Positions 1-64,000 of a stretch of DNA of 64,000 nucleotides are shown piece after piece. The stretch spans positions 19,641 through 83,640 of IMG/VR virus record IMGVR_UViG_3300028553_000013; one strand, given 5' to 3'. Positions within the stretch are counted from its first letter, which is position 1; every line of letters begins with the position of its first letter. The notes beneath the pieces were generated by a model, which worked only from the letters and a program-made list of their open reading frames with translations, made no database searches and had not been told where the DNA came from. Both the position numbers and the translations under genes were made by a program. The DNA comes from a virus.

Positions 1-158
1 CAAGAGATATACAAAATACTGATATGGTTGTTTCAGGATCTAATGGATTATTGAGATTTACTCCAAGAACAAATAAAGCATACATTGTAAGAACATCTGA
101 AATTATGATTGATAACCCAGATGACGTAGCATCTGATGTTGTTATAACCCTTCCATAA
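1..158 (+). CDS. C-terminal end of a virion or baseplate protein (partial)
   Basis: The first 158 bases hold an open frame without a start, read in the frame beginning at base 3 and ending at the TAA at 156-158; its last residues are DVVITLP. It lies directly upstream of the baseplate block. By T4 gene order it could be the end of the baseplate wedge protein gp6, but about 50 residues are too few to recognise the family. The stop codon is embedded in a late-promoter box for the next gene. Confidence 0.6.
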   Translation, partial: RDIQNTDMVVSGSNGLLRFTPRTNKAYIVRTSEIMIDNPDDVASDVVITLP

Positions 159-161
159 ATA
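154..161 (+). promoter_or_regulatory. T4-type late promoter box CATAAATA
   Basis: One-base variant of TATAAATA, located 13 bases before the ATG at 174 and overlapping the stop of the upstream gene. The same box recurs before most structural genes in this window. Confidence 0.55.
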
Positions 162-173
162 CTCTAAAAAGAC

Positions 174-3100
174 ATGGGATTTGAGTTAGGATCTGTAAAT
201 AAAAAATATAATTCAGCAACGGAAACCTTTAGGTATTCGTTCAATTTGACGCACGAAGGAGATCCTATTTTTCATAAAACATTTGACGGATCTAATACTT
301 CTAAAGTTTTACTTAGTGCAGATACTTTTGTTATCAGCAATCATTTTTTTGTAACTGGAGAACCGCTTTATTATAATGCTGGTCCAGGAAATTCTGCTAT
401 TGGTATTGATCACACTAGCACTGGCGTAGGTGGTGCTACAACTTTACCACAAAAAGTATTTGCAATAAAAATTAGCGAAAATAAATTCAAGGTTGCAGCT
501 GCAGCAACTCTTGCAATTTCTGGAAATGCTATAGGTCTTACCACGGTTGGAGTAGGAACAACTCATACATTTACAGCAGAAAAACAAAATATCAAATGTA
601 TTATTGCTCTCGATAATGTAATTCAATCTCCAATTTATAAAAGAATAGGTTCTGCAACAACCCTATCATCAATAAACAATAGAATTATTCAAGTCAATGA
701 TATAAGTTTATTCAAGAATTATGATTTGATCCAAATCAATGATGAAATTATGAGGATCCAAATTGTAGGTTTCAATGCTAGTCCTAATGAAATGTTGGTT
801 GATAGATCATGGATGGGAACATCTGTAGGAAGTCATTCTGTGGGAGACAATATTCAACTTGTATTTGGTGACTATAATATCAATAAAGATATAATCACAT
901 TTGCAGATGTTCCTTTTGGTGGTATTCGATATACTGTTGGATTTTCATCATCTAATGTAAATTTGATAACAACAAGTTTTACTGCTTTAGATGATATTTT
1001 TACAACAGGATCTAGAGTTCTTTTACGAAGTTTAACACCGCCAGCACCATTAGTTTCAAATGAAAATTATTTCTTAATAAAACAATCTGCCAACAACTAT
1101 TCATTTGCATCAAGTTTAGACGACGCAATCACAGGAATTGCAATTAGTCTTACTAACACTGGTATTGGTACACACAATCTTGTTTATATTGATGTCACTA
1201 ATGGAAGTTCTTTTCAAGGAAGATCTTTTATCCGATCTAATTATGAAGGAAATATTGTTATTGATGATATCTCACAAAACTTTACTGGAATAGCAAAAAC
1301 ATTTACTATAAAAAGTTCTGGTGTAAATACAACTGGCATTACAAGCGATTTTGGTGTAATATTAGTCAATAATATTTTTCAAAAACCAGAAGTAGACTAT
1401 CAATTTTTAGGTGGAGCGTCAACAGGAATTACTTCAATAAGATTTACTGGTAATAGCAATGCAGTTGTAGAAGCATATAGCACATCTGATGTAAATGCTA
1501 ATAAATTGCCAAGAAAAGGTCTTATTGTTTCTTTAGCAAATTCTGAAGGTTATGGATATCAACCAAGGTATGTCGGAACAGGAACCGCAGTGGTCTCTGG
1601 ATTTGGAACAATCACAGTTGCACTGGGATACTCTGGCAGCGGATACAGAAACGGTCAAACTACTTATAGAATTCATGTCAATGGCGGAAATCCTACGACT
1701 GGAGCTGCTGGCACGTTCACTGTCCTAAATGGAAACATTGATAAGATTTTTATTAATACTCCAGGTGCAGGTTACACTTCAACAAATGTTCCTGCAATTT
1801 CTTTTGATGCTCCAATTTCATATGATGATATTCAATTGATTAGTTCTTCAACAGGTATAGGTGCTTCTGCATCTATTGTTGTTGGATCTGGATTAAGTAT
1901 AACATCATTCCAACTAAACAATATTGGATACGGATTTACTGTTGGAGAACAACTAAGAATTGCTGGAATTCCAACTGTTACTAGTATTGGATCTACTTTT
2001 GCAAATTCAATCTTTACAGTGGTTGAAACTAGAGATGATGAATTCGCTGGGTGGGTTCTTGGAAAATTACAAGTACTTGATGATTTTTCTTCAGAATTTG
2101 ATAGCACTCAAACAACATTTACTATTACTGAAAATGGAATTCCTCTAAGTATTGAAAAAACTGTAGGAGCACCAATCAATTTAGCAGATGTTTTATTGAT
2201 ATTTATTAATGATGTTCTTCAAAAACCAGAAGAATCTTATACTTTTGAAGGTGGAACTCAAATAACGTTTACAGAACCACCCGTTGCAGGATCTTCTTTA
2301 CAGATACTATTTTATAGAGGAACAGATGCTGATATTGATACTACAACAGCACTCGATACTATAAAAATTGGTGATGGTGTAACAATTCTTAAAAATCCAA
2401 ATCAAATTATTCCTGTTGAACAAAATGAAAGAATTGTCAGAGCAATAGTTTCTAGAGATACATTACAAACCAACAATTATAATAAACAAGGAATTAGTCA
2501 ATCAACATCTCCACTAAGACCTGTTGTTTGGTGTCAACAGCAAGAAGATTTGTTTGTTGATGGTATCAAAGTGAGTAAAGCAAGAGTTGAGTATGCTGCA
2601 AAAATTAAACCAACTGCAAGAATTATCAAAAATGTTAGCACGTCTGATAGTGTTTTCTATGCTGATGGAGGTAGTTTAGTATTCAGTAAAACAGAAGATC
2701 CAAATACAACATCATTTGATATTCAAATTATTGATAGTGATAAAGACAATACCGGATTTGGAACAACATCATTCATTAAACCTATAGAAACAGTTTCATC
2801 AGTTTCTATTTCTGGTGATGAAGGTATTATTACTGGAATTGGAACTACCAGTCAGGGATTGCAGTTCAATTTCTTTATTCCTCTAAATTCACCACTAAGA
2901 GATGCATCTTTTGGTAACACATTAGTAACTGGCATTTCAACTGGTGACTATTTTATAGTATCTAGATCCAATATTGGAAATGGAGTAACTGCTTTATCCC
3001 AAGATAGATCAAGTACTGTTGGTATCGCAACTCAACTCTTAGATGGCATCTACCAAGTAAGTCATATCAGTCCAGTTGGAACTGGTTTATCTATGAGAGT

Positions 3101-3311
3101 TCATGTCAATATCACAACTGGTCATGGACTGAACTTTAGTGGTTTAGGATCTGGTGGCGGTAATTTCTATGGTGAATACAGTTGGTCTAAATTTACATCA
3201 TCAAGAGCAACTGGTCTTGCATTTACTTGCAATCCTCTAAATGGACTTACTGGAATATCAACTGCGCCACAAATTATTAGAACTACAAACTTATCTTTAG
3301 ATTACTCATAA
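174..3311 (+). CDS. Large virion structural protein (positional gp7 candidate, baseplate wedge)
   Basis: A 1045-residue protein directly upstream of gp8, the position and length of T4 gp7 (1032 residues). I see no clear gp7 sequence signature, so the name is positional. The protein is rich in beta-prone G, S, T, V and I and is built from modules. A segment with NDEIMRI...VDRSWMGT lies near residues 185-220. Three copies of a fiber-type segment contain N[ND]VxQxP (near residues 145, 400 and 680). A GYT-type beta-repeat block occupies roughly residues 455-600. The same modules occur in gp8, gp14, gp15 and the 2328-residue protein downstream. It is expected to be a virion component made late. 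Alternatively it is a cyanophage-specific wedge or fiber protein unrelated to gp7. Confidence 0.65.
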   Translation: MGFELGSVNKKYNSATETFRYSFNLTHEGDPIFHKTFDGSNTSKVLLSADTFVISNHFFVTGEPLYYNAGPGNSAIGIDHTSTGVGGATTLPQKVFAIKISENKFKVAAAATLAISGNAIGLTTVGVGTTHTFTAEKQNIKCIIALDNVIQSPIYKRIGSATTLSSINNRIIQVNDISLFKNYDLIQINDEIMRIQIVGFNASPNEMLVDRSWMGTSVGSHSVGDNIQLVFGDYNINKDIITFADVPFGGIRYTVGFSSSNVNLITTSFTALDDIFTTGSRVLLRSLTPPAPLVSNENYFLIKQSANNYSFASSLDDAITGIAISLTNTGIGTHNLVYIDVTNGSSFQGRSFIRSNYEGNIVIDDISQNFTGIAKTFTIKSSGVNTTGITSDFGVILVNNIFQKPEVDYQFLGGASTGITSIRFTGNSNAVVEAYSTSDVNANKLPRKGLIVSLANSEGYGYQPRYVGTGTAVVSGFGTITVALGYSGSGYRNGQTTYRIHVNGGNPTTGAAGTFTVLNGNIDKIFINTPGAGYTSTNVPAISFDAPISYDDIQLISSSTGIGASASIVVGSGLSITSFQLNNIGYGFTVGEQLRIAGIPTVTSIGSTFANSIFTVVETRDDEFAGWVLGKLQVLDDFSSEFDSTQTTFTITENGIPLSIEKTVGAPINLADVLLIFINDVLQKPEESYTFEGGTQITFTEPPVAGSSLQILFYRGTDADIDTTTALDTIKIGDGVTILKNPNQIIPVEQNERIVRAIVSRDTLQTNNYNKQGISQSTSPLRPVVWCQQQEDLFVDGIKVSKARVEYAAKIKPTARIIKNVSTSDSVFYADGGSLVFSKTEDPNTTSFDIQIIDSDKDNTGFGTTSFIKPIETVSSVSISGDEGIITGIGTTSQGLQFNFFIPLNSPLRDASFGNTLVTGISTGDYFIVSRSNIGNGVTALSQDRSSTVGIATQLLDGIYQVSHISPVGTGLSMRVHVNITTGHGLNFSGLGSGGGNFYGEYSWSKFTSSRATGLAFTCNPLNGLTGISTAPQIIRTTNLSLDYS

Positions 3312-3314
3312 ATA
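3307..3314 (+). promoter_or_regulatory. Late promoter box CATAAATA
   Basis: The box overlaps the stop codon of the upstream gene and lies 21 bases before the gp8 start at 3336. Confidence 0.5.
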
Positions 3315-3335
3315 AAACAAAAAGTCTAGAAAATA

Positions 3336-4874
3336 ATGCCAGCGGTCATTACTGATCAGATCAGAGTATTGAATTCATCAAATTTTGTCAGTGGTATTTC
3401 AACTTCTGATAATAGTTATTACGTGTTTATTGGTTTACCAAATGCAACTGAAGTAAGTGCAGATTGGAATACTAATACGCCATATCCAATTGATGGTTTT
3501 GATCAATATAACGATATTTACGATACTCTAATTTCTGCTAAAAAAATTACATCAAGTGATGTTCTAAAAGTTATTAGAAAAATTTCTTGGACATCAGGTA
3601 TAATTTATGAAATGTACCGTCACGATTACAGTATAAACAGAACTTCACCCCAAACTGGTGCAACTAGTTTGTACAGGTCAAATTTTTATGCAATGAACTC
3701 TGACTACAGAGTTTATGAGTGCATTTATAATGGTGCTGCTCCTTCTAATAGTGGAAACGGAATTATTTCTCTTGAAGAACCAACACATACTGATCTTCAA
3801 CCAAGATTAGAAAGTGATGGGTATATTTGGAAATATCTATTTTCTATCAAACCAAGTGATATTATTAAGTTTGATAGTGTTGACTATATTTCTGTTCCTG
3901 CTAACTGGAAAACAAACTCCGCTGTTGCTGATGTTAGAAACGCTGCAGTTGATGGAAGAATTGAAGTTATTACTATCGAAAGTGTAAGTTCTGCTTCATA
4001 TCAATACAGTGGAACAAAAAATAATGTACCAATTAAAGGTGATGGTCAAGATGGATTGGCATCAGTTACTTTTATTGATGGAAAACCAACAACTGTAACA
4101 GTAACTAATGGTGGGACTGGATATACTTTTTCTACACTAGATCTTGATAGTGTTGTTACTGGATCTGGTGCAAGTTTTTCTGTAATTATTCCTCCTCCAG
4201 GTGGACATGGTGCAGATATTGATAAAGAACTTGGTGCCAATAGAGTTCTAATTTATTCAAGAATTGAAAATAGTGATGTAACAAATCCAGATTTTCCAAC
4301 GGGAAATCAGTTTGCAAGAATTGGTCTAATCAAAAATCCTTTGGTCAATGGAACTTCAAATTTATTGACAGCATCTTCTGCATCTGGTGTATATGGTCTT
4401 CGTTTGACTGGTGCTGCTACAACAACAATGAGTGTATCTGTTGATGGGCAAGTCAGACAAACAATTGGTGTTGGATCAACTGCGGTTGGGAAAATTATTT
4501 CATATGATCCTGTTACAAAAATTTTAAAATATTGGCAAGATAGAGATCTTGCTACTGACAGTTCAACTGGATCAAAACCAACCTACGGATACCGTCTAAA
4601 TAAGTTTACAAGTTCTCCAGGAACAGGCGGAGGTGTAAACGTAGTTGTAACAACAACTACTGGCACTGAAACCGTAGGTATTGAAACAACATTTACTGGA
4701 GTTTCAACAACGGTCAACTCAAGAACTTATTACTTTGGACAAACATTTAATAATGGTCTTGCACAACCAGAAATTAAAAAATATTCTGGAGAAATCATTT
4801 ACGTTGATAATAGACCAGAAGTAACAAGAGCTACAAACCAAAGAGAAGATATTAAAATTGTATTAGAGTTCTGA
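3336..4874 (+). CDS. gp8: Baseplate wedge protein gp8
   Basis: This 512-residue protein resembles cyanophage gp8. The N-terminus (MPAVITDQIRVLN, then YYVFIGLPNATEV) and the segment with WKYLFSIKPSDIIKF match my recall of that family. In T4, gp8 forms dimers in the baseplate wedge. T4 gp8 has 334 residues; the extra length here includes a GYT-type beta-repeat (TVTNGGTGYTF, near residues 240-290) and a long C-terminal Thr/Gly-rich part. It follows the gp7 position and precedes the DUF4815-type protein by only 4 bases, so the three are probably co-transcribed late. Confidence 0.8.
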   Translation: MPAVITDQIRVLNSSNFVSGISTSDNSYYVFIGLPNATEVSADWNTNTPYPIDGFDQYNDIYDTLISAKKITSSDVLKVIRKISWTSGIIYEMYRHDYSINRTSPQTGATSLYRSNFYAMNSDYRVYECIYNGAAPSNSGNGIISLEEPTHTDLQPRLESDGYIWKYLFSIKPSDIIKFDSVDYISVPANWKTNSAVADVRNAAVDGRIEVITIESVSSASYQYSGTKNNVPIKGDGQDGLASVTFIDGKPTTVTVTNGGTGYTFSTLDLDSVVTGSGASFSVIIPPPGGHGADIDKELGANRVLIYSRIENSDVTNPDFPTGNQFARIGLIKNPLVNGTSNLLTASSASGVYGLRLTGAATTTMSVSVDGQVRQTIGVGSTAVGKIISYDPVTKILKYWQDRDLATDSSTGSKPTYGYRLNKFTSSPGTGGGVNVVVTTTTGTETVGIETTFTGVSTTVNSRTYYFGQTFNNGLAQPEIKKYSGEIIYVDNRPEVTRATNQREDIKIVLEF

Positions 4875-4878
4875 TCAG

Positions 4879-7800
4879 ATGCCACAAAACACTAACCTCA
4901 ACACAAATCCATATTATGATGACTTTGATCAAGCGAAGAATTATAATAAAATTCTTTTCAAACCTGGTGTTCCAATTCAAGCAAGAGAATTAACAACTCT
5001 ACAGTCAATTCTTCAAGATCAGGTTGAGAAGTTTGGCAAGCATTTCTTCAAAGAAGGATCAGTAGTAATTCCTGGATCTATTGCCTATGATGACAGATAT
5101 TATGCAGTAAAAGTAGAACCAACTTTCTTTGGTGTTCCAGTTGAAAGATACTATGATCAATTAGTTGGATTAACAATTCAGGGAAAAACTTCAGGTATTA
5201 CTGCAGTAGTAAAAAAAGTTTTATCTAAAAATCAATCTATTGAAGGAGTTACAACATTATATGTAAAATATCAGAAATCATCAGAACAAGATTATAGTAC
5301 AGATCAGTTTCTTGATGGTGAAAATCTTGTAACTCTTACTACTTTTACTTACGGATCAACAACAATTGCGGCTGGATCTGATTTTTCAACATGCATTCTT
5401 ACAAAGGCTACTGCAACTGGATATTCTTTTTCTGTAACTGAAGGTGTATTTTTTGCAAGAGGTGCATTTATTGCAGTAAATGACGAAATAATTATTCTCG
5501 ATCAGTATTCAAACACTCCATCATATAGAGTTGGATTTTTTGTAAATGAAGAGATTATCAGTGCTGTTGAGGATTCTTCATTATCTGATAATGCTCAAGG
5601 TTATTCAAACTACACTGCTCCTGGAGCAGATAGATTGAAAATTAGTTTGTCGTTAATTAAAAAAAACTTAGACGACTATCAAGATGAAAACTTCATTGAA
5701 CTATTCAGAGTAAAGAATGGTGAAGTAAAAAAAATTATTAATAAAACTGTTTATAGTGAGATTGCTAAAGAACTAGCAAGAAGAACTTATGACGAAAGTG
5801 GAGATTATTATGTTAATCAATTTGATCTTCAAGCAAAAGAAAGTTTAAACGACAGATACTCAACATTTGGTGTGTTTTTTCCAGAAGAAAACACCGATCA
5901 AGGAAATAAACCATCCAAAGACTTACTTGAAATTCAAATTGGTTCAGGAAAGGCATATGTTAAAGGTTACGAAGTAGAAACTATTGGAACAACTTTTTTA
6001 GATGTAGAAAAACCAAGAGAAACTACAACTGTTTTAGGTGCTGGAATTCCATTCCAAGCAGGCAATCTTCTCAGAGTAAATAATGTTTATGGTGGTGCAA
6101 GTGTTGGTCTTGCAACAACAGGATATGTAGATCTCCGTAGTCATAGACTTGGATCTAATAAATCTGCCACTGCAGGACAAAGTGTTGGTAGAGCAAGAAT
6201 ATATGACTATAAGTGTACAAATGCAGATTATTCCAATAATGCCTCACAGTTTGACTTATATCTCTACGACATTCAAACTGACACAGAAATTACCCTAAAC
6301 CAGACACTATCACTTAGTGCTCCTGCTTTAATTGAAGGTAAAAATTCTGGCGCTAAAGGATATCTAAGATCTATATCTGGAAATATTCTAACTCTTCACC
6401 AAACTTCTGGTAATTTTATTGTTGATGAAGCAATCCTTGTAAATGAAATTGAAAATGGAAGAGTAATTACCAAAGTATTAGAATTTGATATTACTGATGT
6501 TAGATCTGTAAGATCTGAGGTTGGTATTACAACATTCAGTGTTGATACTGTTTTAGAACCAAAAATTAATTTTGGCGCTAAACCATTTACAATTACATCT
6601 GGATCAGGTGGTGTTTCAACTGTTACAAGTTCTACAAGCGGTTGGACTGTAGGTATCAAAACTGGTGATATTGTTTCATACGCTAGAACTGATGTATCTG
6701 GATCTGTTTTTAATAGAGTAAAAACTATTACACCAACAGCACAGAGTTTGACTGTTGAAGCAGTAACCAATGTTGTTGGTGTAGCTACTGGAACATTACC
6801 ACCTGGTGCTGTTAGTTTTTCTGGACTTCTTGTTGTTGCACCAAAAATCAGAAATTCAAGTTCTGGTTTTATGTACGCAGAGTTTCCAAATAAAAATATT
6901 GAAAGTGTAGATCTAACGACATCAGATATTTTTATTAGAAAAGAATACAGAGACAGAAGTTCATCATCTTTAGGATCATTAGATTTACCATCTTTAGCAG
7001 GAACAGATTTTGTTTATGCTCCATTTGATGAGGAAAGGTATTCAATTTTCTATATGGATGGAACAGTTGAACCATTAACTCAAGATCAATTCCAACTAAC
7101 TAATGGTGGAAAAGGTGCAACTATTTTTGGTTTATCTAAAGTAAATCAAACTGGTGTAGTTGCTGTAACAACTCAACAAAAATCAAAAGTTACATCCAAA
7201 AACAAAGTTTTAAACCGTTCAGCATCAGTTACTGTTTCTGGATCAAAATATAATTACTCAGGAATTTCAACTGGAGTTAGTGATGGTTTAATTTATACTA
7301 ACGCATACGGTAAGCGTGTTCAAGATAAAGAAATTTCTTTAGATGTTGCTGATGTTGTCAATGTTCATGCAGTATTTCAGTCATCAACAAATGGTGCTCC
7401 AACAGTTCCAAGTTTAGTTCTTTCGTCACTAAATGGTCCAAATGGAACAAATCAAGATCTGATTAATAGTGAAATTTTAATTGGCAATACTTCCGGTGCT
7501 TCAGCATTAGTTCTTGGTAAAACAGCAACTAATCAAATTTATTATATTACTAAAAATAATCAAAGTTTTCTTGAAACTGAACAAGTTACATTCCAAGAAA
7601 GTGGAGTAACCGGTAATATTTCACAAATCAATCTAGGAGATCCAAATATCTTAGATAACTTTAGTTTTGATACAGGTCAACGACTTGAATATTATGATTT
7701 TGGTAGATTGATTAGAAAGTCTGGATCACAAGAACCTTCACGTCAACTAAAAGTATACTTTGATTATTTCACCATCAATTCTAGTGATAATGGTGAAATT

Positions 7801-10800
7801 ATTACAACTAACAGTTATCCTGATTATAATGAAAATATTCAAACTTTTAATAACATAAGAAATACTGATGTTATTGACTTTAGACCACGAGTAGCAGACT
7901 ATAGTGGAACATTATCACCATTTGAATTTTCATCAAGAAACTTTGGTGGATCTGGACAAACTGTTCCAAATGTGATTGTTTCTGATGAAAATATTGTTTT
8001 AGACTATAATTTCTATACGGGAAGAATTGATAGACTATTCCTCAATCAGGACAATACATTTACTATTGCAAAAGGTGTTTCTTCTCAACGTCCAGTTTTA
8101 CCAGAAGCAATTAATGGGTCATTTGAACTTGCAACAATTACATACGCACCATATGTTTATAACGTAGATACTGATATAACAATTGAATTTAAAGCGAATA
8201 AGCGTTATACAATGCTTGATATTGGAAAACTTGAGAATAGAATTGCTGGTTTAGAATATTATACAAGCCTGTCCTTGCTTGAAGCAAAAACATCAAGTTT
8301 AGTTATTAAAGACCCAGATACAGGACTTGATAAATTTAAGTCTGGATTTGTTGTAGATAATTTCAGCACATTTGATGTTGCAGATAAAACACTGCCTGTA
8401 TTAAAGTATGATATTGAAAATAATGAAATGGTTGCAAGATCATATTATGATAGCATTGACCTTTTAGTTGGATCACAATCTCTTATCGGTACAAATGGAG
8501 TATCAAATTTAAGTGTTGATGTACGTTATGTAAATGATCTTGGATCTACAAATATTAAGAAGTCAAAAAATATTGTAACTCTAGATTATTCTGAGGTAGA
8601 AGATTTTAAACAACCATTTGCAAGTAGAGCAGTAAATGTCAATCCATTTGATGTTGTTACTTGGCGTGGTAATATGTCTCTTAATCCAACGCAAGATGTT
8701 TGGATTGAGAGAGAATATAAAACTATTGATGGTGGTTTTGGAACTACTGAAGTTATTACAACTTCAACTGCAATTCCAAATCTGAGAGCACAGAATATTG
8801 AATTCAAAGCATCGAGACTAAAACCAGCAACTAAGTTCTTTAGTTTCTTCTCAAGAACAGATATGTCTGATAATAGGACGTTGACTGTTCCTAAACTATT
8901 AGAAGTAACACCAGTTCAAGGATCTTTCCAAGTTGGAGAAACAGTTGTTGGAAGACTTCTTTCTAACCAAAATACAACAACAAATCTAGAAATTAGATTT
9001 AGGCTTGCACAAGCAAACCATAAAGATGGTCCATATAATATACCAACAGCAGTTTACAATAATAATCCATATTCAAATGTTGGATTAAGTTCTTTCTACA
9101 GTGATACAACTGAAGTATTGAATATTGATACTGCATCACTAAATCAAAAATCTGATGAAAGATTTTTTGGTTCCCTTGTTCAAGGAATGAAACTTGTTGG
9201 TGAAACGAGTAAAGCAGAAGCAACTGTAAAAGAAATTCGTTTAATTAGTGATGCAAATGGTGTTCTGATTGGAAGTATTAACATTCCAAAAACAAATCTA
9301 AAATTTGCAAACGGAACAAATACTGTTGAAGTATCTGCGGAAAAAACCCCATCAAATATTCCTGGTGTGGTTGTAAGTAGAGCAGACGCAAACTTCTTCT
9401 CACAAGGAACATTACAAACACAAACAACTATTGTTCGTCGTCGTCCACCTCCCGCACCATCAGACCCATTAGCACAATCATTCTTTGTTGAAGAAGATCC
9501 TGGTATTTTCTATACCTCAGTTGATCTTTATTTTGCAACAAAGAGTTCAATAATTCCTGTAGAACTTAGAATTGTAAATGTCGTAAATGGTTTTCCTTCT
9601 GGAACTATTATTGAAGGGTCTAGTGTTATCAAATATCCAAACGAAATTACAACTTCAAGTACAGGATCTTTAGAAACAACATTTACATTTGATGCTCCAG
9701 TTTATCTACCAAAAGGCGAATATGCATTTGTAATTCTTGCTGATACCGATGCATATAATGTTTGGATTTCTCGTGTTGGAGAAGAAGATATTTCAACTGC
9801 AAACTTACCAGAAATTCAAAAAATTATTATCAATAAGCAACCATCATTAGGATCTTTATTCAAGTCACAAAATGCATCTACTTGGGAAGCATCGCAACTT
9901 GAAGACCTAAAATATGTTGCACGTAAAGCAAAATTCAATACACAAAAGGGAACATTTAAGTTTTATAATCCAGAACTAAGGACATATAATTCTAGAAATA
10001 TCCTACAAGCAAATCCAATTGAAGTATTTGCTAAAAAAGTAACCCTTGGGTTATCTTCTGCGATTACATCTCCATTTATTGTTGTTGGATCCCAAATTAA
10101 ACAAGACAATAGAACTTCCAGTGGATTTGTAGAAAGTCTAGGTGGTGCTGTTGGACTTGCCAATACTGGATTAAGTGTTACTAATGTTGGTGTTGGATAT
10201 TCTAATGGAATATTCCAAGGAGTAAACTTTACAACAGTTACTGGATCTGGATCTGGATCTACTGGTATCGTTACTGTCAGTGGTGGTGCTGTTTCTAGTG
10301 TATGTGTCACTGCTAGTGGTGGTGGATATGTAGTTGGTGATACGCTAACAGCTACGCTTGGTAGTAACACATTAGGTCAAAATTTAACCTTAACTGTAGG
10401 TGTTGTTACCTCAACAAATACTCTTGTTCTAACTAACGTAACTGGACAAGAGTTCAATACATCAGATCAAATTCAGTATGTACCAACTGCAGGTGCTGGT
10501 GTTGGTGTTGGATCAACTCTATTCTCTATTGTTCCTTCTACTGCTACAATCAACACAGATCAGTATGATGGAACATATTTCAAAGTAAACCATAAGAACC
10601 ATGGAATGCACGCTGATAACAATATTGTCACAATTACTGGAATTAGTGGTGATACTGTAGCGACTTCAATTCAAGTTGGATATGCAGTAAGTTCTATTGC
10701 TAATATCAGTGTCGCAAGTAGCACAAATTTCAATATGTTTGAAGGTGTTCAAGTTTCTTCATCAAATCCAGGATTTGCTTTAGTTGGTGACGAAATTATT

Positions 10801-11865
10801 GCATATATTGGTGTTGGCAACAATATTCTAACTGGTATCACAACCAGAGGAGTTGATGGAACAACAGCAAGAACTTATGAAGCAAATACACCAATTCAAA
10901 AATATGAATTTGCTGGTGTATCGTTAAGAAAAATTAATACCACACACAATCTTATCAATTCGTCAAATACAATTCAGGATAAAATAACCCTTGATCAATA
11001 TCATGTAAAAATTTCAGGAGCAGAAGTATTCAACTCCAGTAAAATTGGTGGTGGATCAAATGCTAAGGCAACTCAAAATATTCAATTTGAAAGTATTGTT
11101 CCTCACATTGATTATAATCTTCCAAATGGAACAAGTATTAGTGCTCAGGTAAGAACAACATCTGGAACAAGTATTGATGGAAGTGAAGTATCATTCCAGG
11201 ATAAAGGATATGAACCAGTTTCGCTAACAAATGAAACAACTTTTAACGATCCAAGAATAATTGCTTCTAGACCAAATGAAGAAGCAAAACTTCTTGCTCT
11301 TCCTGGTGCTAAATCATTTACTTTTGAATTGGAATTGAGTACAACCAATGAAAATGTGTCTCCAAGTATAAACGCATTTGAAAGTTTCGTTACTACTCAG
11401 TCTCATAGGGTAAACAGTCCAATTATAAATTATGCTACAGATAGAAGAGCAAATCTTCTTGTAGAGGATCCACACGATCTTTCGTATCTAACTAAGATAA
11501 TTGCTCTAGAAGCACCTGCAACTTCACTCAAGGTCCTTTTAGATGCTTATAGGCAAACATCAACAGATATTAGAATTCTATACCGATTGTTTAGAGTTGA
11601 TGGTTCTGAACTTGATAAAGTGTTTGAATTATTCCCTGGATACGATAATCTTGATGCTAACCAACAGGTTATCAATATTAAAAATAATAGTGGAAGATCC
11701 GATAGGAATATTTCCGCAAGTCTCAATAATCAGTTTGTAGAATATATTTGGACGGCAAATAGTCTACCACAGTTTAGTGCATATCAAATTAAAATTGAAT
11801 GTTCAACTACAAATCAAGCACAATCACCAAGGATTAGAAACTTTAGAGCAATTGCATTAGCGTGA
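4879..11865 (+). CDS. Giant DUF4815-type virion structural protein (baseplate or fiber associated)
   Basis: At 2328 residues this is the largest gene in the window. The N-terminal 60 residues (NPYYDDFDQAKNY, FKPGVPIQARELTTLQ, FKEGSVVIPG) match my recall of DUF4815, a family of large phage structural proteins found in cyanophages where T4 has gp9-gp12. The middle of the protein is beta-rich. A GYT-type repeat region lies near residues 1760-1845, and a segment with VGDEIIAY and TRGVDGTT near 1970-2010. The C-terminal 300 residues are less repetitive. The proline-rich stretch RRRPPPAPSDPLAQSFFVEE near residue 1525 resembles the linker before a C-terminal domain. The role is probably baseplate periphery or fiber attachment. 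The start ATG lies 4 bases after the gp8 stop with no clear Shine-Dalgarno, implying coupled translation. Confidence 0.75.
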   Translation: MPQNTNLNTNPYYDDFDQAKNYNKILFKPGVPIQARELTTLQSILQDQVEKFGKHFFKEGSVVIPGSIAYDDRYYAVKVEPTFFGVPVERYYDQLVGLTIQGKTSGITAVVKKVLSKNQSIEGVTTLYVKYQKSSEQDYSTDQFLDGENLVTLTTFTYGSTTIAAGSDFSTCILTKATATGYSFSVTEGVFFARGAFIAVNDEIIILDQYSNTPSYRVGFFVNEEIISAVEDSSLSDNAQGYSNYTAPGADRLKISLSLIKKNLDDYQDENFIELFRVKNGEVKKIINKTVYSEIAKELARRTYDESGDYYVNQFDLQAKESLNDRYSTFGVFFPEENTDQGNKPSKDLLEIQIGSGKAYVKGYEVETIGTTFLDVEKPRETTTVLGAGIPFQAGNLLRVNNVYGGASVGLATTGYVDLRSHRLGSNKSATAGQSVGRARIYDYKCTNADYSNNASQFDLYLYDIQTDTEITLNQTLSLSAPALIEGKNSGAKGYLRSISGNILTLHQTSGNFIVDEAILVNEIENGRVITKVLEFDITDVRSVRSEVGITTFSVDTVLEPKINFGAKPFTITSGSGGVSTVTSSTSGWTVGIKTGDIVSYARTDVSGSVFNRVKTITPTAQSLTVEAVTNVVGVATGTLPPGAVSFSGLLVVAPKIRNSSSGFMYAEFPNKNIESVDLTTSDIFIRKEYRDRSSSSLGSLDLPSLAGTDFVYAPFDEERYSIFYMDGTVEPLTQDQFQLTNGGKGATIFGLSKVNQTGVVAVTTQQKSKVTSKNKVLNRSASVTVSGSKYNYSGISTGVSDGLIYTNAYGKRVQDKEISLDVADVVNVHAVFQSSTNGAPTVPSLVLSSLNGPNGTNQDLINSEILIGNTSGASALVLGKTATNQIYYITKNNQSFLETEQVTFQESGVTGNISQINLGDPNILDNFSFDTGQRLEYYDFGRLIRKSGSQEPSRQLKVYFDYFTINSSDNGEIITTNSYPDYNENIQTFNNIRNTDVIDFRPRVADYSGTLSPFEFSSRNFGGSGQTVPNVIVSDENIVLDYNFYTGRIDRLFLNQDNTFTIAKGVSSQRPVLPEAINGSFELATITYAPYVYNVDTDITIEFKANKRYTMLDIGKLENRIAGLEYYTSLSLLEAKTSSLVIKDPDTGLDKFKSGFVVDNFSTFDVADKTLPVLKYDIENNEMVARSYYDSIDLLVGSQSLIGTNGVSNLSVDVRYVNDLGSTNIKKSKNIVTLDYSEVEDFKQPFASRAVNVNPFDVVTWRGNMSLNPTQDVWIEREYKTIDGGFGTTEVITTSTAIPNLRAQNIEFKASRLKPATKFFSFFSRTDMSDNRTLTVPKLLEVTPVQGSFQVGETVVGRLLSNQNTTTNLEIRFRLAQANHKDGPYNIPTAVYNNNPYSNVGLSSFYSDTTEVLNIDTASLNQKSDERFFGSLVQGMKLVGETSKAEATVKEIRLISDANGVLIGSINIPKTNLKFANGTNTVEVSAEKTPSNIPGVVVSRADANFFSQGTLQTQTTIVRRRPPPAPSDPLAQSFFVEEDPGIFYTSVDLYFATKSSIIPVELRIVNVVNGFPSGTIIEGSSVIKYPNEITTSSTGSLETTFTFDAPVYLPKGEYAFVILADTDAYNVWISRVGEEDISTANLPEIQKIIINKQPSLGSLFKSQNASTWEASQLEDLKYVARKAKFNTQKGTFKFYNPELRTYNSRNILQANPIEVFAKKVTLGLSSAITSPFIVVGSQIKQDNRTSSGFVESLGGAVGLANTGLSVTNVGVGYSNGIFQGVNFTTVTGSGSGSTGIVTVSGGAVSSVCVTASGGGYVVGDTLTATLGSNTLGQNLTLTVGVVTSTNTLVLTNVTGQEFNTSDQIQYVPTAGAGVGVGSTLFSIVPSTATINTDQYDGTYFKVNHKNHGMHADNNIVTITGISGDTVATSIQVGYAVSSIANISVASSTNFNMFEGVQVSSSNPGFALVGDEIIAYIGVGNNILTGITTRGVDGTTARTYEANTPIQKYEFAGVSLRKINTTHNLINSSNTIQDKITLDQYHVKISGAEVFNSSKIGGGSNAKATQNIQFESIVPHIDYNLPNGTSISAQVRTTSGTSIDGSEVSFQDKGYEPVSLTNETTFNDPRIIASRPNEEAKLLALPGAKSFTFELELSTTNENVSPSINAFESFVTTQSHRVNSPIINYATDRRANLLVEDPHDLSYLTKIIALEAPATSLKVLLDAYRQTSTDIRILYRLFRVDGSELDKVFELFPGYDNLDANQQVINIKNNSGRSDRNISASLNNQFVEYIWTANSLPQFSAYQIKIECSTTNQAQSPRIRNFRAIALA

Positions 11866-12056
11866 CAAAACGAGCAAAAGTAGAGGATTATTCAAATCTT
11901 GAAAGAGATTTACATACACAAGCAATCATAAACATGGATATGGTTGCTTATGAAAAATATATCCATGAAAAAAATACTCGTTTACGTTATGAAACAGAAC
12001 TCAAAGAACTAAGATCTGAGATTGAAGTTTTAAAGTCTCTTTTTCTCAATAAATAA
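11862..12056 (+). CDS. Small coiled-coil protein, unknown function
   Basis: A 64-residue protein starting with GTG inside a GTGA overlap with the upstream stop, a strong sign of translational coupling. It is highly charged and mostly helical; the C-terminal half has heptad-like spacing (LRYETELKELRSEIEVLKSLF). I do not recognise a family. Its coupling to the 2328-residue virion protein suggests a chaperone or small structural partner, which is inference. Confidence 0.6.
   Translation: MTKRAKVEDYSNLERDLHTQAIINMDMVAYEKYIHEKNTRLRYETELKELRSEIEVLKSLFLNK
12048..12055 (+). promoter_or_regulatory. Late promoter box AATAAATA
   Basis: The box overlaps the end of the coiled-coil gene and lies 21 bases before the ATG at 12077. 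Confidence 0.45.
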
Positions 12057-12076
12057 TTCTAGTATGGTAGTATGAG

Positions 12077-12418
12077 ATGGCAGTTCCAACAATTAATTTA
12101 GTCTTTGAACAAGGATCTGATTTTTCAAAAACTTTTTCTTTAAAAAAATCTGATGGTTCTCCTTTAGATTTGACTGGATATAATTTTGATGCAAAAATGA
12201 GAAAGTGGAGTGGTTCTGCTGGTCATATTAGTTTTGCTACAACATATAATGCAAATCCATCTCAGGGTAAATTGACATTATCATTGAATAATTCTCAAAC
12301 TGGTATTATCACTGGTGGTAGATATAATTATGATATTTTGGTTATTAATACTAGTCAAAATAATGTAAAAACAAAAGTTATAACTGGTCAAATTACAGTA
12401 AACCCAACGGTTTCTTAA
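12077..12418 (+). CDS. Small beta-rich virion-type protein (BppU-like N-terminal domain)
   Basis: A 113-residue beta-rich protein. The pattern (QGSDFSKTFSLKKSDGSPLDLTGY, then AKMR, then YNYDILV and the closing GQITVNP) resembles the small beta-sandwich domain found at the N-terminus of phage baseplate proteins such as BppU, and in stand-alone phage structural proteins. It sits between the 2328-residue virion protein and the tail fiber genes, and is followed after one base by the next gene. It is likely a baseplate or fiber accessory. The family match is from recall only. Confidence 0.6.
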   Translation: MAVPTINLVFEQGSDFSKTFSLKKSDGSPLDLTGYNFDAKMRKWSGSAGHISFATTYNANPSQGKLTLSLNNSQTGIITGGRYNYDILVINTSQNNVKTKVITGQITVNPTVS

Positions 12419-12419
12419 A

Positions 12420-12794
12420 ATGACAGATATTATAGTTACTATTGAAGATAGTAACGCAGAAATTATATCTACTATTGAAGATAGTAATGCAGATATTAAT
12501 ATTGGTATAGGAGAAATTCAAGTAGTTGTTACCTCAGCACAATCAAACGTGGCAAATTTAGCAGATATTTTAGACGTAGATACAACAAATTTAAATGGAT
12601 CTACTAACAAATATGTTATGGTTTATGATGCCACAACACAAAAATATGTGTTTGTAAATCCTGATACAGTAATAGATGCATCTGTTGGAATAACAACAAC
12701 AGATCCTACTCCTGTAGGAATGTCAACCGCAACAATAAATTATTTGGACGATGTGTTAGATAATAAAATAGATTTAGATGCAGGAGAATGGTAA
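12420..12794 (+). CDS. Small acidic virion-associated protein, unknown
   Basis: A 124-residue acidic protein whose start ATG is one base after the previous stop. The N-terminus contains a short internal duplication: VTIEDSNAEI and STIEDSNADI. The middle has the fiber-like phrase NKYVMVYDATTQKYVFVNPD, commonly seen in phage tail proteins just before a fiber domain. No catalytic motif is visible. Given its place between a beta-sandwich protein and the main fiber gene, it is probably a fiber connector or accessory. Confidence 0.55.
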   Translation: MTDIIVTIEDSNAEIISTIEDSNADINIGIGEIQVVVTSAQSNVANLADILDVDTTNLNGSTNKYVMVYDATTQKYVFVNPDTVIDASVGITTTDPTPVGMSTATINYLDDVLDNKIDLDAGEW

Positions 12795-12797
12795 ATA

Positions 12798-12805
12798 TCT
12801 AAATA
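12798..12805 (+). promoter_or_regulatory. Possible late promoter box TCTAAATA
   Basis: A variant of the late box 31 bases before the tail fiber ATG at 12837, in a 42-base AT-rich gap. It is weaker than ATAAATA. Confidence 0.35.
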
Positions 12806-12836
12806 AACTTAGTTAACCATATTTCATATATATCAA

Positions 12837-15458
12837 ATGTCTGCTCCGGTAGTTCAGTTTAAAAGAGGTTTATTTAGTAATTTACCTGGTCTGAGAATAG
12901 GTGAACCCGGTTTCACTACTGACAAATATGATCTTTATGTGGGTATTGATAGTACAACAGAAAATAATAAATTCTTTGGTTCTCATCGTTATTGGACAAA
13001 GGAAACTACAACAGTAGGTTCTGGTGTAAATCTTGTTGAAGGTACTAATAATGGTGCCAATTCAATTACATTAAAAGCACCTGCATCCATTGGATCAGAT
13101 GTAACTTATACATTTCCAAGTTCTGCTGTAGATCAAGGATATCTAAGAACAAACTCCAGTGGAACTCTTACTTGGGAAAGTGGAGTAAACACTTCTGGCG
13201 TTTCTACAATTGCATTTCTACAGGCAACCACTACAAACGTTGCCGCTGCAGCTACTGTAGGGACTGATCTATCGGTAAATAGAGACCTAACAGTATCTGG
13301 TGGCATTACAGGAAACTTAAATGCTACTGGAGTATCAACAGCATCTCATTTACAATCAACTACAGTTAATGTTTCCGCTGCAGCTACTGTAGGGACTGAT
13401 CTATCGGTAAATAGAGACCTAACAGTATCTGGTGGCATTACAGGAAACTTAAATGCTACTGGAGTATCAACTGCTTCCTTCTTACAAGCAACCACTACAA
13501 ACGTTTCCGCTGCAGCTACTGTAGGGACTGATCTATCGGTAAATAGAAACCTAACAGTATTAGGTGGCATTACAGGAAACTTAAATGCTACTGGAGTATC
13601 AACTGCTTCCTTCTTACAAGCAACCACAGTTAATGCAACTGGCATTATTACAGCATCATCTTTCCGTGGTGCAGATTTCCGTGATACTGATGGGTCATTA
13701 GTTCCTCTAGTTGGTGTTCAAACTGGTGGTGGTCATAACGGTCTTGTAACAGCATTTAAGTTTACTGGAACAGGTTTAGAAAATTATCAAGTTATCAATG
13801 AAGTTGCAGTCATTACAATATCTGGTGTTGCAGCATCTACATATACAACTTCAGAACTTATAAGTGCAACACAAAATCAGGCAGCATTTACAGTTTCTGC
13901 TGGTTATCAAGAAGGATTTGTTGATGTATATTTAAATGGTCTAAGACTAGTAACTAATACGGACTATACAGCAACTGATGGATCACTTGTAAATTTAACA
14001 ACAGGTGTTAATGCAGGTGATGAACTAGAAATTGTTACCTTCAAATCACTTGGTGATGTTGTTGCAGTCCAAAACTTTAAGACTGCTGGAAATATCCTAA
14101 TGACAGGATTTTCTACCTCAACTAAGGTATTTGAAGCTTTAGGTGGAGCAAAACTTGCTGGAATTACAACTACTTCACAACTTACAGCAACCACTACAAA
14201 CGTTTCCGCTGCAGCTACTGTAGGGACTGATCTATCGGTAAATAGAAACCTAACAGTATCTGGTGGCATTACTGGTGCAGTAAATAACGCTGGTGTTGGT
14301 ACTGTAGCATTTCTACAGGCAACCACTGCAAACGTTTCCGCTGCAGCTACTGTAGGGACTGATCTATCGGTAAATAGAGACCTAACAGTATCTGGTGGCA
14401 TTACAGGTAATATTAATGCCTCTGGTGTTTCTACAATCACTCAAATTCAAGCAACTACAGTAAACGCTGTGGGTGTTATTACTGCATCATCTTTCAGTGG
14501 TTCTGGTGCTGGTATTTCATCCAATACCATTCCAATTCTTGCCCTTGATATTGCTGGAGGCACTGCGCTTTCATCTTTAACACAGAATGATTTATTAATT
14601 ATTGCAGATGAAGGTACTGGCAATATTAGAAAAATTACTGCGGATCAAATGTCGCAGTATGTTCTTGGTGGCGCTGGTGGTGCTACATTACCAGCGTTAA
14701 AAATCACAGGTCTTTCAACTTTTGTTGGTAACGTTAGTGCTGAAGAAAACTTAACGGTTGCTGGTGGTATTACTGGTAGATTAAATTCTGTTGGTGTTTC
14801 TACAATTTCGTTCTTACAATCAACTACAGTAAATATTTCTGCTGGTGCAACTGTAGGTGGAACTCTAAATGTAAGTACTGGTGCAAATATCACTGGTGGC
14901 GAAACAACGCTATCATCGGCAACAGTTAGTGATTTAACTTCAGGTCGTGTTGTTATTGCTGGTGCTGCAGGTGCTCTGACAGATAGTACAAATCTAACCT
15001 ATAGTAATAATGGTTTGATTGTTGGTTCTGGCGGTGCAAATATTACTGGTATTTCTACATTCTCAAGTAACGTTATTATTGGTGGTGATTTGGTTGTAAA
15101 CGGAACAACAACACAAATCAATACTGTACAAACCACAGTAGAAGATACTTTACTTGAACTTCAAATGGTTGATGGATCTGCTCCATCTTCTGACACCAAC
15201 AAAGATGTTGGTTTAATCATGAATTACTATGATACCCAAGCAAGAAAAGCTGCTTTCTTCTGGGATGATAGTGCATCATTATTTGTCCTTGCAGCAACCG
15301 TTTCAGAAAGTAGTGGTGTTGTTACACCATCAACATATGGTGGATTACAAATCGGTTCTCTTTATGTAAATGACTGTGCAGGTGCTTCTCAAGTAATTTC
15401 TTGCAGTGGAACTACAAGATCTCTTGAGAACATCTCAATAGATGGTGGTTCATTCTAA
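12837..15458 (+). CDS. Repeat-rich tail fiber protein
   Basis: An 873-residue fiber-like protein. The N-terminus (VQFKRGLFSNLPGLRIGEPGFTTDKYDLYVG) resembles the N-terminal attachment domain found in phage fibers and in major tropism determinant-type proteins. The body consists of 44-residue repeats containing VGTDLSVNRDLTVSGGITG and NATGVSTASFLQATT; five are nearly identical at DNA level and several later ones are diverged. A fiber module with VDVYLNGLRLV and TDYTATDG lies near residues 345-400. The C-terminus (LYVNDCAGASQ) holds the only cysteines and may be the tip. Receptor recognition is inferred. A terminator with an overlapping late-promoter box follows. Confidence 0.8.
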   Translation: MSAPVVQFKRGLFSNLPGLRIGEPGFTTDKYDLYVGIDSTTENNKFFGSHRYWTKETTTVGSGVNLVEGTNNGANSITLKAPASIGSDVTYTFPSSAVDQGYLRTNSSGTLTWESGVNTSGVSTIAFLQATTTNVAAAATVGTDLSVNRDLTVSGGITGNLNATGVSTASHLQSTTVNVSAAATVGTDLSVNRDLTVSGGITGNLNATGVSTASFLQATTTNVSAAATVGTDLSVNRNLTVLGGITGNLNATGVSTASFLQATTVNATGIITASSFRGADFRDTDGSLVPLVGVQTGGGHNGLVTAFKFTGTGLENYQVINEVAVITISGVAASTYTTSELISATQNQAAFTVSAGYQEGFVDVYLNGLRLVTNTDYTATDGSLVNLTTGVNAGDELEIVTFKSLGDVVAVQNFKTAGNILMTGFSTSTKVFEALGGAKLAGITTTSQLTATTTNVSAAATVGTDLSVNRNLTVSGGITGAVNNAGVGTVAFLQATTANVSAAATVGTDLSVNRDLTVSGGITGNINASGVSTITQIQATTVNAVGVITASSFSGSGAGISSNTIPILALDIAGGTALSSLTQNDLLIIADEGTGNIRKITADQMSQYVLGGAGGATLPALKITGLSTFVGNVSAEENLTVAGGITGRLNSVGVSTISFLQSTTVNISAGATVGGTLNVSTGANITGGETTLSSATVSDLTSGRVVIAGAAGALTDSTNLTYSNNGLIVGSGGANITGISTFSSNVIIGGDLVVNGTTTQINTVQTTVEDTLLELQMVDGSAPSSDTNKDVGLIMNYYDTQARKAAFFWDDSASLFVLAATVSESSGVVTPSTYGGLQIGSLYVNDCAGASQVISCSGTTRSLENISIDGGSF
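13242..14470 (+). repeat. 132-bp repeats inside the tail fiber gene
   Basis: Units starting CCGCTGCAGCTACTG are found at 13243, 13375 and 13507, exactly 132 bases apart, and again at 14206 and 14338, also 132 apart. The two groups are separated by a unique fiber module. The first two units agree base for base over almost 100 bases. A diverged unit follows near 14740-14870. The unit length is a multiple of 3, so gain or loss keeps the frame. Confidence 0.9.
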
Positions 15459-15473
15459 ATCTAAATAAAATCC

Positions 15474-15481
15474 AATAAATA
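15474..15481 (+). promoter_or_regulatory. Late promoter box AATAAATA abutting a terminator hairpin
   Basis: The box ends at the first base before the GGGG of the terminator stem. A start site about 7 bases downstream would fall inside the 5-prime arm. It lies 34 bases before the ATG at 15516. Confidence 0.45.
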
Positions 15482-15510
15482 GGGGAAAGTTTAAAACTTC
15501 CCCTTTTTTA
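15482..15510 (+). terminator. Rho-independent terminator after the tail fiber gene
   Basis: The stem GGGGAA pairs with TTCCCC at its base, around an AT-rich inner part (AGTTTAAAAC), followed by six T at 15504-15509. Confidence 0.8.
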
Positions 15511-15515
15511 TTGCT

Positions 15516-15701
15516 ATGAATGAACAAGAACTAAAGTCATTAATTAATGTGTATCAAAGAAGATTGAATGAAGCAAATGCACAATCTATTGCGTTTGAAG
15601 TAAGAACATTAATTCAACAAGAACTGATCAATGACTTACAACGACAATTAGAAGAAGCACCAAAAAGGAGTACAAAAAAAGTTGATACTGCTGAATTTTA
15701 A
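15516..15701 (+). CDS. Small coiled-coil protein, unknown function
   Basis: A 61-residue charged helical protein (RRLNEANAQSIAFE, then LINDLQRQLEEA) with a Lys-rich end before DTAEF. It lies alone between two fiber genes, just after a terminator, so it needs its own late promoter; the box at 15474 is the candidate. Similar short coiled-coil genes are common in cyanophage structural regions, but I cannot assign a function. Confidence 0.55.
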   Translation: MNEQELKSLINVYQRRLNEANAQSIAFEVRTLIQQELINDLQRQLEEAPKRSTKKVDTAEF

Positions 15702-15848
15702 ATAAAAAATATCAACCTAAATAATACCAACTTAGAGACAACATTCAATCTAAACAATCATTCGTAAAGAGAGTATATACTATTTCTGACGGCGATTATA
15801 TGAATGGAAAAAAGTCTCTGCTTTATAGCAGATTTTTTATTTTTGTAA
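15702..15848 (+). other. 147-base gap with a weak late box and a short hairpin
   Basis: No convincing gene. A weak late box (CCTAAATA, 15717-15724) is visible, and near the end a 5-base-pair hairpin TCTGC/GCAGA with T-run at 15817-15838. Confidence 0.5.
15817..15838 (+). terminator. Weak hairpin with T-run
   Basis: TCTGC, loop TTTATA, GCAGA, followed by six T. The stem is short, so termination would be partial. It lies 11 bases before the start at 15849. Confidence 0.4.
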
Positions 15849-17048
15849 ATGGTAAGTCCTACAATCAAGTTTAAAAGATCAGCTGTGTCTGGGAAAATTC
15901 CCACGACATCGCAATTGGATCTTGGAGAATTATCAATCAATACATTTGGTGGTAAAATTTATATTAAACAAGACCAATCATCAGTTGGAGTTGGTACAAC
16001 AGTTGTTGTTGTTAATCCTTGGAATGTTGGTACAGGAACAAATACATATAATACTTTCTTTACTGCTGGTAATGTTGGTATAGGTTCTACATTACCAACA
16101 TCAAAACTAGATGTTGTAGGAGATGTTAAATTTAGCGGTGTTGTTACTGCAACAACTTTTATTGGTAAACTAACTGGAGATATTACTGGTAATATCAACT
16201 CATCAGGCGTTTCTACAGCAACATATTTAAAAGGAACAAACGTAAATGTTACTGGATTAGTCACTGCAACTACTTTTTATGGTAGCATTTATTCAACAGG
16301 AATATCAACAATTTCTGGGTTTAAGTTTCCTTCATCTGATGGAACTTCTGGTCAGTTTTTAAAAACTGACGGATTTGGAAATTTATCATTTGCCACCGCT
16401 TCTGGTGGATCCGAAAGTGTTGGTTCTGCTACAACAATTTCGGATGACTATATTACTGCAACGCAAGGACAAACAGTTTTTACGTGCAGTCAAAACTTTA
16501 CTGGAAAATCTGTTCAAGTTTTTCTTAATGGCATAAAACTTAGAACAACTACAGATTTCACAATAACTGCACCATCAACTGTTACGCTAGTTAGTGGTGC
16601 AACTGCTAATGATCGTGTCAATATTATAGTTTCCTTTGGAAATACTTTAGAAGAACAGATATTTACTGCAACGCAAGGACAAATAATAATTAATCCAAGC
16701 GGATCTTTTGCATCTGCTTCAAACATCAAAGTATATGTCAATGGTATCAAGTTACGAAAGACTATAGATTATGGAGCATCTTCATCTGTTGCATTTATAA
16801 TTCCAACAACCGCTGGAGATGAAGTTGACTTGGTTTGCGATACTGCTGAAGATTATTTCACATCAATTCAAGGACAAACAGTATTTACCCCAACAAGTGC
16901 TGATATTACTTCAAGCAATCTTCAAGTATTTTTAAATGGTTTTAGATTAGAAAACACACAAGATTATACAATTGGATCCCCTGCTATTAACCTTGTTTCT
17001 GCATTGACAGATGGAGATGAAGTTGATGTCGTTATTACAAGAACATAA
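15849..17048 (+). CDS. Tail fiber-like protein with three C-terminal fiber modules
   Basis: A 399-residue protein. The N-terminus (PTIKFKRSAVSG, LGELSINTFGGKIYIKQ) is the attachment-type domain seen in phage fibers and in the N-terminus of major tropism determinant proteins. A linker follows with TTFIGKLTGDITGNI and VTATTF repeats like those in the larger fiber at 12837. The C-terminal half has three copies of a module with ATQGQTVF, VFLNGIKL, DFT and GD-V (near residues 205-260, 275-330 and 340-399). No enzyme motif is present. A second fiber or collar fiber is the likely role. It is followed by the gp13 late promoter. Confidence 0.75.
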   Translation: MVSPTIKFKRSAVSGKIPTTSQLDLGELSINTFGGKIYIKQDQSSVGVGTTVVVVNPWNVGTGTNTYNTFFTAGNVGIGSTLPTSKLDVVGDVKFSGVVTATTFIGKLTGDITGNINSSGVSTATYLKGTNVNVTGLVTATTFYGSIYSTGISTISGFKFPSSDGTSGQFLKTDGFGNLSFATASGGSESVGSATTISDDYITATQGQTVFTCSQNFTGKSVQVFLNGIKLRTTTDFTITAPSTVTLVSGATANDRVNIIVSFGNTLEEQIFTATQGQIIINPSGSFASASNIKVYVNGIKLRKTIDYGASSSVAFIIPTTAGDEVDLVCDTAEDYFTSIQGQTVFTPTSADITSSNLQVFLNGFRLENTQDYTIGSPAINLVSALTDGDEVDVVITRT

Positions 17049-17054
17049 TAAATA
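17047..17054 (+). promoter_or_regulatory. Late promoter box AATAAATA
   Basis: The box overlaps the stop of the fiber gene and lies 19 bases before the gp13 start. Confidence 0.5.
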
Positions 17055-17073
17055 GAAAAAAGTAGATATATCA

Positions 17074-17919
17074 ATGGCAAACCCTGCTTCTAGACAGGAA
17101 TTAGTAAACTACGCAAAAAGACAACTTGGGTATCCTGTATTAGAGATTAATCTTGCCGATGAGCAAATTGAAGATTTGATTGATGATGCTATTCAAATTT
17201 ATCAAAATCGACATATGGATGGTGTCGAATTGATGTATTTGAAATTTAAAATTACTCAAAATTTTATCGATTCAATTCAAGCAAGAGGATCAAATAAATC
17301 AATAGGAATTACTACATCAACAGGGACATCAAATATAACTGGCATAGGAACAACTACATTCTCCTTTGAAGAAAATCAAAACTTTATTCAAGTTCCAGAT
17401 GCAGTTATTGGAATTGAAAAAGTTTGGAAATTAGATAATCGTGCAATTAGCACGAATATGTTTAGTGTAAACTATCAATTATTTTTGAATGATATTTATT
17501 GGTTTAGTTCTACTGAACTATTGAACTATACTATGACAAAAAGATATTTGGAAGATATAGATTTTATTCTACATCCAGATAAACAAATTAGGTTCAATAG
17601 AAGACAGAATAGATTATACCTAGACACAGATTATTCTAGTATGAAGGTTGATGATTATATTATTATTCAATGCTATAGAGTTCTAAATCCAAATGAATTT
17701 ACAAAAGTTTATAATGATCCATTTTTGAAGAAGTACTTTACTGCTTTGATGAAAAGACAATGGGGGCAAAACCTAATCAAGTTTAGGGGAGTAAAACTTC
17801 CAGGTGGAATTGAGTTGAATGGTCGTGAAATTTATGAAGATGCCTTAGGAGAATTAGAAAAACTAGAAGAAAGAATGACTTATGATTATGAACTTCCTCC
17901 ATTAGATATGATCGGATAA
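17074..17919 (+). CDS. gp13: Neck protein gp13
   Basis: A 281-residue protein matching cyanophage gp13; T4 gp13 has 309 residues. The N-terminus (ASRQELVNYAKRQLGYPVLEINLADEQIEDLIDDAIQ) is characteristic. In T4, gp13 forms a ring at the head-tail joint with gp14 after DNA packaging. A short Ser/Thr-rich loop with IGITTSTGTSNITGIG is inserted near residues 75-95. The stop overlaps the gp14 start by one base (TAATG), typical of this pair. Confidence 0.9.
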   Translation: MANPASRQELVNYAKRQLGYPVLEINLADEQIEDLIDDAIQIYQNRHMDGVELMYLKFKITQNFIDSIQARGSNKSIGITTSTGTSNITGIGTTTFSFEENQNFIQVPDAVIGIEKVWKLDNRAISTNMFSVNYQLFLNDIYWFSSTELLNYTMTKRYLEDIDFILHPDKQIRFNRRQNRLYLDTDYSSMKVDDYIIIQCYRVLNPNEFTKVYNDPFLKKYFTALMKRQWGQNLIKFRGVKLPGGIELNGREIYEDALGELEKLEERMTYDYELPPLDMIG

Positions 17920-19301
17920 TGCTTAATCCATTTTTTACGCAAGGAACTAAATCAGAACAAACTCTTGTGCAAGAGTTGATGGATGAGCACATCAAAATTC
18001 ATGGTATTGAATTTATTTACTTACCAAGAATTTTTGTAAATACCAAATCTATAATGCGTGAAGTTTCGACTTCAAAGTTTAATAAATCTTTTCCTATTGA
18101 AGGATATGTTCAGAGTTATGAAGGATTTGGTGATCCTGGAAGCATTTTAACAAAATTTGGTGTTAGAACAACTGCAGAAATGCAAATTGTTATTTCACAA
18201 AGAAGGTTTGAAGATAGCATTACTCCATTGCTAGAAAATGTAACTAATTTACCAAATAATCCATCTAGACCATTAGAAGGAGATTTATTATACTTCCCAT
18301 TATCAGATACTCTTTTTGAAATCAAATTTGTTGATAATGATCAACCAGCATTTTTTCAATTACAAAAAAATTACACATACCTTTTGAAGTGTGAAGCATT
18401 TGAATATGAAGATGAAATTATAGATACTCAAATTACTGAAATTGATAATGAATTTGGATCGTTTGGATATAATGCAATTCTTACTTTTGTTGGTATTGGA
18501 TCAACTGCTGCTGCATTTACATCTCTAGTTAATGGTGGCGTTCATACGATTAATATCCTTAATGAAGGAACGGGATATACTGCAGATCCCACAGTTAGAA
18601 TTGCTCCTCCAGGTATAGGTAGAACAGCGCAAGCAGTTGCAATTACTACAGAAAATAGTAGTGGTACAAGATCACTACAAGCGATTTATGTTACAAATAC
18701 TGGATATGGATATACAACAATACCAAAAGTTCAAATTATTTCTACAGATGGAAATGGAACTGGTGCGGTTGCGGTAGTTGGAATTGGAACGACTGGTTCT
18801 GTTGGCGTCGTAACAATAACTACTAGTGGTAAAAACTATGTCTTACCACCAACAATTACATTTACTAATGCACCTTCTGGTGGAGTTACCGCTATTGGAA
18901 CTGCAGTTCTTAATACGCAAAATAATCTATCAGCAATCAGAATTATTAATGCGGGTTATGGATATACGCAAGTACCCACAATTACAGTATCTGCTGCAGG
19001 AACTATTGGTGTGGGAACATATATGTTTGGAGATATTATAAGGGGAGTTTCTACTGGTACAACTGCAATTACAGCATCTTGGGATAAACCAACTCTAACA
19101 ATGAGAGCACGTAGTTTGACTGGTAAATTTGCTCCAGGTGAAATGATCATTGGTGCAGGAACTACATTTGGTAGTGTTGCGTACATCCTAAATACAATCA
19201 ACTATGATGATGACGATCCATTTGAGCAAAATCAAGAAATTCAATCCGCAGCAAGTACAATTCTTGATTTCTCTGAAAACAATCCATTTGGTGAGATATA
19301 A
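17919..19301 (+). CDS. gp14: Neck protein gp14 with a beta-repeat insertion
   Basis: The first 185 residues match gp14 (NPFFTQGTKSEQTLVQELMDEHIKIHG, FVNTKSIMREV, FEDSI). T4 gp14 has 256 residues; this one has 460. The excess is an insertion at about residues 200-365 of four GYT-type beta repeats with the theme INxGxGYTxxPTVxI. The C-terminal end (DDDDPFEQNQEIQ, NPFGEI) is the conserved gp14 end. gp14 sits in the connector with gp13. The inserted block may form decorations or fibers on the neck, which is inference. Confidence 0.9.
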   Translation: MLNPFFTQGTKSEQTLVQELMDEHIKIHGIEFIYLPRIFVNTKSIMREVSTSKFNKSFPIEGYVQSYEGFGDPGSILTKFGVRTTAEMQIVISQRRFEDSITPLLENVTNLPNNPSRPLEGDLLYFPLSDTLFEIKFVDNDQPAFFQLQKNYTYLLKCEAFEYEDEIIDTQITEIDNEFGSFGYNAILTFVGIGSTAAAFTSLVNGGVHTINILNEGTGYTADPTVRIAPPGIGRTAQAVAITTENSSGTRSLQAIYVTNTGYGYTTIPKVQIISTDGNGTGAVAVVGIGTTGSVGVVTITTSGKNYVLPPTITFTNAPSGGVTAIGTAVLNTQNNLSAIRIINAGYGYTQVPTITVSAAGTIGVGTYMFGDIIRGVSTGTTAITASWDKPTLTMRARSLTGKFAPGEMIIGAGTTFGSVAYILNTINYDDDDPFEQNQEIQSAASTILDFSENNPFGEI

Positions 19302-19304
19302 TAA

Positions 19305-20345
19305 ATGTTAGGAGCATATTTCTATCACGAAATTATTAAAAAGACAGTTATTGCTTTTGGAACACTGTTCAATAATATTGAAATTAAACACAAAGCAGAT
19401 GACACAGATCAAACGCTGAGTATTATCAAAGTTCCAATTGCTTATGGACCAATTCAAAAATTCTTAGCAAGAGTTGAACAGCAACCAAACTTTGATAGAA
19501 CTGTTGCTATTACATTACCAAGATTAGCATTTGAAATTATATCATATCGTTATGATCCTTCTAGAAAGGCATCTCCAATAACAAAATTTTGTGGAGTAGA
19601 GAATAATAAAATTAAAAAAGTATTCATGCCTGTTCCATATGATATTGGATTTAGGTTGAGTTTTGCATCTAAACTGCAAGATGATGCTCTACAAATTTTA
19701 GAGCAAATTCTACCATTCTTTCAACCATCATTTTCAGTTTCAGTAAAACTAATTGATGAAATTAACGAAGTAAGAGATATTCCATTTACATTAAATAATA
19801 TTTCATTTAAAGATGAATATGAAGGATCTTTTGATAAAAGAAGATTTATTCAGTATGATTTAGATTTTACTGCAAAGACATATTTCTATAGCGAATTACC
19901 AACTGACGAAAGTGGTGGTATCATCAAACGAGTTCAGATTGATTATGCTTCTGCAATTAGAGCACCAAGAGAAATTAGATATGTTGCAACTCCTGCTGCA
20001 ACAAAAGATTATACTAATGATCAAACAACTGCATTGACAGCAACACTAGAAACTTCTAAGACATTAATGAAGGTTACAAGTTCTGCTTCATTAGAAGTTA
20101 GAAAATATATTCAAGTCAATGAAGAGGTAATGCGAATTGAAGAGATTGATGGAACAAACATTATTGTATCCAGAGGACAATATGGTTCATCAATTCAAGA
20201 ACATTACATTGGTGATAAAGTTGATCGCATTACAATTAATGATGACGCTTTGATTGATATTGATGATGACTTTGGTTTTAATGAAACTAGAACATTCTTC
20301 CAAGATTTTAAGTCATTTAGTTCAAGTCAAGGAAATGATGTATAA
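19305..20345 (+). CDS. gp15: Tail sheath stabilizer and completion protein gp15
   Basis: A match to gp15: the N-terminus AYFYHEIIKKTVIAFGTLFNNIEI and the segment LQILEQILPFFQPSFSV align with T4 gp15 (QIVEQILPYFQPHF). T4 gp15 has 272 residues, and it caps the tail before joining the head. This protein has 346; the additional C-terminal part (near residues 245-315) contains NEEVMRIEEIDG and VSRGQYGSS, a small module also seen in two baseplate proteins here. It begins 3 bases after gp14 and is followed 3 bases later by gp16. Confidence 0.92.
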   Translation: MLGAYFYHEIIKKTVIAFGTLFNNIEIKHKADDTDQTLSIIKVPIAYGPIQKFLARVEQQPNFDRTVAITLPRLAFEIISYRYDPSRKASPITKFCGVENNKIKKVFMPVPYDIGFRLSFASKLQDDALQILEQILPFFQPSFSVSVKLIDEINEVRDIPFTLNNISFKDEYEGSFDKRRFIQYDLDFTAKTYFYSELPTDESGGIIKRVQIDYASAIRAPREIRYVATPAATKDYTNDQTTALTATLETSKTLMKVTSSASLEVRKYIQVNEEVMRIEEIDGTNIIVSRGQYGSSIQEHYIGDKVDRITINDDALIDIDDDFGFNETRTFFQDFKSFSSSQGNDV

Positions 20346-20348
20346 TTT

Positions 20349-20756
20349 ATGGAAAAATCTTTCGATGCTATTGATAAGGCGCTTGACATAAAAGCGGAGA
20401 TAGTGGAGACTGTTAAAGAAAAACCACCAGTAGAAACTCCTGATGATCCACAAAAAGATTATGAATATAGTAGAAAACAATTATATACTCTTATTGAAAA
20501 AGGTCAAGAAGCAGTTAATGGAATACTTGAATTAGCTCAAGATAGTCAACACCCAAGGGCATTTGAAGTTGCAGGACAATTGATCAAGTCTGTTGGTGAC
20601 GTAACGGACAAGTTGCTTGAACTTCAAAAGAAAATGAAAGATATTGAAAAACCACAAAGTAATGGTCCAAAAACAGTTAATAATGCACTCTTTATTGGAT
20701 CAACTGCAGATCTTCAAAAGATGTTAAAGCAAGGGTTTCTAAATAATGATAAGTAA
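20349..20756 (+). CDS. gp16: Terminase small subunit gp16
   Basis: A 135-residue helical protein fitting gp16 (T4 gp16 has 164 residues). The segment DYEYSRKQLYTLIEKGQEAVNGILELAQDSQHPRAFEVAGQLIK is the recognisable core. In T4, gp16 forms rings that regulate the gp17 motor during packaging initiation. It is separated from gp17 by two inserted genes. Confidence 0.9.
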   Translation: MEKSFDAIDKALDIKAEIVETVKEKPPVETPDDPQKDYEYSRKQLYTLIEKGQEAVNGILELAQDSQHPRAFEVAGQLIKSVGDVTDKLLELQKKMKDIEKPQSNGPKTVNNALFIGSTADLQKMLKQGFLNNDK

Positions 20757-20771
20757 TACTTAGTTTTTATT

Positions 20772-22286
20772 GTGAAGGATCACGAAGTTTCAATGGCGAG
20801 TAGTCAACTTGACAATGCTATTGCCAATGCTAAAAAACTAAAATCAAAACTTGGCAAGAAAGAAAAAGATATTCCTGCTTGGATTCAAGCAAAGATTACT
20901 GACACTGATCATAATATGGATGCTGCTGCAGCATACTCAGTTAAAGAAGATTTGAGAAAGTGGTTTGGAACGGGTGGTGAGGGTGGAGTAGGTGGTGGTG
21001 GATGGGATAAATATAATACAAAAGGTGAAAGAATTGGTAAATGTGCTCGTGAACCTGGTGAACCAAAACCAAAATGTTTGTCTAAAGAAAAAGCATCTCA
21101 AATGGGTAAAAATGAGATTGCTACAGCAGTCAAAAGAAAACGTAAAGAAGATCCAGTAGCAGACCGTTCAGGAAAAGGAGGAAAACCAATCATGTCATCT
21201 AACAAAATTGATGAGCAATCGGAGCAAGAATATCAAAAATTTGATCGTAGAGTAAATACTGCAATGTCAGCAAAAACTCCAGATTTAAAAATCAAATTAT
21301 TAAAACTTGCTGGACAATCACATCCGGTCAAAACTGCAGAAGAGTTTATGGAAGCTTGTTGGAAAGGATATAAACAAGTTGGATTAAAGAAGAAAGGAAC
21401 AAGAACAGTTCCTAACTGTGTCCCTGAAGAAACAGAACTTGATGAAATGATTGCACTTGCTGCTCCAATTGTAAGGGGAATTTCAGCAATATCAAGAATT
21501 GCACAAGGTGTTGCAAAGGCAGGACAAGCAGTAAAATCTGGTATTGGAGTAGTTAAAACAGGAGTTCAGGCAGCAGGACAAACAGTAAAATCTGGTGTTG
21601 ATACAGTTAAAACAGGAGTTCAGGATGTTATTAAAAACGTTCCGGGTGAAACAAATAAACAACCGTTTAATACAAAAAAACCAGGAGAACCAGAATGGAA
21701 AAAGGGACTAAAGAAATCTGGTGAAACTGCAAAGTCTGCAGTAAAAACTACAGTGAGTGGTTTTACTTCAATGTATGAACCAAGAGAAGAATATATTATG
21801 GAAAAAAATGTTCCGACCAATCCTTCTCTATGGTCTAAAGCAAAATCCCAGGCAAGAGCAAAATTTGATGTATATCCATCCGCTTATGCTAATGGATGGG
21901 CTGCCAAATGGTATAAATCCAAAGGTGGTGGATGGAAGACCTCTACAAAGGAAAGTTATGACACACAACAATTACTTTCTTTTAGTGATTTTAGGCAGAT
22001 CAGTAATGATAGCATCGGCAATGAGGAAGAAAAATTAAACGAAGTTGCTGCTTGGCAACGTAAAGAAGGAAAAAATCAAAAAGGTGGTCTCAATGAAAAA
22101 GGTCGTAAATCATACGAACGTGAGAATCCTGGTAGTGATTTGAAAGCACCTCAACCAGAAGGTGGTTCACGTAGAAATTCTTTTTGTGCCAGAATGAAAG
22201 GTTTAAAGAAAAAACTTACTAGCAAGAAAACAGCAAACGACCCCAATAGCAGAGTGAATAAAAGTTTGAGAGCCTGGAACTGTTAG
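20772..22286 (+). CDS. Composite protein with DUF5872-like and DUF6321-like modules, unknown
   Basis: A 504-residue basic protein starting with GTG; KDHEVSMASSQLD after the start is a phrase I recall in other cyanophage proteins, so the GTG start is preferred over ATG 20793. Short modules are joined by linkers. KWFGTGGEGGVGGGGWDKY and IGKCAREPGEPKPKC lie near residues 65-105. A two-copy 18-residue repeat (GQAVKSGIGVVKTGVQ) lies near 250-286. A DUF5872-like segment VYPSAYANGWAAKWYKSKGG lies near 368-387. A C-terminal DUF6321-like segment has WQRKEGKNQKGGLNEKGRKS and ends in RAWNC. Such modules are widespread in marine phages, with unknown function. It lies between the terminase subunits; a virion or DNA-associated role is possible. 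Confidence 0.7.
   Translation: MKDHEVSMASSQLDNAIANAKKLKSKLGKKEKDIPAWIQAKITDTDHNMDAAAAYSVKEDLRKWFGTGGEGGVGGGGWDKYNTKGERIGKCAREPGEPKPKCLSKEKASQMGKNEIATAVKRKRKEDPVADRSGKGGKPIMSSNKIDEQSEQEYQKFDRRVNTAMSAKTPDLKIKLLKLAGQSHPVKTAEEFMEACWKGYKQVGLKKKGTRTVPNCVPEETELDEMIALAAPIVRGISAISRIAQGVAKAGQAVKSGIGVVKTGVQAAGQTVKSGVDTVKTGVQDVIKNVPGETNKQPFNTKKPGEPEWKKGLKKSGETAKSAVKTTVSGFTSMYEPREEYIMEKNVPTNPSLWSKAKSQARAKFDVYPSAYANGWAAKWYKSKGGGWKTSTKESYDTQQLLSFSDFRQISNDSIGNEEEKLNEVAAWQRKEGKNQKGGLNEKGRKSYERENPGSDLKAPQPEGGSRRNSFCARMKGLKKKLTSKKTANDPNSRVNKSLRAWNC
21522..21629 (+). repeat. Two-copy 54-bp tandem repeat
   Basis: Units begin with GGACAA at 21522 and 21576. They encode two similar 18-residue segments (GQ[AT]VKSG...VKTGVQ) of the composite protein. 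Confidence 0.8.
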
Positions 22287-22330
22287 TTTTCATACCTTTT
22301 CATTAATAAAACAAAATAAAATGGTATAAA

Positions 22331-22747
22331 GTGTTGGAAAAAATTTGCACTAGATGTAAGAATTTAAAACCAAGAACATCCGAATACTTCCCACTTCATA
22401 ATAAATGTAAAGATGGTTTAGATAGTTGGTGTAGAGTTTGTAGAGCTACATATAGAAGTGAAATAAACTGGGGTAAGTTTAGGGGGCAACTTACAGACGA
22501 TGAGGTGCGAAAATTAAAACAACAAACCAAATGCAATATATGTGGTAAAGAAGACACTGGTGGTACTAAAAACAATAAGCATGTTGGTAAAACAAAATCT
22601 TTAGTTATGGATCATGACCACAATACAGGAAAATTTAGAGGAATGCTTTGCAATCACTGTAACAGAGGATTAGGTAATTTTTTCGATGATGTAAATATTT
22701 TGGAGAAATCTATTTCTTATTTAAAAATGGAACTACTAATACAATAG
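22331..22747 (+). CDS. Endonuclease VII-like HNH nuclease, probable mobile gene
   Basis: This 138-residue protein belongs to the phage endonuclease VII / HNH family. An N-terminal zinc knuckle is formed by C6/C9 and C34/C37. A second cysteine set (C68, C71, C107, C110) surrounds the catalytic MDHDHNTGKFRGMLCNHCNRGLG, with D94, H95, H97 and N111 as likely active residues. T4 gp49 resolves Holliday junctions, but proteins of this short architecture are often free-standing homing endonucleases. It begins with GTG and ends 9 bases before gp17, consistent with a homing nuclease inserted beside a conserved terminase gene. No recognisable structural role. Confidence 0.8.
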   Translation: MLEKICTRCKNLKPRTSEYFPLHNKCKDGLDSWCRVCRATYRSEINWGKFRGQLTDDEVRKLKQQTKCNICGKEDTGGTKNNKHVGKTKSLVMDHDHNTGKFRGMLCNHCNRGLGNFFDDVNILEKSISYLKMELLIQ

Positions 22748-22756
22748 AGATATATT

Positions 22757-24406
22757 ATGGCAGCTGATATCTATCTTGGTAATCCCAATTTAAAAAAAGC
22801 AAATACTGCAATTGAATTTACTGAAGAGCAAATTCTTGAGTTTCTTAGATGTAAACAAGATCCAGTATATTTTGCTAGAAATTATATTAAAATTGTTTCT
22901 CTTGATCATGGTCTAGTTCCTTTTGAGATGTATCCTTTCCAAGAGAAACTTATTAGGAACTTCCATGCTCACCGTTTCAATATTTGTAAGATGCCTCGTC
23001 AGACAGGTAAATCTACAACTTGTGTTTCTTATCTTCTACATTATGCTGTCTTCAATGATAATGTAAACATTGCAATTCTAGCAAACAAAGCATCTACTGC
23101 TGGTGATTTACTAAGTAGACTTCAACTTGCTTATGAAAATCTTCCAAAATGGATGCAACAAGGTATTATTGCCTGGAACAAACGATCTATGGAGTTAGAA
23201 AATGGTTCAAAAATTATTGCTGCTTCTACTTCTGCCTCTGCTGTTCGTGGGGGATCTTACAATATTATATTTTTGGACGAATTTGCGTTCATTCCTAACC
23301 ATATTGCTGACGAGTTCTTCGCTTCTGTCTATCCTACTATTTCATCTGGTCAATCTACAAAGGTAATTATTGTTTCTACCCCTCACGGTATGAATCACTT
23401 TTATCGGTTGTGGCATGATTCCGAAAGAGAGCGAAATGAATATATTCCAATAGAAGTTCATTGGTCAGAAGTTCCAGGTAGAGATACAAAATGGAAAGCA
23501 TCTACAATTGCAAATACTTCAGAACAACAATTTAGGGTTGAATTTGAATGTGAATTTTTAGGATCAGTTGATACTTTGATTGCACCATCTAAACTAAAAT
23601 CAATGGTTTATGATGATCCAGTAAAAACTAACGGAAGTCTGTATGTATATAATGAACCAGATAAAATTCGAGATTATATTATTACTGTTGACGTTGCTCG
23701 TGGAGTATCAAAAGATTATTCAGCATTTATAGTATTTGATATTACTACGTTCCCATATAAAGTTGTAGCAAAATATAGAAATAATGAAATTAAACCAATG
23801 CTATTTCCATCAGTCATTGAAGAAGTAGCAAGAGCATATAATAATGCATACATTTTATGTGAAGTTAATGATATTGGAGATCAAGTTGCTTCAATTTTAA
23901 ATTTTGATCTTGAATATGAAAATATATTAATGTGTTCTATGCGTGGACGTGCTGGACAAATTGTTGGAACTGGATTTTCCGGAAAGAAAACTCAACTTGG
24001 AGTAAAGATGAGTTCGACTACAAAAAAAGTAGGATGTTCAAATCTAAAAACTTTAATTGAAGATAACAAACTTATTATAACAGATTATGAGACAATCAGT
24101 GAGTTAACTACATTCATTCAAAGAAAACAGTCATTTGAGGCTGAAGAAGGATGTAATGATGATTTGGCAATGTGTCTTGTAATATTCTCATGGTTAGTTG
24201 CTCAAGAGTATTTTAAAGAAATGACGGATCAGGATATTCGTAAAAGAATTTATGAAGATCAAAGAAATCAAATTGAACAAGATATGGCACCATTTGGGTT
24301 TGTTAGTGATGGGTTAGATATTTTTGATAATGAAATTGATAAAAATGGTGATGTGTGGAAAGTTGATGAATATGGAGACAAATCTTACATGTGGGAGTAT
24401 GAGTGA
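22757..24406 (+). CDS. gp17: Terminase large subunit gp17
   Basis: The packaging motor ATPase and headful nuclease. Walker A PRQTGKST is at residues 80-87 and Walker B IIFLDEFAF near 170-178 with D174/E175. The coupling motif is VSTPHG. The nuclease domain begins near residue 315 with TVDVARGVSKDYSAF, and acidic residues continue in CEVNDIGD and GCNDDLAM. The length is 549 residues; T4 gp17 has 610. It is complete, without intron or inactivating change. It pairs with gp16 across two inserted genes. Confidence 0.95.
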   Translation: MAADIYLGNPNLKKANTAIEFTEEQILEFLRCKQDPVYFARNYIKIVSLDHGLVPFEMYPFQEKLIRNFHAHRFNICKMPRQTGKSTTCVSYLLHYAVFNDNVNIAILANKASTAGDLLSRLQLAYENLPKWMQQGIIAWNKRSMELENGSKIIAASTSASAVRGGSYNIIFLDEFAFIPNHIADEFFASVYPTISSGQSTKVIIVSTPHGMNHFYRLWHDSERERNEYIPIEVHWSEVPGRDTKWKASTIANTSEQQFRVEFECEFLGSVDTLIAPSKLKSMVYDDPVKTNGSLYVYNEPDKIRDYIITVDVARGVSKDYSAFIVFDITTFPYKVVAKYRNNEIKPMLFPSVIEEVARAYNNAYILCEVNDIGDQVASILNFDLEYENILMCSMRGRAGQIVGTGFSGKKTQLGVKMSSTTKKVGCSNLKTLIEDNKLIITDYETISELTTFIQRKQSFEAEEGCNDDLAMCLVIFSWLVAQEYFKEMTDQDIRKRIYEDQRNQIEQDMAPFGFVSDGLDIFDNEIDKNGDVWKVDEYGDKSYMWEYE

Positions 24407-24417
24407 TTTTGAGAATT

Positions 24418-24425
24418 TATAAATA
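24418..24425 (+). promoter_or_regulatory. Late promoter box TATAAATA (exact T4 consensus)
   Basis: An exact match, 39 bases before the gp18 start at 24465; a GGGAG ribosome binding site lies between. Confidence 0.7.
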
Positions 24426-24464
24426 ATTTTAGATTAAAATTAGGGTTACTGTAGGGAGTATAGA

Positions 24465-26669
24465 ATGGCACTTCAGTTAGCATCTCCAGGTATTCGTGTA
24501 AGAGAGGTAGATCTAACCCGTGGCGGCGTAAATGCAACACTAAACGTCTCTGCAGGTATTGCTGCACCTTTTAAAAAGGGTCCTGTCAATGAAATAGTAA
24601 GAGTTACAAACGAAAAGGAATTAGTAGAAGTTTTTGGTGGTCCTGGTGTTGGTCTAACGGACTATCATTACGAAAGTTGGTACGCAGCATCAAACTTCTT
24701 ATCGTATGGTGGTCAGTTAGATGTAGTTAGAGCAGGCGGTGGACAACTAACCAATGCAAACGCTGGTGTTGGTATTGCATCAACAACATCTCTAAGTATT
24801 AATAATTTTGATGATTACAATAACAACCACACTTCAGATACTTCTTTTTACTGGGCAGCAAAGAACCCAGGAAACTGGGCAGAAAATCTCAAAGTTTGTG
24901 TAATTGATGCGGCGGCAGATCAAAGAATTTCTGGAATTTCAACTACAGTTGTTGTAACTACTGGTATTACTACCGCTTTTCATGGAATTCAAGTTGGTTA
25001 TGCAGTAACTCAAACATTGAGTGGTGTTTCAATTGGTATTGGTACAACTGCAGCGGCAAGCGGATATCTAAAGGGTGTTGTTACTGCAATCGGAGCAAGT
25101 TTTGTTGATGTAAAAGTTGTAACTTATGTATCTGGATTTGGAACTGAAACTGCAGTAGATTATCAATCTGGTTCTCTATATCAATTCACTACTGCTAACA
25201 TTGGTTTCTCATCTTCTACCATAGGTGATGTTGGCATCATGACTGGTGGCAAATCACTAACTGATTGGTATGATCAACAGAACGTTTTAACGAGCGTTGC
25301 TGATGGTGGTTCTGATGCAGTAACAGTATCTTGGAGATCGGTTCTTGCAAAACCAGGAACTAACTCATATGTTGCTCAAAGAAACGGACGCAACGATGCA
25401 CTAAATGTAGTTGTCATTGATGCTTCTGGTTCTGTAACAGGTGCTGTTGGATCAATTTTAGAAAAATTTGGTAATCTTTCAAAAGCAAAAGATGCTGAAG
25501 TTTCTCCACAGAAGTCAATTTACTATGAAGATTATCTTGCAGTAAATTCTGAGTATATCTACGCTGGTCTATCTCCAGTGAATGCAACTGATACTTACTG
25601 GGGAACAAGATCACGTCCTAGTGGATTTAGTACTGGTGTTATTGCAATAACAGCATCTGCTGGTTCGTGGGGACAGGAAGCAAAAAACATTACATTCTCC
25701 TCACTGGGAAATGCTAATTACAGCCTAACAGGTGGTAAGGATTATCAAGGAGTTGGATATTATGATGCTCCACTTGGAGATCTTCTAACTGCATATGATT
25801 TGTTATCAGATCCTGTAAATAGTGATATTAGGTTCTTATTACAGGGCGGTGCTTATAAATCTAAGGAAGAAGAACAAGCAAAAGCAAATAAACTAATTTC
25901 AATATGTGAAGAACGCAAGGATTGTGTCGCATTTATTTCACCAAATAGAGATAGTGTTGTAAACGTTACAAACACAAGTACACAACTAACGAATGTTCTA
26001 TCATTCTTTGCTCCACTTTCATCGTCTTCTTACGTCGTATTTGATAATAGCTATCAATACGTTTATGATCGTTTCAATAAGAGATTTATATATATTCCTT
26101 GTTCAAACGATATAGCAGGTCTATGTGTAAGAACTGATAGAGATCAATTCCCTTGGTTCTCACCAGCAGGAACAAGCAGAGGTTCTCTAAACTTTGCAGT
26201 CAAACTTGCGTTTAACCCAGGACAAGATGCAAGAGATAGATTGTATTCAAACAGGATCAATCCAATTATCGCATCACCTGGTTCTGGAATTATTCTCTTC
26301 GGAGATAAGACTGGACTAGGATTTGAAAGTGCATTTGATCGCATCAATGTAAGACGCTTATTCATCACCATTGAAAAAGCAATTGAAAATGCTGCTAAAG
26401 CACAATTATTTGAACTCAATGATGCTGGAACAAGATCTAACTTTGTAAATATCGTTGAACCATATCTACGTGATGTTCAAGCGAAACGAGGTGTAACTGA
26501 GTTCCTTGTTGTTTGTGACGAAACAAATAACACACCTGACGTAATTGATCGTAATGAGTTTATCGCTGACATCTACGTGAAGCCAGCAAGATCGATTAAT
26601 TTTATCGGTCTAACGTTCGTCGCCACGAGAACGGGAGTTTCGTTCTCCGAAATCGTCGGCACCGTTTGA
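24465..26669 (+). CDS. gp18: Tail sheath protein gp18
   Basis: A 734-residue contractile sheath protein (T4 gp18 has 659). The N-terminus LASPGIRVREVDLTRGGVNA and the C-terminal domain (GCV-type strand VVCDETNNTPDVIDRNEFIADIYVKPARSINFI) are typical. A domain-I-like insertion of Gly/Thr-rich sequence (GISTTVVVTTGIT, GIGTTAAAS) near residues 160-260 accounts for the extra length and is probably exposed on the outside of the sheath. gp19 follows after 18 bases. Codon use near the end (more GC) differs slightly from its neighbours. Confidence 0.95.
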   Translation: MALQLASPGIRVREVDLTRGGVNATLNVSAGIAAPFKKGPVNEIVRVTNEKELVEVFGGPGVGLTDYHYESWYAASNFLSYGGQLDVVRAGGGQLTNANAGVGIASTTSLSINNFDDYNNNHTSDTSFYWAAKNPGNWAENLKVCVIDAAADQRISGISTTVVVTTGITTAFHGIQVGYAVTQTLSGVSIGIGTTAAASGYLKGVVTAIGASFVDVKVVTYVSGFGTETAVDYQSGSLYQFTTANIGFSSSTIGDVGIMTGGKSLTDWYDQQNVLTSVADGGSDAVTVSWRSVLAKPGTNSYVAQRNGRNDALNVVVIDASGSVTGAVGSILEKFGNLSKAKDAEVSPQKSIYYEDYLAVNSEYIYAGLSPVNATDTYWGTRSRPSGFSTGVIAITASAGSWGQEAKNITFSSLGNANYSLTGGKDYQGVGYYDAPLGDLLTAYDLLSDPVNSDIRFLLQGGAYKSKEEEQAKANKLISICEERKDCVAFISPNRDSVVNVTNTSTQLTNVLSFFAPLSSSSYVVFDNSYQYVYDRFNKRFIYIPCSNDIAGLCVRTDRDQFPWFSPAGTSRGSLNFAVKLAFNPGQDARDRLYSNRINPIIASPGSGIILFGDKTGLGFESAFDRINVRRLFITIEKAIENAAKAQLFELNDAGTRSNFVNIVEPYLRDVQAKRGVTEFLVVCDETNNTPDVIDRNEFIADIYVKPARSINFIGLTFVATRTGVSFSEIVGTV

Positions 26670-26687
26670 TACTAGGAGAATAAAACA

Positions 26688-27320
26688 ATGCCATTACAGA
26701 ACACAAACATCTTTAATACTCCTAATAATGGAAGAACAATTGACAATTTCAAGTCAAGACTTGTTCAAGGTGGTGCTAGAGCAAATCTTTTTGAAGTAGA
26801 AATGAATTTCCCATCAGGGAATGGAATTTTTGATGAGATTGGTGACACTTCATATAGAATGCTCATCAAAGGTGCTCAACTTCCAGCATCAAATATTGCT
26901 GAAGTTATTGTTCCTTTTCGTGGTAGACAACTCAAAGTTGCTGGTGATAAAAGAATTGATCCATGGACAATTACAGTCATCAACGATGCTGACTTCAAAC
27001 TAAGAGAAGCATTTGAAAAGTGGTCAAACTACATCACCAAAATTTCTGATGGTTCGGGTACAATAAACCCAGCAGATTATTTTGCTGATTGGGTTGTATC
27101 TCAACTAGGACGTGCAGAAACCGTTCCTACTCCTGGTTCTCAAAATGCTACACCAATTCCAGTAAAGCGTGCATACAAGATGCACGGATGCTGGCCAAGT
27201 TCAGTTGGTGCTATTGAACTTTCTTACGACACTGCTGACGTTATTGAAGAATTTTCGGTAACACTGCAAGTTCAATGGTGGGAAGCTTATACGGGTTCAA
27301 ATACAGATTCCGTAGTCTGA
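26688..27320 (+). CDS. gp19: Tail tube protein gp19
   Basis: A 210-residue protein (T4 gp19 has 163) that stacks as hexamers to make the inner tail tube. The core ANLFEVEMNFP, MLIKGAQLPASNI, VPFRGRQLKVAGDKRIDPWTITVINDADF is characteristic of the family. It has a good Shine-Dalgarno (TAGGAG) 9 bases before the ATG and follows the sheath gene as in all T4-like phages. Confidence 0.95.
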   Translation: MPLQNTNIFNTPNNGRTIDNFKSRLVQGGARANLFEVEMNFPSGNGIFDEIGDTSYRMLIKGAQLPASNIAEVIVPFRGRQLKVAGDKRIDPWTITVINDADFKLREAFEKWSNYITKISDGSGTINPADYFADWVVSQLGRAETVPTPGSQNATPIPVKRAYKMHGCWPSSVGAIELSYDTADVIEEFSVTLQVQWWEAYTGSNTDSVV

Positions 27321-27326
27321 TAAATA
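27319..27326 (+). promoter_or_regulatory. Late promoter box GATAAATA
   Basis: The box overlaps the gp19 stop and lies 22 bases before the gp20 start at 27349. Confidence 0.55.
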
Positions 27327-27348
27327 GTCAAAACAGTTTATTATATTG

Positions 27349-28995
27349 ATGGCGAAACTTTTTGGTTTTTCAATTGACGATCAGGAAAATAAGTCTAAAG
27401 GCATAGTCAGTCCAGTTCCTCCAAACAATGAGGATGGATCTGACTATTATCTTTCTTCAGGTTTCTATGGACAATATGTAGATATTGAAGGTGTCTTTAG
27501 AACAGAATTTGATATTGTTAAAAAATATCGTGATATGTCATTGCATCCAGAATGCGATACTGCAATTGAACATGTTGTAAATGAAGCAATTGTTTCAGAT
27601 TTAAATGATAGTCCTGTTGAAATTGATTTAGATAATCTTCAAATCGGTGCTTCACTCAAAAAAGTAATTAGACAAGAGTTCAAGTACGTAAAAGATTTAC
27701 TTGAATTTGATAAAAAATCACACGAAATTTTTCGCAACTGGTATGTTGATGGTAAAATTCATTATCACAAAGTAATTGATTTAGAAAAACCTGATGAAGG
27801 TATCAAAGAAGTAAGATATATTGATGCTTTAAAGATAAAATTTATGCGAGTTCGTCCCAATGATAAAAAAGCATTGCCAGCAAGACCTTATAGTGAAGAT
27901 GTAACAACTACTAAAGATGCTGATATAGTAGAATTTTATACATATTATCCAGAAGGTGTTGCCCAACAATATGGATCAATTACCGGAAAGGGTATAAAAA
28001 TTGCAAAAGATGCAATTACACATGTAACTTCAGGACTTGTAGATAGAAATAAACATTTAACACTATCATATTTACATAAAGCAATTAAATCTCTCAATCA
28101 ACTTCGCATGATTGAAGATAGTCTTGTAATTTATAGATTGTCTCGTGCTCCAGAACGTCGTATTTTTTATATTGATGTTGGCAATTTACCAAAAGTAAAA
28201 GCAGAACAATATCTTCGTGATGTTATGAGCCGTTATCGTAACAAACTTGTTTACGATGCAAACACTGGTGAAATTAAAGATGATAAAAAGCATATGTCCA
28301 TGCTAGAAGATTTCTGGCTACCTCGTCGTGAAGGTGGACGTGGAACAGAAATTACTACGCTTCCTGGTGGACAAAATCTTGGTGAACTTACTGACGTTGA
28401 TTATTTTCAAAAAAAACTTTATAGATCTTTAAATGTTCCTGATAGTAGAATTGGATCTGATAGTGGTTTCAATCTAGGACGTTCATCAGAAATTCTTCGT
28501 GATGAATTGATGTTTAGTAAGTTTGTAGGTCGTTTAAGAAAACGTTTTAGTGCATTATTCTTAGATCTTCTTAAAACACAACTTATTCTAAAAAATATTG
28601 TAACTCCAGAAGATTGGGAGGTAATGGCAGAACATATTCAATTTGATTATATTTACGACAATCATTTTGCCGAATTAAAAAATACAGAATTAATGAATGA
28701 ACGTCTCAATCTTATGGTTGCTATTGAACCATATATTGGAACTTATTATTCTAGGGATTATGTAAAACGTAAGGTTCTTCGTCAAACTGATGAAGAAATT
28801 ATAGAAATGGAAGGAGAGATGGAAAATGAAAATCAAATAGGTATTGGAATTCCATTAGAAACTCAAAATACAATTATGCAAGGTCAAATGCAAAATGATC
28901 TTGGTATGAAACAAATGGAACCAAATCTAGATAACAAGAAAGACGGTGGATCAACTAAAGCACCGTCAATAAATATCAAAAAAGCTAAGATATAA
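27349..28995 (+). CDS. gp20: Portal protein gp20
   Basis: The dodecameric portal at the head vertex; 548 residues (T4 gp20 has 524). Recognisable parts are YVDIEGVFRTEFDIVKKYRDMSLHPECDTAIEHVVNEAI (residues 43-81), SYLHKAIKSLNQLRMIEDSLVIYRLSRAPERRIFYIDVGNLPK and LPGGQNLGELTDVDYF, all from the core used as a cyanophage marker gene. I chose ATG 27349 over the in-frame TTG 27346, since MAKLFGF is the usual start. The C-terminal tail is Gln/Lys-rich. It is followed by the prohead genes. Confidence 0.95.
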   Translation: MAKLFGFSIDDQENKSKGIVSPVPPNNEDGSDYYLSSGFYGQYVDIEGVFRTEFDIVKKYRDMSLHPECDTAIEHVVNEAIVSDLNDSPVEIDLDNLQIGASLKKVIRQEFKYVKDLLEFDKKSHEIFRNWYVDGKIHYHKVIDLEKPDEGIKEVRYIDALKIKFMRVRPNDKKALPARPYSEDVTTTKDADIVEFYTYYPEGVAQQYGSITGKGIKIAKDAITHVTSGLVDRNKHLTLSYLHKAIKSLNQLRMIEDSLVIYRLSRAPERRIFYIDVGNLPKVKAEQYLRDVMSRYRNKLVYDANTGEIKDDKKHMSMLEDFWLPRREGGRGTEITTLPGGQNLGELTDVDYFQKKLYRSLNVPDSRIGSDSGFNLGRSSEILRDELMFSKFVGRLRKRFSALFLDLLKTQLILKNIVTPEDWEVMAEHIQFDYIYDNHFAELKNTELMNERLNLMVAIEPYIGTYYSRDYVKRKVLRQTDEEIIEMEGEMENENQIGIGIPLETQNTIMQGQMQNDLGMKQMEPNLDNKKDGGSTKAPSINIKKAKI

Positions 28996-28998
28996 ATA
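28991..28998 (+). promoter_or_regulatory. Late promoter box TATAAATA (exact)
   Basis: An exact consensus overlapping the gp20 stop, 22 bases before the gp67 start. Confidence 0.65.
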
Positions 28999-29020
28999 AA
29001 TATAGGCATTTTTACAAATT

Positions 29021-29212
29021 ATGAATTCTGCAGAATTAGTTGATATTTTAGTTTCTGATGCTCCGTCATCAGAAATTTCCGATTACATTAAAAGTCTTTT
29101 GTTTGCAAAAACAAGTGAAAAAGTTGATACTTTAAAACCAGCAGTTGCTTCTGGTCTATTTGGAGAAGATGATAATATTGAAGATGAAATCGAAAACGAA
29201 GAGGAAGCATGA
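29021..29212 (+). CDS. gp67: Prohead core protein gp67
   Basis: A 63-residue acidic protein with the typical two-part layout of gp67: a helical N-terminus (NSAELVDILVSDAPSSEISDYIKSLLF) and a Glu/Asp-rich end (EDDNIEDEIENEEEA). In T4, gp67 is part of the scaffold core and is degraded by gp21. It overlaps the next gene by 4 bases (ATGA). Confidence 0.8.
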   Translation: MNSAELVDILVSDAPSSEISDYIKSLLFAKTSEKVDTLKPAVASGLFGEDDNIEDEIENEEEA

Positions 29213-29775
29213 GCGCATCTCAACCATTAAAGTTATATCAAACTGTTGGAAAGTTATCTGCCGCTAATGCAAGTTCAGTAACTTCAAATCCATTTATTAT
29301 TAGAACTGGTACAATTTTATCAGTAGCTTCGACAACAAGAGGTGGTGGTAGTATTGGAATTTGCAATACAACAACAGATGCTGGAATTGGATCTATTTTT
29401 GTAAACAGAGAAGATTCAATTCTTTATCGTTATGGACATCCAGCACAATCGACAGTTATTGGCATAACTACTGGAGCATCAACAGTTCTAACATTAGATC
29501 ATCCAGATACTAAATTGAGAGTTGGTGATTATATTCAACTAGTAGGCGCTGGATCTACATATATAACATCACTTTTACATAAACAAATCACTGCAATTTC
29601 AAGTCCGCAACAGTGGAATAACTACACAATGGCGGTTACAGTGAATGCAAATACAAGTTCTGGTCATCATGCGTTTGTTGGTTTTGCAACTGCAGCAAAA
29701 TCAGTAGTTTTTGTTCTTGCACCAGAAAATGTTTCTGGATGTGATATGTTCATCCACGAGGTTCAAATAGCATGA
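29209..29775 (+). CDS. Virion structural protein in the gp68 position, unknown
   Basis: A 188-residue beta-rich protein translationally coupled to gp67 (ATGA overlap) and to gp21 (ATGA overlap). T4 has the core protein gp68 at this position, but this sequence is not scaffold-like: it is Gly/Thr/Ser-rich with few charges (LKLYQTVGKLSAANAS, GGGSIGICNTTTDAG, VVFVLAPENVSGCDMFIHEVQIA). It looks like a small jelly-roll or decoration protein. I do not recognise a named family. A head-surface protein is a reasonable guess. Confidence 0.6.
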   Translation: MSASQPLKLYQTVGKLSAANASSVTSNPFIIRTGTILSVASTTRGGGSIGICNTTTDAGIGSIFVNREDSILYRYGHPAQSTVIGITTGASTVLTLDHPDTKLRVGDYIQLVGAGSTYITSLLHKQITAISSPQQWNNYTMAVTVNANTSSGHHAFVGFATAAKSVVFVLAPENVSGCDMFIHEVQIA

Positions 29776-30419
29776 AATTAATCTCCGAAGAAATCGAAGC
29801 AGTAGAAGTTATTACCGAAGAAAAAAATGGTAAGAAAATTCTTTACATTCAAGGTCCATTCCTTCAAGCTGAAGTAGTTAATCGCAACAAACGTTGCTAT
29901 CCACTTCAGATAATGATGAATGAAGTAAAGAGATATACTGAATCCTTTATTAATAAAGGTCGTGCTCTTGGAGAACTTGGACATCCTGATGGTCCACAAA
30001 TTAATCTTGATCGTGTATCACATAAAATTGTTGCACTAACACAAGAAGGAAATAATTTTGTTGGTAAAGCACAAATCCTGAGTACACCAATGGGGAAGAT
30101 TGCATCTTCACTTATTGGTGAGGGTGTAAAACTAGGAGTTTCTTCTAGAGGAATGGGATCCATTTATATGAAAAATGGTATCAATTACGTTGGTGAAGAC
30201 TTTATGTTAGCGACTGCTGCTGACATTGTTTCAGATCCTTCTGCACCTGATGCATTTGTTAATGGTATTATGGAAGGTAAAGAATGGGTATGGGACGGTG
30301 GAGTATTACGTGAACTTCATTGTGAGCAAATAAAGAAGACAATAAATACTTTAGTAGATCAGGACATTTTAGAGGCAAATAAACTACGTCTCTTTGCAAA
30401 CTTCCTATCAAATCTATAA
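29772..30419 (+). CDS. gp21: Prohead core protease gp21
   Basis: The maturation serine protease of the prohead; 215 residues (T4 gp21 has 212). The core motifs are KILYIQGPFLQAEVVNRNKRCYP near the N-terminus, the His motif ALGELGHPDGPQ (near residues 64-75) and the Ser motif GVSSRGMGS (near 123-131), consistent with the herpes assemblin-like fold. In T4 it cleaves gp22, gp23, gp67 and itself after (L/I)xE. Candidate sites for cleavage are visible in gp23 below. Confidence 0.93.
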   Translation: MKLISEEIEAVEVITEEKNGKKILYIQGPFLQAEVVNRNKRCYPLQIMMNEVKRYTESFINKGRALGELGHPDGPQINLDRVSHKIVALTQEGNNFVGKAQILSTPMGKIASSLIGEGVKLGVSSRGMGSIYMKNGINYVGEDFMLATAADIVSDPSAPDAFVNGIMEGKEWVWDGGVLRELHCEQIKKTINTLVDQDILEANKLRLFANFLSNL

Positions 30420-30421
30420 TT

Positions 30422-30429
30422 TATAAATA
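30422..30429 (+). promoter_or_regulatory. Late promoter box TATAAATA (exact)
   Basis: An exact consensus in the gap between gp21 and gp22, 35 bases before the gp22 ATG. Confidence 0.7.
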
Positions 30430-30464
30430 ATAACAGAAATTCTAGGTATTCTTGGAAAGAAAAA

Positions 30465-31562
30465 ATGACCGTTAATAACGAACTACATGAGATGGAAAAC
30501 CAGGTAACCCGTGGTGCTAAGGCTGCTGATTCGATGCCAAAAGCGTCTAACTATGTACCTGATACTAGTTCTATCGAGAATCTTGGTGGTCCAACTCCGC
30601 AAAATTCAAGACCAACTGACGATAGCAATAAGATGAAAACACCTTCTGCATCTTTTGCTCAATCTGGTGATGTTCAATTCAAAGGTGCTTCTGGAAAAAT
30701 ACAACTACCTGGTCCTGCTGCTTTAAAAGCAACTGGATATGGTCGTGGTGCTAATGAGGAAGTTGAGCAAGAAGACGAAAGTGTAATTGCTGAAACCGAA
30801 GAATTAGAAGATCAAGTTGAAGAAGAAATTGAAGAGGAAGAAGAAGAAGAAGAACTAGATCTTGAAGAGGATGTAAAAGCACTTCTAAAAGGCGAAGATC
30901 TTTCCGAAGAATTTCAAAATAAAGCAAAGACAGTTTTTGAAGCAGCTGTTCGTTCAAAAATCGGTTCTCTGAAAGAAACTTTAGAAAACCGTTATGCTAC
31001 AGTTCTTGTTGAGCAAGTAGAAGCAATCAAGAGCGAACTAACCGAGCGTGTTGATTCATATCTAGAGTATGTTGCTAATGAGTGGATCAACGAAAACGAA
31101 TTACAAGTTGAGACAGGACTAAGAGGTGAACTCTCGGAGTCCTTTATGACTGGTCTTAAGAACCTTTTTGAAGAACATTATGTAGAAATCCCTGAAGATA
31201 AATATAATGTTCTTGAGGCTATGGTCGAGAAACTTGATGAAATGGAGACAAAACTCAACGAACAGATCGACACCAATATTGCTCTAACCAAGCGTTTATC
31301 GGAATCTGTTTCTGACAACATCCTAGATGAAGTAAGTGGAGGTCTTGCTCTTTCCCAAAAGGAAAAACTAGCAAGTCTTGCTGAAGGTGTTGAGTTTGAT
31401 AGTGAAGAACAATATCGTGAAAAACTTGCTACGCTACGTGAAGCATATTTTGCTTCTAAGCCTGTATTAAATTCACAAGAAGTCATTTCAGAGGATGCAC
31501 TTGCTGATGATGTATCACCAGTAATGTCTGCATATCTCAATGCATTGACTAAGTTCAACTAA
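30465..31562 (+). CDS. gp22: Prohead scaffold protein gp22
   Basis: A 365-residue scaffold protein (T4 gp22 has 269). The composition is typical: disordered N-terminus, a very acidic Glu run near residues 100-145 (EEEIEEEEEEEELDLEE), then long helices (LKETLENRYATVLVEQVEAIKSELTERVDSYLEYVANEW) through the C-terminus. It forms the core around which gp23 assembles and is later degraded by gp21. A GATAAATA sequence at 31197-31204 inside this gene could serve gp23, but this is weak. Confidence 0.92.
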   Translation: MTVNNELHEMENQVTRGAKAADSMPKASNYVPDTSSIENLGGPTPQNSRPTDDSNKMKTPSASFAQSGDVQFKGASGKIQLPGPAALKATGYGRGANEEVEQEDESVIAETEELEDQVEEEIEEEEEEEELDLEEDVKALLKGEDLSEEFQNKAKTVFEAAVRSKIGSLKETLENRYATVLVEQVEAIKSELTERVDSYLEYVANEWINENELQVETGLRGELSESFMTGLKNLFEEHYVEIPEDKYNVLEAMVEKLDEMETKLNEQIDTNIALTKRLSESVSDNILDEVSGGLALSQKEKLASLAEGVEFDSEEQYREKLATLREAYFASKPVLNSQEVISEDALADDVSPVMSAYLNALTKFN

Positions 31563-31574
31563 TTGATTTTTTTG

Positions 31575-31595
31575 TAAACACTAAACACTAAACAC
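31575..31595 (+). repeat. Three tandem TAAACAC copies in the gp23 leader
   Basis: Three perfect 7-base copies lie just before the gp23 Shine-Dalgarno GGAG (31606-31609). No ATAAATA box is present in this gap. Confidence 0.75.
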
Positions 31596-31618
31596 TTTCC
31601 AAAACGGAGTAAACTATC

Positions 31619-33022
31619 ATGTTCAATTCTGCTGCACTGCAGAAGAAGTGGGCTCCTCTTCTAGAGGCACAAGGTCTTGATTCAATCAAAGACAACCACA
31701 GAAGAGCAGTTACTGCCCAACTTCTTGAAAACCAAGAAAGATTTCTAAGAGAAGAGCGTGCTTTTCTAACTGAAGGACCTCCAACAATTAACACCGACCC
31801 TTCTGCAACAGGTAATGCAGGTTTCAGTGGTTCTGGTGCATCACCTGTTGCTGGTTTCGATCCAGTTCTAATCTCATTGATTAGACGTGCAATGCCTAAC
31901 TTGGTCGCCTATGACCTAGCAGGTGTTCAACCAATGAACGGTCCAACAGGTCTTATCTTTGCGATGAGAACCCGTTACGACAACCAGAACGGTACTGAAG
32001 CATTCTTCAACGAACCAGATTCTGCATTCTCTGCACAAAACTCTGCAGCAACTCTTACCCAAGGCGACTACACTGGTGGTTCCGATGATGGCACCAACGT
32101 TGGTTTTGGTACAACTGCACAGTCAGGCACCAATCCATCGATCCTAAATGGTGGCGTAAATAATACCTACAACCTAGGTCAAGGTTTTAACACCCAATCA
32201 CTAGAAACACTTGGTGATAATAGTGCTACTAACGACTTCCGCGAAATGGCTTTCTCTATTGAGAAAGTTAGTGTTGCCGCAAAGTCAAGAGCACTTAAAG
32301 CTGAGTACTCGCTAGAACTAGCACAAGACCTTAAGGCAATCCACGGTCTTGATGCTGAAGCTGAACTAGCAAATATCCTCAGCACTGAAATTCTTGCTGA
32401 GATCAACCGTGAGATCATCCGTACAATCTACAAGGTTGCTAGAACAGGTGCTCAAACCAACGTTGCAACCGCTGGTATATTTGACCTAGACGTTGATTCC
32501 AACGGTCGTTGGATGGTTGAGAAGTTCAAGGGACTAATGTTCCAACTTGAGCGTGATGCAAACGCTATTGCACAAGAAACTCGTAGAGGAAAGGGCAATA
32601 TTATCCTTTGTTCTGCTGACGTTGCTTCTGCACTTGCTGCTGCTGGTCAACTGGATTACACTCCAGCACTTTCAGCAAACCTACAGGTTGACGACACTGG
32701 TAATACCTTCGCTGGTGTTCTAAACGGTCGCTTCAAGGTCTATATCGATCCATTCGCTGCAAACCTAACCGCAGATCAGTACTACGTCATGGGTTATAAG
32801 GGTTCAACTCCTTATGATGCAGGTCTATTCTATTGCCCATACGTTCCTCTTCAGATGGTTCGTGCAGTTGGTCAGGATAACTTCCAGCCTAAGATTGGAT
32901 TTAAGACCCGCTACGGCATGGTCGCAAACCCATTCGCTGAAGGAACTGGTGCTGGCGCAGGTCGCATTGCTGAGAACACCAACCGTTACTACAGAAGAGT
33001 AAAGGTACAAAACCTAATGTGA
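31619..33022 (+). CDS. gp23: Major capsid protein gp23
   Basis: A 467-residue HK97-fold capsid protein. The family core VAGFDPVLISLIRRAMPNLVAYDLAGVQPMNGPTGLIFAMR begins near residue 78, and the C-terminus ends in the typical NRYYRRVKVQNLM. T4 gp21 removes 65 residues from T4 gp23 after (L/I)xE; here L50-T51-E52 just before GPPT is the best candidate site. The gene has noticeably more GC-ending codons than its neighbours, as expected for a very highly expressed gene. A strong Shine-Dalgarno and a strong terminator bracket it. Confidence 0.97.
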   Translation: MFNSAALQKKWAPLLEAQGLDSIKDNHRRAVTAQLLENQERFLREERAFLTEGPPTINTDPSATGNAGFSGSGASPVAGFDPVLISLIRRAMPNLVAYDLAGVQPMNGPTGLIFAMRTRYDNQNGTEAFFNEPDSAFSAQNSAATLTQGDYTGGSDDGTNVGFGTTAQSGTNPSILNGGVNNTYNLGQGFNTQSLETLGDNSATNDFREMAFSIEKVSVAAKSRALKAEYSLELAQDLKAIHGLDAEAELANILSTEILAEINREIIRTIYKVARTGAQTNVATAGIFDLDVDSNGRWMVEKFKGLMFQLERDANAIAQETRRGKGNIILCSADVASALAAAGQLDYTPALSANLQVDDTGNTFAGVLNGRFKVYIDPFAANLTADQYYVMGYKGSTPYDAGLFYCPYVPLQMVRAVGQDNFQPKIGFKTRYGMVANPFAEGTGAGAGRIAENTNRYYRRVKVQNLM

Positions 33023-33040
33023 TCTTGGATCACATTCATT

Positions 33041-33071
33041 AGGATCTTCTTTTGTAAGGAGATCCTTTTTT
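33041..33071 (+). terminator. Strong rho-independent terminator after gp23
   Basis: An 11-base-pair stem (AGGATCTTCTT/AAGGAGATCCT with one G-U pair), loop TTGT, then six T. A second perfect hairpin, TGTGATC/GATCACA, spans the gp23 stop at 33019-33035. Confidence 0.88.
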
Positions 33072-33077
33072 ATTGCC

Positions 33078-33085
33078 TATAAATA
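33078..33085 (+). promoter_or_regulatory. Late promoter box TATAAATA (exact)
   Basis: It lies just after the gp23 terminator and 21 bases before the TTG start at 33107. Confidence 0.65.
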
Positions 33086-33106
33086 ATCCTAGCTTGGGAA
33101 GTTGAC

Positions 33107-33673
33107 TTGTCAAATAATCCGTGTACCCTACATCAAGTTTCAAATAAAAACTTTCTGTCATTGGGTGGATTCAAACTTATTATCAATAGGTGTCCAAAGG
33201 TAGATTTTCTTTGCAACAAAGCAAATTTACCAGGTCTGACATTGGGTAGTTCAACGCAATCAACATATCTAAAAGACATTCCTGTTCCAGGAGACAAACT
33301 TAGATATGAAGATCTGTCAGTCAATTTTATTGTAGATGAGGAATTGGAAAATTACCATCAAATCTACCAGTGGATGACATCATTAGGATATCCACAATCA
33401 ATTGCACAATACTCTGAATTACAAACAAAAAACAGATTTTATCCAAATACAGATGCAAATGATCCGTACAGCGAAAGGTCTGATGCTACATTATTAATTT
33501 TGAATAGCAATTATCAAACTGCTGGAAAGGTAGTCTTTAAAGATATATTTCCAATATTTCTTTCAGGAATTCCTTTCGATGCAACGTTGCAAGAACAGCA
33601 ATACTACACTGCAACTTGCACATTCCGTTATACTATTTTTGATTTGATTGACATTGATGGAAAAAAAGTTTAG
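33107..33673 (+). CDS. gp3: gp3-like tail completion protein (tail-tube-like fold)
   Basis: A 188-residue protein at the place where cyanophages carry gene 3, between gp23 and uvsY/uvsW. T4 gp3 (176 residues) terminates the tail tube. The sequence has the tail-tube-like pattern: GGFKLIINRCPKVDFLCNKANLPGLTLGSS, then IPVPGDKLRYEDLSVNFIVDEELENYHQIYQWM. The start appears to be TTG, since no in-frame ATG or GTG fits downstream of the promoter without losing conserved sequence. It is also possible that it is another tube-fold baseplate protein such as gp54. Confidence 0.65.
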   Translation: MSNNPCTLHQVSNKNFLSLGGFKLIINRCPKVDFLCNKANLPGLTLGSSTQSTYLKDIPVPGDKLRYEDLSVNFIVDEELENYHQIYQWMTSLGYPQSIAQYSELQTKNRFYPNTDANDPYSERSDATLLILNSNYQTAGKVVFKDIFPIFLSGIPFDATLQEQQYYTATCTFRYTIFDLIDIDGKKV

Positions 33674-34106
33674 TGTTTCTCTGGAAGTAATCCAGGAAAT
33701 GTGGCAAAAAGATAGTGTGGTAAATCAAGACGAACTTGATACTGAAAGTCTAAAGATACCTCAATTACACGCTAAATATTACCAACTATATAATACTATA
33801 CTGTTGCTTCGCAAACAAGCAGAGCATCAACATAGCAGTATTCTTTTAGAACGTAGAAAATTTTACATGGGGAAAGCGGAAACGCAAGTTTATATTGACG
33901 AACCATTTCCATATAAAGTCAGAGACAAAGAAGATTTAAAACTTTATCTTGAAGCAGACGAAAAAATTAGCAAGATAAGATTAAAAATCGATTATTACGA
34001 CACAATGCTGAAGTATCTTGAAGAAATCTTAAAACAAATTTCTAACAGAACTTACCAAATCAAAAATGCAATTGATTTCAGAAGATTCACTGCCGGGTAT
34101 GGTTGA
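33657..34106 (+). CDS. uvsY: Recombination mediator UvsY
   Basis: A 149-residue basic helical protein; T4 UvsY has 137. The end NAIDFRRFTAGYG aligns with the T4 end, and the helical stretch LLRKQAEHQHSSILLERRKFYMGKAE matches the family. UvsY loads UvsX onto single-stranded DNA covered with gp32. I chose ATG 33657 over the in-frame TTG 33648. It overlaps the gp3-like gene by 17 bases and uvsW by a few bases. Confidence 0.85.
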   Translation: MEKKFSVSLEVIQEMWQKDSVVNQDELDTESLKIPQLHAKYYQLYNTILLLRKQAEHQHSSILLERRKFYMGKAETQVYIDEPFPYKVRDKEDLKLYLEADEKISKIRLKIDYYDTMLKYLEEILKQISNRTYQIKNAIDFRRFTAGYG

Positions 34107-35547
34107 TTTAATTATAAGTAAGAAGAATGAAGTTTGGTTGAATATTGAATGTGATCCTCATATCAAGTATGAGTTGCAGGATCATTTTACATTCGATGTT
34201 CCTAATGCAAAATTTATGCCTCAGTATCGCAACAAATACTGGGATGGAAAAATTAGATTGTTTAATATTGAAAAGTCTGAAATTTATGCAGGACTGATTG
34301 ATAAATTACAAGTTTTTTGTGAAAGATATAATTATACCTTTGAATTTGAAAATAATAAATTTTATGGACTACCATACGAGGAAAATGATATGGTGTCTGA
34401 AGAGGGCGTTAAAGATTATGTTACAAGCGTCTCTAAGCACCCTCCACGGGATTATCAACTAGAGGGCATTTATGATGCCTTAAGACGTAACAGACGCCTT
34501 CTAATCAGTCCTACGGGGTCTGGTAAATCTTTAATGATCTATGCTGTCTGTAGATATCATGCAGAAGCAGGACGAAGAATTTTAATCATTGTTCCTACTA
34601 CATCACTTGTAGAACAGATGTACAAGGACTTTGAGGACTATGGATGGGATGCAGAAGAAAACTGCCACAAAATCTATTCGGGTAAAGAAAAAATAACAGA
34701 TAAAAATGTTGTTATTACAACTTGGCAATCAATTTATAAATTAGATCGTAAATGGTTTACACCTTACCAAGTGGTTATTGGTGATGAAGCACATCAATTT
34801 AAGTCTAAGTCATTGGTTAGTATTATGACAAAACTTGATGCTGCAAAATATCGTTATGGATTTACAGGAACACTAGACGGTACACAAACTCATAAGTGGG
34901 TACTTGAAGGATTGTTTGGTCCATCTTACAAAATTATTAATACAAAAGAATTACAAGATGCTGGATACTTAGCTAAACTAGGTATTAAAGTTATTCTCCT
35001 AAAACACGATTCACAAAAGTTTGAAACTTATGAAGACGAAATTCAGTATTTGATTGGGCATGAAAAAAGAAACAAATTTATAAAAAATCTTGCTCATGAT
35101 TTAAAAGGAAATACTTTAGTACTTTTTAGTCGGGTTTCTACACATGGGCAAGTTCTTTATGACCTCATAAATACTAGTGATAGAAGAGTATTCTTTGTTC
35201 ACGGTGGCGTGGACGTTGAAGAACGAGAAGAAGTTAGAAAAATTACTGAAAAAGAAAATAACGCAATCATCATTGCTTCTTTTGGAACATTCTCAACTGG
35301 CATCAACATCAAGAACTTACATAATGTTATTTTTTCATCTCCAAGTAAGTCCAGAATTAGAACACTACAATCAATTGGTAGAGTACTAAGAAAAAGTGAA
35401 AACAAACTCAAAGCAACATTATATGATATAGCAGATGATTGTAAAAAAGGATTAAAATCAAACTATACACTCAACCATCTCATCGAACGTATAAGATACT
35501 ATAACGAGGAGAAATTTAATTATGAAATTATTCAAATCAAAATCTGA
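34099..35547 (+). CDS. uvsW: DNA helicase UvsW
   Basis: A superfamily 2 helicase of branch migration and origin R-loop removal. Motifs: Walker A SPTGSGKSLM, motif Ia IIVPTTSLVEQM, DEAH-type GDEAHQF, motif III GFTGTLDG, and in the second domain SFGTFSTGINIKNLH and QSIGRVLRKSE. The N-terminal DNA-binding domain (FMPQYRNKYWDGKIRLFN) aligns with T4 UvsW when translation starts at ATG 34099; an upstream ATG at 34066 in the same frame would add 11 residues and overlap uvsY by 41 bases. The length is 482 residues, close to T4 (503). Confidence 0.93.
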   Translation: MVDLIISKKNEVWLNIECDPHIKYELQDHFTFDVPNAKFMPQYRNKYWDGKIRLFNIEKSEIYAGLIDKLQVFCERYNYTFEFENNKFYGLPYEENDMVSEEGVKDYVTSVSKHPPRDYQLEGIYDALRRNRRLLISPTGSGKSLMIYAVCRYHAEAGRRILIIVPTTSLVEQMYKDFEDYGWDAEENCHKIYSGKEKITDKNVVITTWQSIYKLDRKWFTPYQVVIGDEAHQFKSKSLVSIMTKLDAAKYRYGFTGTLDGTQTHKWVLEGLFGPSYKIINTKELQDAGYLAKLGIKVILLKHDSQKFETYEDEIQYLIGHEKRNKFIKNLAHDLKGNTLVLFSRVSTHGQVLYDLINTSDRRVFFVHGGVDVEEREEVRKITEKENNAIIIASFGTFSTGINIKNLHNVIFSSPSKSRIRTLQSIGRVLRKSENKLKATLYDIADDCKKGLKSNYTLNHLIERIRYYNEEKFNYEIIQIKI

Positions 35548-35944
35548 TGATTTATACGATGAGTTTTACGCTTCAGTAAAACTTATTAGTGGTGAAGAAG
35601 TTCTTTGTATGTTAGTTATTGATAGAACAAATTCCGAACATGTAATATTAGATAATCCTATTATATGTTTAGATATTCGTTCCAGAGGAACGAATATAAT
35701 TTCTGGGTATAAATTTGAACCATGGATAAAGTTTTCTGATGATCAAACTTTTATTCTAGAAACTTCAAAAATTATAACAGTTAGTAAAATCAAAGATGAA
35801 GATATTATTAAAATGTACAAACATGTTCTAAATGTAGGTTTTAAACAGTCTCATCCAGACATCAGTAAGGAAATGGGATATGTTTCTTCCGTAGATAATG
35901 CTAGAGTTCTTTTAGAGAAACTTTATAACATTAAAAGTATCTAA
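35522..35944 (+). CDS. Conserved Sm-like small protein, unknown
   Basis: A 140-residue protein overlapping the end of uvsW by 26 bases, with its own ribosome site (GAGGAG). The N-terminal half has the pattern SVKLISGEEVLCMLVID, VILDNPII, then W and a closing strand with ILETSKIITVSKIKDED, which suggests an Sm/LSm-type small beta barrel. The 82-residue protein at 47163 has the same pattern. No function is known to me; an RNA-binding role would be inference from the fold guess. Confidence 0.6.
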   Translation: MKLFKSKSDDLYDEFYASVKLISGEEVLCMLVIDRTNSEHVILDNPIICLDIRSRGTNIISGYKFEPWIKFSDDQTFILETSKIITVSKIKDEDIIKMYKHVLNVGFKQSHPDISKEMGYVSSVDNARVLLEKLYNIKSI

Positions 35945-35986
35945 GATATATTGATTTCAACCCTAACAGAGTTATTATACAGGCAT

Positions 35987-36015
35987 TTGAATATCTTGTC
36001 AAGATATGCTATAAT
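35987..36015 (+). promoter_or_regulatory. Host sigma70-type promoter upstream of gp55
   Basis: -35 TTGAAT (35987-35992), 17-base spacer, extended -10 TGcTATAAT (TATAAT at 36010-36015). The spacer contains the perfect palindrome ATATCTTG-T-CAAGATAT (35991-36007), positioned like an operator. Confidence 0.75.
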
Positions 36016-36031
36016 GAATTGTTGATTTGTA

Positions 36032-36505
36032 ATGATAATGACACAAAAAAAATCAGAACACTATGTAAATAACAAGGAATTTTTAATTGCAATTGTTGCT
36101 TACAAACAAGATATTAAAGATGCTGAATATCTAGGAAAACCAAAACCAAGAATTACCAATTATCTTGGAGAATGTTTCCTAAAGATTGCAACACACTTAT
36201 CATATAAACCAAACTTTGTGAACTATATTTTCAAAGACGATATGATTTGTGATGGTATTGAAAATTGTGTTCAGTACATCAATAACTTCAATCCAGAAAA
36301 GTCCAGCAATCCTTTTGCATACTTTACTCAGATTATTTACTTTGCTTTCCTCCGTCGTATCCAAAAAGAAAAAAAACAATTAGAGATCAAACAAAAAATT
36401 ATTGAACAATGTGGATTTGACGAAGTTTTTGTTGCAGATCAAAATGGTAAGTCATCTGAGTATAATTCTATCAAAGATGCAGTACAGTATCGCTTCAACC
36501 TATGA
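36032..36505 (+). CDS. gp55: Late transcription sigma factor gp55
   Basis: A 157-residue sigma70-related factor (T4 gp55 has 185) that directs host RNA polymerase to the TATAAATA late promoters found throughout this window. The region-2-like core DDMICDGIENCVQYINNFNPEKSSNPFAYFTQIIYFAFLRRIQKEKKQ is clear. The ATG at 36032 is used; ATG 36038 is equally possible. It is expressed from a host-type promoter with an operator-like palindrome. It overlaps gp47 by 4 bases. Confidence 0.93.
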   Translation: MIMTQKKSEHYVNNKEFLIAIVAYKQDIKDAEYLGKPKPRITNYLGECFLKIATHLSYKPNFVNYIFKDDMICDGIENCVQYINNFNPEKSSNPFAYFTQIIYFAFLRRIQKEKKQLEIKQKIIEQCGFDEVFVADQNGKSSEYNSIKDAVQYRFNL

Positions 36506-37542
36506 AGGTAGCTATCATTACAGATCAACACTTTGGGTTCAAAAAAGGATCCAAACTATATCATGATTTTTTTCTTAAGTTCTATGATGAAGTTTTTTTT
36601 CCAGAACTACAGAAACGTGATATTACAACTGTTATCGACATGGGTGATACTTTTGACAGTCGTAAGACTATTGATTTTTGGTCTTTGGATTGGGCAAAGA
36701 AAAATTACTTTGATCGTCTTCAAGATATGGGAATTGAACTTATTTCAATTGTTGGAAACCATACCGCATTTTATAAAAATACTAACGAAATCAATACTAT
36801 CAATCTTCTTTTACGAGAGTACAATAATATTAACATTATTGTTAATGCAAAAGAATTGACTGTTGGTGGTTTAAATATACTATTTGTTCCTTGGGTAAAC
36901 ACTGATAATACTGAGTTTACTTACAATATTATTAATAATACTAAGGCAAAAATTGTCATGGGACATTTAGAACTTAATGGGTTCTATGCACATTACGGAT
37001 ATACTATGGAAGATGGTGCAGATATTCTTCCTTATGAAAAGTTTGATCGAGTATTCTCTGGGCACTATCATACTAGATCTAATAATGGTAGAATTTTTTA
37101 TCTAGGCAATCCTTACCAAATGTTTTGGAATGATGTTAATGATGCTAGGGGTTTTCATATTTTTAACACTGAAACTTATGAGTTAGAAGCAGTTGATAAT
37201 CCATTCTCACTTTATGAGATTATCTACTATAATGATACTCCTAGACAAATGTTTAAGTTTAAGAATTATACAAATAAGATTGTCAAAGTTATTGTCAAGC
37301 AAAAGAGTAATGAAAAGGAGTATGATCGGTTCTTAGATGCTCTGATGAAAGTCAATCCATATGATGTAAAGATTGTAGAAAAAATTGATAATATTTCTTT
37401 TGATGATGAGATTGTCAATCAAACAGAAGATACAATGACACTTCTTGATAAGTATGTTGATGATTTGGAGACAAATCTAAATAAATCTAAGATTAAAAAT
37501 CTAATTAAAAATATCTATCAGGAAGCGTGTGAGGTTATGTAG
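36502..37542 (+). CDS. gp47: Recombination nuclease subunit gp47 (Mre11/SbcD-like)
   Basis: A 346-residue metallophosphoesterase (T4 gp47 has 339). The five metal motifs are visible: ITDQHFG (residues 6-12), DMGDTFDSR, VGNHT, GHLELNG and SGHYHTR. With gp46 it resects DNA ends for recombination-dependent replication. The start is in an ATGA overlap with gp55; the end overlaps the next GTG by one base. Confidence 0.95.
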   Translation: MKVAIITDQHFGFKKGSKLYHDFFLKFYDEVFFPELQKRDITTVIDMGDTFDSRKTIDFWSLDWAKKNYFDRLQDMGIELISIVGNHTAFYKNTNEINTINLLLREYNNINIIVNAKELTVGGLNILFVPWVNTDNTEFTYNIINNTKAKIVMGHLELNGFYAHYGYTMEDGADILPYEKFDRVFSGHYHTRSNNGRIFYLGNPYQMFWNDVNDARGFHIFNTETYELEAVDNPFSLYEIIYYNDTPRQMFKFKNYTNKIVKVIVKQKSNEKEYDRFLDALMKVNPYDVKIVEKIDNISFDDEIVNQTEDTMTLLDKYVDDLETNLNKSKIKNLIKNIYQEACEVM

Positions 37543-37805
37543 TGTATATCATTACAATCAAAAAAAAAGAAGATGAAGGAGCATATTCAGTAAAAGATGA
37601 ATTTGGAGAAAGGATTGTATTTTTGTTTGAAGAAAAAGATGATGCTATAAGATATGCTATACTAATGGAAGAAGATGGATCTCCAGAAATGAATGTTATC
37701 AAAGTCAATGATAATATTGCAATTGCAGCATGTGAAAACGCAGGAATAAGATATACTATAATTACTGAAGATGACATTGTAATTCCACCACGAGATAATG
37801 ATTGA
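37542..37805 (+). CDS. DUF3110-like small protein
   Basis: An 87-residue acidic protein, starting with GTG overlapped by the gp47 stop. The pattern YSVKDEFGERIVFLFEEKDDAIRYAILMEEDGSPEMNVIKV, ending DDIVIPP, resembles DUF3110, a small domain common in cyanobacteria and their phages, with unknown function. It lies between the two subunits of the gp46/gp47 nuclease, so it may be a co-translated regulator, or a host-derived passenger. Confidence 0.7.
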   Translation: MYIITIKKKEDEGAYSVKDEFGERIVFLFEEKDDAIRYAILMEEDGSPEMNVIKVNDNIAIAACENAGIRYTIITEDDIVIPPRDND

Positions 37806-39510
37806 GTTTAAAAAAATTTGTTATAAGAATTTTCTTTCATCAGGAAACCAGTTTACATCAATCAAACTAAACCAAAATACCAACACTTTAATTGTTGGAC
37901 AGAATGGTGCTGGTAAGTCAACTATTCTTGATGCTTTGTGTTTTTCGTTGTTTAATAAACCATTCAGGAAGATCAACAAAAATCAAATTATCAACTCATC
38001 CAATGAAAAAGATTGTGTAGTTGAGATTAATTTTAATGTAAACAATAACGAATATAAAGTTGTTCGTGGCATCAAACCTGGTATTTTTGAAATTTACCAG
38101 AATGGTAAAAAGATGAATGAAGATGCTTCTGCACAGGATCAGCAAAAGATGCTTGAGAATAATATTCTCAAGTTAAACTACAAGTCATTTACTCAGATCG
38201 TTATTCTTGGTAGTGCCTCGTTTGTCCCATTTATGCAGCTTCCTGCAGCACATAGACGAGAAGTGATTGAGGACCTTCTTGATATCAAAGTTTTTTCTTC
38301 AATGTCTGAGATCTTGAAGAACAAGATTAAAGAATCTAAAGAAACTGTCAAGACATTGGAGTTGAAAAAAAAAGGGATTGCTGATAAAATTATTATGCAG
38401 CAAAACTTTATCAAGCAAATTGAAGAGACTGGGCAGAATGATATCAAAAATAAACAAACCCAAATTACTGAGTGTGAAAGTGAAGTTTCTAAGTACAATG
38501 AAAGTGTCTTCAGTCTTTTACATGAAGTTGAAAACAAACAACAAGAAATAGAAAAGTACTCGGATGCTTCAGATACTCTTCGTAAACTTGGAACTTTCCG
38601 AGGTAAGATTGGAAATAAGAAACAAAACTCCAGTGATGTTTTGGAGTTTTTTAAAGAACATTCGGTTTGCCCAACATGTACACAAACAATTGAAGAAACG
38701 TTTCGTGTAAATAAAACAGAAGAGCTCCAGCAAGTCCTAAGTTCTTATGAAAGTAATCTTCAAGAAATTGAAGACACAATCAAAAAAGAAGAAGAACGTG
38801 AAAAAGCATTTTTCGGACTTCAAATGGAGATTACAAAACTACAAAATGAAATTTCTCAGATCAACATTCGTATTGCTAACTCAACTAAATCAAAATCAAT
38901 TATTGAGAAAGAAATTCAAATTATTACCACAAGACTTGAAAATAAAAATACTGAACACGAAAAACTAAGCGAATACAAATCCAATTTAAAACAACTACTG
39001 ATAGACCTTGAACATCTCAAAGATGATTATGGATACTATATTCAAGCAAATGTTCTACTCAAAGATGATGGTGTAAAGAGTAGTATTATTAAAAAGTATT
39101 TGCCACTAATCAATCAGCAAGTCAATAAGTATTTACAGATGATGGACTTCTTCATAAACTTTACGTTAGATGAAGAATTCAACGAAAAAATTAAAACTCC
39201 AATTCACGAAAACTTTTCTTATCCTTCTTTTTCTGAAGGTGAAAAGATGAGAATTGATTTATCATTATTGTTTACTTGGCGAGAAATTGCAAGATTGAAG
39301 AACAGTGTTTCCACAAATCTTTTGATCATGGACGAAGTATTTGATAGTTCTCTAGATGGTTTGGGAACAGATGAATTCTTCAAAATTATTCGACATGTGG
39401 TTAGCAATGCTAATATCTTTATCATTTCTCATAAAAATGAATTGCACGAAAAGTTTGAAAATGTGCTAGAATTCCATAAGGTCAAGGGTTTCAGTCAATT
39501 GAAACCTTGA
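37798..39510 (+). CDS. gp46: Recombination nuclease ATPase gp46 (Rad50/SbcC-like)
   Basis: A 570-residue ABC-type ATPase (T4 gp46 has 560). Walker A GQNGAGKST at residues 34-42, zinc hook CPTC near 290 flanked by long coiled coils, ABC signature FSEGEKMRIDLSLLF near 478-490 and Walker B LLIMDEVFDSSLD near 505-517. It forms the end-resection complex with gp47. It overlaps the DUF3110-like gene by 8 bases. Confidence 0.95.
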   Translation: MIEFKKICYKNFLSSGNQFTSIKLNQNTNTLIVGQNGAGKSTILDALCFSLFNKPFRKINKNQIINSSNEKDCVVEINFNVNNNEYKVVRGIKPGIFEIYQNGKKMNEDASAQDQQKMLENNILKLNYKSFTQIVILGSASFVPFMQLPAAHRREVIEDLLDIKVFSSMSEILKNKIKESKETVKTLELKKKGIADKIIMQQNFIKQIEETGQNDIKNKQTQITECESEVSKYNESVFSLLHEVENKQQEIEKYSDASDTLRKLGTFRGKIGNKKQNSSDVLEFFKEHSVCPTCTQTIEETFRVNKTEELQQVLSSYESNLQEIEDTIKKEEEREKAFFGLQMEITKLQNEISQINIRIANSTKSKSIIEKEIQIITTRLENKNTEHEKLSEYKSNLKQLLIDLEHLKDDYGYYIQANVLLKDDGVKSSIIKKYLPLINQQVNKYLQMMDFFINFTLDEEFNEKIKTPIHENFSYPSFSEGEKMRIDLSLLFTWREIARLKNSVSTNLLIMDEVFDSSLDGLGTDEFFKIIRHVVSNANIFIISHKNELHEKFENVLEFHKVKGFSQLKP

Positions 39511-39535
39511 CAACTTTTTAGATTTGTAATATAAT
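39507..39535 (+). promoter_or_regulatory. Consensus sigma70 promoter upstream of hli
   Basis: Perfect TTGACA (39507-39512), 17-base spacer and perfect TATAAT (39530-39535). The -35 overlaps the gp46 stop. It should drive strong transcription by unmodified host polymerase. Confidence 0.85.
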
Positions 39536-39562
39536 ATTGTTGTAAAACTTTATGATACTCAA

Positions 39563-39772
39563 ATGACGATCACAACCAACGAACGCGGCGAACAAAATGT
39601 GTTTGCCCAAGAACCTAAAATGTACATTACGGAGAAAGACATGCAACAAAATGAAGTTGAAACTTATGCTGAACGTGCCGAAAAATTAAATGGTCGTCTA
39701 GCCATGCTAGGTTTTATTGCTGCTGTTGGTGCTTATGCATTGACTAAGCAAATTATTCCTGGAGTTTGGTGA
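39563..39772 (+). CDS. hli: High-light-inducible protein (Hli)
   Basis: A 69-residue single-helix protein with the chlorophyll-binding signature AERAEKLNGRLAMLGFIAAV at residues 36-55 and one membrane helix to about residue 66. Host Hli proteins bind chlorophyll and carotenoids in the thylakoid membrane and protect photosystems under stress; phage copies are thought to sustain photosynthesis during infection. The N-terminal 35 residues are soluble and variable. It is monocistronic: consensus promoter before, terminator after. An auxiliary metabolic gene of cyanobacterial origin. Confidence 0.95.
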   Translation: MTITTNERGEQNVFAQEPKMYITEKDMQQNEVETYAERAEKLNGRLAMLGFIAAVGAYALTKQIIPGVW

Positions 39773-39790
39773 TAGCGTAGATATATTTTT

Positions 39791-39819
39791 AAAGGAGGTA
39801 AAAAATACCTCCTTTTTTA
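39791..39819 (+). terminator. Rho-independent terminator between convergent genes
   Basis: A 10-base-pair stem AAAGGAGGTA/TACCTCCTTT with a 5-base loop, then a T-run. It terminates hli on the plus strand; the same hairpin can terminate the minus-strand radical SAM operon, though with a poorer T-run on that side. Confidence 0.85.
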
Positions 39820-40494
39820 TTAACTATACCAGGGATGTTCAGGATCTTTTTTCAACATATCTTGAGTATAACTTCTTGGTTTAAAACGTAACTCCGAGTT
39901 TTCTGCTTGCATTGATTCACAATTCTCCCACCATCTACTAGAAATTTTTTTGTTTATTTTGATACCATATTTATTTGCAAGAATTTCACATTCCTGCAAA
40001 TTATGTTCATTGTAATTAAAAATTATACAATCCCATTCTGTTTTTATTCCCATTTGAGCACACATTTTCATTATTTCAAACAGTTTCTCTCCATTTTGAT
40101 TTTTTCTATACAAATGACTTTGACTTGGTAATCCATCCAACGCAAAAACCCATTTAACATTACCCCTTTTAGAAAGTAAAAACGGTTTTAGGTATTGTTT
40201 CCTATCTTTTAAAACTGAGGAATGATATACTATAGATGATTTTTTATTATCCACACATATTTTTAATAGTTCATAAAACTTTGGGTGGTATAGAGGATCT
40301 GAAACTTGACCACAGAATGTTATATTATCAAAATAATCTACAATTATTTTCATCTGTGCTATGGTTATATCTCTTCCTGGAATTTTTTTAGCATCTCCAT
40401 CATAATATTTTTGTCTATTGCATCCTGGACATGCTAATCCACATTTATTAGATATGTCTAAATTAATTTGCTTAAGAAGTTTTTCTGGTATCAT
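39820..40494 (-). CDS. Radical SAM protein, uncharacterised family
   Basis: A 224-residue protein with the [4Fe-4S]-SAM motif CGLACPGC at residues 18-25 (C18, C22, C25), preceded by the strand INLDISNK. Other radical SAM barrel features are the FCGQVSDPLYHP segment (near 60-71) and the strand KWVFALDGLPSQSHLYR (near 113-129). No fused SPASM or twitch domain follows; the cysteine-rich partner at 40491 appears to supply it. It is minus-strand, against all neighbours, and overlaps its partner by 4 bases. Radical SAM enzymes of this branch often modify peptides or make cofactors, but the substrate here is unknown. Confidence 0.8.
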   Translation of the reverse strand: MIPEKLLKQINLDISNKCGLACPGCNRQKYYDGDAKKIPGRDITIAQMKIIVDYFDNITFCGQVSDPLYHPKFYELLKICVDNKKSSIVYHSSVLKDRKQYLKPFLLSKRGNVKWVFALDGLPSQSHLYRKNQNGEKLFEIMKMCAQMGIKTEWDCIIFNYNEHNLQECEILANKYGIKINKKISSRWWENCESMQAENSELRFKPRSYTQDMLKKDPEHPWYS

Positions 40495-40778
40495 TTTACA
40501 ACCATGTTAGGTGTTGAAGTATCACTACAATAATAATGGCAAGGATAAGGCAAACTTTCACTTTTATTTTCTAATTGTTCAAAAAATTTTTGCCACGTTT
40601 TTGAGTTGAACACTTCTTCAATTGAATTTACATTATTTAAATTTAATTTTTCTTCAACAAACTGAAGAGCATCATATTTTAATGAGTATTCGTTGTCGTA
40701 ATAACAACATGGCAAAATAAATCCCCGCGAAGAGAACCCAAAACATTGCTGTTTTTTTAAACACTTTGGATCAATCAT
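40491..40778 (-). CDS. Stand-alone SPASM-like cysteine-rich protein
   Basis: A 95-residue protein with C6, C12, C24, C25, C80 and C84. The arrangement CFGFSSRGFILPCCYYD, then SIEEVFNSKTWQKFFEQLEN, then CHYYC matches the auxiliary iron-sulfur (SPASM/twitch) domain that normally follows a radical SAM barrel: CC-Y, a short EVWNS-like helix, then CxxxC. Here it is a separate gene transcribed before the radical SAM gene, with an ATGA overlap. It probably binds an auxiliary cluster and the substrate for the partner, or is an independent redox protein. Confidence 0.65.
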   Translation of the reverse strand: MIDPKCLKKQQCFGFSSRGFILPCCYYDNEYSLKYDALQFVEEKLNLNNVNSIEEVFNSKTWQKFFEQLENKSESLPYPCHYYCSDTSTPNMVVK

Positions 40779-40803
40779 AGTAAATGATATTTTTTGTATT
40801 TAT

Positions 40804-40832
40804 TTTTATTTTCTTGACAATTGTGCTATAAT
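40804..40832 (+). promoter_or_regulatory. Extended -10 promoter for the clamp operon
   Basis: TGcTATAAT with TATAAT at 40827-40832; no good -35 at 17 bases, but CTTGACAA lies at 40813-40820. The predicted start near 40839 lies after the in-frame TTG at 40838, which argues for translation from ATG 40850. It sits in the divergent gap with the minus-strand operon. Confidence 0.6.
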
Positions 40833-40849
40833 CTAAATTGAACTTTATT

Positions 40850-41167
40850 ATGATGGAGATGTCTGACAACGGTTTTTGGAAATATAGTGAGGATCTAACA
40901 CTCAAAGTATTGGAAGAGTATCTTGCAAGTACTTACAATTCTCATTACACTTCGGAGCAATCAAAAACTCAAACTCTAGATTTAATTGAAAGTATTGGAG
41001 ACGCTGAACCGTTTACTCGATCCAATGCAATAAAATATCTTTCCCGTTTTGGAAAGAAGAATGGCAAGTCTAAAATGGATATACTAAAAGCAATTCATTA
41101 TTGTATTCTTCTGTATCACTTTTCAGGTCTTCATAACCAACCTACTCAACCTTATATTGAACGATGA
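40850..41167 (+). CDS. DUF3310-family protein
   Basis: 105 residues from ATG 40850 (ATG 40853 and 40859 are alternatives). The C-terminal half, DLIESIGDAEPFTRSNAIKYLSRFGKKNGKSKMDILKAIHY, fits DUF3310, a small phage domain annotated as nucleotide-kinase-like; its biochemical role is not settled. It is the first gene of the gp45 operon, with an ATGA overlap to gp45, so it is probably an early gene. Confidence 0.7.
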   Translation: MMEMSDNGFWKYSEDLTLKVLEEYLASTYNSHYTSEQSKTQTLDLIESIGDAEPFTRSNAIKYLSRFGKKNGKSKMDILKAIHYCILLYHFSGLHNQPTQPYIER

Positions 41168-41838
41168 AATTTTCTGATAAGACAATCAAAATTCTTCAAA
41201 ACTTTACTTCAATCAATCAGTCTCTATCCTTCAAAGAAGGTAAAAAACTTCGGACTATTTCTCCGATGCAGAATGTATTTGCGGAAGCTGAGATTGAAGA
41301 ATATATTCCAAAAAACTTTGCGATCTATGATCTTCCTCAGTTTTTAAACACAATTTGTATTTACAAAGATCCTGATATTGATGTGTCTAGCGAAGAAAGT
41401 TATGCTTCCCTTAAAGAAGGTAAAGCAAATCGTTCTAAGTATTTTTTCTCAGATCCTAGTGTAATTATTGCACCACCAGATCGTGAGATGAAACTTCCTT
41501 CTGAAGATGTTTGTTTTATTCTTCAGGAAGAGCAACTTCAAAAGATTTTGAAATCTTCTTCAATTCTAGGACTTCCTGATCTTGCTGCTGTTGGTGAAGC
41601 AGGAGTTATTAAAGTTGTTGTCAGTGATCGTAAAAACGATACCTCTAATGAGTATTCAATTGTTGTTGGAGAAACTGACGCTGAGTTTTCATTTAATTTC
41701 AAGATTGAAAATATTAAATTAATTCCTGGCAGTTACGAAGTTGTAATCTCAAAGAGCAAACTTGCCAGGTTCTACAGCGAGCGTTATAATCTTACTTACT
41801 TTATCGCACTTGAACCCGATAGTGTTTATGGATCGTAA
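41164..41838 (+). CDS. gp45: Sliding clamp gp45
   Basis: A 224-residue clamp (T4 gp45 has 228) that forms a trimer around DNA, tethers gp43 and in T4 activates late transcription through gp55. Recognisable parts: MKFSDKTIKILQNFTSINQSLSFKEGKKLRTISP and the C-terminal YFIALEPDSVYGS. It overlaps DUF3310 by 4 bases and gp44 by 11. Confidence 0.95.
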   Translation: MKFSDKTIKILQNFTSINQSLSFKEGKKLRTISPMQNVFAEAEIEEYIPKNFAIYDLPQFLNTICIYKDPDIDVSSEESYASLKEGKANRSKYFFSDPSVIIAPPDREMKLPSEDVCFILQEEQLQKILKSSSILGLPDLAAVGEAGVIKVVVSDRKNDTSNEYSIVVGETDAEFSFNFKIENIKLIPGSYEVVISKSKLARFYSERYNLTYFIALEPDSVYGS

Positions 41839-42778
41839 TGACTTTCTTTGGGTAGAAAAATATCGACCCAAAAAAATTGATGATTGTATTCTTCCTGATG
41901 CAATCAAATCTACTCTAAAGGACTTTGTGACTAAAGGAGAAATTCCAAATCTTCTTCTTGCAGGTCCTCCTGGTATTGGTAAAACGACTGTTGCTAAGGC
42001 ATTGTGCTATGAACTAAAAACAGACTGTTATGTAATTAATGGATCAGATGAAGGACGATTTTTGGACACGGTTAGAAATCAAGCAAAGAACTTTGCTTCG
42101 ACCGTATCGCTTTCGTCAATGGACGCAAAGCACAAAGTCATCATTATTGATGAAGCTGACAACACAACCCACGACGTACAACTCCTCTTACGGGCAAATA
42201 TTGAGGCATTTTATAACAACTGTCGCTTTATCTTTACCTGCAATTACAAAAACAAAATCATCGAACCCCTACACTCAAGATGTGCAGGGATTGATTTTAC
42301 CATCAATGGGAAAGAAAAACCTGCAATCGCAGCACAGTTCTTCAAGCGTCTCGGGACTATTCTTGAGACAGAAGGTGTCAAACATGATCCAAAAGTTCTT
42401 GTTGAAATAATCAATCAACACTTTCCAGATTGGCGTCGTATTCTAAATGAATGTCAACGATATTCTGCTGGTGGATCTATCGACACTGGCATTCTTAGTT
42501 TATTGTCTAATGTTAATACAAAAGAACTTGTTGGATACCTTTCTAAAAAAGAATTTGCCAATGTTCGTAAGTGGATTGTACACAATTTGGATAACGATCC
42601 AAACACAATTCTTCGTAATATTTACGATTGTATTTTTGATACACTAAAATCAAATTCTATTCCTGAAGCAGTTTTAATTATTGCTAAGTATCAATATCAA
42701 ACTGCATTTGTTGCTGATCAAGAAATTAATTTACTGGCAGCACTAACTGAAATTATGTGTAATTGTGAATTCAAATGA
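41828..42778 (+). CDS. gp44: Clamp loader large subunit gp44
   Basis: A AAA+ ATPase of 316 residues (T4 gp44 has 319). Walker A AGPPGIGKTT at residues 45-54, Walker B VIIIDEAD at 104-111 and the arginine-finger SRC box (HSRCAG). The start ATG 41828 gives MDRNDFLWVEKYRPKKI, the typical N-terminus; upstream in-frame codons inside gp45 are not used. It works with gp62 to load gp45, but gp62 is separated from it by four inserted genes. Confidence 0.95.
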   Translation: MDRNDFLWVEKYRPKKIDDCILPDAIKSTLKDFVTKGEIPNLLLAGPPGIGKTTVAKALCYELKTDCYVINGSDEGRFLDTVRNQAKNFASTVSLSSMDAKHKVIIIDEADNTTHDVQLLLRANIEAFYNNCRFIFTCNYKNKIIEPLHSRCAGIDFTINGKEKPAIAAQFFKRLGTILETEGVKHDPKVLVEIINQHFPDWRRILNECQRYSAGGSIDTGILSLLSNVNTKELVGYLSKKEFANVRKWIVHNLDNDPNTILRNIYDCIFDTLKSNSIPEAVLIIAKYQYQTAFVADQEINLLAALTEIMCNCEFK

Positions 42779-43410
42779 CTATTGAACCTGGATATATTAT
42801 TCGTCCTTTTGGACCAGTAATTTATAAGAACAAAGTATCAGAACAATTGCGGCAAGTTATTATTGATGCTGCAGAAAATTCAAATATTGAAAACAATCAT
42901 CTTCTTGCAGGCAACATTGATCGAGAAGTTGCTTTTCATACTGAAATTGATACTGTCAACGAACTTCAAGAGTATCTTGGAGATTGCCTTATTCAAATGG
43001 GTAAAGTTGGATTATATAACCCACCAGAAGATCATAAATTGGATAGTATTGAACTTGATCGTCCCTGGGTCAATGTTCAACGTAAAGGCGAATGGAATCC
43101 ACCTCACATTCATGCAGGGGATTTTTCGTGCATAGTTTATGCACAAGTTCCACAGGAACTAAAAGATGAATGGAAACATCCTACACAACGAGGAAGAAAT
43201 CCTACTGCTGGTATGGTAGAATGGCAATATGGTCAATGGGCTCCTCATAATATGCATACTTTTGGTCCTGTTGCACCAGAAGAGGGTGATATCTATTTGT
43301 TTCCAGCATGGTTGATTCATTATGTGTATCCCTTTAATGCTGATGTAGAAAGAATTAGTTTTTCTACAAATTTCTTTTTACATTACGGACAAAAAGAAAC
43401 TAATTCTTGA
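42775..43410 (+). CDS. 2OG-Fe(II) oxygenase
   Basis: A 211-residue protein of the phage 2-oxoglutarate/Fe(II) oxygenase type (the family I recall as TIGR02466-like). Candidate metal and cosubstrate residues are H111, H113 and D116 in WNPPHIHAGD, H182 in WLIHYVYPF and R193 in ERISFSTNF. Such enzymes hydroxylate proteins, nucleobases or small molecules; the substrate in cyanophages is unknown. Its start is in an ATGA overlap with gp44, so it is expressed as part of the replication operon. Confidence 0.8.
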   Translation: MTIEPGYIIRPFGPVIYKNKVSEQLRQVIIDAAENSNIENNHLLAGNIDREVAFHTEIDTVNELQEYLGDCLIQMGKVGLYNPPEDHKLDSIELDRPWVNVQRKGEWNPPHIHAGDFSCIVYAQVPQELKDEWKHPTQRGRNPTAGMVEWQYGQWAPHNMHTFGPVAPEEGDIYLFPAWLIHYVYPFNADVERISFSTNFFLHYGQKETNS

Positions 43411-43412
43411 TT

Positions 43413-44258
43413 ATGGCAAATCTGAAAACACCTCTTCGTTATCCTGGAGGAAAGTCAAGAGCAACAAATAAAATAAATCAGTTCTTTCCAGATTTTTCTA
43501 AGTACCAAGAGTATCGTGAACCGTTTCTTGGAGGAGGATCTGTTGCACTTTATGTTACTCAACAGTATCCTAATCTTAATATTTGGGTCAATGATCTTTA
43601 TGAACCACTGGTAAATTTTTGGCAAACTCTTCAAGATGAAGGAGAAGAGTTATCAAAAGAACTTTTGAGTTTAAAAAAATCTTATTTTAATCCAGATAAG
43701 GCAAAAGTTTTATTTTTAGAAGCAAAAGACTGTCTTGCTCACAAGAAGTCAAAGGACTTTGATAGGGCAGTATCTTTTTATATTTTGAATAAGTGTTCTT
43801 TTAGTGGACTAACTGAAGCATCAAGTTTTTCTGCTCAGGCATCAGTCAGTAATTTTTCAGAAAGAGGGATTGAAAAATTACCAGAGTACTCTAAAATAAT
43901 TGAAAAGTGGTGGATAACTAATTACTCTTATGATTGTTTGATTGATGGAAACAGATGTTCTTTTGTGTATCTTGATCCTCCTTATGATATTAAGGATAAT
44001 CTCTATGGCAATAGAGGAGCAATGCACAAAGGATTTGATCACGATAAGTTTGCTGTTGCTTGTGATATTATTAATATGGATATGATGATTAGTTATAATT
44101 CATCACAATTGGTCAAAGATAGATTTTCTAAATGGTCTGTAGTTGAATTTGATCATACATATACTATGAGATCAACTGGAGATTACCTAATGAATCAGAA
44201 AGATCGAAAAGAACTTATTCTTCTAAATTACTTTGATGGGCAAGCATTATCTACTTAA
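43413..44258 (+). CDS. dam: DNA adenine methylase (D12 class, Dam-like)
   Basis: A 281-residue N6-adenine methyltransferase. Motifs: TPLRYPGGKSR at the N-terminus, SAM-binding REPFLGGGSVALY, the insertion NKCSFSGLTEASSFS and catalytic YLDPPYDI. ATG 43413 is preferred to the TTG at 43407. No restriction partner is nearby, so it probably protects phage DNA from host enzymes or controls replication timing. The target sequence cannot be read from the protein; GATC is usual for the class. Confidence 0.9.
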   Translation: MANLKTPLRYPGGKSRATNKINQFFPDFSKYQEYREPFLGGGSVALYVTQQYPNLNIWVNDLYEPLVNFWQTLQDEGEELSKELLSLKKSYFNPDKAKVLFLEAKDCLAHKKSKDFDRAVSFYILNKCSFSGLTEASSFSAQASVSNFSERGIEKLPEYSKIIEKWWITNYSYDCLIDGNRCSFVYLDPPYDIKDNLYGNRGAMHKGFDHDKFAVACDIINMDMMISYNSSQLVKDRFSKWSVVEFDHTYTMRSTGDYLMNQKDRKELILLNYFDGQALST

Positions 44259-44562
44259 TTTGTATGGATGTTCATTTGTTCTTTTGGACGATGAACAATA
44301 CCTTATAGAATTATTAAAAAATGCTGCAATAGCAAGTGGTGCTACTGTACTTCAAACTATTTCAAAAAAGTTTGATCCACAAGGTGTCACTGTCATTTCT
44401 TTACTTGCGGAAAGTCATATTAGCATTCACACTTGGCCAGAAGAAGGTAGAGCGGCAGTAGATGTTTATACCTGTGGAAATTCTAATCCAAAAATAAGTT
44501 GCGATATTATTATTCATCAATTATACTCACAATCACACACACTATCTTATATTGAAAGATGA
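44236..44562 (+). CDS. speD: S-adenosylmethionine decarboxylase SpeD
   Basis: A 108-residue bacterial-type SpeD proenzyme. The self-cleavage site is E59-S60 in LLAESHISIHTWPE; S60 becomes the pyruvoyl cofactor, and H65 and C80 are the other catalytic residues, with spacing identical to that of the Thermotoga enzyme (S63, H68, C83). It supplies aminopropyl groups for spermidine synthesis. ATG 44236 is preferred to TTG 44233; it overlaps dam by 23 bases and the HNH gene by 4. speD is a recurrent cyanophage auxiliary gene. Confidence 0.93.
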   Translation: MGKHYLLNLYGCSFVLLDDEQYLIELLKNAAIASGATVLQTISKKFDPQGVTVISLLAESHISIHTWPEEGRAAVDVYTCGNSNPKISCDIIIHQLYSQSHTLSYIER

Positions 44563-45080
44563 TTACTAATTTGAATTCTGACTTTAAGCCAGTCGTTCGT
44601 TATGGAAAAGTAATTCCTAATTATTATTGTAATCAAAATGGTGACGTTTATAGTACCATTGGTAAATCTGGAAGGTTCTTAAAAGCAAAAGTTAAATGGT
44701 CAGCTAGATTGACAATGGATCAAAGACGATTACGATGTCATTCATACACACTTTCTATACCAAAAGATTTATTCGATGATTATAATCATCGGGCAAGAGG
44801 TAAAGGACATTCACCAGCAATGTCAATAGATCGTCATCGTATTGTAATGGAGACATGGAGACCAATTGATGAATATCCTCCCATTCAAGTTGTAACATGT
44901 TGGAATGAAATTCCAGAACCTGCTAAAGAATGGGTTAGAAGGACAGCATTTGTTGACCATATTGATGATAATCCTGCCAATAATCATGTAGATAATCTTA
45001 GGTGGGTAATGCCGATTGATAATCAATCACACAGAAAGAAGGCAAAACTGGATATTATGATAGTTGGAGTGAAGAATTGA
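44559..45080 (+). CDS. NUMOD4/HNH homing endonuclease-like protein
   Basis: 173 residues. The N-terminal IPNYYCNQNGDVYSTIGKSGRFLK resembles NUMOD4, a DNA-binding module of homing nucleases. The HNH core is in RHRIVMETW...TAFVDHIDDNPANNHVDNLRWVMPIDNQSHRKK with H134 and N146 as candidates. It sits between speD and gp62 and splits the gp44-gp62 pair, a typical place for a homing gene. It may or may not be active; all core residues appear present. Confidence 0.8.
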   Translation: MITNLNSDFKPVVRYGKVIPNYYCNQNGDVYSTIGKSGRFLKAKVKWSARLTMDQRRLRCHSYTLSIPKDLFDDYNHRARGKGHSPAMSIDRHRIVMETWRPIDEYPPIQVVTCWNEIPEPAKEWVRRTAFVDHIDDNPANNHVDNLRWVMPIDNQSHRKKAKLDIMIVGVKN

Positions 45081-45099
45081 AAGATCGTATTCTAAATCG

Positions 45100-45483
45100 A
45101 TGATAGAACTAAAAGACTGGTTGAATAGTATTAATACTTCTAAGATCAATTTGATTGATGAAGATCCTACAATTGAAAATAAATATCTTCCATATATTAT
45201 TAACAGATGTTTATCTGGACATGTTGATGCTGTGATGTTTGCTAACGAAATGAACATTAATCATCATCTTAATAAAAAGTTGCAGTATGATTTTTTACTA
45301 AATACTTTGAGATCAAAACGGAGATTTTCTCCGTGGATTAAAAAGGAAGAATTGAAAAATCTTGAATGCGTCAAATCTTACTATGGTTATAGTAATGAAA
45401 AAGCCAGGCAAGTTCTTTCTCTTCTAACAGAAGATCAACTAACGTTTATTGGAAAAAAACTTGATACTGGAGGAATAAAATGA
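45100..45483 (+). CDS. gp62: Clamp loader small subunit gp62
   Basis: 127 residues (T4 gp62 has 187). The core LPYIINRCLSGHVDAVMFANEMN, KLQYDFLLNTLRSKRRFSPW and VKSYYGYSNEKARQVLSLL aligns closely with T4 gp62. It completes the gp44/gp62 loader. It overlaps regA by 4 bases. Confidence 0.92.
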   Translation: MIELKDWLNSINTSKINLIDEDPTIENKYLPYIINRCLSGHVDAVMFANEMNINHHLNKKLQYDFLLNTLRSKRRFSPWIKKEELKNLECVKSYYGYSNEKARQVLSLLTEDQLTFIGKKLDTGGIK

Positions 45484-45911
45484 GTGTTGTCGTTGAACCA
45501 GAATATCATTGGTCTCCTGATAAGATGGTTGAAGTTGTTCTTGCAGAACCTGATGATTTTCTCAAGGTTCGTGAGACACTAACAAGGATCGGTGTTGCAT
45601 CAAGAAAGGAAAAAAAATTATATCAATCTTGCCATATTCTGCATAAACAGGGTAAGTATTATATTGTTCATTTCAAAGAACTTTTTGCACTAGATGGTAA
45701 AAGCACAAATCTTAGCATCAATGATGTGCATAGAAGAAATAGAATTATTCAACTCCTTGCTGACTGGGGATTGGTTGAAGTGATTAAACCAGATACTATT
45801 TCTGATATTGCACCATTAAATCAAATCAAAGTGATTCCATATAAGGTAAAAAGTGAATGGGTGTTGGAAACCAAATACAATATTGGTAAAAAACGAACTG
45901 AACCAGGATAA
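45480..45911 (+). CDS. regA: Translational repressor RegA
   Basis: 143 residues (T4 RegA has 122). MVEVVLAEPDDFLKVRETLTRIGVAS, YQSCHILHKQGKYYIVHFKELF and LLADWGLVEV align with T4. RegA binds the start regions of early phage mRNAs and blocks ribosomes. The N-terminus has 14 extra residues compared with T4 (MSVVVEPEYHWSPDK), so translation could also begin at M15. A terminator follows. Confidence 0.93.
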   Translation: MSVVVEPEYHWSPDKMVEVVLAEPDDFLKVRETLTRIGVASRKEKKLYQSCHILHKQGKYYIVHFKELFALDGKSTNLSINDVHRRNRIIQLLADWGLVEVIKPDTISDIAPLNQIKVIPYKVKSEWVLETKYNIGKKRTEPG

Positions 45912-45923
45912 CCGAATATAACA

Positions 45924-45950
45924 AGCGGGTTTTTACGACCTGCTTTTTTA
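45924..45950 (+). terminator. Rho-independent terminator after regA
   Basis: Stem AGCGGGT/ACCTGCT (one G-U pair), loop TTTTACG, then six T at 45944-45949. Confidence 0.8.
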
Positions 45951-45960
45951 TTGATTAGTA

Positions 45961-46013
45961 TATAATTAGTAATGTCGCCGTAAGGGACATTTAACACTAG
46001 ACGCTCAAAGAGG
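45961..46013 (+). promoter_or_regulatory. Putative -10 element and structured leader of hsp20
   Basis: TATAAT at 45961-45966 (no good -35), then a leader with hairpin AATGTC/GACATT (45971-45991) and an AAGAGG ribosome site at 46009-46013. A three-codon ORF (ATG TCG CCG TAA) lies within the hairpin. A role in heat- or stress-dependent control is only a suggestion. Confidence 0.45.
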
Positions 46014-46018
46014 TCACT

Positions 46019-46399
46019 ATGTTTGGTTCACATTCAATTACACTTAGCGTGCCTGAAACCAGGACGTATCTAGACGCAATTACAAATAAAAGTTATCCAC
46101 CACATAATATTCTTAAGACCAAGGAAGGATACTGTCTTGAACTAGCAGTAGCAGGTTTCAAAAAAGAAGAGATCAAAGTTTACACTGAAGAGGATACTCT
46201 TTACGTTGAAGGATTGCGTGAAGACATTCATGATGAAACTGAATACATTTATCGTGGATTAGCATTCCGTCGCTTCAGTCGTGTATGGAAAATGCCAAAT
46301 AACTTAGAAGTTGACAAGGTTACTCATAGTGATGGATTGGTTTCTGTTAACTTTAAGAAGATTATTCCTGAAGCACAAAGGAGAAAAGATTACCTCTAA
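46019..46399 (+). CDS. hsp20: Small heat shock protein Hsp20
   Basis: 126 residues with the alpha-crystallin domain: PPHNILKTKEGYCLELAVAGFKKEEIKVYTEEDTLYVEG, then the end motif DGLVSVNFKKIIPE. These proteins hold unfolded proteins and often associate with membranes. Hsp20 upstream of gp43 is a standard cyanophage feature. It is preceded by a terminator and its own putative promoter. Confidence 0.93.
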   Translation: MFGSHSITLSVPETRTYLDAITNKSYPPHNILKTKEGYCLELAVAGFKKEEIKVYTEEDTLYVEGLREDIHDETEYIYRGLAFRRFSRVWKMPNNLEVDKVTHSDGLVSVNFKKIIPEAQRRKDYL

Positions 46400-46402
46400 A
46401 TA
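46395..46402 (+). promoter_or_regulatory. Possible late promoter box TCTAAATA
   Basis: A weak variant overlapping the hsp20 stop, 20 bases before the TTG start at 46423. Confidence 0.3.
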
Positions 46403-46422
46403 CTTCAAACGAATGAAGTGTT

Positions 46423-47166
46423 TTGTATAGTCGGATAATAAAACATATTTCAGCGTCAGATTTTAGACGACTAAATGAAAATCTGACGTTAAAATTTAGA
46501 GATCAACTCAATCCAACATTCTGGGAGGGCAACGTTCTGAAATCAAATATCAGAACTGCCCTTTTTAAATTTGCTGATGCTTTTGCGGAATACGTTGGGA
46601 TTGATAGTAAGGCAATCAAAGATGTATTGATGCTTGGTGGTAATGCTGGATATAACTATACGACATATTCAGATGTTGATGTTCATTTAGTTATTGATCC
46701 AAAGTATCTTCCTCAGTGTGATCCTGAACTATTAGATGATTATTTCAAGGACAAAAAAACTTTATGGTCATTAACGCATGACGTAAAAGTTTATGGTGCA
46801 GATGTAGAACCTTATATTGAAAAACCTGGTATTATCAGAAGAAAAAGTCAAGGAGTTTTTAGTATACTAAAAAACAAGTGGATGCAAAGTCCACAAAAGT
46901 TTGAAGGAGAACTTGACGAAGCAGAACTGCAAAAAAAATTAAACAACATTAAAAATAAAATTGATACGTTGATCCAAGGTAATAATGAAACTGGACTTCG
47001 TGCAATTTTAAAGAAGTTAAATACCGCAAGAAATTCTTCTTTAGATAAATTTGGAGAATATGGATTTGAAAATCTTGTGTTTAAAGAACTACGTAACAGT
47101 GGATACATTGACAAAGTGCGTACATCAGTGGTAGAATTAAAGACGAAAAAGTTGTCTTTGCCATGA
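46423..47166 (+). CDS. Nucleotidyltransferase-like phage protein
   Basis: 247 residues. The segment LNPTFWEGNVLKSNIRTALFKFADAF, then VLMLGGNAGYNYTTYSDVDVHLVID (near residues 68-92), is the minimal nucleotidyltransferase fold: GG-x-A followed by DxD (D85 and D87). The C-terminus (EYGFENLVFKELRNSGYIDK) is a conserved tail in related phage proteins. The substrate is unknown; members of the fold add nucleotides to RNA, antibiotics or proteins. A stop codon at 46414-46416 leaves TTG 46423 as the likely start, an unusual choice. Confidence 0.7.
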   Translation: MYSRIIKHISASDFRRLNENLTLKFRDQLNPTFWEGNVLKSNIRTALFKFADAFAEYVGIDSKAIKDVLMLGGNAGYNYTTYSDVDVHLVIDPKYLPQCDPELLDDYFKDKKTLWSLTHDVKVYGADVEPYIEKPGIIRRKSQGVFSILKNKWMQSPQKFEGELDEAELQKKLNNIKNKIDTLIQGNNETGLRAILKKLNTARNSSLDKFGEYGFENLVFKELRNSGYIDKVRTSVVELKTKKLSLP

Positions 47167-47411
47167 TCAAAATTTTGTTTTTGAAGACTAATATTATTTT
47201 GATTGCTAGAGTTGATGAAGTATCATCAGAACTTGGAGAGCCTGATTGTAAACTAATTAAACCATTTATAGTTTCTCAGAATGGTTTGATTCCATGGATG
47301 AATGAGTTTACTAATCAACCTGAAATTATGATTCATTCTGATAGCATTCTAACTATTGTAGATCCTAATAAGGAGTATTTGGACAAATATCAATCGTTGA
47401 CTGCTGAATGA
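47163..47411 (+). CDS. Sm-like small protein upstream of gp43, unknown
   Basis: 82 residues, overlapping both neighbours by 4 bases (ATGA). The pattern ILFLKTNIILIARVDEV, CKLIKPFIV, PWMNEFTNQPEIMIHSDSILTIVDPNKEYLDKY parallels the 140-residue protein at 35522, suggesting two related small beta-barrel proteins. Conserved beside gp43 in cyanophages as far as I recall, with no known function. Confidence 0.6.
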   Translation: MIKILFLKTNIILIARVDEVSSELGEPDCKLIKPFIVSQNGLIPWMNEFTNQPEIMIHSDSILTIVDPNKEYLDKYQSLTAE

Positions 47412-49903
47412 GGTATTATACAAACGTTCAAATGGTAGGGAACGAATTTCTCGTTCGGGGATTTGAAAATGGTAAAAGTTTTATTACCCGTGAAAACTTT
47501 GAACCAACATTATTTGTTCCAAGTCAAAATAAAACTAAGTATAAAACATTAGAAGGAAAGTACGTACAGTCCATTCAACCTGGTAGTGTACGAGATTGTC
47601 GTGAGTTTATCAAAACACACCAGAACGTAGAAGGATTTGAGATCTACGGAAATACAAGATATATCTATCAGTATATTTCTGAAAAGTATCCCGAAGATCA
47701 TATTGAGTTTGATCTTAAAAAGATGAAACTTGTAACAATTGATATTGAAGTTGCATCTGAACGTGGATTTCCTACCGTTGCAAAATGTGATGAAGAAATG
47801 CTTTGCATTACTTTGCAAAATTATTCAAACAAAAGAATTATTACTTTTGGGCAAGGTAAATTTAAAAACGATGATCCAGACGTTCAATATGTTGAATGTA
47901 AAGATGAATATGATCTTCTCAATAAATTTCTAGGTTATTGGCAAGTCAATAGTCCAGAAGTAATTACTGGTTGGAACTGTACATTATATGATATTCCATA
48001 TCTTGCAAAACGTATTGCAAGAGTTCTTGGAGAAAAGTCGGTAAAAATTCTTTCTCCGTGGGGACTTGTTACAAATGAAGAAATTACTCTTGCTGGTCGT
48101 CATCATTTAGTCTATGATATTGGTGGTATTACTGTTCTAGATTATCTAGATCTTTATAAGAAATTTACTTATAAATCACAGGAAAGTTATCGTCTTGATT
48201 ATATTGGTGAAGTAGAACTTGGTAAGAAAAAACTTGATCACTCAGAATTTGATACTTTCAAAGAGTTTTATACAAAAAATTGGCAAAAGTTTGTAGAATA
48301 CAATATTCAAGACGTGCGACTTGTTGACGCACTTGAGGAAAAAATGAAGCTCGTTGAGTTAGCAGTTACTATGGCATTTGATGCTAAGGTAAATTTTCAC
48401 GACGTTTTTTATCAAGTTCGCATGTGGGATATGATTATCTACAATGATTTGAAAAAGAAGGATATCGTTATTCCACCCAAAAAATCTGAAAGTAAAAATG
48501 AAAAATATGCTGGTGCTTATGTAAAGGAACCTATTCCTGGTATCTATGATTGGGTTGTAAGTTTTGACTTGAATAGTCTGTATCCACACCTAATCATGCA
48601 ATATAATATTTCTCCAGAAACACTTCTCGATAAGAAGTTTGCTGGTGTTAGTGTTGATAAACTTTTAAAAAAAGAAGTTGATCTTAGTAGTCTTGACGGT
48701 GTAACTGTATGTCCAAACGGAGCGCAGTTTACAACAAAGAAGCGTGGGTTCCTTCCAGTATTGATGGAAAGGATTTATAATGAACGTGTAGTCTTCAAAA
48801 ATAAGATGTTGGAGGCAAAAAAAGAATATGAGAAGAAAAAAACTAAAGTACTGGAACGCGAAATTGCGCGATGTAACAACATCCAGATGGCAAAAAAGAT
48901 CCAGCTTAATAGTGCTTATGGTGCTATTGGGAATAATTATTTCCGTTACTATAAGTTAGATAATGCTGAAGCAATTACTCTTGGGGGTCAACTTAGTATA
49001 CGATGGATTGAAGCAAAGATGAATTTATATATAAACAACATTCTTAAAACTAACAATATCGATTATGTGATTGCTTCTGATACCGATAGCATATATCTCA
49101 ATCTTGGTCCTTTGGTCAAAAGTGTATACATAGGAAGAGAGAAAACTACTGAAGAGATTGTTTCGTTTCTTGATAAAGTATGTAAGGTGGAACTTGAAAA
49201 ATATATTCAAAATTCTTATGAAGAACTAGCAGAATATGTAAATGCTTATGATCAGAAGATGATTATGAAGCGAGAAACAATTGCTGACCGTGGAATTTGG
49301 ACTGCTAAGAAACGTTATATTTTGAATGCATGGGACGTTGAAGGAGTTCGGTACAGTGAACCAAAACTCAAGATCATGGGTATCGAAGCAGTAAAATCTT
49401 CAACTCCGGCACCATGTCGATCCATGATCAAGGAGGCACTTAAATTGATGATGAATGGGACTGAAAATGATGTTATAGATTTTATTGAAAAATCTAGAAT
49501 TCAATTTAAAAAATTATCTCCAAATGAGATTGCATTTCCGCGTTCAGTATCTGATGTAGATAAGTATAAAAGTAATCTTTCAATTTATGCAAAAGGAACT
49601 CCAATTCATGTAAGAGGAGCACTTTTATTTAACCATCATATAAAAGATAAGAAACTTACTGAAAAGTATAATACCATTAACAATGGTGAAAAAATTAAAT
49701 TTTGCTATTTAAAAAAACCAAATCCAATACATGAAAATATTATTTCATTTATCAATGAATTCCCAATAGAACTTGGACTAATGAATTACATTGACTATGA
49801 TTTACAATTTAATAAAGCATTCTTAGATCCATTGAAGACACTTCTTGATAGTATTAAATGGTCGGTAGAAAAAATTTCTACACTTGATAGTTTTTTTATA
49901 TAA
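47408..49903 (+). CDS. gp43: DNA polymerase gp43
   Basis: A family B replicative polymerase with proofreading; 831 residues (T4 gp43 has 898). Exo I is VTIDIEVASE with D112/E114, the same numbers as in T4. Polymerase motif A is SFDLNSLYPHLIMQYNISP, motif B is KIQLNSAYGAIGNNYFRYY and motif C is ASDTDSIYL. It is full length, without intein or split, although some cyanophages have a split gp43. The promoter of uvsX lies within its last codons. Confidence 0.96.
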   Translation: MRYYTNVQMVGNEFLVRGFENGKSFITRENFEPTLFVPSQNKTKYKTLEGKYVQSIQPGSVRDCREFIKTHQNVEGFEIYGNTRYIYQYISEKYPEDHIEFDLKKMKLVTIDIEVASERGFPTVAKCDEEMLCITLQNYSNKRIITFGQGKFKNDDPDVQYVECKDEYDLLNKFLGYWQVNSPEVITGWNCTLYDIPYLAKRIARVLGEKSVKILSPWGLVTNEEITLAGRHHLVYDIGGITVLDYLDLYKKFTYKSQESYRLDYIGEVELGKKKLDHSEFDTFKEFYTKNWQKFVEYNIQDVRLVDALEEKMKLVELAVTMAFDAKVNFHDVFYQVRMWDMIIYNDLKKKDIVIPPKKSESKNEKYAGAYVKEPIPGIYDWVVSFDLNSLYPHLIMQYNISPETLLDKKFAGVSVDKLLKKEVDLSSLDGVTVCPNGAQFTTKKRGFLPVLMERIYNERVVFKNKMLEAKKEYEKKKTKVLEREIARCNNIQMAKKIQLNSAYGAIGNNYFRYYKLDNAEAITLGGQLSIRWIEAKMNLYINNILKTNNIDYVIASDTDSIYLNLGPLVKSVYIGREKTTEEIVSFLDKVCKVELEKYIQNSYEELAEYVNAYDQKMIMKRETIADRGIWTAKKRYILNAWDVEGVRYSEPKLKIMGIEAVKSSTPAPCRSMIKEALKLMMNGTENDVIDFIEKSRIQFKKLSPNEIAFPRSVSDVDKYKSNLSIYAKGTPIHVRGALLFNHHIKDKKLTEKYNTINNGEKIKFCYLKKPNPIHENIISFINEFPIELGLMNYIDYDLQFNKAFLDPLKTLLDSIKWSVEKISTLDSFFI

Positions 49904-49912
49904 TGCTATAAT
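49884..49912 (+). promoter_or_regulatory. Sigma70-type promoter upstream of uvsX
   Basis: -35 TTGATA (49884-49889), 17-base spacer, extended -10 TGcTATAAT (TATAAT 49907-49912). The -35 lies inside the gp43 coding end. Confidence 0.75.
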
Positions 49913-49932
49913 ATGTAAAACAAACTTGTGCT

Positions 49933-50976
49933 ATGGACTTTTTAAAAGACATTTTAAAGGAAATTAAAGATGAATACACAAATCTTGCTTCAGATATAAA
50001 TGAAGAAGAAACGTATGTAGATACTGGATCCTATATTTTTAATGGTTTAGTTAGTGGATCTATTTACGGTGGTGTATCTGGAAACAGAATTACAGCAATT
50101 GCTGGTGAAACCTCAACAGGTAAAACATTCTTTAGTCTTGCTGTAGTTAAAAACTTTTTGGATACTAATCCTGATAGTTATGTTCTTTATTTTGATACTG
50201 AAGCAGCAATTACTAAATCACTTTTAGAAAGTCGTGGTGTTCCTACTAATAGGTTAGTTGTTATCAACGTTGTAACCGTTGAAGAGTTTCGTAATAAAGC
50301 ACTTAAAGCTGTAGATATATTCTTAAAAAAACCTGCAGATCAACGCAAACCATGTATGTTTGTGTTAGACTCATTGGGAATGCTTTCAACCAACAAGGAA
50401 ATTAATGATGTTTTAAACGATAAAGATGTAAAGGATATGACCAAATCTTCACTAATTAAAGGTGCATTTAGAATGCTAACTTTAAAACTTGGTCAAGCAA
50501 ATATTCCTCTTATTGTTACTAATCATACCTATGATGTCATTGGATCTTATTTTCCCACAAAAGAAATGGGCGGCGGTAGTGGTCTTAAGTATGCTGCTTC
50601 TACAATTATATATCTCAGTAAATCAAAAGAAAAGGAAGGAACAGAAGTCGTTGGAAATATTGTCAAAGCAAAGACTAATAAATCACGTTTAACTAAAGAA
50701 AATAAGCAAGTTGAAGTTCGTCTTTTTTATGATGAACGTGGATTGGATCGTTATTATGGTCTACTTGATCTTGCTGAAAAACATGAAATTGTTAAGAAGA
50801 TTGGTACTAGATATGAAATTAATGGTGTTACAGCATATGCTAAGTCAATTTATGCCAATCCAGAAAAATATTTTACTAAAGAATTAATGCAGTATTTGGA
50901 TGCTGCAGCAAAAATGGAGTTTACTTATGGCGGAGAAAGTTGCACTGACGATACTGAAGAACTTGCTAAATCGTGA
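49933..50976 (+). CDS. uvsX: Recombinase UvsX (RecA-like)
   Basis: 347 residues (T4 UvsX has 391). Walker A GETSTGKT at residues 58-65, Walker B region FVLDSLGML near 142-150 and NHTYDVIGSYFPTKEMGGGSGLKYAAST for DNA-binding loop 2. It drives strand exchange with UvsY. The end overlaps gp41 by 50 bases. Confidence 0.95.
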   Translation: MDFLKDILKEIKDEYTNLASDINEEETYVDTGSYIFNGLVSGSIYGGVSGNRITAIAGETSTGKTFFSLAVVKNFLDTNPDSYVLYFDTEAAITKSLLESRGVPTNRLVVINVVTVEEFRNKALKAVDIFLKKPADQRKPCMFVLDSLGMLSTNKEINDVLNDKDVKDMTKSSLIKGAFRMLTLKLGQANIPLIVTNHTYDVIGSYFPTKEMGGGSGLKYAASTIIYLSKSKEKEGTEVVGNIVKAKTNKSRLTKENKQVEVRLFYDERGLDRYYGLLDLAEKHEIVKKIGTRYEINGVTAYAKSIYANPEKYFTKELMQYLDAAAKMEFTYGGESCTDDTEELAKS

Positions 50977-52312
50977 AGAGTATACTCGTAAAGTATTACC
51001 CTTTATTAAAACAGAATACTTTGAAGAACGAACTGACAAGGTAATTTTTGAAGAGATTAGTTCTTTTATAACAAAGTATGATAGTCTTCCATTGAAGGAA
51101 GTTTTGTTTATTGAAATTGAAAAGAGAACAGACATAACTCAAGATGAATTTAAGTTATGTGAACAACTTATTGTTGCATTAGAACCATCTGATGTAGACT
51201 TTCAATGGGCAATTGATACTACTGAAGAGTGGTGTAAGGAACGTGCCATTTATTTGGCACTGATGGAAAGTATCAAGATTGCTGATGGGCAAGATGATAA
51301 AAAGGGAAGAGATGCTATTCCTTCTATTTTGTCTGATGCATTAGCAGTGAGTTTTGATAATCATGTTGGGCACGATTACATAGATGATTACCAAGATCGC
51401 TATGCATATTATCATAAGGTTGAAAGTAAAATCCCATTTGATCTTGAATACTTCAATAAGATTACTGCTGGTGGTATTTCTAACAAAACTCTTAATATCG
51501 CGCTTGCTGGTACTGGTGTAGGTAAGTCTCTTTTTATGTGCCATTTTGCTTCCAGCGTTCTTGTTGCAGGAAAAAATGTTTTATACATTACACTTGAAAT
51601 GGCAGAAGAAAAGATTGCAGAAAGAATTGACGCAAATCTTCTCAATACTAACATTGGGGAAATTAGTCAATTGCCAAAAAACACATTCTTTAAAAAAATC
51701 AATGCACTCAGTTCACGTACTAACGGGAAGTTGATCGTAAAAGAATATCCTACAGCATCTGCACATGTTGGACATTTTAGATCACTTCTAAATGAATTAT
51801 CACTAAAGAAATCATTTAGACCAGATATTATTTTTGTTGACTATTTAAATATTTGTTCTTCTTCTAGGTATCGTTCTGCAGTCAATGTCAATTCTTATTC
51901 TTATATCAAAGCGATTGCTGAAGAATTACGGGGTTTGGCAGTTGAATTTAATTTGCCTATTGTCTCTGCTACTCAAACCACTAGAAGTGGATCTACAAGT
52001 TCCGATCCAAATCTAACGGATACTTCAGAAAGTTTTGGTCTTCCTGCTACTGCTGACTTGATGTTTGCTTTGATTAGTAGTGAAGAATTGGAGCAGTTGG
52101 GACAGATTATGGTGAAACAATTGAAGAATAGATATAATGATCCTACTATTAACAAGAGATTTGTTGTTGGTATTGATCGTGCTAAGATGCGTCTTTACGA
52201 TTGCGAACAAAAAGCTCAAGATAATATTCTTGACAAAGGAGATGATGCGGAGTATAATAATACGGGTGATGATAAATCATCTAAAGCTAAATTCAATGAT
52301 TTTAAATTCTAA
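50927..52312 (+). CDS. gp41: Replicative helicase gp41
   Basis: A DnaB-like hexameric helicase, 461 residues (T4 gp41 has 475). Walker A LAGTGVGKSL near 190, Walker B DIIFVDYLNIC, and RYNDPTINKRFVVGIDRAKMR near the C-terminus. I chose ATG 50927: a GGAG ribosome site lies 7 bases upstream and the product then begins MAEKVALTILKNLL, aligning with the T4 N-terminus. The in-frame start at 50900 is unlikely. Confidence 0.94.
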   Translation: MAEKVALTILKNLLNREEYTRKVLPFIKTEYFEERTDKVIFEEISSFITKYDSLPLKEVLFIEIEKRTDITQDEFKLCEQLIVALEPSDVDFQWAIDTTEEWCKERAIYLALMESIKIADGQDDKKGRDAIPSILSDALAVSFDNHVGHDYIDDYQDRYAYYHKVESKIPFDLEYFNKITAGGISNKTLNIALAGTGVGKSLFMCHFASSVLVAGKNVLYITLEMAEEKIAERIDANLLNTNIGEISQLPKNTFFKKINALSSRTNGKLIVKEYPTASAHVGHFRSLLNELSLKKSFRPDIIFVDYLNICSSSRYRSAVNVNSYSYIKAIAEELRGLAVEFNLPIVSATQTTRSGSTSSDPNLTDTSESFGLPATADLMFALISSEELEQLGQIMVKQLKNRYNDPTINKRFVVGIDRAKMRLYDCEQKAQDNILDKGDDAEYNNTGDDKSSKAKFNDFKF

Positions 52313-52710
52313 TGGCATTTGAAAAATATAAAAAGTTTGTTTCTGAAGTAACTAGTCCTGCTTCTAGTAATAAAGATGCATTTGTTGCTCGTATTCAAGA
52401 ACTTGAAGATGGTGGTTTAGAAATTCATCGTCTTCTTACTGGTGCAGTTGGAATTTCAGCAGAAGCAGGAGAGTTTATGGAAATTGTAAAAAAAATTATT
52501 TTTCAAGGCAAACCTGCTAATGAAGATAATCTTGAGTATTTGAAGATTGAACTTGGTGATATTATTTGGTATGTTGCTCAAGCATGTCTTGCTCTTGATA
52601 TTTCATTGGAAGAATTGACTGATATGAATATCAAAAAACTTTCAAAGCGTTATCCTGAAGGAACCTTTGATGCTTACTATTCGGAAAATCGAACAGCAGA
52701 TGATCGATAA
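52312..52710 (+). CDS. mazG: MazG-like nucleotide pyrophosphohydrolase
   Basis: 132 residues. The four-helix MazG core is GISAEAGEFMEIVKKIIFQG (EExxE-like metal motif) followed by LKIELGDIIWYVAQACLALDIS (ExxD). Cyanophage MazG was proposed to lower host ppGpp, but the related enzymes prefer dNTPs such as dGTP, which would recycle host DNA with the ribonucleotide reductase. It starts directly at the gp41 stop (1-base overlap). Confidence 0.88.
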   Translation: MAFEKYKKFVSEVTSPASSNKDAFVARIQELEDGGLEIHRLLTGAVGISAEAGEFMEIVKKIIFQGKPANEDNLEYLKIELGDIIWYVAQACLALDISLEELTDMNIKKLSKRYPEGTFDAYYSENRTADDR

Positions 52711-53404
52711 TTATTGTATTACATGTCTAAAAATTGGCGATAAGTTTGGTTCAGATTATGTAAACAAACTTTATACTATGGTGCGTCACCAAACTGATGC
52801 ACCATTTTTCTGTTTTACAGATAATGTTGATGGAATTATTGATGGTATTGATATAGTTTTTATTGACGTATCTGAATACTTAACATGGCAAAATTGGTGG
52901 GCAGCATGGTATAAACTATGTTTGTTTGTTGCTCCAGAACTAAGTGAATTTGATAGAAAAATATTCTTTGATCTTGATGTTATTATTCATGGAGATATAA
53001 GTTCTATTTTAAATTGCAATGATAAATTTTCATTAATTTATTCTAAGTGGAAAGGAGTTATGCATAAAGCAAAATATCCTACCAAATCCATGTTCAATTC
53101 TAGTGTTATGATGTGGAAAAATAACACTTCAATTTATGAATATTGGATGAAAGATCCAAAAACATACGTTAAAAAGTATCATGGTACAGATGATTTTTAT
53201 CACAATGAAAGAATAGAAAGAACTCATATACCAAGTATTTGTTATTCTTATCGAGATGGATGTAAAACCAATCAGGAAAATAGTTTAGTATTACGAGAAG
53301 ATCATGCTCTAGCAATACTTCATCAACAACCAAAAAATCATGAGTTGAATGTATCACAGCATCCTATTGTTGAATACTGGAATGGAAAGAAACCCCTTCT
53401 CTAA
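52700..53404 (+). CDS. Glycosyltransferase (GT8-like)
   Basis: 234 residues. The DxD motif is in KIFFDLDVIIHGDISSIL (near residues 94-111), and FNSSVMMWKNN follows, both as in family 8-type glycosyltransferases. The early CITCLKIGDKFGSDYVNKLYTMVRHQT fits the nucleotide-sugar-binding domain. I chose ATG 52700, inside the mazG end, over the in-frame codon at 52667. It could glycosylate phage DNA bases, virion proteins or host lipopolysaccharide; the substrate is unknown. Confidence 0.8.
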   Translation: MIDNYCITCLKIGDKFGSDYVNKLYTMVRHQTDAPFFCFTDNVDGIIDGIDIVFIDVSEYLTWQNWWAAWYKLCLFVAPELSEFDRKIFFDLDVIIHGDISSILNCNDKFSLIYSKWKGVMHKAKYPTKSMFNSSVMMWKNNTSIYEYWMKDPKTYVKKYHGTDDFYHNERIERTHIPSICYSYRDGCKTNQENSLVLREDHALAILHQQPKNHELNVSQHPIVEYWNGKKPLL

Positions 53405-53426
53405 ATATCTGGAGAAGGGGGATTTT
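53393..53426 (+). terminator. Terminator hairpin with a late-promoter-like box in its loop
   Basis: A 9-base-pair stem CCCCTTCTC/GAGAAGGGG (53393-53401 and 53412-53420) and a T-run at 53423-53427. The loop contains TAAATA (CTAAATA at 53401-53407) and the glycosyltransferase stop codon. The next gene starts at 53428. Confidence 0.7.
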
Positions 53427-53427
53427 T

Positions 53428-54240
53428 ATGGCAATCGACAGGGGAAAGCAATTTGAATATGCTATTATGCTTGCAGCATATAATAGGATTATTAATCCTA
53501 CCCTTGGCGAACAAAATGAAATTCGTAAATTATCATTTCAACCAATAGAAGGGGCAGTTCAATCAGCTGCTAATGTAATGATTGATAAAATTGAACCATA
53601 TAATCCTCAACAATTTTATAAATCATTTAGACAACTTGGTGGTTCTAGTCCAGAACCAAAAACAGATGTCTTGTGTATAAAAAATGGAATGAAACTTAAG
53701 TGTTCATTAAAATGGGGTGATGCATATCAACTTTCTAGTTCTGGAATTCAAGGAACAGTAAATGTATTAAACAATGTTTTATTTAAAGTTGCAATAGCAG
53801 GAGGGATGGGTGCAGCAGAAGTAAAAAAAGTTGCTATGGTTCTTGATGAATTATCTCAAACTTTAGGTGAAGGTCCAAAGAAACAACCTCAACCAGTAAT
53901 TAAAGCAATTCTTGATCAAGCAAAAAGATCAGGTGGTTTAAATGAACGACTTCAAGGTATTTTAGGTTCAAGAAAAAATCCTGAAGGAGATAAATTATTT
54001 TTAGTATTTAAACGAGAACTTGTAAGAGAATCCTTGACTGGTGAATCGCTTTTTGGAAAATCTAATGATAAAACTGCAAACTATATTTTAAATGAACGGG
54101 AGTTAAAACCAATAGATGATAAATTGGTGAATGAAATTGCTGATAAAACTTATGTCGATATTAGATTAAAAGGTCGTGGAACAGATCCTTCAGGTGTTAG
54201 ATTGAACGAAGCAGTTATTAGAATTGAACCAGTATCATGA
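53428..54240 (+). CDS. Uncharacterised protein, possible PD-(D/E)XK-like fold
   Basis: 270 residues. The segment SSPEPKTDVLC, then KLKCSLKWGDAYQLSSSGIQG (near residues 73-110) resembles a PD-(D/E)XK nuclease core in which KTD supplies the Asp and S-L-K the Lys; phage proteins with SLK followed by QLMSG-like sequence are known to me but not characterised. The C-terminal part (ADKTYVDIRLKGRGTD) is compatible with a mixed alpha/beta fold. It follows a terminator with a late box, so it is probably late. A structural protein is the alternative. Confidence 0.6.
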   Translation: MAIDRGKQFEYAIMLAAYNRIINPTLGEQNEIRKLSFQPIEGAVQSAANVMIDKIEPYNPQQFYKSFRQLGGSSPEPKTDVLCIKNGMKLKCSLKWGDAYQLSSSGIQGTVNVLNNVLFKVAIAGGMGAAEVKKVAMVLDELSQTLGEGPKKQPQPVIKAILDQAKRSGGLNERLQGILGSRKNPEGDKLFLVFKRELVRESLTGESLFGKSNDKTANYILNERELKPIDDKLVNEIADKTYVDIRLKGRGTDPSGVRLNEAVIRIEPVS

Positions 54241-54539
54241 ACCAACTTATAGATGAACTAATTACTTCATATAAATCTTTAAGAAGACGGAAGCAAATTA
54301 TGAAGCGTGAAATTGAAGATTTTATGCGATTTTATTTAGCGTCTATTGAAAACTACAAAGAAAACAAAACTAAATATTTACAACATAAAACGCTAGGACT
54401 AGCGTTTATTGAGAAGAATAAAACTCAAATCTATCAAAAAATTAGTGAAGCAGTTCAACCAATTCATTCTAGAAGCACGAAACACCCAAGCATCGCAGCA
54501 AGCAAAGCGTTTGGGGTTGGTAGGAAACGGGCACGGTGA
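54237..54539 (+). CDS. Small basic helical protein, unknown
   Basis: 100 residues, basic, helical at the N-terminus (LITSYKSLRRRKQIMKREIEDFMRFYL). It starts in an ATGA overlap with the preceding gene. Its 3-prime end overlaps the next gene by about 95 bases in another frame, an unusually long overlap here, so its C-terminus (KAFGVGRKRAR) is constrained by both proteins. Function unknown. Confidence 0.5.
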   Translation: MNQLIDELITSYKSLRRRKQIMKREIEDFMRFYLASIENYKENKTKYLQHKTLGLAFIEKNKTQIYQKISEAVQPIHSRSTKHPSIAASKAFGVGRKRAR

Positions 54540-55335
54540 TTGGTACGATAAACAAGGAGCGTTAAAAGCTAAAACTGTAAGGGGTCAACTTAAGATGCTC
54601 ACCCCAAGACAGGGTGATGATAAAGATGGAGAAAAATCTTCCCAATCGGCAGCAAATTCTGGAAGTGGCAAAGCGAATAAAACGAATGGATCTGAAACTT
54701 CTACAACTTCTACAACTACTGCACGAACAGCAGACTATGAAAAACTGCAGAAAGTAGTTCAAAATCAACAAGATAGACAAGAATTTGATGCAATGGCACG
54801 TAAGGAGCCATTAACAATTGCTTTTGATAAGTTTGACAGTGATGAAGTTACTAATAATATCTTAGCAGCTGTAGAAGAAACTGCTCAAGGTTCTCCTTAT
54901 TATATCTTCCCAAGTAGAGATGCAGATATCGCCAAACTAAAAGAAACTTTTGGTGATATTATTATTGACGATGTTAATGCAGAAACAATTTATGATGTCC
55001 TACAGTCCATTTATGAAAGTGGATACAATGCAATCAATATTATAGTACGAAAAAGTAGAGCACAAGAGATTGCCAAACTTGCATTAGAGCAGAATGGGGA
55101 ATTATATCGTTATGTGATGATGAATATTATTCCTGTAGATGAAAGATCTATTAGAGAACAATATATTGCTGGTGATATTTTTAGAGAAGGTAAACTTGTA
55201 GAAACTAAAAAATCTTCTGGTGTTATTATAAGGCGTGGAGCAAATCATATCATTTGTCTTGATGAGAATAATAATACTTTTAGATCTTGGATTACTGAAG
55301 TAAAACTTGATTACGATACTTACTTGTTACAATAA
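54445..55335 (+). CDS. Degenerate nucleotidyltransferase-family protein (probable pseudoenzyme)
   Basis: 296 residues from GTG 54445, giving MKQFNQFILEARNTQASQQAKRLGLVGNGHGDWYDKQG, an N-terminal segment I recall from phage cytidylyltransferase-like proteins; a TTG at 54409 would add 12 residues. After a Ser/Thr-rich linker comes PLTIAFDKFDSDEVTNNILAA where active relatives have GRFNPPTxGH. The HxGH catalytic motif is gone, while the later strands (SPYYIFPSR, AINIIVRKSR, DERSIREQYIAGD) are kept. It is therefore probably catalytically dead. Role unknown; perhaps structural or regulatory. Confidence 0.6.
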   Translation: MKQFNQFILEARNTQASQQAKRLGLVGNGHGDWYDKQGALKAKTVRGQLKMLTPRQGDDKDGEKSSQSAANSGSGKANKTNGSETSTTSTTTARTADYEKLQKVVQNQQDRQEFDAMARKEPLTIAFDKFDSDEVTNNILAAVEETAQGSPYYIFPSRDADIAKLKETFGDIIIDDVNAETIYDVLQSIYESGYNAINIIVRKSRAQEIAKLALEQNGELYRYVMMNIIPVDERSIREQYIAGDIFREGKLVETKKSSGVIIRRGANHIICLDENNNTFRSWITEVKLDYDTYLLQ

Positions 55336-55338
55336 ATA
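55331..55338 (+). promoter_or_regulatory. Late promoter box AATAAATA
   Basis: The box overlaps the stop at 55333-55335 and lies 26 bases before the next ATG. Confidence 0.5.
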
Positions 55339-55364
55339 AATACAGAAAAGTATAAATTTATCCA

Positions 55365-56249
55365 ATGAACATTTGGGAGCAGTCTTTTGAAGATCTTCGT
55401 CGTCCTCATCTTGAGGAAAAGAAAGGCGACGGAAATCTAGCAAACAATTATCCTCCTTATGGTAAAGTTACTAGAGGAGATGTAATTGCTGGTGCAACTG
55501 GTAAGGACCAGATGGGTGGAAAAAAACTTGTTACTGCAAAACGTTACAAAGAAATGAAAAAGGAACACTCCAGTTGGAGATCCGATTTTAAAATTCTTGA
55601 TGAAGAAGGATGTGAATCTGATAATTCTATAAAACCTAAAAGAGGTATTAAAAATAAAATCACGATTAATCCAGAGTTAAAGACTGAGCAAATTACAACT
55701 GGTCCAGTAATGAAACCTGGATCTGGATTGGGTGGTGGTAAATTAGTATATCCAAAAGGTCAAGAACCAAAAACGACTGGAGCAAAACTGCCAACTCTTC
55801 AGCAAGCACATTATGAACCAGAAGGTGGAGAGATTTCTGAAAGAGAAATGACTTCTAGTGATATGCAGAAGGAAAAAAATCTAAAAAAAAGGTATGATCC
55901 TTCTGGCATGAAATCTTCTATGAAGAAGCAATATGGCACTGAGAAGGGTAAGGAAGTTTACTTTGCTACAATTCGTAAAAAAGCGAAAGAAGCAAATACC
56001 AATATAACCAACGAAGGCGCTTTGGGTTGGGCAGCTCTTGCCGCCGGAGCTTCTGCATTACCATATCTTGCCAAAAAGTTCATTGGACCAACAATCAATA
56101 AGGCGCTTGATAATGCATCAAGTCCAACTGGTGCTGCACAAAGGGCAGTAACAGATATCAATAAAAAAAATCAAAGTACCGTAGATGCTGTAAATCAAGT
56201 AATGCCTGGTAGTGCTTCTATTACATATCCTGGTCGGAAAAAAATCTAA
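55365..56249 (+). CDS. Uncharacterised late protein with a C-terminal hydrophobic segment
   Basis: 294 residues, Lys/Gly-rich and largely disordered at the N-terminus. A segment DPSGMKSSMKKQYGTEKGKEVYFATIRKKAKE (near residues 175-206) recurs in other cyanophage and marine phage proteins as far as I recall. A short Ala-rich hydrophobic segment, ALGWAALAAGASALPYLAKKFIG, follows near 215-238 and may be membrane-interacting. No known function; a virion or ejected internal protein is possible. Confidence 0.55.
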   Translation: MNIWEQSFEDLRRPHLEEKKGDGNLANNYPPYGKVTRGDVIAGATGKDQMGGKKLVTAKRYKEMKKEHSSWRSDFKILDEEGCESDNSIKPKRGIKNKITINPELKTEQITTGPVMKPGSGLGGGKLVYPKGQEPKTTGAKLPTLQQAHYEPEGGEISEREMTSSDMQKEKNLKKRYDPSGMKSSMKKQYGTEKGKEVYFATIRKKAKEANTNITNEGALGWAALAAGASALPYLAKKFIGPTINKALDNASSPTGAAQRAVTDINKKNQSTVDAVNQVMPGSASITYPGRKKI

Positions 56250-56278
56250 AAAATGATCCCAGGTATGGATCTGTAAAA

Positions 56279-56286
56279 GATAAATA
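56279..56286 (+). promoter_or_regulatory. Late promoter box GATAAATA
   Basis: It lies 35 bases before the small gene at 56322. Confidence 0.5.
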
Positions 56287-56321
56287 ATTTAGAATTATAT
56301 TTCAAACTATAAGAGGGTATC

Positions 56322-56495
56322 ATGAACGTAATAGTTGCAGTGGTAAAACCACTACTAATCACAATCGCAACACATCCTGCTGTAAAGCAGTTGGTTGTTG
56401 ATCTTCTAACCAAGTATGTAAGAACAACCGACAACTCGATTGACGATTTTGTTCTTACATTAGTTAAAGAGAAACTATTCTCACCACAAGCATGA
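56322..56495 (+). CDS. Small protein, 57 residues, unknown
   Basis: A gene below the usual length cut-off: MNVIVAVVKPLLITIATH at the start is hydrophobic, the rest is amphipathic and ends in KLFSPQA. It has a clear AGAGGG ribosome site, a late promoter box upstream and an ATGA overlap with the next small gene, which together support it as real. Pairing with a small membrane protein suggests a lysis or membrane role. Confidence 0.65.
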   Translation: MNVIVAVVKPLLITIATHPAVKQLVVDLLTKYVRTTDNSIDDFVLTLVKEKLFSPQA

Positions 56496-56647
56496 TTACT
56501 TGCCTAGTTACAAACTGGGGATTTACGATCATATTTGGTCTATTGTTGTCATTTTCTGAATGGTTAGCAAAAACAAAGCGGTTTAAAGAAAATGGAATAA
56601 TAGATTTTATTTCACATTACTTAAAAATTATATTAAAAAGTAAATAA
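56492..56647 (+). CDS. Small membrane protein, 51 residues (holin-like candidate)
   Basis: It starts in an ATGA overlap with the previous small gene. It has a single membrane helix, CLVTNWGFTIIFGLLLSFSEW (residues 4-24), then a basic tail AKTKRFKENGIIDFISHYLKIILKSK. Short phage membrane proteins with a SE-x-L...K-x-N tail of this kind are recurrent and uncharacterised. A terminator with a UUCG loop follows. A holin or inner-membrane effector role is inference. Confidence 0.6.
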   Translation: MITCLVTNWGFTIIFGLLLSFSEWLAKTKRFKENGIIDFISHYLKIILKSK

Positions 56648-56665
56648 ATAAACAAACCAACTTTG

Positions 56666-56690
56666 CCACAACTTCGGTTGTGGTATTTTT
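56666..56690 (+). terminator. Rho-independent terminator with a UUCG tetraloop
   Basis: Stem CCACAAC/GTTGTGG closed by C(TTCG)G, then TATTTTT. It is followed immediately by a late promoter. Confidence 0.85.
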
Positions 56691-56697
56691 ATAAATA
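56690..56697 (+). promoter_or_regulatory. Late promoter box TATAAATA (exact)
   Basis: An exact consensus directly after the terminator, 31 bases before the ATG at 56729. Confidence 0.7.
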
Positions 56698-56728
56698 TTT
56701 CAAGCAAAACCGATAGGGAAAACAGAAG

Positions 56729-57577
56729 ATGGCAATTTGGGGAATTTCAACTCAAGGTGAATATGCTGCTAATTATTATAATGTTCCTAAGCATCTAATT
56801 GATGTGGATAGAAATAGAACACCTCATAATTGTTTTGCAGATGAAAGAGGATGGGTATATAGACATTATGGTGATAAAATATATTCTGGACTTTCTACTT
56901 CATATTATGATGAAGTTTTAGTTCATGTTTCGGGACTTTGCACTACAAGAAATCCAAACGGAAGCAGAATTACTGGACTAGGTGCTGCTACACCGGTTGC
57001 TGTCTTCTTTGAAGATCCAAACGTTGCATCACCAATCAGCATCGGTGCTGGTGGCACTGATAGAATTGTTAGAGCTGGTGGAGCATCAACTACAGGAATT
57101 AGTACTGGATTTGTCCATGTTGTTTGGAATGAACCAGTATTCTGTTCTGCTGGTGCTACTGTAAACATTAGAGCAACAACTGGTGCAGGAACTTCGTTTG
57201 CTGTTGGTACTGCTGTATCGATGACACCAAACGTTGAAATTCCAGTTTATTTCGGAACTCGTACATCAGGTTCTGATACTGGTTATGGTTATACCATGAT
57301 GAAGAACTTCAATGGTCAAATTGGTAATATAATTGCTTTCAGATTTACAACCAATCTAGGTATTGGAACTATTTTAAACATCCATGTTGCAGGTAACGTG
57401 GTAGGAACAATCACAGACTTCCAAAACACAACTGCAGAAAAAACTTTCACTTCTAACATGATTAGAAATGTTGGCGGTGCAGGAACATTCTTTGGCGGTG
57501 GTATTGCTGGAGTTAGCACATATCCTAATGCTGTAAGAGGCGTAGGCATCGGAACAACCACACTAACACTTAAATAA
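56729..57577 (+). CDS. Virion structural protein, beta-rich
   Basis: 282 residues. The N-terminus NVPKHLIDVDRNRTPHNCFADERGWVYRHYGD, followed by EVLVHVSGL, follows a pattern seen in marine phage structural proteins (a GWV-RH...E-LV core). The rest is Gly/Thr-rich beta sequence with GIGT-type motifs like the baseplate proteins. It has its own exact late promoter. A capsid decoration or fiber protein is likely. No enzyme motif is visible. Confidence 0.6.
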   Translation: MAIWGISTQGEYAANYYNVPKHLIDVDRNRTPHNCFADERGWVYRHYGDKIYSGLSTSYYDEVLVHVSGLCTTRNPNGSRITGLGAATPVAVFFEDPNVASPISIGAGGTDRIVRAGGASTTGISTGFVHVVWNEPVFCSAGATVNIRATTGAGTSFAVGTAVSMTPNVEIPVYFGTRTSGSDTGYGYTMMKNFNGQIGNIIAFRFTTNLGIGTILNIHVAGNVVGTITDFQNTTAEKTFTSNMIRNVGGAGTFFGGGIAGVSTYPNAVRGVGIGTTTLTLK

Positions 57578-57583
57578 TTTTAG

Positions 57584-57955
57584 ATGATATTTGATGAATT
57601 GAATGAAGATAACCATCTTCTATTCGCCATAAAGCATTATGAAAACCCTCATACTTCCACTATGGAAGAGTTTGAAGAGGATTTGAAACGCTTCAAATAT
57701 ATCAAGAGATTGCTAAAGAAATATCTTGAGCAGAATGAACTGAGGCACCATTTGATTTTAAACCACTTGATAATTTGCTTCAATGTTTTTGGTGAAGCAA
57801 CGGTTCCTCTTTTGTTTTTTAAAATTGAAAAGGAATACTGGTCTATTATAAAAACATTTTTAATTTTTTTAAATAAAATCCCAGATTACCCTAAATCAGG
57901 ATTAGATGATATTTTAATTCATGATGAATGTCACAGAATACTTAGTTCAATCTAA
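57584..57955 (+). CDS. Conserved cyanophage protein, DUF7207-like
   Basis: 123 residues. The pattern MEEFEEDLKRFKYIKRLLKKYLEQNELRHHLILNHLIICFNVFG, then LLFFKIEKEYWSIIKTFLIFLNKIPDY, matches a small helical protein I recall as conserved in T4-like cyanophages near late genes (DUF7207). Function unknown. Its stop overlaps the next start by 1 base. Confidence 0.7.
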   Translation: MIFDELNEDNHLLFAIKHYENPHTSTMEEFEEDLKRFKYIKRLLKKYLEQNELRHHLILNHLIICFNVFGEATVPLLFFKIEKEYWSIIKTFLIFLNKIPDYPKSGLDDILIHDECHRILSSI

Positions 57956-58185
57956 TGGATTTTTCTAAATTGAACCGTATCATAAATATTATTAGAGAAG
58001 ATATTATGTCTACCGATCCTGGTGGCACTAGCAAACCAGGATTTAGTTCATCTGCGGAAAAACCTGTTGCAGGTTTCGATCCTGTTATGGATTTGCGACG
58101 TAAGTATGGTAAAAAATTGAATCTTTTTTATCGCAAACGTCTAGGAGAACTAAGAGATGTTAACAAACAACGACACAAAAACTAG
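57955..58185 (+). CDS. Small protein with a PVAGFDPV motif shared with gp23
   Basis: 76 residues from ATG 57955 (TAATG overlap with the upstream gene). The N-terminal 17 residues form an amphipathic helix (SKLNRIINIIRED); a second start at 58006, with an AGAGAAG ribosome site and a CATAAATA box at 57981-57988, could give a shorter product MSTDPG. The middle, KPGFSSSAEKPVAGFDPVMDLRRKYGKK, shares PVAGFDPV with the N-arm of the major capsid protein. Probably virion- or capsid-associated. Confidence 0.6.
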   Translation: MDFSKLNRIINIIREDIMSTDPGGTSKPGFSSSAEKPVAGFDPVMDLRRKYGKKLNLFYRKRLGELRDVNKQRHKN

Positions 58186-58597
58186 AATAGCTGTCTTGGA
58201 ACAAAAAAGTATAACCCAAGAAAGATTGATTGAAAAAGTTGAAGATGCCATCCAAGTAATGAAGGATGTTGTTGAAAACGTTTCAAAAATGCTTGCCGTT
58301 CATGATGAAAGAATAGAGCAGGCATCAAAGAGTGATAGTATTATTATTTCTATGCTAAAAGAAATGAAGCATGATCTTGACGCAGAAGATATTGATCTAA
58401 GTGCTAGAATTGATGAGATTAGTATAAAGGTTGAAGAGATCAAAAAAATTAAATGGATGACCATTGGTATCGGAGTTTTTGGTGCTGTATTGGTTGGAGC
58501 AATTTCAACTGTTGCTTCTGGGTGGTTGACACCAGGCGAATTGGAGTATAGAATGGAACCTAGGTATGTTCCAAATCCTGAAAACATTAAAAAATGA
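58157..58597 (+). CDS. Coiled-coil membrane protein, DUF7201-like
   Basis: 146 residues. The N-terminal 100 residues form a long coiled coil (RIAVLEQKSITQERLIEKVEDAIQVM, VSKMLAVHDERIEQASKSD). A membrane helix follows: WMTIGIGVFGAVLVGAISTVASGW (near 103-126). The tail ends EYRMEPRYVPNPENIKK. The phrase MLAVHDERI is conserved in a cyanophage family I recall as DUF7201. The architecture resembles XhlA-type or spanin-like lysis proteins, but the function is unknown. It overlaps gp61 by 4 bases. Confidence 0.65.
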   Translation: MLTNNDTKTRIAVLEQKSITQERLIEKVEDAIQVMKDVVENVSKMLAVHDERIEQASKSDSIIISMLKEMKHDLDAEDIDLSARIDEISIKVEEIKKIKWMTIGIGVFGAVLVGAISTVASGWLTPGELEYRMEPRYVPNPENIKK

Positions 58598-59613
58598 GTT
58601 ATGTTGATGTCAAGTACATCTGTTTGATTTCTTCAAGATTACAAAAATTTACTAAGAAAAAGGAAAATTTATACAACTTTAGATGTCCTTATTGTGGAGA
58701 TTCTCAAAGGAATACAAATAAGACAAGGGGGTATTTCTATCAGTGTAAATCGGATTACAACTTTAAGTGTCATAATTGTGGAGTTTCAAAATCTTTTACA
58801 TATTTTCTAAAAGATATTGATCAGTCTTTATACGACCAATATCTTTTAGAAAGATATAAAGAAGGATTAACTGGCAGATCCACTAACACACCAGAACCAA
58901 AGTTTGAGTTTAAACAACCAGTCTTTATAAAGAAGACAAAAGTAAATCTACCACAAGCATCCGAAAATCCAAGATCAAGTGATTACCTAAAAAAAAGAAA
59001 AATCAATCCTACAAAATTTTTCTACGCAGAAAAATTTAAAGAGTTTACAAATAAACTCAAACACACATTTAATGATATTCGTAATGATCATGCGAGAATT
59101 ATCATTCCCCTTTATAATGAAGAAAAGCAACTTATAGGTTTTCAGGGTAGAAGTCTTGATCCTTGGGCACAACCCAAATATCTTACTGTTATGCTTGATG
59201 AAGATGCTCCCAAAGCTTATGGACTTGATACTGTAAATAAAGATGAGACAGTTTATATTACGGAAGGTCCATTTGACAGCACGTTTATCGAAAATTCAAT
59301 TGCAATGTGTGGAGCTGATGCTAATCCTGTATTGTGGGGTATCAGTGATTGTGTTTACATATATGATAACGAACCACGCAATACAGAAATTGTATCAAGA
59401 ATTTCCCACACTATTGAAACTGGACAAAAGATTGTTATTTGGCCATCATCAATAAGTGAAAAGGACATAAACGATATGGTTCTGTCTGGACATAATATTC
59501 AAGACGTGGTAAAATTAAATACTTACTCAGGTCTAGAAGCAAAACTAAAATTCACTAACTGGAAGAAGAATGAGCAACGGAATAACAGTCAAAAAACGAG
59601 ACGGTTCTATTGA
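58594..59613 (+). CDS. gp61: DNA primase gp61
   Basis: 339 residues (T4 gp61 has 342). N-terminal zinc ribbon C31, C34, C59, C62; TOPRIM core VYITEGPFDSTFIE with a following acidic YIYDNEP; RIIIPLYNEEKQLIGFQGRSL precedes it. It makes RNA primers with gp41. The end overlaps nrdA by 44 bases. Confidence 0.93.
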   Translation: MSYVDVKYICLISSRLQKFTKKKENLYNFRCPYCGDSQRNTNKTRGYFYQCKSDYNFKCHNCGVSKSFTYFLKDIDQSLYDQYLLERYKEGLTGRSTNTPEPKFEFKQPVFIKKTKVNLPQASENPRSSDYLKKRKINPTKFFYAEKFKEFTNKLKHTFNDIRNDHARIIIPLYNEEKQLIGFQGRSLDPWAQPKYLTVMLDEDAPKAYGLDTVNKDETVYITEGPFDSTFIENSIAMCGADANPVLWGISDCVYIYDNEPRNTEIVSRISHTIETGQKIVIWPSSISEKDINDMVLSGHNIQDVVKLNTYSGLEAKLKFTNWKKNEQRNNSQKTRRFY

Positions 59614-61861
59614 AGGTCTGAACCTCGATAAACTACATGTGATGGTAGAAGAAGCCTGCAAAGACATTGCAGGTGTTTCTGCATCGCAAGTAGAAATTAA
59701 TTCCGGTATTCAGTTCTACGATGGCATTACTACGGGAGAAGTTCAAGAAATCTTGATTCGTAGTGCTTCAGATTTGATTGATTTGGAAACTCCAAACTAT
59801 CAATTTGTAGCAGCAAGATTGCTTCTATTTGCGATTAGAAAGCAGTTTTGTGGAAGAATAAAGGAAATTATTTCTTTAAAAGATCATATCCACAAATGTG
59901 TTGCTTCTGGCGTATATGATAAAGAAATTCTTTCTAAATATACCAAAGCAGAAATAGATAAGATTGATACTTTTATCAATCATGATCGTGATTATTTGTT
60001 TACATATGCTGGACTACGACAGGTTGTTGATAAGTATCTTGTACAGGATAGAAATTCTGGTAAGATTTTTGAACTACCACAGTTCATGTATATGTTAATT
60101 TCAATGACGATCTTTGCAGAATATCCTTATGAAACAAGATTGTCATATGTCAAACGATACTACGACGCAATCAGCAAACACAGAATCAACATTCCTACCC
60201 CCATTATGGCAGGAGTTAGGACGCCACTTAGACAATTCGCTAGCTGTGTTCTTATTGATGTTGATGACACCCTCAATAGCATCTTTAGCAGTGATATGGC
60301 TATTGGGAGATATGTTTCTCAAAGAGCGGGTATCGGTATCAACGCAGGTCGCATCCGTGGCATCAACAGTAAGATCCGAGGCGGAGAAGTTCAGCATACT
60401 GGCGTTGTTCCGTTTCTCAAAAAGTTTGAGTCAACTGTGCGATGCTGTACGCAAAACGGCATACGAGGCGGAAGCGCGACAGTCCACTTCCCAATTTGGC
60501 ACCAAGAAATCCAAGACATCTTAGTATTAAAAAATAACAAGGGAACTGAAGACAATCGTGTCCGTAAACTAGATTATAGTATTCAACTTAGTAAACTTTT
60601 TTATGAAAGATTTATTCAAGATGGTGAGATCACGCTTTTCTCCCCACACAATGTTCCTGGTTTGTATGATGCTTTCGGAACAGACAAGTTTGACGAGTTA
60701 TATGTCCAATACGAGAACAATTCGTATATTCCGTCGAAAACTGTTAAGGCACAGGAACTCATTCTTAGTCTCCTGAAAGAACGTGCTGAGACAGGTCGTA
60801 TCTATATCATGAATATTGATCATTGCAATTCACATTCTTCTTTTAAGGATAAAATTGAGATGAGTAATTTGTGTCAAGAAATTACTCTTCCTACTAAACC
60901 ACTTCAACACATTGATGGTGAAGGTGAAATTGCACTTTGTATTCTTTCTGCAATTAATGTTGGTAAAATAAAATCCGATGAAGAGTTAGAAAATCTTTGT
61001 GACTTGTCTGTACGTGCTCTTGAAGAATTAATTGATTATCAACAGTATCCAATTATTGCTGCTGAAAAAGGAACCAAAGCACGTAGATCTCTTGGTATTG
61101 GATTTATTGGTCTAGCACATTATTTGGCTAAACTTGGATACAAGTATGACAGTCAAGAAGCATGGAATGCTATTCATGGACTTTCCGAAAGTTTCCAATA
61201 CTTTTTATTGAAATCTTCTAATCAATTATCAAAAGAAAAGGGTCCATGTTCGCTATTCACAAATACCAAATATGCTGATGGAATGTTACCAATTGATACA
61301 TATAAAAAAAATGTAGATGAAATTGCTTGTATTCCTTACAACCATGATTGGGAATCTCTTAGGGCATCTATTTTGGAACACGGTCTCCGGCACTCAACAT
61401 TGTCGGCACAAATGCCTTCGGAGAGCAGTTCCGTTGTGTCAAATGCAACAAATGGAATTGAACCACCTAGAGGATTCTTGTCCATTAAGAAATCCAAGAA
61501 AGGTCCACTTAAGCAAATTGTTCCACAGTATCAAACTCTTAAAAACAACTATACGCTTCTTTGGGATATGCCTAGCAATCGTGGTTATATCAATACTGTT
61601 GCTGTTATGCAAAAATTCTTTGATCAGGCAATCTCGGGTAACTGGTCATATAATCCAGAGCATTATGCCGATAATGAAGTACCTGTGTCGGTAATGGCAC
61701 AAGATTTTCTGACTACATACAAATATGGTTGGAAAACTAGTTACTATCAAAATACTTATGATAGTAAAGGTGATGAAATGGATAATAAATCTGATATCAA
61801 TTCACTAATATTTGAACTTTTAAATGAAAATGAAGAAGACTGCGAAACGTGTAAAATCTAA
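59570..61861 (+). CDS. nrdA: Class Ia ribonucleotide reductase large subunit NrdA
   Basis: 763 residues, close to E. coli NrdA. N-terminal ATP-cone GITVKKRDGSIEGLNLDKLH; active-site region SNLCQEI (N, C and E of the radical site), redox cysteines in FASCVLID and LCILSAINVG, radical-transfer tyrosines in TSYYQNTYD, and a C-terminal CETCKI pair that docks thioredoxin or glutaredoxin. With NrdB it makes dNTPs for phage DNA. A stretch around 60120-60500 is richer in GC than its surroundings. Confidence 0.96.
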   Translation: MSNGITVKKRDGSIEGLNLDKLHVMVEEACKDIAGVSASQVEINSGIQFYDGITTGEVQEILIRSASDLIDLETPNYQFVAARLLLFAIRKQFCGRIKEIISLKDHIHKCVASGVYDKEILSKYTKAEIDKIDTFINHDRDYLFTYAGLRQVVDKYLVQDRNSGKIFELPQFMYMLISMTIFAEYPYETRLSYVKRYYDAISKHRINIPTPIMAGVRTPLRQFASCVLIDVDDTLNSIFSSDMAIGRYVSQRAGIGINAGRIRGINSKIRGGEVQHTGVVPFLKKFESTVRCCTQNGIRGGSATVHFPIWHQEIQDILVLKNNKGTEDNRVRKLDYSIQLSKLFYERFIQDGEITLFSPHNVPGLYDAFGTDKFDELYVQYENNSYIPSKTVKAQELILSLLKERAETGRIYIMNIDHCNSHSSFKDKIEMSNLCQEITLPTKPLQHIDGEGEIALCILSAINVGKIKSDEELENLCDLSVRALEELIDYQQYPIIAAEKGTKARRSLGIGFIGLAHYLAKLGYKYDSQEAWNAIHGLSESFQYFLLKSSNQLSKEKGPCSLFTNTKYADGMLPIDTYKKNVDEIACIPYNHDWESLRASILEHGLRHSTLSAQMPSESSSVVSNATNGIEPPRGFLSIKKSKKGPLKQIVPQYQTLKNNYTLLWDMPSNRGYINTVAVMQKFFDQAISGNWSYNPEHYADNEVPVSVMAQDFLTTYKYGWKTSYYQNTYDSKGDEMDNKSDINSLIFELLNENEEDCETCKI

Positions 61862-61895
61862 TAACTTTAGAATTAACCCACCGCAAACGAAAAAA

Positions 61896-63041
61896 ATGGC
61901 CATCAACGGAATGACCGTTTTTAATGATGCTCAAGTTGACATAAAAAAGGAACCAATGTTCTTTGGACAACCATTAGGTATTCAAAGATATGATACTTAT
62001 AAGTATCCAGTATTTGAAAAACTAACTAATCAACAACTTAGTTATTTTTGGCGTCCAGAAGAAATATCCTTACAAAAAGATCGTAGTGACTACCAGACAC
62101 TACGACAAGAACAAAAACATATTTTTACTTCCAATTTAAAGTATCAAGTTCTTCTTGATAGTATTCAAGGTCGTGGACCTAGTATGGCATTTGCTCCATA
62201 CTGTTCACTACCAGAACTGGAAGGTGCTATGAAAGTATGGGAGTTTATGGAGATGATCCATAGTCGTTCTTATACTTACATCATAAAAAATATATATGCA
62301 AATCCTTCTGAAGTTTTTGACACAATTTTAAATGATCAAAAGATCTTAGATCGTGCTAGGTCTGTAACTGAAGCGTATGATGATTTCATCAATGCTGCTC
62401 ATGCATATGATAGTAGTAATCAATGGAAGTTTGTAAATGAAGGAGTTCCTTCTGCTACGGATGAATTGTATGAACTAAAGCGTAAACTTTATAGAGCAGT
62501 TGCTAACGTTAACATTCTTGAGGGTATTCGTTTTTATGTTTCTTTTGCATGTTCTTTTGCTTTTGGTGAACTGAAAGTAATGGAAGGATCTGCAAAGATA
62601 ATCTCACTTATTGCTCGTGACGAAAATCAACATCTTGTTCTTACTCAGAATATTTTGAACAAGTGGAAAGAAGGTGATGATCCTGATATGGAAAGGATTG
62701 TTGAAGAGGAAGAAGAAAATATTGTTGCAATGTTTAGGAAAGCAGTTGATCAAGAAAAAGAATGGGCAGAATATTTGTTCCAGGATGGATCAATGATTGG
62801 ATTGAATCAAAAACTTCTCAGTTCTTATGTTGAATGGATTGCCAATCGTCGTATGAAAGCGATTGGATTGAAATCAATTTATGATATTTCTTCTAAAAAT
62901 AATCCACTTCCTTGGACTGAACATTGGATCTCTTCTAAAGGTCTTCAAGTTGCTCCACAAGAAACGGAAGTTGAAAGTTATTTGGTTGGTGGCATCAAAC
63001 AAGATATGAAGAACAATACCTTTGCTGGATTTCAGTTGTAA
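61896..63041 (+). CDS. nrdB: Class Ia ribonucleotide reductase small subunit NrdB
   Basis: 381 residues from ATG 61896 (MAINGMTVFNDAQVDIKKEPMFFGQPLG); an in-frame ATG at 61824 would add a basic tail and overlap nrdA. The diiron ligands are present: D in LLDSIQGRGP, E, H and radical Y in EFMEMIHSRSYTYII, E in ILEGIRFY, E and H in ARDENQHL. The C-terminal TFAGFQL is the peptide that docks to NrdA. It ends with a 1-base overlap to the next small gene. Confidence 0.95.
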   Translation: MAINGMTVFNDAQVDIKKEPMFFGQPLGIQRYDTYKYPVFEKLTNQQLSYFWRPEEISLQKDRSDYQTLRQEQKHIFTSNLKYQVLLDSIQGRGPSMAFAPYCSLPELEGAMKVWEFMEMIHSRSYTYIIKNIYANPSEVFDTILNDQKILDRARSVTEAYDDFINAAHAYDSSNQWKFVNEGVPSATDELYELKRKLYRAVANVNILEGIRFYVSFACSFAFGELKVMEGSAKIISLIARDENQHLVLTQNILNKWKEGDDPDMERIVEEEEENIVAMFRKAVDQEKEWAEYLFQDGSMIGLNQKLLSSYVEWIANRRMKAIGLKSIYDISSKNNPLPWTEHWISSKGLQVAPQETEVESYLVGGIKQDMKNNTFAGFQL

Positions 63042-63190
63042 TGGAAGAGTGGAAAGAGAAGGCACTGAAATACAAAAAACTCTTGGAGTACAACAAACGA
63101 ATTCTTCGGGAGGGACCAAGAGATCTGTCGGAAGCGTGGTTTCTGGGAGCAATGAAACAAAAATACTACCAACCCCCCTGGTTTAACTGA
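63041..63190 (+). CDS. Small protein after nrdB, 49 residues, unknown
   Basis: It starts at the TAATG overlap with nrdB and ends at TGA 63188-63190. Basic helical N-terminus (EEWKEKALKYKKLLEYNKRI), then AWFLGAMKQKYYQPPWFN. No family recognised. Overlap with nrdB and the position before a terminator hairpin support it as the last gene of the nrd transcript. Confidence 0.6.
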   Translation: MEEWKEKALKYKKLLEYNKRILREGPRDLSEAWFLGAMKQKYYQPPWFN

Positions 63191-63193
63191 ATA

Positions 63194-63201
63194 GATAAAT
63201 A
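63194..63201 (+). promoter_or_regulatory. Late promoter box GATAAATA overlapping a hairpin
   Basis: The last bases of the box are the first bases of the 24-base palindrome that follows. It lies 23 bases before the ATG at 63225. Confidence 0.5.
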
Positions 63202-63224
63202 CCTCCATATGGAGGTATTTTATT
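63197..63224 (+). terminator. Perfect palindromic terminator-like hairpin
   Basis: A perfect 24-base palindrome (arms AAATACCTCCAT/ATGGAGGTATTT, 63197-63220) followed by a short, interrupted T-rich tract. As a terminator it is moderate; its 3-prime arm also carries GGAGG close to the next start, so folding would hide the ribosome site. Confidence 0.6.
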
Positions 63225-63563
63225 ATGAACCCAAGTTCGGCTAAAGCTAAAGGCAGAAGATTGCAACAATGGGTTCGTGATCAATTGATTGAGCACCTTG
63301 AAGTACATCCTGAAGATATTGAAAGTCGTAGTATGGGTGCTGGTGGAGAAGATCTTATCATGGCTCGTGCTGCCAGATCTAAGTTTCCTCATAGTATAGA
63401 ATGTAAAAATGTCGAGAAGCTAAATATCTGGGATGCTTACTCTCAAGCATGTGCAAATTGTGGCGAGTATGAGCCCGTTTTGTTTATAAAAAAGAATAAC
63501 AAAAACCCATTAGTGGTTGTGGATGCAGAGTATTACATAAACTTATTTGGAGATAAAAAATGA
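63225..63563 (+). CDS. PD-(D/E)XK nuclease, Holliday junction resolvase-like
   Basis: 112 residues. KGRRLQQWVRDQLIEHL, then the catalytic region SRSMGAGGEDLIMARAARSKFPHSIECKNVEKLNIW, with D58 (GED) and E75-C-K77 as the D...ExK set, then VLFIKKNNKNPLVVV. Small nucleases of this type are common in marine phages, probably cleaving branched DNA. Ribosome site GGAGG at 63211-63215 lies within the hairpin arm. It overlaps the next gene by 4 bases. Confidence 0.8.
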   Translation: MNPSSAKAKGRRLQQWVRDQLIEHLEVHPEDIESRSMGAGGEDLIMARAARSKFPHSIECKNVEKLNIWDAYSQACANCGEYEPVLFIKKNNKNPLVVVDAEYYINLFGDKK

Positions 63564-64000
63564 AAATTGATTTACATAACTTCTTTAAGCATTACGATGA
63601 AAAAAATCCTAAGCATGTTGCTGGTGTAGAGCAACTGGAAAAGGATCTAACAGATTCTCTATTGATTGATGACACCTCAAATTGGGTTAGGATTTATAGA
63701 ACTAAACCAAGCAAACCAGTAAATCCATCTATTCTTGATGTGCCTTACTATCCACAGACAGATAACTATACAAATGCAGAACGCACTTGTAATTCCTCTG
63801 CCTGTGCGATGTGTCTTGAGTATTTCAAACCCGGAACTCTTAAAGGAGCACAAGGAGATGATGCCTATATTAGAAAAGTATTTGCCATCGGCGATACAAC
63901 TGATCATTCTGTGCAGACACAAGTTCTCGCAAATTATGGAATTCAGTCAAATTTTAGTTATAATCTTTCTTTTGTTGATCTTGATAAAAGTCTTAGTGCT
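63560..64000 (+). CDS. C39-like peptidase (partial, runs off the window)
   Basis: The first 147 codons are present. After about 50 residues comes LDVPYYPQTDNYTNAERTCNSSACAMCLEYFKPGTLKGAQGDD, the front of a papain-like C39 peptidase domain with Cys in NSSACAM as the probable nucleophile; DTTDHSVQTQVLANYGI continues the fold. The His and Asp would lie beyond the window. Phage proteins of this kind are often endolysin-like or virion-associated peptidases. The ATGA overlap with the nuclease indicates co-expression. Confidence 0.75.
   Translation, partial: MKIDLHNFFKHYDEKNPKHVAGVEQLEKDLTDSLLIDDTSNWVRIYRTKPSKPVNPSILDVPYYPQTDNYTNAERTCNSSACAMCLEYFKPGTLKGAQGDDAYIRKVFAIGDTTDHSVQTQVLANYGIQSNFSYNLSFVDLDKSLSA

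Follow-up and report, generated by a model that had tools for sequence, protein, structure and literature searches.

The gene pair and its surroundings

We analysed a stretch of 64,000 nucleotides (the window), which is part of an 83,640-base virus record. A longer IMG/VR contig (171,943 bases) represents the same virus, being identical across the 12,672 bases compared. Because that contig encodes the D1/D2 photosystem proteins, we assigned the source virus to the marine T4-like cyanophages; its closest nucleotide matches were Synechococcus and Prochlorococcus phages. Two minus-strand genes of the window, here called S (95 aa, SPASM/twitch-type) and R (224 aa, radical SAM), are the subject of this report. 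Their coordinates and those of neighboring features are listed in Table 1.

Table 1. Features of the R/S cassette and its flanks (window coordinates)
Feature	Position	Strand	Remarks
hli, high-light-inducible protein	39563..39772	+	Convergent neighbor of the cassette
Intrinsic-terminator-like hairpin	39791..39815	+	T tract in + direction only; 3' of hli
R subunit, radical SAM core (224 aa)	39820..40494	-	C18xxxC22xxC25; FCGQxSDP and DGLPxxSHxYRxNQxG motifs
ATGA stop/start overlap of S and R genes	40491..40494	-	Sequence AAAATGATACC
S subunit, stand-alone SPASM/twitch-type Fe-S protein (95 aa)	40491..40778	-	C6, C24, C80, C84 invariant; C25 conserved among split pairs
ATAAATA late-promoter element of the cassette	40797..40803	-	AATAAATA; ends 18 nt before the SPASM ATG

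An earlier note, made from the sequence alone, had described both open reading frames, their ATGA junction with the SPASM gene first, and their standing as the only convincing minus-strand genes of the window. We found both frames exactly as described and joined as described, and inspection of the ORF list by eye revealed no other acceptable gene on that strand. From the overlap we infer translational coupling of the two genes. The adjacent hli gene is not thought to be a component of the enzyme.

The ATAAATA element upstream of S was retained in three close relatives (L003, L005, L006). In the window this motif occurred in 24 plus-strand copies, 16 of which sat 10–45 nt before a gene start (0.8 expected), and in four minus-strand copies, one being the cassette promoter; on this distribution, it behaves as a late-promoter-like element of this phage. 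Sister pairs with the SPASM gene first (e.g., L024 and L036) were sited between the large terminase (gp17) and tail sheath (gp18) genes. Because the element precedes the pair, and because sister pairs occupy this position, the pair is probably expressed late in infection. The element previously called a divergent promoter is better termed a late promoter, and the idea that the cassette is an independently expressed unit was supported as a prediction from sequence. The same note had the cassette sharing a terminator with hli. This we could not support, because the minus-strand side of the hairpin continues as AAAAATAT.

A perfect 12/12 sigma-70 promoter match (TTGACA-17-TATAAT; 39507–39535) precedes hli and differs from the late element in front of the cassette opposite. 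In two relatives (L005:1778-3249 and L006:2803-4274), a 187-aa gene and a gene for a 291-aa SLH-domain protein lie between hli and a gp46-like gene; neither is present in the window, which suggests an insertion hot spot next to the cassette. A 282-aa gene without a Pfam match was found directly downstream of SPASM-first pairs at L037:1730-2578 and six other loci.

Domains, cysteines and predicted folds

The cluster motif CxxxCxxC of R corresponds to C18/C22/C25, as first read, and was 98% conserved over 106 pairs. The Pfam profile Radical_SAM (PF04055) spanned residues 14–157 of R at a sub-threshold score (24.4 vs 29.5 bits, E 3.6e-5), and it matched 34 of 45 R relatives at E 0.01 or better. 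Two further motifs were conserved, DGLPxxSHxYRxNQxG and FCGQxSDP; the latter replaces the usual GGEP and places an unusual conserved cysteine at that site. No NCBIfam equivalog was approached by R (best 26 bits vs a cut-off of 170). Among the NCBIfam heme synthases there was no match, with NirJ2 (heme d1) giving a weak 19.8 bits (cut-off 500). Searches of PDB sequences with family profiles gave no convincing relative for either protein: the best hit for R was a tetraether-lipid radical SAM synthase (E 0.0014), and S reached BtrN at E 1.4–1.9.

Protein S matched SPASM (PF13186) above the curated cut-off (27.1 vs 21.5 bits), and 35 of 45 S relatives matched this profile at E 0.01 or better. We aligned split R and S rows with several single-chain proteins; four cysteines of the S-type domain (C6, C24, C80 and C84 in the window) were invariant in split and single-chain relatives alike. 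The pattern proposed earlier, C24/C25 plus C80/C84, was therefore right for three residues. It had overlooked C6, and it included C25, which is invariant across 45 diverse aligned split S proteins but missing in the Campylobacter phage CP220 proteins.

A full SPASM domain, which holds two auxiliary clusters, has a seven-cysteine pattern, CX9-15GX4C-CX2CX5CX3C-C. Protein S fits the two ends of this pattern (C6-x12-G19-x4-C24 at the start, C80xxxC84 at the end) and lacks the central CX2CX5 portion, with four invariant cysteines in place of seven. By this measure S resembles a twitch domain more closely than it does a full SPASM. Because four cysteines are kept in every relative and the middle portion is absent, S probably carries one auxiliary [4Fe-4S] cluster, twitch-like, rather than two.

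The predicted structure of the window's 95-aa protein had a pLDDT of 87. A Foldseek search of this very small model against the PDB returned a single match, to anSME (E 5.1, probability 0.08). More was learned from L038, a natural fusion of R and S, whose model had a mean pLDDT of 71.6, with split SPASM rows in its alignment and a poorly modelled radical SAM cysteine loop. Over most of its length this model matched BlsE, SkfB, EpeE, BtrN, MoaA and PqqE (E 1.9e-6 to 1.1e-4), and these matches indicate a radical SAM barrel fold for the fusion. The nearest predicted viral structures were those of phage radical SAM proteins of this type. The SPASM/twitch identity of the 95-aa protein was thus upheld by profile and by the fold of the fusion, and the lone model was uninformative.

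Linkage, fusion and known relatives of the pair

A viral profile scan for relatives of R produced 269 loci, and we examined the best 80 of these for a partner. At 74 of the 80, a SPASM gene abutted R on the same strand. The other six comprised two fusions, two loci with the SPASM gene ~1.5 kb upstream and two that ended at a contig edge, so that none of the best 80 held an orphan R. The earlier expectation that the two genes would be conserved together was borne out in every relative with enough flanking sequence, and the linkage was far beyond chance expectation. Over all loci we counted ~106 distinct pairs, 72 with the radical SAM gene first and 34 with the SPASM gene first; spacing was mostly −98 to +20 nt, and nearly all pairs overlapped or abutted. 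Close relatives of the window pair (L002–L006, from IMG/VR; 75–100% identical) shared its gene order and position. A search of 50,697 phage records found the pair in one alone, Pelagibacter phage Mosig, with the radical SAM gene first. On these counts, the split pair is the rule in a large, mostly uncultured phage family. Split pairs were also seen in contigs binned as Flavobacteriales, Acidimicrobiia and Rhodobacteraceae (L127, L128, L129, L130). In a longer assembly of the same virus (L143, G001:108000-127900), three further radical SAM genes lay beside two tandem carbamoyltransferase genes, and one of the three was a single-chain homologue of the R/S pair.

Distance matrices of R and S were strongly correlated (r = 0.88; maximum 0.07 in 500 mirror-tree permutations). 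This correlation reflects shared inheritance and is by itself no proof of contact. In the radical SAM tree, the window R sat in a ten-member SPASM-first clade (support 100/99). The fusion L038 was nested among split pairs as sister to the split L042 (99/98; p-AU 0.048 when forced outside), and the same fused form was found in L035, from another metagenome. Conversely, the split L063_7820 was nested within single-chain proteins (100/99). Such fusion and fission provide the strongest evidence at the sequence level that R and S act as one enzyme. The SPASM-first order appeared at several places in the tree; a single origin was marginally disfavored (p-AU 0.056), and is not clearly excluded by these topologies.

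The single-chain enzymes BtrN, BlsE, SkfB, EpeE, PqqE and MoaA resemble the pair in joining a CxxxCxxC radical SAM core to a small Cys-rich auxiliary Fe-S domain, and match the natural fusion in fold over its whole length. They differ in that the pair has its auxiliary domain on a separate protein and, in the window clade, in reversed order; identity is 15% or less, and S has four or five cysteines compared with the seven of a full SPASM. The earlier note regarded the auxiliary domain of known enzymes as always C-terminal. This is not so, as the N_Twi_rSAM family (NF033640), found in similar marine phages, has its twitch domain ahead of the radical SAM core. The reversed order alone thus has a precedent, in fused form. 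Members of NF033640 are single chains of roughly 440–530 aa, unlike the split pair, and the window R scored 26.1 and 20.6 bits against the family cut-off of 170 bits. The N-terminal twitch of NF033640 aligned with S at the motif level only (hhalign probability 2.7%), which did not support it as the direct ancestor of S. Two single-chain phage proteins, G001:114535 and Campylobacter phage CP220 gp083, combine a homologue of the R domain with a C-terminal domain bearing the same four cysteines, but fall outside the split clade. The cultured example, Mosig_00084/Mosig_00085, is the same split pair at 34–36% identity; unlike the window pair it opens with the radical SAM gene and belongs to an operon that includes sugar-type tailoring genes, and its two members carry the annotations molybdenum cofactor enzyme and hypothetical protein.

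Already known are the component domains and the auxiliary-first order in fused form. No characterised radical SAM-SPASM enzyme known to us has its auxiliary domain as a separate subunit, and in the open-access literature that we searched we found no report of a split or separate SPASM. Radical SAM/SPASM (‘ahbD’) matches have been noted in contigs of marine phages and in the host-recognition regions of pelagimyophages (PMC9301287, PMC5332604, PMC7029224); the split pair is not described in the portions of these papers that we drew on. PMC9301287 reports 261 ahbD instances, of which just three contigs have both domains, a scarcity that split pairs with an R half below the Pfam cut-off might explain.

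A probable two-subunit enzyme and its possible substrate

It seems likely that R and S together form a single radical SAM-SPASM/twitch oxidoreductase in two subunits. R would hold the SAM-cleaving [4Fe-4S] cluster through C18/C22/C25 and generate the 5'-deoxyadenosyl radical. S would dock at the site taken by the C-terminal auxiliary domain in single-chain relatives and supply one auxiliary [4Fe-4S] cluster, probably via C6, C24, C80 and C84, which would accept an electron or position the substrate. The gene overlap would let both subunits be made together from the late promoter. We also lean, with some reserve, towards a broader reading, in which obligate two-protein radical SAM enzymes form a large family, widespread in marine phages, whose auxiliary domain has been freed, reordered and occasionally re-fused or re-split, and which would carry out a modification not yet described, late in infection by cyanophages and pelagiphages.

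Sequencing error, or decay of a single gene, could instead account for the split, and single-chain relatives do occur within the same virus group. We give this practically no weight. A frameshift cannot generate an order opposite to that of the C-terminal fusion; five IMG/VR contigs share the identical arrangement, and conservation extends to both halves. Gene order and conservation thus refute this explanation. It is also improbable that S serves independently, as an electron-transfer or scaffold protein, and merely travels with R, with R acting alone or with host partners. Neighboring phage genes often travel together without interacting, and the two loci with R and S genes 1.5 kb apart fit such a view; however, fusion and splitting of the two are recurrent, the cysteines of S are those of single-chain C-terminal SPASM domains, and R was never orphaned among the best 80 of 269 loci.

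The substrate of a two-subunit R/S enzyme could not be read from the neighbors of the window pair, as the window clade is without biosynthetic neighbors. Sister operons with the radical SAM gene first contain a GDSL hydrolase, a DegT/StrS sugar aminotransferase, a carbamoyltransferase, GT8, a methyltransferase, a nitroreductase and further radical SAM genes. Because these operons hold such a sugar-tailoring set, our tentative choice of substrate class is a sugar or glycan, carried by a nucleotide-sugar, the virion or the cell surface, which would be oxidised or epimerised; this context belongs to sister clades and is absent around the window pair and its near relatives. A virion protein is our next choice. 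We discarded the largest neighbor cluster (72 members), which proved to be chained out of unrelated enzymes.

Most characterised SPASM enzymes modify ribosomally made peptides or proteins, and the pair could likewise act on a ribosomal peptide or virion protein encoded elsewhere in the phage (epimerisation, thioether or formylglycine formation). The matches of the L038 model to SkfB, EpeE, SuiB and PqqE are consistent with this, as are the siting of sister pairs within the late structural block, gp17 to gp18, and the late promoter of the window pair. We nonetheless consider it rather doubtful, since the sugar-acting BtrN and BlsE match the L038 model equally well, and no peptide-binding (RRE) domain was found in R or S. 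The absence of a short precursor peptide beside the pair, remarked on before, extended across the family: the upstream gap was <100 nt in 98 of 101 pairs, and the downstream gap in 93 of 98, leaving no space for a precursor gene. With no such room, and with sugar-tailoring genes in sister operons, the earlier pointer to a peptide as the likely substrate was not supported. It is very improbable that the pair serves heme or cofactor biosynthesis in the manner of AhbD or MoaA. The Mosig annotation, the MoaA fold match of the L038 model and the ahbD label given to viral SPASM/radical SAM matches in PMC9301287 speak for it; yet the NCBIfam scores fall far short, the MoaA match is at 11–13% identity, and PMC9301287 itself terms the ahbD inference speculative.

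In all characterised SPASM enzymes that we know of, the auxiliary cluster is on the same chain as the radical SAM core, and therefore the contribution of that cluster is difficult to isolate. With a natural two-chain system, the auxiliary domain could be added, removed or swapped in vitro, and Mosig on Pelagibacter offers one cultured phage as a test bed. Many uninterpretable radical SAM, SPASM, ‘ahbD’ and ‘molybdenum cofactor’ labels in marine viromes may denote halves of one enzyme.

Lastly, a 291-aa family with strong conservation turned up immediately upstream of many pairs with the radical SAM gene first (L099:4453-5328, L001:7105-7971 and 14 others). It had no match in Pfam or the PDB; judged by eye only, its C-terminal motif resembles that of GT-B glycosyltransferases.

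Follow-up and report, generated by a model that had tools for sequence, protein, structure and literature searches.

A probable promoter-in-hairpin switch of the T4 gene e/soc/49 type before the nuclease gene of an S-PM2-like cyanomyovirus

The DNA analysed here, a stretch of 64,000 nucleotides referred to as the window, forms the last part of a virus record of 83,640 bases from an S-PM2-like cyanomyovirus. Close to its right end, the gene for the small subunit of ribonucleotide reductase (nrdB) is followed, on the same strand and 183 nt downstream, by a nuclease gene. The stretch between the two genes is GAATAGATAAATACCTCCATATGGAGGTATTTTATTATG. The features of the locus, and the gp55 and gp45 genes encoded elsewhere in the same record, are:

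61824-63041, plus strand: nrdB, ribonucleotide reductase small subunit (phrog_86, E=3.5e-166; Pfam PF00268)
63041-63190, plus strand: small open reading frame of 49 aa, from translation, overlapping the nrdB stop (TAATG)
63194-63201, plus strand: late promoter box GATAAATA (NATAAATA type), from its spacing to the ATG and its conservation
63197-63220, plus strand: perfect palindrome/RNA hairpin AAATACCTCCATATGGAGGTATTT (5′ arm 63197-63206, loop AUAU 63207-63210, 3′ arm 63211-63220), from resampling, folding and covariation
63207, plus strand: predicted late transcript start (+1), an A and the first loop base, from the T4 rule
63211-63215, plus strand: Shine-Dalgarno (SD) sequence GGAGG inside the 3′ arm, from sequence
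63216-63224, plus strand: T-rich sequence TATTTTATT that follows the G/C part of the stem, from sequence; a possible weak terminator tail
63225-63563, plus strand: nuclease gene, annotated as RusA-like Holliday junction resolvase (phrog_244, E=1.3e-21)
63560-64000, plus strand: endolysin-like C39 peptidase gene, running off the window (phrog_10051, lysis, E=1.7e-52)
36044-36499: homologue of gp55, the late sigma factor
41170-41817: homologue of gp45, the sliding clamp

The upstream gene, nrdB, belongs to a presumed early/middle nrd unit, the timing of which we infer from T4-like biology. A search for a sigma-70-like promoter between nrdB and the nuclease gene gave none on the plus strand. The TGA of the 49-aa frame sits 3 nt upstream of the late box, and a ribosome terminating there (63190) could cover the 5′ arm of the hairpin and thereby open it. 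Relatives, too, carry similar small frames between nrdB and the RusA-annotated gene.

The name RusA is itself uncertain. The conserved motifs of the nuclease (GGEDLIM..IECKN) resemble those of PD-(D/E)XK enzymes, the match to Pfam PDDEXK_15 (0.0013) is below the cutoff, and the best PDB matches of a structural model are PD-(D/E)XK nucleases including the archaeal Hjc, all of them weak (E≥0.02). A sequence search for solved relatives returned none. Together, motifs, profile and modelled fold suggest that the name may be wrong and that the protein may belong to another family of resolvase-like nucleases.

The first-pass annotation of this DNA had described a late box that runs into a perfect 24-base palindrome, and this is indeed what lies there. 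The box GATAAATA enters a palindrome that is the longest perfect one in the window and the only one of at least 24 nt in 64 kb; 40 Markov resamples contained on average 0.0 perfect palindromes of at least 24 nt and 0.125 of at least 20 nt. The pattern ACCTCC-N4-GGAGGT, searched with 0 mismatches, occurs once in the window.

The box is of the NATAAATA type, accepted as the late motif in S-PM2 (PMC2984593), and its distance of 23 nt to the ATG at 63225 is typical of the other late boxes in the window. Its mere count is at chance (5 seen, 5.9 expected) and was dropped as evidence for a promoter. Placement, unlike the count, is above chance: ATAAATA stands 10-40 nt before an ORF start at 54% of its sites in the window and at 39% in S-PM2, compared with mostly 0-9% (window) or 0-13% (window and S-PM2) for permutations of the same letters, apart from AATAAAT and TAAATAA (19-26%), both of which can overlap the box. 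The strand bias of promoters in the window tracks gene orientation and was left unused as evidence. A T4-type late box thus stands directly upstream of the nuclease gene in a phage that encodes gp55, and the box can be taken as real, as had been proposed.

The late box of T4 occupies −13 to −6 (PMC1524935). This geometry, borrowed from T4, predicts +1 at 63207, in agreement with the earlier expectation of a start near the centre of the hairpin. The predicted late RNA begins AUAUGGAGG and would lack the 5′ arm.

The GGAGG ends 9 nt upstream of the ATG. The hairpin folds with −16.9 kcal/mol, compared with a mean of −9.3 for shuffled sequences (z = −3.0), and the predicted probability that the SD is unpaired is 0.00 in the long RNA that reads through from nrdB versus 0.65 in the late RNA. 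Folded separately, the short form leaves the SD without structure. That the ribosome site would be hidden in the long RNA and freed in the late one, as first suggested, is therefore supported by folding and, in relatives, by covariation of the arms. A search of Rfam with the element gave no match.

Relatives were retrieved by the nuclease protein alone, and hence the sample is unbiased toward the motif. The box ([AC]TAAATA) was found in 52 of 66 distinct leaders. A large subset of these has CTAAATA, a sequence that has been proposed as the late box of phage Aeh1 (PMC1524935). The other 14 leaders of the same nuclease have no box at that place, which means that the switch is not obligatory; leaders lacking the element come from lineages that include Syn1 and S-CAM3, in which the nuclease gene directly follows other ORFs. 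The predicted +1 lies at most 3 nt from the start of the loop in 42 of the 43 distinct elements analysed, and it is a purine in 51 of 52 distinct leaders (45 A). From the full hairpin to the predicted late RNA, the mean number of stem pairs drops from 11 to 1.1, and over 48 leaders the mean unpaired probability of the SD is 0.07 in the long versus 0.48 in the late RNA; these SD averages omit T4 e and six leaders, mostly of the GGGG types, on which the SD finder failed (flag ‘SD before TSS’).

The arms vary jointly, as CCTCC/GGAGG, CCCCC/GGGGG, CCTTC/GAAGG, CCCC/GGGG and U-G forms. In the alignment, 95.5% of the cells are paired and double changes occur in 4 of 6 pairs; the covariation score was matched by 0 of 500 shuffles. 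Native elements fold with a mean of −11.5 kcal/mol. Chimeras that carry a foreign 5′ arm are 4.4 kcal/mol less stable (−7.1), and shuffles reach −2.8 kcal/mol. In one AT-rich class, the SD is poor and the hairpins are weak, at −0.4 to −5.7 kcal/mol.

A leader of this kind is known from T4, a precedent for the design that the first-pass annotation did not name. In e, soc, 49 and I-TevI, the ribosome site is hidden in the early RNAs but free in the late ones, which lack the 5′ part (PMC3014915, PMC2988022). The leader of T4 gene 49 (AATAAATACCCTTA...TAAGGGTTTATTATG; in full AATAAATACCCTTATCTATTTAAGGTAAGGGTTTATTATG), which precedes the gene for endonuclease VII, is the closest parallel: a box AATAAATA runs into a hairpin, the ribosome site lies in the 3′ arm just before TTTATTATG, the product is a Holliday-junction resolvase and the gene adjoins a ribonucleotide reductase gene (nrdD). 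Since gene 49 has the same leader, the mechanism would be the known switch of T4 e, soc, 49 and I-TevI. There are differences, however. The cyanophage nuclease belongs to another family (phrog_244, PD-(D/E)XK-like), its ribonucleotide reductase gene (nrdB) lies upstream, many cyanophage copies have a stronger U-tract, and the predicted +1 of T4 is 4 nt before the loop. With e, soc and I-TevI the cyanophage leader would share an early RNA that masks the ribosome site and a late start within the 5′ part of the structure that unmasks it (PMC3014915, PMC2988022). The leader of T4 e (TATAAATACCTTCTATAAATACTTAGGAGGTATTATG), in contrast, carries a tandem pair of late boxes and lacks a U-tract, and it controls the lysozyme directly, whereas in the cyanophage unit the endolysin comes second.

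On this evidence, a promoter-in-hairpin switch of the T4 gene e/soc/49 type probably precedes the nuclease gene. Early/middle RNAs that read on from the nrdA-nrdB unit would carry both arms of the hairpin, which would mask the nuclease gene’s GGAGG; in copies with a good U-tract, the hairpin would also end part of these RNAs. After the onset of replication, a gp55/gp45-dependent polymerase would initiate at the GATAAATA box. With +1 on the first loop base, the late RNA would be without the 5′ arm and unable to form the hairpin, and its ribosome site, 9 nt before the ATG, would be free, so that the nuclease and the overlapping endolysin gene would be expressed only late. The analysis shows the anatomy of the sequence, the covariation, the geometry of +1, the gp55 and gp45 genes and the parallel in T4 gene 49; the actual start site, the repression of translation, the termination and the timing are deduced from sequence. 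It is tempting to go further and to assume a two-layer device, in which the hairpin would be both an attenuator of early RNA and a lock on the ribosome site, the late promoter inside it would bypass both, and marine T4-like phages would use it widely to delay a resolvase-endolysin unit that sits within the early nrd region, having arrived at it in parallel with T4 gene 49 on a resolvase of a different family. To this wider version we give somewhat less than an even chance.

The strongest competitor holds that the element serves chiefly to end the nrd unit as an intrinsic terminator, with a late promoter overlapping the 5′ arm so that late RNA escapes, and with the hiding of the ribosome site as a side effect. 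Like intrinsic (Rho-independent) terminators, the element has a G/C-rich stem and, in most relatives, a T-rich tail: in 29 of the 43 distinct elements, 7 of the 8 bases that follow the last G/C are T, CCCCGAAAGGGG plus T7 occurs in some relatives, and the S-PM2 copy was called as a terminator. The copy in the window, on the other hand, has a poor tail (TATTTTATTATG) with an interrupted T-run and was not called by the same kind of simple scan; one class without a T-run retains box, hairpin and position; and the SD is kept in the 3′ arm though the letters of the stem vary. An ordinary terminator also does not overlap a late promoter and the gene’s own ribosome site. We conclude that early RNAs are likely to be terminated in relatives with GGAGGTTTTTT and that termination by the window copy is doubtful. 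Of the two-level switch proposed at first, the translational half agrees with the switch established by experiment for T4 e, soc, 49 and I-TevI, and the terminator half is plausible, though less so for this copy than for relatives. Cyanobacteria are not known to have Rho, and an intrinsic terminator would for this reason be more useful there.

The terminator reading also draws on two sites at which a late box abuts a hairpin without an SD in the 3′ arm. At 15474-15525 of the window, a second late box abuts a terminator-like hairpin (AATAAATAGGGGAAAGTTTAAAACTTCCCCTTTTTTATTGCTATG); with the SD outside the 3′ arm, only termination would be bypassed. At S-PM2 117800 (L215:17800-17834), AATAAATATAGGGGAGTGATGCTCCCCTTTCTATG combines box and hairpin, again with the SD outside the 3′ arm, before S-PM2p161 (phrog_3316), a design that resembles the nuclease leader but precedes an unrelated gene. 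Weighing both sides, we see the terminator reading as possible, yet leaning towards unlikely.

Box and hairpin could also both be real and have nothing to do with each other, the one a plain late promoter and the other a stabiliser of the 3′ end of the nrdB mRNA, with no regulatory coupling. Terminators that adjoin late boxes without overlap do exist: at 56667-56697 of the window, a terminator-like hairpin (CCACAACTTCGGTTGTGGTATTTTT) is directly followed by a late box (TATAAATA) before a 282-aa ORF, a non-overlapping version of the same logic. Independence makes it hard to see, however, why the register of +1 to the loop is held in 42 of 43 elements, and why the element precedes the nuclease gene even where the fetched flank holds no nrdB (L153, L196). 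Moreover, a pattern scan of viral contigs found the true box with the hairpin in at least 119 stretches versus 21 and 53 for two permuted boxes with the same hairpin, about 10 of the 53 being the reverse strand of true elements. An accidental neighbourhood of the two is improbable.

That the palindrome is instead a DNA operator for a dimeric protein such as the nuclease itself would suit a perfect dyad over a promoter and has a precedent in I-TevI, which represses its own late promoter (PMC2988022), but the spacer between the arms varies in length, the arms change jointly and U-G pairs (CCUCC/GGGGG), which point to RNA rather than a DNA dyad, break the symmetry, and this makes an operator very improbable.

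The promoter-in-hairpin switch seems to be a special device and not a general late leader. Its use throughout the genome of one phage was considered and rejected, since, by the stem criteria, a correctly placed hairpin and start accompany ATAAATA at only 2 of its 59 sites in S-PM2 and at 1 of its 28 sites in the window. Other matches of the scan with the cyanophage element were the e-type lysozyme gene of a coliphage (L021) and several phage genes whose function is structural or unknown. In marine phage contigs (L014, L035, L037, L055, L074 and others), a similar cassette (e.g. AGGAGATCTCTAATAAATACCCCCGTAAGGGGGTTTTTTAATG) stands before several different long genes without a known function, as if it were reused within genomes.

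That two resolvases from different families share this leader suggests a switch selected for what the gene does and not inherited with it. The switch as such is already known from T4; judged from sequence, cyanophages would be a group for which it has not been described in the literature searched. We found no cyanophage description of this leader in the open-access literature, and subscription papers may differ. The transcriptome of Syn9 has reportedly been mapped. The finding would carry a textbook timing device of T4 over to cyanophages, a group abundant in the ocean, and it offers a testable account of how a junction-cutting nuclease and an endolysin could stay silent amid expressed early genes.

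The gene that follows the nuclease gene, which the first-pass annotation did not name as an endolysin, has a start codon that overlaps the nuclease stop (ATGA), and its full-length homologue in S-PM2 matches Pfam C39_2 (1.9e-13). The element lies directly before the nuclease gene in 41 of 42 lysin-bearing loci, and further upstream in the 42nd (L165); it is present at 24 of 38 loci without lysin. The link was assessed with a Fisher test without phylogenetic correction and, the loci being related, is an association and not an independent test.

At the end of the C39 peptidase gene, beyond the end of the window, lies a candidate −1 programmed ribosomal frameshift. An in-frame A_AAA_AAG is found at, or one codon before, the C39 stop in 9 of 9 distinct loci (L100:3312-3385, which is 99.8% identical to the window end; L001 (S-PM2):3014-3085; L180, L148, L151, L186, L198, L170 and L208). 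Past the stop, the −1 frame is open into a lysozyme domain of the GH24 (T4 e) family, and in seven aligned loci a covarying stem follows about 5 nt downstream of A_AAA_AAG. Slippery site and stem have the standard layout of a −1 frameshift, from which a C39-lysozyme fusion would result; this would explain why the ‘putative lysin’ S-PM2p157 is annotated as half a lysozyme.
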